Origin: Halanaerobiales bacterium
GTDB lineage: Bacteria > Bacillota_F > Halanaerobiia > Halanaerobiales > DTU029
Direction of reading: 5' to 3'
Assembly (NCBI GenBank): GCA_016278415.1
Contig: JADQBV010000283.1
Location: 1 to 17,624, forward strand
Length of the DNA stretch: 17,624 bases
The notes under the pieces were generated by a model, which saw only the letters and a list, made by a program, of their open reading frames with translations, was not told where the DNA came from and searched no databases. A program made the position numbers and the translations under genes. Shown here piece after piece: positions 1 to 17,624 of the stretch; the stretch's first letter is position 1, and every line of letters starts with the position of its first letter.

Positions 1-209
1 TTAGAATACTCCTCTGATATCATATTAACATTTCCTAATCTCTTTACACTAATTAGAAAGGCTTCATCTTCACTGAGTCCATTCACTATCAATTCATCAA
101 TTTGTTCTCGTAGATGATTCTCTAGCTCTATAACATCTCCCTCATTCAATTTACCACTAGAACGTAAATAATCTGACCAAGAACTTATGTTTAATTCTAA
201 ATCAAACAT
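1..209 (-). CDS. HAAS/permease-prefix-type protein, N-terminal part
   Basis: The first 69 codons of a minus-strand gene that runs off the left edge. It begins MFDLELNISSWSDYL and contains a helical segment with LENHLREQIDEL, GLSEDEAF and VKRLGN. This matches the HAAS (permease prefix / DUF1700-like) cytoplasmic domain, which typically precedes transmembrane segments and is typically encoded next to a PadR regulator. The ATG overlaps the padR stop codon by one base (TAATG), so translation is probably coupled to padR. The Shine-Dalgarno GGAGG lies inside the last padR codons. The membrane part is outside the window, so the transported or sensed substrate cannot be told. Family call is by pattern and context. 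Confidence 0.75.
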   Translation of the reverse strand, partial: MFDLELNISSWSDYLRSSGKLNEGDVIELENHLREQIDELIVNGLSEDEAFLISVKRLGNVNMISEEYS

Positions 210-559
210 TATAATCCTCCTTTTTCTTCACCATTATCATATATTTCTGCAGACAAAGTAGAATGAACTATTTGCCACTGTTTTTTATGATTCTCTAGTT
301 CTATTAATCCCTCTTTTTTCAAAAAATAATATTTTCGTCTACGCCCCCTTTCAGATTTTTGCCAATAAGATTCAATAAAATTATTTTTTTCTAGTCTGTG
401 TAATACTGGGTATAACATTCCTTCTGTCCAAACAATTTCATTATTCGATGCCTTCTTTATCTTCTTAATAATTTCATAACCATAACTATCCTGCTTATTC
501 AAAATAGCTAAAATAAGAGGTGTAGCCGAAGCAGCTATTAAATCCTTTGAGATATCCAT
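209..559 (-). CDS. PadR-family transcriptional repressor
   Basis: A 116-aa winged-helix regulator. Visible PadR hallmarks are SYGYEI at about residues 25-30, the recognition-helix segment GMLYPVLHRLE at 47-57, and the basic wing GRRRKYY at 72-78. A C-terminal helix for dimerisation follows. I start it at the ATG at 559, which has GGAGG five bases upstream; an in-frame TTG at 571 would overlap that ribosome site. The gene is first in an operon with the HAAS-domain gene, to which it is coupled by a 1-nt overlap. PadR proteins with such partners usually repress their own operon, and a duplicated 10-bp site in the promoter supports autoregulation. The effector is unknown. Confidence 0.92.
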   Translation of the reverse strand: MDISKDLIAASATPLILAILNKQDSYGYEIIKKIKKASNNEIVWTEGMLYPVLHRLEKNNFIESYWQKSERGRRRKYYFLKKEGLIELENHKKQWQIVHSTLSAEIYDNGEEKGGL

Positions 560-570
560 AAAAACCTCCA

Positions 571-627
571 ATACCTAGAAATGCTATGTATTAAAAATAT
601 TATACCTAGAACTTCAATGTATGTCAA
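571..627 (-). promoter_or_regulatory. padR promoter with duplicated operator-like site
   Basis: Read on the minus strand, TTGACA (627-622), a 17-base spacer and TATAAT (604-599) form a consensus sigma-A promoter. The 10-mer TTCTAGGTAT occurs twice on the same strand, at 611-602 touching the -10 and at 580-571 just before the ribosome site. The offset is 31 bp, about three helical turns. This placement fits a repressor-binding site pair, most simply PadR itself; the binding assignment is inference. Confidence 0.8.
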
Positions 628-738
628 GCTATTTTTTTACCCTGCTTTATAATAACTCATTTTCTCTCTCTAATATTAATTTAACTATTATTTTATTATA
701 CTTATACATACTATTGCTAGATGTACAAATAATAATTA

Positions 739-1211
739 TAAGAAAACAATTGGAGTTCTTTTAAAGTGCTAGGACTTGTAATTTTTAGAACAGATACAGT
801 AATCTTAGATGTTATTTCTGTATCAATTTATGGCATAAGTTTAGCATATTATTTTAAAAAAATGATCGAAAAAACCGTATTATAGGGATTAATATATTTA
901 GAGTAGAATGTATAGTTTATATTAGAGAAAATATTTAACTTATTACTATATTTCACATATTGGACCTGAAGTTTAAAAGAATAAGAACTTTACTTAAAAG
1001 GAATAATATTATTAGTCGCGACCACTTGCTTAAAGGTTTCACTTTTGCGACCATATAGTTTGGGAGATTTGCAATTACTCTTCTTTTCGATGTTCCTGAA
1101 TTTCGGATTATTACATTCAAAACATCTCTGTCCAATTTTATTCTTGCAGTAATTTGGGGAATGCTTATGTCTGAAGTATTACGTAGACTAGGGACTCAAA
1201 AAGTAGGTTAA
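739..1211 (+). pseudogene. Decayed membrane-protein-like reading frames
   Basis: No intact gene is visible between padR and the DUF3231 gene. On the plus strand two protein-like remnants remain. From 742 to 885 the frame reads a hydrophobic stretch containing LGLVIFRTDTVILDVISVSI and YGISLAYYFKK, without a convincing start. From 939 to 1211, in another frame, about 90 codons are broken by a single TAG at 1056. The end contains FRIITFKTSLSNFILAVIWG and then SEVLRRLGTQKVG before TAA. The hydrophobic runs look like former membrane helices. A frameshifted and stop-interrupted gene of about 150 codons is the simplest reading. I do not recognise the family, and chance open frames in AT-rich DNA are possible. 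Confidence 0.3.
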
Positions 1212-1252
1212 CAGTAATTAATAAAAACAATTTCCATCAGGAGGATAAGGCA

Positions 1253-2224
1253 ATGAATATATTTAAAAAAAATCAAACCAACACTGAGAAAATTTCGGCT
1301 GCTGAGGCATATAATATCTGGAACACACTTAGGGTTAGATATAACAGTATAGAGACATATCAAATTTTTATTAATTTTATTCATGATAAAGATTTAGATA
1401 TCTTAATGAAAAATCATAAAGGGGTGTTTAAAAAACAAGCAAAAATATTAGAAGAGAAATCAAAGAAATATAATATTAAATTACCATCAAGGCCTCCTGC
1501 TAAATTAAAGTTTACAGCTGCAATAGACTCAATTACAGATGAGATAATTTTCAGAAGAATTTATCGTGACTTACATACAGAACTATTGGCATTGAGTAAT
1601 ACTATAACAAGCGGTACTGTTAATGATAAACTAAGACAAACATTTACTGAATTTTTTCTCAAGCATCTAAATATCTATGAGTCATTTTATAAATATGGCA
1701 AACTTAAAGGATGGACTGAAATAGCACCAACCTATAAATCAAGTAAGACCAATGGAAATGAAAGTCTCTCTGTTAGTGAGGCTAACCATCTAGACAACCA
1801 TATCAGTTTAAGATATGACCAAAAGAATATGACACAATACTTCTGGACTTTTGCTCATGATACTGAATTTGTTAAACTTTTAAAAGGTGGGTTAATTATA
1901 TTGGATAAACAAATAAAAGAATTAGAAGATATCTCGGAACAACATGAAATTCCTTTACCCGAAAGACCTCCTGTAGCAAGAAAGGGTAATGCTGACCCTG
2001 AAATGATAGAAGATAAATTTATCTACCGCACCATTTTTAGTGCTATACAAAACGCAGTAGATTTACACATAAGAGCTGTTGTAGAAACTATAAGGAATGA
2101 TAAGATACGAGAGTTATTTTTAAGATTACTCCAGGACGAGTTAGAGATATTTGATAATTATTTAAAATATGGTAAATTAAAAGGCTGGATTCACAATAAC
2201 ACTATGTATAGAGCAGAAACCTAA
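1253..2224 (+). CDS. DUF3231 family protein, two tandem repeats
   Basis: A 323-aa all-helical protein made of two homologous halves, about residues 14-160 and 172-318. Landmarks repeat with a constant offset of 158 residues: LPSRPP at 77-82 and LPERPP at 235-240, then YGKLKGW at 148-154 and 306-312. This tandem layout and these motifs are characteristic of DUF3231, a family of spore-forming Bacillota with four-helix, ferritin-like predicted folds and no settled function. AGGAGG at 1239-1244 supports the ATG. There is no signal peptide or membrane segment, so it should be cytoplasmic. It stands alone on this strand, convergent with the tRNA-Thr/kinase unit. Confidence 0.85.
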   Translation: MNIFKKNQTNTEKISAAEAYNIWNTLRVRYNSIETYQIFINFIHDKDLDILMKNHKGVFKKQAKILEEKSKKYNIKLPSRPPAKLKFTAAIDSITDEIIFRRIYRDLHTELLALSNTITSGTVNDKLRQTFTEFFLKHLNIYESFYKYGKLKGWTEIAPTYKSSKTNGNESLSVSEANHLDNHISLRYDQKNMTQYFWTFAHDTEFVKLLKGGLIILDKQIKELEDISEQHEIPLPERPPVARKGNADPEMIEDKFIYRTIFSAIQNAVDLHIRAVVETIRNDKIRELFLRLLQDELEIFDNYLKYGKLKGWIHNNTMYRAET

Positions 2225-2288
2225 TTCTATATAGTTTATATCCCATCCTATTTATTATATCACTAAATAGTTCCGCATGTTTACTATC

Positions 2289-2334
2289 AAACCACTTTTT
2301 ATGGTTTTTCCAAAACCCCTATCAACCCTTGATA
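2289..2334. terminator. Two short hairpins between convergent units
   Basis: AAACCA (2289-2294) pairs with TGGTTT (2302-2307) across a 7-base loop; a T-rich tail follows on the plus strand. TATCAA (2320-2325) pairs perfectly with TTGATA (2329-2334) across CCC. They sit between the ends of the DUF3231 gene and the tRNA-Thr unit and may end transcription from both sides. Neither has a classic long U-tract, so the call is weak. Confidence 0.35.
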
Positions 2335-2338
2335 CAAC

Positions 2339-2414
2339 TGGAGCCGATGACCGGACTTGAACCGGTAGCCTGCTGATTACGGGTCAGCTGCTCTTCCATT
2401 TGAGCTACATCGGC
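2339..2414 (-). tRNA. trnT: tRNA-Thr (anticodon CGT), unusual C33
   Basis: A complete 76-nt cloverleaf with encoded CCA. The acceptor stem is GCCGATG/CATCGGC, the D stem GCTC/GAGC, the anticodon stem GCTGA/TCAGC and the T stem ACCGG/CCGGT with loop TTCAAGT. The anticodon loop reads CCCGTAA, giving CGT and therefore threonine (ACG codons). The base before the anticodon is C instead of the near-universal T33. It begins 25 nt after the histidine-kinase stop on the same strand, so it may be read from that operon or from a promoter inside its 3' end. Confidence 0.95.
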
Positions 2415-2439
2415 TGATATATTGCGTCGTAAAAGATAT

Positions 2440-3918
2440 CTAAATCTCTGAAAATTCAAGTTCTACCAAATCATTTAGGTGTTCCATTTGGAAAACATCT
2501 TCCTCTTCTAAGGTATAAATAGGTAGTTTGATAATAAAATTACTACCAATATCTTTTTCACTTTCAAGTTTAATATCACCTTCATGCATATCAATTATTG
2601 CTTTAACAATTGAAAGTCCAATTCCAGAGCCTTCAAAATTACGAGTCAGAGTCTCACTGATTTGTTTGAAATCCTCAAATATATTCTGCTGTTCTTCCTC
2701 TTCTATGCCTATGCCAGTATCTTTGACTGATATTATAACATTATCCTTCACTTTGTCTATATTAACTGAGATGGTATCACCATTATCAGTAAATTTAACT
2801 GCATTAGATAAGAGATTTAATAATACCCTTTCAATTTGATTTGGGTCACAGGCAGTAATTAGCTTTTTTATACTTGTATTAAATTCCAAAACTTTACCTT
2901 TAGCAAGAACATAATCCTCTACAGAAAAACTAACCCTTTTAACAAGATTTATAATATCAATATTTCTTTTATTCAATTTATAAGAGTCTGAATCAAATTT
3001 AGTAAGGTCTATCAGGTTATTAACTAATCGTAAAAGGCGAAAACTATTTTGTTTGCTTATACCTATATAATTATTCATCTTCTTCCTGTTTTCTTCACTC
3101 ATTTTACTCGTTTGTCTCTCCATCAATTGAATTGAAGAAAAAATAAGATTTAGTGGTGTTTTAAACTCATGTGATAGATTTCGGAAAAAGGTATTCTTCA
3201 GTTTAATGTATTCCAACTCTTGAGTACTTTTATAAAGGTCTTTTTGAATTTTTAATTTATGCAGATTGGCATAAATAAAATGTCTTATAATATATATAAA
3301 TGTTATAATTAAAAGCATAACAAAAATATTATAATATTGGAATGAATACCATAACAATAATCCTATAAAATATGATATTATTATATTAGCAAATAAATTA
3401 CATACATATGAAAAAGAATCCTCATTAATACTGTTACTACCTGATGCAAGGCTTACGACTGACAGAACAAGAAGGTTATTTACTATATAATAAACTAATG
3501 AAGCTATAGCAAACGCCATAAGTATAGTCTCAACACTTTGGTTAACCATAAAATATTGATATGTTAATGCAGAAGCAGCACCAGTAATAATAAACATTGC
3601 CCTATTAAAGACAAATTTATAAAAATAGTGTTCTTTCCTATGGTCTAATTTGACAGAGCTAATAGATATAATAACAGCAACCCAAAAAGGACCATATGTA
3701 TTCATAATAACAAAAGCAATGGGTAAAACCATTCCTACATTTACATCGCGACTGAAAGTAGTGGTGTCAATGAAGTTATTAGTAAACCATATAATTAATA
3801 CAAATAATATAAAGTGATATAAAGAAATACTAGTATAGTAATTGAAATATAAAAATGTACCACATATTATAGATATTAAAGCTACTATTCCTACAAACAA
3901 TTTTACGATAGGCTTCAT
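2440..3918 (-). CDS. Membrane sensor histidine kinase, orphan
   Basis: A 492-aa kinase. Residues 1-215 hold about six to seven hydrophobic helices. The pattern LPIAF, then YGPFW, then FNRAMF resembles the polytopic input domain of some clostridial HD-GYP proteins. The HisKA helix carries the phospho-acceptor H250 in SHEFKTPLN. The ATPase domain shows an N-box (ERVLLNLLSNAVKFT, 363-377), the G1 box DTGIG at 400-404 and the G2 box GSGIGLS at 430-436, so it looks catalytically intact. An acidic tail follows. A GGGGGAGA ribosome site precedes the ATG. There is no response regulator next to it; the nearest downstream gene is tRNA-Thr, so its partner must be elsewhere. The signal sensed is unknown. 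Confidence 0.93.
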   Translation of the reverse strand: MKPIVKLFVGIVALISIICGTFLYFNYYTSISLYHFILFVLIIWFTNNFIDTTTFSRDVNVGMVLPIAFVIMNTYGPFWVAVIISISSVKLDHRKEHYFYKFVFNRAMFIITGAASALTYQYFMVNQSVETILMAFAIASLVYYIVNNLLVLSVVSLASGSNSINEDSFSYVCNLFANIIISYFIGLLLWYSFQYYNIFVMLLIITFIYIIRHFIYANLHKLKIQKDLYKSTQELEYIKLKNTFFRNLSHEFKTPLNLIFSSIQLMERQTSKMSEENRKKMNNYIGISKQNSFRLLRLVNNLIDLTKFDSDSYKLNKRNIDIINLVKRVSFSVEDYVLAKGKVLEFNTSIKKLITACDPNQIERVLLNLLSNAVKFTDNGDTISVNIDKVKDNVIISVKDTGIGIEEEEQQNIFEDFKQISETLTRNFEGSGIGLSIVKAIIDMHEGDIKLESEKDIGSNFIIKLPIYTLEEEDVFQMEHLNDLVELEFSEI

Positions 3919-4189
3919 TTTCTCCCCCTTTAATATACTAAAATTCTATTTAACAAAATATATTACTATTTTATCATTTAATAACAGAAAAATCGACTAT
4001 ATTTGATATATAATATATAGTTCTTTTTAAAAAACATAGTGAAATGGATATAGTACACAGTTTAAAGGGATTATGAAATATGTATAAGAAAACATATGTA
4101 AGTCTGTGAATACCCTACAATTTTTTTCTATTTTACTAAAACAGTACTAAAAATAATTTAATAGTTGAATTTTATTAATAATTTAGGAT

Positions 4190-4378
4190 TTATAAAACCT
4201 CTTTGTTATATGGAGGTTTCTTTTGTTTAGAATTATTATTTTCAATCCTTTTTCTCATATTAAGATATATTTTAATTATTTCTTTACGTCTACACTCATC
4301 ACATAAATCATGATAGTATAGTCTTGCTTGATAAATCCTAATTTCCTTTATCCGTTGACATAATGAACATAATTCCAT
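4190..4378 (-). CDS. Small CxxC...CxxC putative zinc-binding protein
   Basis: A 62-aa protein starting MELCSLCQRIKEI. It has two CxxC knuckles (C4/C7 and C27/C30 in DLCDECRRK) separated by 19 residues, which would make one four-cysteine zinc site. A strongly basic helical tail follows (MRKRIENNNSKQKK). I choose the ATG at 4378 because GGAGG lies about eight bases upstream; a longer frame from 4420 runs through that ribosome site. The fold resembles small zinc-ribbon or treble-clef proteins, and the basic tail would suit nucleic-acid binding, but that is inference. It stands alone between the orphan kinase and the end-joining block. I do not recognise a named family. Confidence 0.65.
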   Translation of the reverse strand: MELCSLCQRIKEIRIYQARLYYHDLCDECRRKEIIKIYLNMRKRIENNNSKQKKPPYNKEVL

Positions 4379-4635
4379 CCTTAACCCTCCTCTTTGGTAC
4401 ATCGTACTATTCTTCTTCAATCATCCTTTAGAATGCTAGAGTCCTATATCTTAAAGTCGTCTTTGGCAGTATATGCCGCTATTTTTTTAGATAACTACAA
4501 CAAAAATCCAGTAGAATAAAAACCCTATCTATATTAACCCTTATTTGTATTATTACCATTCTATCTGTTTTTAAACCCATATTGTATAAAACTCCCCTTG
4601 TGTGGCAGAATATATCATAAAGGGAGGTGTTTTGT

Positions 4636-4830
4636 TTGCCACAAATCAAATGTTCTGTTGACAACTGTAGCTATTGGGATACTGGCAATATTTGTGGAGC
4701 TGACGCAATTGAGGTAGGTAAAAACTTTTTTGGTAATGATGATATGGAGGCTGGTGCTCTAGGGGCTGACCCTTCTATGTCAAATCAAACTAAATGTAAC
4801 ACATTTAAACCAGGAAAAAACAAGAAGTAA
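4636..4830 (+). CDS. DUF1540 family small Cys-rich protein
   Basis: A 64-aa protein with the DUF1540 pattern: IKCSVDNCSYWDTGNICGA at the N-terminus (C6, C11, C20) and KCNTFKP at the C-terminus (C56). The four cysteines probably bind a metal. DUF1540 proteins are common in spore-forming Bacillota; their function is unsettled. The start is chosen as TTG at 4636, with GGGAGG at 4622-4627 eight bases upstream. The alternative GTG at 4627 overlaps the ribosome site itself. A terminator follows directly, so it is probably its own transcription unit ahead of the LigD ligase gene. A second family member lies at 7978-8232. Confidence 0.88.
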   Translation: MPQIKCSVDNCSYWDTGNICGADAIEVGKNFFGNDDMEAGALGADPSMSNQTKCNTFKPGKNKK

Positions 4831-4842
4831 TAAACACTTTCT

Positions 4843-4870
4843 AAATAGCGGGTCTTAACCCCCGCTATTT
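4843..4870 (+). terminator. Intrinsic terminator after DUF1540 gene
   Basis: AAATAGCGGG (4843-4852) pairs perfectly over 10 bp with CCCGCTATTT (4861-4870) around an 8-base loop, followed by CCTTTATTTAT. It lies 12 bases after the DUF1540 stop and only 42 bases before the ligase ATG, so ligase expression needs read-through or a promoter overlapping this hairpin. Confidence 0.85.
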
Positions 4871-4912
4871 CCTTTATTTATGTTTTATAAAATGACTGGA
4901 GTGCTTAATACT

Positions 4913-5806
4913 ATGTTAGAACCCCCATTAGATCCCATGTTGTTATCAACAAAAGAAAAACCCTTTAACTCTACAGATTATTTGTTTGAAATGAAATGGG
5001 ATGGATATCGTTGTATAACATTTCTTGATGATAAAAAAATCATCTTACAAAGCAGAAATAAGAACGATCTCAGCAATTATTTCCCTGAACTAGCTAATAT
5101 ACAACAATATATTAAGGCTGAAAATGCTGTGTTTGATGGTGAGATATGTTATTTAGACAATATAGGAAAACCTGTCTTCTCAAAACTGCAGGAGCGCTTA
5201 AGGAGTAAGAACAAATCTGATATAAAAAATCCAGTCAATTTAATATTATGGGACCTATTATCTTATAATAATAAGGATATATACTCAAAGCCATTAATCG
5301 AAAGAAAACAAATTCTAGAGGAAATTGTAGCAGATAACAAATCTATACTAGTTCCACCTTATGTAATGACAAAAGGCAAAGAACTATATGAAAAAGCAGA
5401 TTTAGAAGAACTTGAAGGCATAGTAGCAAAAAAAATTGACTCGCCCTATGAGTTTCATAGGAGTAAATACTGGTATAAAATAAAATGCTGGAAATATATT
5501 AATACATACATAGGTGGTTATAGTAAAAATGGAAATAGTCTTGCTGTAGGTATGTTTGATAAGGATAATAATCAATTACTCTACATGGGTAAGGTTAAAA
5601 TATCACTAAGTCAAGAAATGAATGAAGCCCTATTCCGATTTTTCCCATGCATTATTAGTGAAAATTGTCCTTTTAAAGAAATACCTAAGAATAGTGACTT
5701 GTATTGGGTTAGACCAGTAATAAAAACCAAAATAAGATATACAGAACTAAGCAGGCATAATACATTCAGGCACGGCTTTGCAGTTAATATTTTATATGAT
5801 ACTTAA
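4913..5806 (+). CDS. ligD: LigD-type ATP-dependent DNA ligase, stand-alone
   Basis: A 297-aa ATP-dependent ligase of the bacterial NHEJ class. Motif I is EMKWDGYR with the adenylated lysine at K28; motif III is VFDGEI (about 73-78); motif IV is EGIVAKK (168-174); motif V is WYKIKC (187-192). An OB-fold region follows to the C-terminus. It seals double-strand breaks with Ku. Multi-domain LigD proteins fuse ligase, polymerase and nuclease; here only the ligase is present and the polymerase is a separate gene downstream. The ATG at 4913 has GGAG 11 bases upstream and begins MLEPPLDPML, a family-like start. In-frame ATGs at 4880 and 4892 lack a ribosome site but cannot be excluded. Confidence 0.93.
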   Translation: MLEPPLDPMLLSTKEKPFNSTDYLFEMKWDGYRCITFLDDKKIILQSRNKNDLSNYFPELANIQQYIKAENAVFDGEICYLDNIGKPVFSKLQERLRSKNKSDIKNPVNLILWDLLSYNNKDIYSKPLIERKQILEEIVADNKSILVPPYVMTKGKELYEKADLEELEGIVAKKIDSPYEFHRSKYWYKIKCWKYINTYIGGYSKNGNSLAVGMFDKDNNQLLYMGKVKISLSQEMNEALFRFFPCIISENCPFKEIPKNSDLYWVRPVIKTKIRYTELSRHNTFRHGFAVNILYDT

Positions 5807-6056
5807 CAAATCATGTTTCACCGCCCCTTCATTATATACGCAAGGTCGGGCTACTCCAGAGCACCACCAATTTTGACATTAAGGTAGCAGCACTAGGCCA
5901 TCGAGGCCTTCGAAACAAAGTGAGTTTGAAAAGATTTATATTTTATCGAATTTACCTTGTTTTGATTATGGCGAAAGTCAATTTGATTTTTTGTTATTCA
6001 TAGCTTGAAAGACGAGCGCAAAGTTTGAGTTATTAAACATTTAGGAGGAAAAGAGA
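5807..6056. other. Compositionally odd spacer between the two ligD genes
   Basis: No gene is visible here in either direction; the longest start-to-stop frames are under 20 codons. The stretch from about 5820 to 5915 is clearly richer in G and C than its surroundings, unlike ordinary intergenic DNA in this window. It contains AGGCC-ATCGA-GGCCT (5895-5909), a perfect 5-bp-arm hairpin, followed by TTCGAA. Related words CAAAGTGAGTTTGA (around 5917-5930) and CAAAGTTTGAG (around 6019-6029) recur. It could be a dispersed intergenic repeat, a remnant of an inserted element, or a structured RNA. The downstream part carries the AGGAGG site of the polymerase gene. Confidence 0.45.
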
Positions 6057-6953
6057 ATGACATCTTTAGTTGTTGACGAGTTTCAAGTTAAGTTGAGTAA
6101 CCTAGAAAAAATCTTTTGGCCAGAACTGGGATATACAAAAGGTGACTTAATAAATTATTATGCAGAAATCTACCCTTATATTGATATCTTTTTAAAAAAT
6201 CGTCCATTATCATTAAAAATCTATCCAGATGGTATAAATGGAAGTTATTTTTTTCAAAAAAATATTCCAGAACACGCTCCCCATTGGCTTAGTAATGCCC
6301 CTATTTACTCTAAACACCGCAAAGAGCCTATAAATTGGGTAATGGTAAATAAGTTATCTGACCTTCTCTGGGTAGCTAATAGTGCTTCTATTGAACTTCA
6401 CAGTTGGTTTTCAACTTTAGATAATCTGGATAATCCTAGTTTTGCCGTTTTTGATCTGGACCCAGGTGAGAATTCCTCTTTTCAGGATGTAATTTCCGTA
6501 GCTTTGTTAATAAAAAGAATAATGGATGAACTGACCATCAAGGCATATCTCAAAACCTCAGGAAAATCAGGCCTCCATATCTATATACCTGTGAAAGAAA
6601 GATATACATATGAACATATAAAAGACTTTTTAAAATCTATAGCCCTAATGGTAATAAAATTGGACTCTAAAATTTCTACTATAGAATGGAGAAAAAAAGA
6701 AAGAGAGGGCAAGGTATATATTGATTATAGGCAAAATGGTCGCGGTAAAACCCTCCCTGTACCATATTCATTACGCCCTACAGATACCGCCACTGTATCA
6801 ACTCCATTAAGCTGGGATGAGTTGTATAAAGAGATAAAACCAACTGACTTTACAATTAATAATATTTTCCAAAGGCTTAATGGCAAAGGTGATCTCTGGT
6901 CAGATATATTTGATAATAAACAGGAATTACCAGACTATTTAATAAGGGTTTAG
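6057..6953 (+). CDS. ligD: LigD-type polymerase (PrimPol/AEP), stand-alone
   Basis: A 298-aa archaeo-eukaryotic primase-family polymerase of the LigD class. It fills gaps and adds (ribo)nucleotides at broken ends before ligation. Visible motifs are the metal-binding FDLDPG (D133, D135), the nucleotide-binding KTSGKSGLHIYIPV (S168, G169, G172, H174) and the third acidic residue D223 in VYIDYRQNGRGKT. The N-terminal VKLSNLEKIFWPELGYTKGD and LSLKIYPDG are typical of the family. The length is normal for a single polymerase domain; no 3'-phosphoesterase domain is encoded here. AGGAGG at 6043-6048 supports the ATG. Its stop is five bases from the stop of the convergent Ku gene. Confidence 0.95.
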   Translation: MTSLVVDEFQVKLSNLEKIFWPELGYTKGDLINYYAEIYPYIDIFLKNRPLSLKIYPDGINGSYFFQKNIPEHAPHWLSNAPIYSKHRKEPINWVMVNKLSDLLWVANSASIELHSWFSTLDNLDNPSFAVFDLDPGENSSFQDVISVALLIKRIMDELTIKAYLKTSGKSGLHIYIPVKERYTYEHIKDFLKSIALMVIKLDSKISTIEWRKKEREGKVYIDYRQNGRGKTLPVPYSLRPTDTATVSTPLSWDELYKEIKPTDFTINNIFQRLNGKGDLWSDIFDNKQELPDYLIRV

Positions 6954-6958
6954 TATAA

Positions 6959-7786
6959 CTATCCGGTTTTTTTAGTTTTCTTTCTAGATTTTTTCTGGCT
7001 TGAAGCCTTCTTTTCACTAGCTTCAACACTTGCTTTTAAACGTTCCATCAAATCAAGAACCTTATTTTCAGGTGTAGCAACGTCTGGAATTTCAACTTCT
7101 TTGCCATCAATTTTCTCTCTAATTATCTTCATTAACTCTTCACGATATTGATCATCATATTTTTCTGGTTTAAATTCAGCCGTCAGATTATTAACTATTT
7201 CTATAGCTAATTTCTCCTCTTTTTCATTCAATTCCAATTTGTCTTCCATCATTTCAATATTTAAGTCAGCAGAAGACTTAACTTCATCTGCAAAAAACAT
7301 AGTCTCCAATGCTAATGTATTATTCATAACCCTAACAACTGCTAAACTCTCTTTATTACGAATTGTTATTTTACTTATAGCCACCTTTTTTGTCTCATCA
7401 AGGGCTTTTTTTAATAACAGATAGGGCTTTTCCCCACCCTGAGCTGGACTAAGATAATATGTCTTAATATAATATACAGGATCAATCTCTTCTAACTTTA
7501 CAAAGTCAACAATATCAATTGTTTTTGTTGATTTAATAGGTATATTATCAAAATCCTCGTCCTTTAGAATAACAAATTTATTGTCCTCGTATTCATATCC
7601 CTTTACCAACTCACTATATTCTACATCAACATCACAAGCAGAACAATGTCTAACCATATTCACAGGGTTTTTGCATTTTTCATGAAGCATTCTAAAACTA
7701 ACATTTTTCTTGCTAGTAGCAGTAGATAACCTTATTGGAACATTTACTAGGCCAAAACTAATGGCACCTTTCCATATTGTTCTCAT
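6959..7786 (-). CDS. ku: Ku homodimeric DNA-end-binding protein
   Basis: A 275-aa bacterial Ku starting MRTIWKGAISFGLVNVPIRL, nearly the family signature. It binds broken DNA ends as a ring-shaped dimer and recruits LigD. A zinc-ribbon-like cluster is seen (H35, C38, C48, C51), as are the core segments VKGYEYED and IDIVDFVKLEEIDP. The C-terminal tail after about residue 250 is rich in lysine (KKASSQKKSRKKTKKTG), as in Ku proteins whose tail contacts DNA or ligase. The start is the ATG at 7786, with GAGGTG six bases upstream; an in-frame longer start at 7816 has no ribosome site. It is convergent with, and almost touches, the LigD polymerase gene. Confidence 0.96.
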   Translation of the reverse strand: MRTIWKGAISFGLVNVPIRLSTATSKKNVSFRMLHEKCKNPVNMVRHCSACDVDVEYSELVKGYEYEDNKFVILKDEDFDNIPIKSTKTIDIVDFVKLEEIDPVYYIKTYYLSPAQGGEKPYLLLKKALDETKKVAISKITIRNKESLAVVRVMNNTLALETMFFADEVKSSADLNIEMMEDKLELNEKEEKLAIEIVNNLTAEFKPEKYDDQYREELMKIIREKIDGKEVEIPDVATPENKVLDLMERLKASVEASEKKASSQKKSRKKTKKTG

Positions 7787-7876
7787 ACATTTCACCTCTA
7801 GATTTATTATTCCCAATATATTTTTAATTACTTAAAAATTTGTTCATAAAAGACTATGGCGATCTTCCTTCATTGG

Positions 7877-7907
7877 TAAAAGCCAGAACTATTATTAGCT
7901 CTGGCTT
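7877..7907 (-). terminator. Terminator of the 72-aa / DUF1540 unit
   Basis: An 8-bp stem AAGCCAGA / TCTGGCTT (7880-7887 with 7900-7907) has an inner CTA/TAG pairing, and on the minus strand runs into TTTT. It lies about 70 bases after the DUF1540 stop and before the Ku leader, ending the upstream minus-strand operon. Confidence 0.65.
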
Positions 7908-7977
7908 AATCTTTCGTGCTTATTTATTTACCTATTTATATTAGTTGCTTATCTATCTTACTTGCTTATCTATCTTG

Positions 7978-8232
7978 TTATTTATATCCTTCTCCCTGCA
8001 TATACTTATCTCGGGGAACGAATGTCTTACAAGCACTTTCATAGCACTCATTTACTGGAGATAATCCTTTTTCACTAACTATTTGATTGGTTTGTTCCAC
8101 ATCCATCTCACTGGATAACTCTTTGGCAAAATCATCACTTACTATTAATATTTTTTCTGCTACACATAAATTTGGTTGTGCCCACCAATTACAATTATCA
8201 ACTGTACAATGAACATGAGATTGTTGTGTAAT
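7978..8232 (-). CDS. DUF1540 family protein with non-canonical ATT start
   Basis: An 84-aa protein of the same family as the one at 4636-4830. The cysteine spacing is identical (C9, C14, C23) in VHCTVDNCNWWAQPNLC, and ESACKTFVP (C68) ends the domain. There is no ATG, GTG or TTG between the preceding in-frame stop and the first cysteine: the frame reads TAA ATA AAG AAG GAG ATT ATA ATT ACA CAA CAA. AAGGAG sits six bases before the second ATT (8232-8230), which would give MTQQSHVHC, a start like that of known DUF1540 proteins. ATT initiation, as in infC, is therefore the best reading; stop-codon read-through from the in-frame upstream gene or a base error are alternatives. A start at M43 would lose three of the cysteines. 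Confidence 0.8.
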   Translation of the reverse strand: MTQQSHVHCTVDNCNWWAQPNLCVAEKILIVSDDFAKELSSEMDVEQTNQIVSEKGLSPVNECYESACKTFVPRDKYMQGEGYK

Positions 8233-8250
8233 TATAATCTCCTTCTTTAT

Positions 8251-8469
8251 TTAATTTTCAAATTCAAGATTGTATAATTCGACACGATAACCTTCTTCAT
8301 CTACTACTTCTATTGTTGCTTCTCGCGGGTTTTGATCATGACTTCGTTTTCTTGATTCAAAAAGTACACGATGCCCTTTATATGGGATTTCACCATATTC
8401 ACTATCCTGGAGTCTACTAAAAATTTCACCGGCAAGGGCATGAGTTATTGCCTTTTCTGTCTCTTCCAT
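8251..8469 (-). CDS. Conserved-looking hypothetical protein, 72 aa
   Basis: A small soluble acidic protein beginning MEETEKAITHALAGEIFSRL. It has an amphipathic N-terminal helix, then a predicted beta-rich part with IPYKGHRVLFESRKR and EATIEVVDEEGYRVELYNL. I do not recognise the family. The ATG at 8469 has AGAGGTGG ending about six bases upstream; an in-frame GTG at 8478 lies inside that site. It is followed at once by the second DUF1540 gene in the same reading frame, separated only by one TAA and 18 bases, so the two are surely cotranscribed and might even be linked by read-through. Its position suggests a shared role with DUF1540, not necessarily with Ku. Confidence 0.7.
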   Translation of the reverse strand: MEETEKAITHALAGEIFSRLQDSEYGEIPYKGHRVLFESRKRSHDQNPREATIEVVDEEGYRVELYNLEFEN

Positions 8470-8601
8470 TTTAACCACCTCTATAAATAATAAAGTATTA
8501 TTATGACTACAGTATTACTATTACCCGATTTGAAAACAAATACTACAAAAAAACATTATTAAAGGTGGTAATTATTGTCGTTCCTTAATTCAAAAAAGTA
8601 T

Positions 8602-9153
8602 TTATTTACAAGTATTAATCCACTCAACAACTTTCTCTCTGTGACTTTGGATTCTTAAATTATATATTGGAATTCCCAGATCAGCGGCTATTGATATAGT
8701 CTGACCTGTACCACCAGTCTTCTCAGTCCTTTGTTCAGAACTAATACAGGCATCAGATGTCCAGCATATAATAAAACTAGATGGTGTATTTAAATCATAA
8801 CCCAGGACCTGATATGTATTCCTTACTATTAATTTTTTTGCACTTATAGACAAATTATTAAAACCAGGATGATATTTTAATGCAATTTTTTCAGCCTTTG
8901 AATAGTTAGCGATATTCTCTGCATTATAATAACCTTTGCCTTTCCTCTTAGCAAAACCTTCCCAGGGTAGATAGACTTCAAATTCACCTTTTCCCCTTAT
9001 AGTTCCTAATTCAAATGCGGTATCTGCACCTTGAGATGCTCCACTCCTTAATAAAAATCCCTTTTTAGCCAGACAATAGCCAAGTTCCTCAACAATATCT
9101 GCAATATCCTGTGGTAACTTTCTACTTCCGATTCCTGTATAATAAATAGTCAA
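8602..9153 (-). CDS. SLOG / DprA-like Rossmann-fold protein
   Basis: A 183-aa protein with nucleotide-binding SLOG (DprA/LOG-like) features: YYTGIGSRKLP at 4-14, LRSGASQGADTAFELG at 35-50 and EVYLPW at 59-64. A later segment runs SFIICWTSD to TGGTGQTISIAADLGIPIYN. This subgroup is common in phages and scattered bacterial loci and is predicted to bind nucleotides or nucleotide-derived ligands; its biochemical role is not established. The start is TTG at 9153, with GAGGTGA about eight bases upstream and no better in-frame ATG. It lies upstream of the 72-aa/DUF1540 unit on the same strand, 132 bases away. A DNA-related role near Ku/LigD is tempting but unproven. Confidence 0.8.
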   Translation of the reverse strand: MTIYYTGIGSRKLPQDIADIVEELGYCLAKKGFLLRSGASQGADTAFELGTIRGKGEFEVYLPWEGFAKRKGKGYYNAENIANYSKAEKIALKYHPGFNNLSISAKKLIVRNTYQVLGYDLNTPSSFIICWTSDACISSEQRTEKTGGTGQTISIAADLGIPIYNLRIQSHREKVVEWINTCK

Positions 9154-9397
9154 TTCACTTCACCTCATTTTTATAACAAAGAGTTTTTAGTATATCTGTA
9201 CACCTGTTCGTTTTCATTATAGCATATATCTTTAAAATTACAAGTCATTTTCTAATCATATTTTAATCTATTTCCAATTTTATTTTAATATTTATATGTT
9301 AAGATAATTTACAGAGTTAAAGATTATATGGAATCAAAGATTATATTCGAATTTATTTAAATATGTCCTTATAAGATTCTCTGTTTTTCCTCTTAAT
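9154..9397. other. AT-rich intergenic DNA, no gene seen
   Basis: No credible coding frame lies between the divergent SLOG gene (minus) and the SLH gene (plus). The only regular structure before 9398 is an 11-base direct repeat AAAGATTATAT at 9319-9329 and 9336-9346, 17 bases apart. It might mark a binding site or a promoter for the structured stretch downstream. The rest, 9499-9717, is AT-rich leader of the SLH gene in which I see no confident promoter. Confidence 0.4.
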
Positions 9398-9420
9398 GCC
9401 GTCTCAAAGAGGCGGCTTTA
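9398..9420 (+). terminator. Hairpin with short T-tail, no gene upstream
   Basis: GCCGTCTC (9398-9405) pairs with GAGGCGGC (9409-9416) over 8 bp with one G-T pair and a three-base loop, followed by TTTATATAT on the plus strand. It looks like a terminator, but no plus-strand gene precedes it for more than 1.4 kb. It may end a small RNA or be part of the structure continuing at 9462. Confidence 0.5.
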
Positions 9421-9461
9421 TATATACTTTCTAACATATTAGATATTTCTTACCTCTATAG

Positions 9462-9502
9462 AACCCTCTTTACTGGACTCACCTCCCAGAAGAGGGTTTT
9501 AA
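9462..9502 (+). terminator. Long two-part stem-loop with T-rich tail
   Basis: AACCCTCTT (9462-9470) pairs with AAGAGGGTT (9490-9498). Inside it CTGG (9473-9476) pairs with CCAG (9486-9489), leaving a 9-base loop. TTTTAAATTT overlaps and follows the right arm on the plus strand. This second terminator-like element lies 45 bases after the first and about 215 bases before the SLH start, so it may be an attenuator in a long leader or the end of a small RNA. Confidence 0.5.
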
Positions 9503-9717
9503 ATTTCTCACTTGTCTTATTCAAACTGTCTTTTTCCATATATTACTTGTCGTAACATATAGAATTTTATATCCTCTTGTGATATTATTTGTATATAAGA
9601 AGTATATTTGTAAATAGTTTAATATTTTTCCAGTTAATATTTTATATCTATACTTCGAATAGTGTAAATATTATATTGTAAACTAAATTTATACTTTATA
9701 AATGAAAGGGGATATAT

Positions 9718-10917
9718 ATGATTAATAAAACAAAACAGTCTTTATTCATAGTGTTCTTATCTTTAATATTAGTTTCTATCGCAGCATATGCTGTAGAACC
9801 AACAGATATAAGTAACCACTGGGCGCAAGATTATATACTTAACTTGATTAACAATGAAGTTATGGAAACTTATACTGATGGACAATTTAAGCCTGAGCAG
9901 CCAATAACAAGAGGGGAATTTGCAGTCGCCCTAGCCAAACAACTAAACCTAGTACCAGATAATAATAACCGTTTTGAGGATATTGCAGGTTATCCTGGTT
10001 ATAATATGATTAATTCACTAGTCAATAAGAATATCATTAATGGTTATCCTGACAAGACTTTTAAACCTAATAATTCTATCACCAGAGCAGAAATGGTTGC
10101 AATTATGATTAGGTCTCTGGGAATCACTAATAACGAGGTCACTATCAAATTAGACAATAGAAAATCATTTGATGATGTTCCAGAAAATCATTGGGCACTA
10201 AATCATATTAAAATTGCCCAAGAGATAAATCTAGTTAATGGTGATCAGAATGGATATTTCAATCCAACAGATACTACATCCAGGGCTGAAGCTGCAAAAG
10301 TTATAACAAAACTAGCAGCTTTATCATCTGATACTGGGTACATTACCGATGTCTATCCTTCTTCCCAAAAAATTTCTATTAATTCTCTAAATGGAAGTAG
10401 AAATATATATAATTTTAATGAAAAAACCCTTGTTGCTAGAAATAACAGATTTGTTGAGTTAGATGATATTATGAAGACTGATAAAGTATTTATTATAACT
10501 GATAATACAGAAAATGTTAAGTATGTTAAGGCTTATGGTATGGTTACTGAAGATGATCTTGCAAGTGAAATTAGCACTATGACCGAAGGGATATTCAAAC
10601 CTGAAGAGATTAAAGAGTTATCAAGTGGAAATATAAGCATGTTAAGACCTAAACTACAAACAGCTGTTGAAAGCCAACTAAAAACTCAAGGACTTAGCAG
10701 TCAAGAAGTAACTGCATTAATGACAACTAATTGGGACGAACTTGAGGATTTAAGTAAAGCAAGACTTTCTGAAGCTATAGCTATACAGACAGGTCTCCCT
10801 CTTGATATTACAAGTAGTTTGATAGATGGGGATTGGGAAAGAGTTAAAGATTATGGACAGATAGCAATTATTCAACGCCTTGTCCAGGAAGTATTGGGAT
10901 CAGACTTAATGTCTTAA
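9718..10917 (+). CDS. SLH-domain exported cell-surface protein
   Basis: A 399-aa secreted protein. Residues 1-26 form a Sec signal peptide (lysines, then LFIVFLSLILVSIAAYA) with likely cleavage after AYA. Three S-layer homology domains follow: about 27-75 with ITRGE, 84-133 with ITRAE and 150-200 with SRAE. These repeats usually anchor proteins to pyruvylated secondary cell-wall polymer. The C-terminal half, about 205-399, has a short beta-rich segment followed by a helical, acidic region that I do not recognise. GAAAGGGG precedes the ATG by about six bases. It is monocistronic between a structured leader and a long hairpin. It could be a minor S-layer-associated protein; a porin role is unlikely since no beta-barrel is apparent. 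Confidence 0.9.
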   Translation: MINKTKQSLFIVFLSLILVSIAAYAVEPTDISNHWAQDYILNLINNEVMETYTDGQFKPEQPITRGEFAVALAKQLNLVPDNNNRFEDIAGYPGYNMINSLVNKNIINGYPDKTFKPNNSITRAEMVAIMIRSLGITNNEVTIKLDNRKSFDDVPENHWALNHIKIAQEINLVNGDQNGYFNPTDTTSRAEAAKVITKLAALSSDTGYITDVYPSSQKISINSLNGSRNIYNFNEKTLVARNNRFVELDDIMKTDKVFIITDNTENVKYVKAYGMVTEDDLASEISTMTEGIFKPEEIKELSSGNISMLRPKLQTAVESQLKTQGLSSQEVTALMTTNWDELEDLSKARLSEAIAIQTGLPLDITSSLIDGDWERVKDYGQIAIIQRLVQEVLGSDLMS

Positions 10918-10921
10918 TGGG

Positions 10922-10950
10922 TCTCTAGTTTAAAATCTCTAGTTTTAAAA
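10922..10950 (+). repeat. Tandem duplication after the SLH gene
   Basis: TCTCTAGTTTAAAA (10922-10935) is followed immediately by TCTCTAGTTTTAAAA (10936-10950), a two-copy tandem repeat differing by one T, right after the stop codon. AACTAG further on can pair with CTAGTT, giving a weak hairpin. Confidence 0.6.
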
Positions 10951-11030
10951 GCAACAACTAGAATTAAAGAATCGTAAATTTCATGCATACTACTGATATA
11001 TTGTAATATAAGATTCTACAATTGTCCTGA

Positions 11031-11065
11031 TTTTGGGGGACCTACTTACCAGGGGTCTCCCAAAA
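11031..11065. terminator. Long inverted repeat downstream of the SLH gene
   Basis: TTTTGGGGGACC (11031-11042) pairs with GGTCTCCCAAAA (11054-11065) over 12 bp with one G-T pair and an 11-base loop. The T/A ends make it usable from both strands, but no long U-tract follows. It probably ends the SLH transcript or insulates it from the tRNA-Leu promoter 19 bases on. Confidence 0.5.
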
Positions 11066-11083
11066 ATTATCATTATTTTACTC

Positions 11084-11112
11084 TTGCTTTTTTAGATATC
11101 TTATGTTAATAT
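11084..11112 (+). promoter_or_regulatory. Promoter of tRNA-Leu
   Basis: TTGCTT (11084-11089), a 17-base spacer and TAATAT (11107-11112) form a good sigma-A promoter. The transcript would start near 11119, about 33 bases before the mature 5' end of the tRNA. Confidence 0.65.
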
Positions 11113-11151
11113 ATATAAGTGTTGTTAAGTAAAGAAACAAAGATTTACTGA

Positions 11152-11239
11152 GCCGAAGTGGCGGAACTGGCAGACGCGCTGGATTCAAAATCCAGTGGGA
11201 CTTGTGCTCATGTGGGTTCGATTCCCACCTTCGGCACCA
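11152..11239 (+). tRNA. trnL: tRNA-Leu (anticodon CAA)
   Basis: A complete 88-nt class II tRNA with encoded CCA. The acceptor stem is GCCGAAG/CTTCGGC, the anticodon stem-loop is CTGGA-TTCAAAA-TCCAG giving CAA, and there is a long variable arm of the leucine type. The T arm is GTGGG-TTCGATT-CCCAC. It decodes UUG. It has its own promoter and a strong terminator, so it is a single-gene transcription unit. Confidence 0.97.
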
Positions 11240-11257
11240 TATAATATAACAGGGATT

Positions 11258-11285
11258 AAAGCCTATCTGTGAAGATAGGCTTTTT
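11258..11285 (+). terminator. Terminator of tRNA-Leu
   Basis: AAAGCCTATCT (11258-11268) pairs perfectly with AGATAGGCTTT (11273-11283) around GTGA, with a TTTTT run (11281-11285) and further T-rich bases: a textbook intrinsic terminator 18 bases after the CCA end. Confidence 0.92.
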
Positions 11286-11398
11286 CTTATTTCTAGACTT
11301 ATAAGTCCCCTATTAGTACTACTTTATATTTTTATACAAAGAGTTCTTTATTACATGCACAAATATAACAATAGCATTCATATTATTTAACAACCCTC

Positions 11399-11434
11399 AA
11401 AAAAAATAACCGCATCAAAATGCTACGGTTATTT
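11399..11434 (-). terminator. Terminator of the YjcZ-like gene
   Basis: AAATAACCG (11404-11412) pairs with CGGTTATTT (11426-11434). Read on the minus strand the stem is followed by eight T (11406-11399). It lies 40 bases after the stop of the small minus-strand gene at 11474-11578, which supports that gene being real and transcribed. Confidence 0.88.
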
Positions 11435-11473
11435 CATATATAGTATTCCTATAAAATCTACTTTAAAGTCTAA

Positions 11474-11578
11474 TTATGCTTTATAAAAGCCTGGAGTTCC
11501 TAATAATAAAAGAATAAGAATTAGAAAGATTACAAATGAACCTCCACCAAAAATACCTTCTAAGCCAGTACCACCCAT
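11474..11578 (-). CDS. YjcZ-like small membrane (sporulation-type) protein
   Basis: A 34-aa protein: a glycine-rich head (MGGTGLEGIFGGGSF), one hydrophobic helix (VIFLILILLLLG) and a short tail ending FYKA. The layout is that of YjcZ/YtxF-type small proteins, many of which are sporulation-associated in Bacilli, with glycines followed by a single membrane span. AAGGAGG lies about nine bases before the ATG and a strong terminator follows the stop. Homology is by pattern only, since the protein is short; it could instead be another single-span peptide. It stands alone, divergent from the TraB-family gene. Confidence 0.75.
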   Translation of the reverse strand: MGGTGLEGIFGGGSFVIFLILILLLLGTPGFYKA

Positions 11579-11732
11579 TCTAAATAACCTCCTTCCATAC
11601 ATAATATTTTAAAAACATTTAATCTGGTCTGTAATTGACAACAATTATGTTTGCTAATACAACTATCAATTATCTTTAGTATAATATATGTTCCTGTCTC
11701 GAAGTTGTGATAACTTATTGCGTTTATTTAAT

Positions 11733-11761
11733 TTGCAAAGATTTAGTATTAAAGGTATAAT
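11733..11761 (+). promoter_or_regulatory. Promoter of the TraB-family gene
   Basis: TTGCAA (11733-11738), a 17-base spacer and TATAAT (11756-11761) form a near-consensus sigma-A promoter. The predicted transcript start near 11768 leaves a leader of about 42 bases with an AGGAGA ribosome site. Confidence 0.8.
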
Positions 11762-11809
11762 ATTTAAGGAATGTCCAATATAAGATAGGATATATAAAGG
11801 AGATAGATT

Positions 11810-12979
11810 ATGAACTATGATAATGTAGAGACTATGAATATTAATGGTAAAGAAATTATCTTAATAGGTACAGCTCATGTTTCTAAGGAAAGCGCTGAAC
11901 AAGTTAAAGAGATAATTGAAGAAACAAAACCAGATAGTGTTTGTGTAGAATTAGATGAAGAAAGATACGATTCTATAGTAAATAAAGATAAATGGGAAGA
12001 ACTTGATATATTTAAAGTTATTAAACAGAAAAAAGCCCTATTCCTACTGGTAAATTTAATAATTGGTTCTTTTCAAAAAAAAATAGCTAAACAATTTGGT
12101 ATTAATGCTGGTCAAGAGATGATTCAAGGTATTGAATCTGCAAAAGATGTAGATGCTAAGCTCGTATTAGCTGATAGAAACATCCAAATTACTTTTAAAA
12201 GGGTATGGAGGGGTTTAGGTTTCTTTGAAAAACTAAAGTTAGGCTTTCAAATATTAACTATGCTTTTTTATGATGAAGAAATTACAGAGGAAGAAATGAA
12301 TGAAATGAAGTCAGGTGATTCCTTAACTATTATATTAGCTGAGATGGGCAAACAATTCCCTGGGATAAAAAAGCATCTTATAGATGAAAGGGACCAATAT
12401 CTATCACATAAAATAAAAAATGCACCCGGTGATAAAATTGTAGCTGTACTTGGAGCAGGACATATACCGGGGATAATGGAAGAGATAATAAAAGAACAAA
12501 ATATTGATGCCCTAAAAAAACTACCCCCTAAATCAAATTTAGGAAAATATATAGCATGGTCAATTCCTGTTATTATTATTGCAATAATTACCTACACCTT
12601 TTTTACTAACGCGACAACAGGTATTGAGCAGACAATAAGTTGGATACTATGGAATGGCTCCCTCTCTGCACTTGGAGTACTCCTTGCAGGGGGACACATG
12701 CTGACAATACTGACTGCTTTTATAGCAGCCCCAATAAGCTCTTTAAATCCTACTATAGCAGCAGGATGGTTTGCCGGACTGACAGAAACAGTTGTGAGAA
12801 AGCCCAAAGTAAAAGACTTTAAAAATTTATCAGAAGGAATTACTTTAAAGGGGTTATGGACAAATAAGGTAACCAAGATACTATTAATTGTAGTATTTGC
12901 AAATCTTGGTAGCATGTTAGGAACAATTATTGGAGGAGCAGATGTAATTAGACTCTTCATTGAATCATTAAGCGGCTAG
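11810..12979 (+). CDS. TraB/PrgY family membrane protein (GTPH/GxGH motifs)
   Basis: A 389-aa protein of the TraB/PrgY family, related to the Tiki/EreA-like fold. The N-terminal domain has LIGTAHVS (G20-H23), VELDEERY (E47, R52), ADRNIQITFKR (D122, R123) and VLGAGHIPGI (G215-H218); these motif residues form the family's putative metal-dependent hydrolase site. The C-terminal part, about 247-385, contains four to five membrane helices. The enterococcal relatives act against peptide sex pheromones; chromosomal family members have no settled substrate, so a membrane-anchored protease is only inferred. Length and architecture are normal for the two-part bacterial form. It has its own promoter and terminator. 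No pheromone or conjugation genes are nearby. Confidence 0.9.
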   Translation: MNYDNVETMNINGKEIILIGTAHVSKESAEQVKEIIEETKPDSVCVELDEERYDSIVNKDKWEELDIFKVIKQKKALFLLVNLIIGSFQKKIAKQFGINAGQEMIQGIESAKDVDAKLVLADRNIQITFKRVWRGLGFFEKLKLGFQILTMLFYDEEITEEEMNEMKSGDSLTIILAEMGKQFPGIKKHLIDERDQYLSHKIKNAPGDKIVAVLGAGHIPGIMEEIIKEQNIDALKKLPPKSNLGKYIAWSIPVIIIAIITYTFFTNATTGIEQTISWILWNGSLSALGVLLAGGHMLTILTAFIAAPISSLNPTIAAGWFAGLTETVVRKPKVKDFKNLSEGITLKGLWTNKVTKILLIVVFANLGSMLGTIIGGADVIRLFIESLSG

Positions 12980-12991
12980 AATTGAACACAG

Positions 12992-13034
12992 AAGCCCTAA
13001 GATAATATTATAAATGTTATCTTAGGGCTTTTTC
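12992..13034 (+). terminator. Terminator of the TraB-family gene
   Basis: AAGCCCTAAGATAA (12992-13005) pairs perfectly over 14 bp with TTATCTTAGGGCTT (13017-13030), followed by TTTCT, 12 bases after the stop. The unit on the opposite strand ends just beyond, at 13104, and may use the same hairpin. Confidence 0.9.
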
Positions 13035-13103
13035 TATCATCTTGAGAGTATTTCTATATTACCTTAGGATTATATTATGTAATATAAGTATTTATCTCTT
13101 CTC

Positions 13104-13238
13104 TTATCGTACCTCTTTTCTGATATTAAATCTTGTATTAATAACAACAAAATTTTTGCGCTTTTTTCTCTTCTTTTTTATATTCACTAAGTATACCAAT
13201 AATATAATACTAATCAATCCCAGTATATACAATAGCAT
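13104..13238 (-). CDS. Small single-span membrane protein, 44 aa
   Basis: MLLYILGLISIILLVYLVN forms one membrane helix, followed at once by a highly basic stretch (KKKRKKRK) and a short tail ending RKEVR. The positive run after the helix predicts an N-out, C-in orientation. AGGAGG lies eight bases upstream of the ATG, and the start is only 15 bases after the cheX stop, so it is the second gene of the riboswitch-controlled unit. I do not recognise a family; the basic tail may bind lipid headgroups, nucleic acid or an acidic partner. Confidence 0.65.
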   Translation of the reverse strand: MLLYILGLISIILLVYLVNIKKKRKKRKNFVVINTRFNIRKEVR

Positions 13239-13253
13239 TATAAATTCCTCCTC

Positions 13254-13715
13254 TTATTTCTCTTCTGTGTATAAATACAATTCAAAATTATAATCTTTAT
13301 TAATCCAAAAAGGTAGTCCTAGAAATTTTATGTTATTTGTAATGTCTATCCCGCTCTCTAAAGCCATTGGAGAGCCAATGTTTACACTTCTATCATTTAC
13401 ACTAAAATTAGTAGCTGCATTACCCATTATCATATTACAAAACTCTGATACAGCACTTTTAACCATATCATCAATTTCCTTAACCTCCATTCCTATCATC
13501 GAACCAGCAATTATCTTAATTGATTTATTATTAAAAGACAAAAAACACTTACCATTAAAATCCCCAGTAATAGCTATACTTATAATTACTCCATCTACAT
13601 CATACTGTACTTTTTCTCTAACAAAAAGATCTCCAATTTCAGGTTCTTTTCCCAGAAAACTATTCCCTACTGTATAGACTGCTTCAATAATTGGATTTAT
13701 TTCTTCTACTCTCAT
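13254..13715 (-). CDS. cheX: CheX-like chemotaxis phosphatase
   Basis: A 153-aa CheX/CheC-family protein. The CheX active-site signature ExxN is present as SEFCNMIMGNAATNFS (E91, N94) on the long helix. The earlier beta-strand IISIAITGDFNGKCFLSF and the helix AGSMIGMEVKEID fit the fold. CheX proteins dephosphorylate CheY-P and so reset the flagellar or related chemosensory signal. Only one ExxN motif is present, as in CheX and unlike CheC. A GAGGAAGGTGAT ribosome site precedes the ATG. The gene lies behind a c-di-GMP-I riboswitch and shares its transcript with a 44-aa membrane protein. No che or flagellar genes are adjacent, so it could act on a CheY-like receiver of another pathway. Confidence 0.88.
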   Translation of the reverse strand: MRVEEINPIIEAVYTVGNSFLGKEPEIGDLFVREKVQYDVDGVIISIAITGDFNGKCFLSFNNKSIKIIAGSMIGMEVKEIDDMVKSAVSEFCNMIMGNAATNFSVNDRSVNIGSPMALESGIDITNNIKFLGLPFWINKDYNFELYLYTEEK

Positions 13716-13752
13716 TTATATCACCTTCCTCTGGAAAAACAGTGTATTATAC

Positions 13753-13778
13753 AAAAAAAACTATAGCAAAAGCTATAG
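13753..13778 (-). terminator. Riboswitch-controlled terminator before cheX
   Basis: On the minus strand CTATAGC-TTTT-GCTATAG (13778-13761) is a perfect 7-bp hairpin followed by eight T (13760-13753). It lies in the leader, 38 bases before the cheX start, so it must be conditional. Its left arm contains ATAGCTTT (13776-13769), an exact complement of AAAGCTAT in the aptamer (13844-13837), which offers a ready antiterminator. Confidence 0.88.
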
Positions 13779-13797
13779 GTACAATGTTTTTTACATA

Positions 13798-13876
13798 TTG
13801 CAACCTGGCAGTCATAGATTTATAATCCTTAGACCCATAGCTTTGCGTCCTTATCTTTAAATAAGTTTGCCAAAAA
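13798..13876 (-). ncRNA. Cyclic di-GMP-I (GEMM) riboswitch aptamer
   Basis: Read on the minus strand this contains the class I c-di-GMP aptamer signature. GGCAAAC leads into a hairpin CTTAT...ATAAG with a purine-rich loop, then GGACGCAAAGCTATGGGTCT, a variable arm, and CTATGACTGCCAGGTTGC as the closing 3' part. The conserved GACGCAAAGC and the GCCAGGTTGC receptor segment are the diagnostic parts. It senses the second messenger cyclic di-GMP. It is followed by an intrinsic terminator and then cheX. Because AAAGCTAT belongs to the ligand-stabilised stem and also to the possible antiterminator, I infer an OFF switch: bound ligand frees the terminator. Confidence 0.92.
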
Positions 13877-14140
13877 CAGTATTTAATTTTTTTAGTTTTT
13901 AAAAGCGTAGTCCTTTTTTACTATATATAAAATTCCATACTTAAGACCCAAATTCCTCTATTTTTAGACAAAATAGTACTTTTTTACTAGTGCAATCTGA
14001 TGAATTTGATTTTTAGAAAAAAATATTGCTTGTCTAATTAATGTTTTGAAGAAAAAACTGTAAATCAAATATTCTACTTATTATTATTTCTTTTTAAACA
14101 AATAATAATATTAATAAAAAATATAAGGGGGATAATAAAG
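13877..14140. other. Divergent promoter region, cheX leader / oxidoreductase
   Basis: Intergenic DNA without a gene. On the minus strand TTGGGT followed after about 16 bases by TATATA could drive the riboswitch transcript. On the plus strand TTGAAG (14046-14051), an 18-base spacer and TATTCT (14070-14075) could drive the oxidoreductase gene, whose ribosome site AAGGGGG follows. Both promoters are weak matches. No repeat or structured element beyond these is seen. Confidence 0.35.
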
Positions 14141-15205
14141 ATGAAACAAATTCGTCTAGGTATAATAGGAACAGGAATGGCTTGGCAGCGTCTACACTGG
14201 CCCGCTATTCAAGAACTAGAGGGCAAGTATGAAGTAACTGCCCTATGTAATAGGACAAAAAAGGATGCATTAGATTTTGCCAGGTCTATAGGACTCAGTG
14301 AAAACAAAGTCTATGAAGATTATAACGAAATGCTAAGAAACGAAAATCTCGATGCAGTTGATGTCATGGTACCGATTGAAGAAAACTATGAGGCAGCTGC
14401 AGCAGTTGTACAAGCAAATATAAATTTAATCGCAGAAAAACCACTAGCCTCTACTCTACAGGGTGCAAAGCGACTATTAGAACTACACCGAAGTCATCCA
14501 GTAAACATTATGGTAGCGGAAAATTACCGTTATAATGAAGAAATCAATAAAATTAGAGATATAATAAATCAAGAGAAAATTGGTGATGTTGCATACTTTA
14601 TTTTCAACCAATATGTTAATTTCGAGAAAGAAATGAAGAAAAATACCTTCGCTGCAACAGAATGGAGACAACATCCAGAGTATGCAGGTGGTACATTTTT
14701 AGATGCTGCAATCCATGACTTGGCTGGACTAAGACATATTTTTGGTTCTGTTGATCAAGTATTTGCAATGGGGCGTCCTCAAAAAGAAGAATTCAGTCCT
14801 TACCGTATTATAAACTCACAAATAAAGTTTACTAATGGGGTTATCGGGCATTATTCCTACTATACAGATGGTAAGGAAACACAGAGACCACTTATAGGCT
14901 TAAGAATATTTGGAAATAAAGGTGAAATATATTTAGAAGAAAAAACCTGTGGGACAATTAACGTATCATACTATGATGGTAGTTCAGAACAAATCCCTTA
15001 TCAAGCAAAAAGAGGATATTATAATGAATTACTAAATTTCTATAATGCTATGGTTGGAACTGAAGATATAACAGTAACTCCTGAAGTAGAATATGGTGAT
15101 TTAAAGATGGTCTTTGACATTTTAGAATCAATAAAAACCAATCAAGCAATTACAGTCGATATAGACAATGCCTTTAAAAAAATTAAAAATCCAATTAAAG
15201 TATAA
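14141..15205 (+). CDS. Gfo/Idh/MocA family NAD(P)-dependent oxidoreductase
   Basis: A 354-aa soluble dehydrogenase. The N-terminal Rossmann fold has the dinucleotide motif LGIIGTGMAW (7-15). The family EKP motif is AEKPLAS (E99, K100, P101), where the lysine is catalytic. The C-terminal domain has GGTFLDAAIHD (183-193), with D188 and H192 in the active-site positions. Such enzymes oxidise or reduce sugars, inositols or related polyols; the substrate cannot be told here. AAGGGGG precedes the ATG by about nine bases. It is a single-gene unit, with a terminator about 100 bases after the stop and no sugar transporter or kinase alongside that would hint at its pathway. Confidence 0.92.
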   Translation: MKQIRLGIIGTGMAWQRLHWPAIQELEGKYEVTALCNRTKKDALDFARSIGLSENKVYEDYNEMLRNENLDAVDVMVPIEENYEAAAAVVQANINLIAEKPLASTLQGAKRLLELHRSHPVNIMVAENYRYNEEINKIRDIINQEKIGDVAYFIFNQYVNFEKEMKKNTFAATEWRQHPEYAGGTFLDAAIHDLAGLRHIFGSVDQVFAMGRPQKEEFSPYRIINSQIKFTNGVIGHYSYYTDGKETQRPLIGLRIFGNKGEIYLEEKTCGTINVSYYDGSSEQIPYQAKRGYYNELLNFYNAMVGTEDITVTPEVEYGDLKMVFDILESIKTNQAITVDIDNAFKKIKNPIKV

Positions 15206-15306
15206 ATCTGTTAAATTGTAATGTTGTAGCTAATATTATATTTTAGTTTAGTTTCTTTATATTATAAGTTCACAATGTTATTAACAAAGTAAATAATACC
15301 TTTATA

Positions 15307-15335
15307 AAAGCATCGTCAAAAAACGACGGTGCTTT
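15307..15335 (+). terminator. Terminator after the oxidoreductase gene
   Basis: AAAGCATCGTC (15307-15317) pairs with GACGGTGCTTT (15325-15335) over 11 bp with one G-T pair and a 7-base loop, followed by ATTATATTT. It separates this gene from the hemerythrin promoter. Confidence 0.82.
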
Positions 15336-15351
15336 ATTATATTTCACCAAT

Positions 15352-15380
15352 TTGTACAGATTTCGAAAATATGATATAAT
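15352..15380 (+). promoter_or_regulatory. Promoter of the hemerythrin gene
   Basis: TTGTAC (15352-15357), a 17-base spacer and TATAAT (15375-15380) form a strong sigma-A promoter. It implies a leader of about 120 bases before the hemerythrin ATG, containing the two perfect inverted repeats listed next. Confidence 0.8.
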
Positions 15381-15421
15381 AATTTTTAATTAATAAATCA
15401 TTGTCTTAAAATCTATGGAAA

Positions 15422-15478
15422 ATAGAAACTAACTTTCTATGATTATTATATTTGATTTTAATTATAATTAAAATCAAA
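15422..15478 (+). promoter_or_regulatory. Two perfect inverted repeats in the hemerythrin leader
   Basis: ATAGAAA-CTAAC-TTTCTAT (15422-15440) is a perfect 7-bp hairpin. Ten bases on, a 28-bp perfect palindrome spans 15451-15478; its left half is TTTGATTTTAATTA and its right half the exact complement, with no loop. The palindrome ends 31 bases before the ATG. It could be a dimeric repressor site or an RNA structure controlling hemerythrin expression. No known consensus is recognised. Confidence 0.7.
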
Positions 15479-15509
15479 ACAAAATAAAAAAGTAACTAGG
15501 AGTGATAAA

Positions 15510-15914
15510 ATGTTTGAATGGGATGATAAATTTTCTGTAGAAATAGTAGAGGTGGATGAACAACATAAGAAATTATTTTCTATTGGTAGGGATTTAGTAA
15601 GTATTTTAGAAAACACTTCAGATGGCATTGACCAATATGATGATATTAGAAGGCTGATAAAAGAATTACATAAATACACAATCTATCATTTTGATGCAGA
15701 AGAAAAACTTATGGAAAGAGCCGACTACATTGGACTACCTAGTCACAGATTCCAACATAAAATTTTTGTAAAAAAACTTGAAGAAATTGATTTAGAAAAA
15801 CTTGATCAAGACCAGGAAGATTCAACAATGAAGTTATTAGATTTTATAGCTAATTGGATTGGTAGTCATATTCTAGAGGTTGATATGAAATATAAGGATA
15901 CCTTGACTAATTAA
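15510..15914 (+). CDS. Bacteriohemerythrin (non-heme di-iron O2-binding)
   Basis: A 134-aa single-domain hemerythrin. The di-iron ligands are all visible: H19 in VDEQHKKLF, H60 and E64 in YHFDAEEK, H79 and H83 in PSHRFQHKIF, and H120 and D125 in SHILEVDMKY. Spacings H60-E64, H79-H83 and H120-D125 match the family exactly. It binds O2 reversibly through two irons and in anaerobes probably buffers or delivers oxygen, or detoxifies it. The start has AGGAG about seven bases upstream. It is a monocistronic unit with its own promoter, ending convergently 30 bases from the histidine-kinase stop. Confidence 0.96.
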   Translation: MFEWDDKFSVEIVEVDEQHKKLFSIGRDLVSILENTSDGIDQYDDIRRLIKELHKYTIYHFDAEEKLMERADYIGLPSHRFQHKIFVKKLEEIDLEKLDQDQEDSTMKLLDFIANWIGSHILEVDMKYKDTLTN

Positions 15915-15944
15915 GTGTCGTAACGGGGGACTCTAAGATAAACT

Positions 15945-17252
15945 TTAAATTACACAGTAATCAGGATAGGGTATTTTTATATAAAATGTTGTACCAATAT
16001 TATTCTTGGTTTCAAACCATATTTTTCCTTGGTGTACCTGTGTTATAGTTTGATATACCATATATAAACCTAATCCAGTTCCCCCATCTCTTTTACTAAT
16101 AAATGCTTGAAAAAGATTATCCCTAATATCTTCTGAAACCCCTGGCCCATTATCTTCTATTTTTATTAATATATTTTTTACTTCATCTAATATAGTAATA
16201 TTAATATATCCATCACCTTCTATACAATCAATTGCATTAATAATAATATTGTACATAGCTCTAGCAAACACTTTTTTTCTTATCCTAACCTTAACTTTGT
16301 TATTATTTTTAAAATATATTTTTATATTATTAGTATCAGCAAGTGGGCGTAAGTCATCTATAACATTATTAAGAATATCAGATGGTAAAAGGAGTAAAAA
16401 TTCTTCAGGTTCACTAACAAGCAAAATATTATTAAGTAGACTAGTTAACTGTTTTGTTTGTTTATTAATACGACTAAAATATTCCTTCGATTGAGTAGAC
16501 TCTGCCCTTTTGTTACCTAGTTTAGTCAATGCTTGAATAATGCTTAAGGGATTTTTTAAATCATGTACAGAAGTAGCTACAATATTACTCATGTTTTTAA
16601 CTCTTTCTTCTGCTTTATCTGCAGCTATCTGTCTTAGAGCAGTTTCAATTGAAGATACCGATAATAATACCAAAGAAAATCTATCTGGGTTTACTATTTT
16701 TTTTGGTGTAGTTAACTCAAGTACACCAATGATTTGGCCCTGATTATCTCTAATGGGTACACCATAACATATCAAGTTATTATATTCCATATTACAATGT
16801 TCACTTCCATATACTAATACAGGTTTTCCCTTTCTAAGGGCAGTTCCCACTCCATTTGCACCTACACACTCTTCAGATAAACAAGCACCTTCTATAAGTC
16901 CTAGTTTTTCAGCTGATAACTTTCCTTTAGTTCCAACAATATCTAATATATATCCATCCTTATCCGCAAGGATAACTATATGCTTATGCTCTTGAAAACT
17001 AAGAGAAATGTTATCCATATAAGGTTTAGCCATAGTTCTTAAGTGAAGATAATCTATTCGCTTTCTTCTTAAACTCTCTTCAGTTAAAACTTTTATTTCT
17101 TCCTTAAGTTCAGTACTCTTTACTTTAGAGAGTAAGGTTTTAAAATAATTGGCAAGGAAATTCACTACGGAGTTTTTAGGAGACCTCTTTTTTATTTCGT
17201 TAATGACCTTTTCTATTTCATCTCTGATGATATTATCTCTTAGACTTTGCAA
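15945..17252 (-). CDS. Cytoplasmic GAF-sensor histidine kinase
   Basis: A 435-aa soluble kinase with no membrane helix. Residues about 65-210 form a GAF-type sensor of the AcoR kind. The landmarks are ILADKDGYIL, then GACLSEECVGANGVGTAL (122-139), then YGSEHCN and YGVPIRDNQGQIIGVLELT, which are familiar from sigma-54 activators. The phospho-acceptor is H230 in VHDLKNPLS. The ATPase domain has an N-box (YNIIINAID), G1 DNGPG (367-371) and G2 GTGLGLY (391-397). The start is TTG at 17252, with GGAGG about eight bases upstream. No response regulator is adjacent. The pairing of an AcoR-type GAF domain with a kinase is uncommon in my experience. The ligand is unknown; redox or small-molecule sensing is an inference from the conserved cysteines (C124, C129, C153). 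Confidence 0.92.
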   Translation of the reverse strand: MQSLRDNIIRDEIEKVINEIKKRSPKNSVVNFLANYFKTLLSKVKSTELKEEIKVLTEESLRRKRIDYLHLRTMAKPYMDNISLSFQEHKHIVILADKDGYILDIVGTKGKLSAEKLGLIEGACLSEECVGANGVGTALRKGKPVLVYGSEHCNMEYNNLICYGVPIRDNQGQIIGVLELTTPKKIVNPDRFSLVLLSVSSIETALRQIAADKAEERVKNMSNIVATSVHDLKNPLSIIQALTKLGNKRAESTQSKEYFSRINKQTKQLTSLLNNILLVSEPEEFLLLLPSDILNNVIDDLRPLADTNNIKIYFKNNNKVKVRIRKKVFARAMYNIIINAIDCIEGDGYINITILDEVKNILIKIEDNGPGVSEDIRDNLFQAFISKRDGGTGLGLYMVYQTITQVHQGKIWFETKNNIGTTFYIKIPYPDYCVI

Positions 17253-17299
17253 GGTAAAACCTCCATTACAAAAAACAATTCTATTATTAAATATGATTC

Positions 17300-17350
17300 A
17301 GTATATTTTATACTCTAAATTATTATACTACAGCAAAAAATTATATGCAA
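17300..17350 (-). promoter_or_regulatory. Promoter and palindrome upstream of the GAF kinase
   Basis: On the minus strand TTGCAT (17350-17345), a 17-base spacer and TATAAT (17327-17322) form a good sigma-A promoter. Just downstream, AGTATA-AAA-TATACT (17314-17300) is a perfect inverted repeat with 6-bp arms, located near the predicted transcript start, where a repressor would block initiation. The binding role is inference. Confidence 0.75.
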
Positions 17351-17393
17351 ATTTATGGAAACAAGCAATTAAATTTGCTCAATAAAAAAATGC

Positions 17394-17426
17394 AAAAAAA
17401 GGGCCTATGTATTATTACATAGACCC
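17394..17426 (-). terminator. Terminator of ppdK
   Basis: On the minus strand GGGTCTATGTA-ATAA-TACATAGGCCC (17426-17401) forms an 11-bp stem with one mismatch, followed by seven T (17400-17394). It lies 38 bases after the ppdK stop and isolates it from the kinase promoter. It is an efficient-looking intrinsic terminator. Confidence 0.92.
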
Positions 17427-17463
17427 TTATATATTATATTATATTTTATTTATTGATATATAC

Positions 17464-17624
17464 TTATTTCCGTGGGTTTTCTATTTCAGCATGAGCTGCA
17501 GATAGTCTTGCAATAGGCACACGGAATGGAGAACAAGATACATAGTTTAAGCCAATGTCATGACAGAACTTAACAGAACTTGGCTCACCACCATGCTCAC
17601 CACAGATACCAACCTTTAGATTTG
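17464..17624 (-). CDS. ppdK: Pyruvate phosphate dikinase, C-terminal end
   Basis: The last 52 residues of a minus-strand gene that enters from the right edge: [20 protein letters not shown], then [20 protein letters not shown], ending ENPRK. This is the C-terminal PEP/pyruvate-binding barrel of PPDK. The ICGEHGG segment and the cysteine in [11 protein letters not shown], the general acid/base in characterised enzymes, are both intact. PPDK interconverts ATP, phosphate and pyruvate with AMP, pyrophosphate and PEP and works in glycolysis or gluconeogenesis of many anaerobes. PEP synthase is less likely, because the [11 protein letters not shown] wording fits PPDK. Confidence 0.95.

Follow-up and report, generated by a model that had tools for sequence, protein, structure and literature searches.

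An AUU codon as the very probable start of a DUF1540 gene in Halanaerobiia, with AUU, AUC or AUA at the same position in several orthologues

The minus-strand DUF1540 gene at 7978..8232 of the window (the whole 17,624-nt stretch of DNA analysed), hereafter DUF1540a, very probably begins at an AUU codon (8230..8232), and AUU, AUC or AUA (collectively AUH) is the predicted start of orthologues in several genera of the class Halanaerobiia. The best explanation as a whole, which is favoured here with some reserve, is that the AUU start is genuine, is discriminated against by IF3 and keeps synthesis of a small cysteine-rich protein low.

The reading frame and its start

The original prediction of an intact 84-codon DUF1540 frame was borne out, as the frame is open from the ATT at 8232 to a TAA at 7980-7978 and its translation matched Pfam DUF1540 (PF07561) at 40.3 bits, above the curated cut-off of 22.1. 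Against the same family DUF1540b (4636..4830, plus strand), the second copy in the window, scored 54.1 bits. The similarity in cysteine spacing claimed for the two copies holds at the family level only, DUF1540b being 28-29% identical to the DUF1540a proteins of two relatives. DUF1540b has a canonical TTG start behind AAGGGAGGTG; the open reading frame list begins it at a GTG at 4627 (plus strand), which lies inside the Shine-Dalgarno sequence (SD), and the TTG at 4636 is the likely start (4627-4638). The DUF1540a protein had no match in NCBIfam, and its structure was poorly predicted by AlphaFold (pLDDT 53).

Downstream of the in-frame TAA of the preceding gene (8251..8253), the claimed absence of ATG, GTG and TTG is true as far as the ATG of codon 43 (8104..8106), which is the first canonical codon after the ATT, lies beyond the first three cysteines and has no detectable SD before it. 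The ATT is preceded at 6 nt by the SD AAGGAG (8239..8244), and the initiating residue is expected to be fMet. To call this SD ideally placed was slightly strong, as the spacing from the end of GGAGG is 5, a value found at 19 of the 479 SD-bearing first-ATG sites of long open reading frames that served as reference, for which the mode is 7. Judged from its sequence, the window gene combines the two properties looked for in an AUH-start gene, namely an in-frame, SD-placed AUH codon and no plausible canonical start. Folding of the window sequence alone gave a weak hairpin covering the SD. At gathering scores no Rfam family matched at the DUF1540a start, the matches in the window being tRNAs and a riboswitch elsewhere; the latter, of the c-di-GMP-I type (13796-13881, minus strand, 76.1 bits), lies upstream of a 153-aa open reading frame (13254-13715, minus strand).

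The codons 5' of Met43 are under purifying selection, with dN of 0.07-0.19 against dS of at least 0.9 or saturated in four pairs involving the window gene, and dN was also well below dS after Met43. This is the opposite of the decay of the frame among orthologues that had been named as evidence against the prediction. A scan of viral contigs found no relative.

Truncation by automated gene callers was confirmed for the window, where the public call, the 42-aa protein P0049 of the 17,624-nt contig, equals DUF1540a from Met43; no full-length call identical to DUF1540a was present among the matches listed in the protein search, and this was the sole truncated call found in a search for such cases. 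The 60-aa relative P0023 is called from an internal codon (MVVSDD...) and is perhaps another caller-truncated non-canonical start. Protein databases would be biased against AUH orthologues if callers allow no start other than ATG, GTG or TTG. DUF1540a illustrates how start-codon rules truncate or misplace conserved small genes.

Start codons across orthologues, neighbours and control genes

Orthologues of DUF1540a were found in 16 of 59 class genomes at E ≤ 1e-20, and 15 of these show the start, the gene in G018 being cut at a contig end. A protein search gave 23 relatives, mostly Halanaerobiales where named (an order to which we take some of the genera to belong), and a genome scan gave 14 loci, eight of them close orthologues. 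Alignment at the proposed start, the check suggested with the original prediction, placed either ATG/TTG or ATT/ATC/ATA at the matching codon throughout, in agreement with ATT as the start. Across the 15 orthologues and the window, the codon is ATG in eight (G001, G053, G050, G058, G052, G059, G019, G017), TTG in two (G057, G049), ATT in three (the window, Soudan_29 (G002) and Natronospora (G021)), ATC in two (Soudan_4 (G004) and Orenia metallireducens (G003)) and ATA in one (Halothermothrix orenii (G043)). AUH thus makes up 6/16 starts and canonical codons 10/16, so that an AUH start is not essential to the gene.

The sequence contexts of the AUH codons differ among these relatives. In Soudan_29 the ATT stands behind AGAAAGGAGGT, with an in-frame TAA 9 nt before it, between SD and ATT, and no canonical codon from that TAA to Met43. 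The SD of Natronospora, Soudan_4, O. metallireducens and H. orenii itself contains a GTG or TTG, 9 nt ahead of the AUH codon; measured from the GGAGG end, this GTG or TTG has a spacing of -2 and the AUH codon one of 7. As the Natronospora gene is one codon longer than the script allowed for, its ATT was read directly from the sequence context; Soudan_4 has an additional ATG 48 nt upstream, which has no SD. At the position of the Met in other proteins, the database entries for H. orenii (MISIPQK...) and Natronospora (MIIITEVK...) have Ile, preceded by an unusual short extension. An M stands at the start position in the database listing of P0001, the closest relative (95% identical to the window protein), and of P0002-P0004, and these near kin probably carry a canonical start codon. 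Since P0001 is so similar to the window protein, the codon appears to shift over short times too.

Upstream of DUF1540a lies p72 (8254..8469, minus strand, ATG start), which encodes a conserved 72-aa protein of unknown function that has no match in Pfam or NCBIfam and is called whole in the public protein set (P0024). It is the first gene of a run in which Ku (TIGR02772; 6959..7786, minus strand, ATG start) follows DUF1540a. This p72-DUF1540a-Ku run lies on one strand and faces genes for LigD polymerase, LigD ligase and DUF1540b in four cases: the window, Natronospora, MAG272 (G019) and G017. In the window (4636-8469), two convergent DUF1540 genes flank Ku and a split LigD, whose ligase and polymerase are separate genes. 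In Soudan_4, neither Ku nor LigD was matched in a 6.3-kb locus that contains p72 and both DUF1540 genes. Across the class p72 is present in 8/59 genomes; four of these are among the 16 DUF1540a carriers, and in the other four no match to DUF1540a reached E ≤ 1e-20.

Among the starts that could be read, AUH was absent from the controls other than infC. SpoVS had 32 matches in 15 genomes, and all 27 starts parsed from 30 fetched loci were ATG (0/27 AUH). Among DUF1540 paralogues, counted at loci fitting the search motif, the 17 distinct starts, that of the window included, were all ATG, GTG or TTG (0/17 AUH). Canonical starts were likewise found in 11/11 homologues outside the class (0 AUH), in 4/4 parsed p72 genes (eight loci looked at) and in 4/4 Ku genes read. 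With kinship ignored, Fisher tests of AUH in DUF1540a gave p = 0.0013 against SpoVS and p = 0.007 against the paralogues. The comparison originally drawn with infC fits this class well: ATT, ATC or ATA occupies the start position, as assigned by the SD and by the usual pattern of infC genes, at 50/50 loci read, from a class in which 57 genomes had an infC match, and some infC leaders have a GTG within the SD, as GAGGTG.

In a tree of infC with 15 rows, one side holds H. orenii (ATA), Soudan_4 (ATC), Soudan_29 (ATT), Natronospora (ATT), G017 (ATG) and G019 (ATG), a group with AUH in 4/6, three different AUH codons, and GTG or TTG in none. The window would belong to this group if its gene order is a guide. 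The other side comprises nine genomes with mostly canonical starts and one ATC, that of O. metallireducens, which is sister to a genome with ATG (G059). At least three changes of the DUF1540a start codon are required on the infC tree and four on the DUF1540a tree, which is a weak tree. As so few changes are needed on the infC tree, the AUH counts and all the Fisher tests overstate independence. This distribution suggests that AUH in DUF1540a is either ancient or the result of repeated gains in one group, with a further change in Orenia.

Genomic background and competing explanations

The background frequency of AUH starts was estimated in seven class genomes (2.0 Mb) by recording, for long frames with no canonical start, which codon follows a strong SD. 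A strict scan gave 20 cases, with ATT in seven, ATA in two and every other codon in at most two (AUH p = 3e-5); these nine AUH frames stand beside 1300 canonical SD-start genes, and about two of the nine are expected by chance. A looser scan gave AUH in 19/50 against 9.3% expected (p = 4e-8). AUH starts in these genomes therefore seem, on sequence grounds, to be real at roughly 0.5-1%. In a 256-kb control scan that combined D. aeronauticus with part of a second genome, AUH was found in 1/3 strict and 3/10 loose cases, too few for the class to be called special for AUH starts.

The nine strict frames, which begin at ATT or ATA, are L084:14079-15302, L169:10128-10841, L096:9320-10087, L096:13046-13759, L102:1619-2104, L119:16667-18028, L117:9217-9750, L130:5587-6540 and L143:14588-14974. 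They encode YpeB, GrpB, BON, an ArsP-like permease, a tyrosine recombinase, a D-alanyl-D-alanine carboxypeptidase-like protein, two B12-methionine-synthase-activation-like proteins from two Orenia genomes (weak matches just under the Pfam cut-off, with orthology judged by similar N-termini) and one protein with no match. The carboxypeptidase-like gene has ATT in one genome and ATG in two Orenia relatives, in noisy alignments of orthologue pairs.

Both scans skip frames with an upstream canonical codon and would miss 4/6 AUH DUF1540a genes, so that the comparison of DUF1540a with this narrower background (p = 5e-9, or 0.002 for three cases) is too favourable. When one rule was applied to both sets, DUF1540a had AUH in 7/16 against 89 AUH beside 1300 canonical genes at SD ≥5 (p = 2e-5), in 6/16 against 53 beside 1300 at SD ≥6 (p = 1e-5) and in 3/16 against 35 beside 1300 at SD ≥7 (p = 0.003), counts that wrongly score G001 (ATG, with a long SD spacing) as AUH at every setting and miss G003 at SD ≥6, with a background inflated by similar false cases. 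AUH is over-represented in DUF1540a relative to all long open reading frames under the same rule.

Three explanations would remove the AUH start from the window or from its relatives. Initiation at the GTG or TTG overlapping the SD in four AUH relatives would agree with the database entries for Natronospora and H. orenii, which begin there; however, only 8 of the 479 reference sites have a spacing of 0 or less, such a codon is absent from the window and from Soudan_29, and the same GTG inside GAGGTG occurs in some infC leaders, leaving this explanation highly unlikely. An error of sequencing or assembly, or a decaying gene, in the window could be argued from the M listed for P0001, but its probability is very slim given AUH at the same codon in five other assemblies, named isolates included, and the purifying selection on the frame. 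Read-through of the TAA at 8253 into a p72-DUF1540a fusion, the alternative raised in the original prediction, is scarcely credible. The window, Natronospora and MAG272 do have the two frames in phase, about 600 nt apart in MAG272, but the frames are out of phase in G017 and Soudan_4, p72 accompanies the gene in only a quarter of its 16 carriers, orthologues have ATG or TTG at the codon in question, and in Soudan_29 a TAA intervenes between SD and ATT.

A more serious competitor accepts AUU as the true start and holds that AUH arose by drift, with no regulatory meaning, in a gene that has a good SD and whose output is low. Consistent with such neutral tolerance are the canonical codon in most orthologues, the M at the start of near kin, the other genes that seemingly have AUH starts in the strict scan, and the ATG in the two Orenia relatives of one of these. 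It is opposed by the excess of DUF1540a over background under the same rule, by the infC-tree group with its three AUH codons and neither GTG nor TTG, and by the canonical starts of all paralogue, SpoVS, p72 and Ku genes read. Retention of AUH by selection for low or IF3-sensitive expression is accordingly no more than tentative as a proposal, since the like-for-like background made a weaker case than the first comparison had, and neutral drift, which is itself a tentative reading, is nearly as likely as selection or regulation.

Proposed regulation and comparison with known systems

IF3 destabilises initiation complexes on non-canonical codons, as is known from infC and from sigR (PMC5472188), and the AUH start of infC itself at all loci read is what would be expected of a class in which IF3-discriminated regulation operates. 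Under the favoured explanation of an IF3-discriminated start, the initiator fMet-tRNA would read the AUU at 8232, positioned by the SD AAGGAG, and discrimination by IF3 against AUH would limit DUF1540a synthesis to a small part of what an AUG start would give. A drop in IF3 activity could then raise synthesis, as in infC, sigR, cvfC1 and ccpN. The lowered yield, the IF3 dependence and the timing of expression are what we infer from this model. The product would be a small cysteine-rich protein, probably needed in low amount during spore formation, for which the AUH start may be retained or re-evolved specifically.

A spore role is likely, on evidence that is confounded by descent. With SpoIVA as a proxy for sporulation, it was present in 16/16 DUF1540a carriers against 11/43 other class genomes (p = 1e-7, confounded by descent), such that among the 59 genomes examined DUF1540a is limited to those bearing SpoIVA. 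CdeA of the C. difficile exosporium contains DUF1540 and resembles DUF1540a in being cysteine-rich and spore-associated, a likeness of family rather than one drawn from comparison of sequences or starts (PMC7677010).

A broader reading, which is unlikely when taken as one whole, would make DUF1540a a second IF3-sensed gene beside infC in spore-forming Halanaerobiia. AUH would be maintained while drifting among AUU, AUC and AUA, a fall of IF3 at starvation or in the forespore would switch on a spore protein, and AUH starts would form a small standing regulatory class overlooked by annotation, with the YpeB, GrpB-like and B12-methionine-synthase-activation-like genes as candidates.

To our knowledge, few bacterial genes have an AUU, AUC or AUA start, and among the papers listed in a literature search made mostly outside subscription papers, none was seen to describe AUH starts for DUF1540 genes or for Halanaerobiia. 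In its AUH codon behind a strong SD, its drift among ATT, ATC and ATA and its SD-embedded GTG at some loci, infC is like DUF1540a; the two differ in that infC has feedback on its own product, whereas DUF1540a would be merely downstream of IF3, and in that AUH is universal at the infC loci read as against 6/16 here. In S. aureus, cvfC1 (AUU) and ccpN (AUA), whose start codons are conserved, are described as being expressed in poor medium at about 10% of the level given by AUG, rising for ccpN to as much as 30% in rich medium (PMC13009471). There, cvfC1 appears as a small gene (61 aa, a putative zinc finger) with AUU behind a strong SD, as in DUF1540a, although both S. aureus genes are unrelated to it and from another clade, have a start described as conserved rather than mixed, and come with expression measurements (PMC13009471). 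The GTC start of Streptomyces sigR is experimentally proven to be IF3-repressed; annotators pick a wrong nearby canonical codon in sigR as in DUF1540a, and the non-canonical start keeps the protein low, as would be the case for DUF1540a, but the codon is not AUH and the product is an oxidative stress regulator (PMC5472188). E. coli pcnB is described as a single gene held low by its AUU start, as proposed for DUF1540a, with a different function (PMC1780047, PMC9410913), and AUU has also been proposed there for lepA in two species (PMC1780047). DUF1540a would join infC, pcnB, cvfC1 and ccpN among the genes with AUH starts, with its regulation a matter of prediction and an unusually good comparative panel, in which the recurrence of AUH in several genera, with canonical sisters and paralogues as natural controls, makes IF3 control beyond its own synthesis testable.
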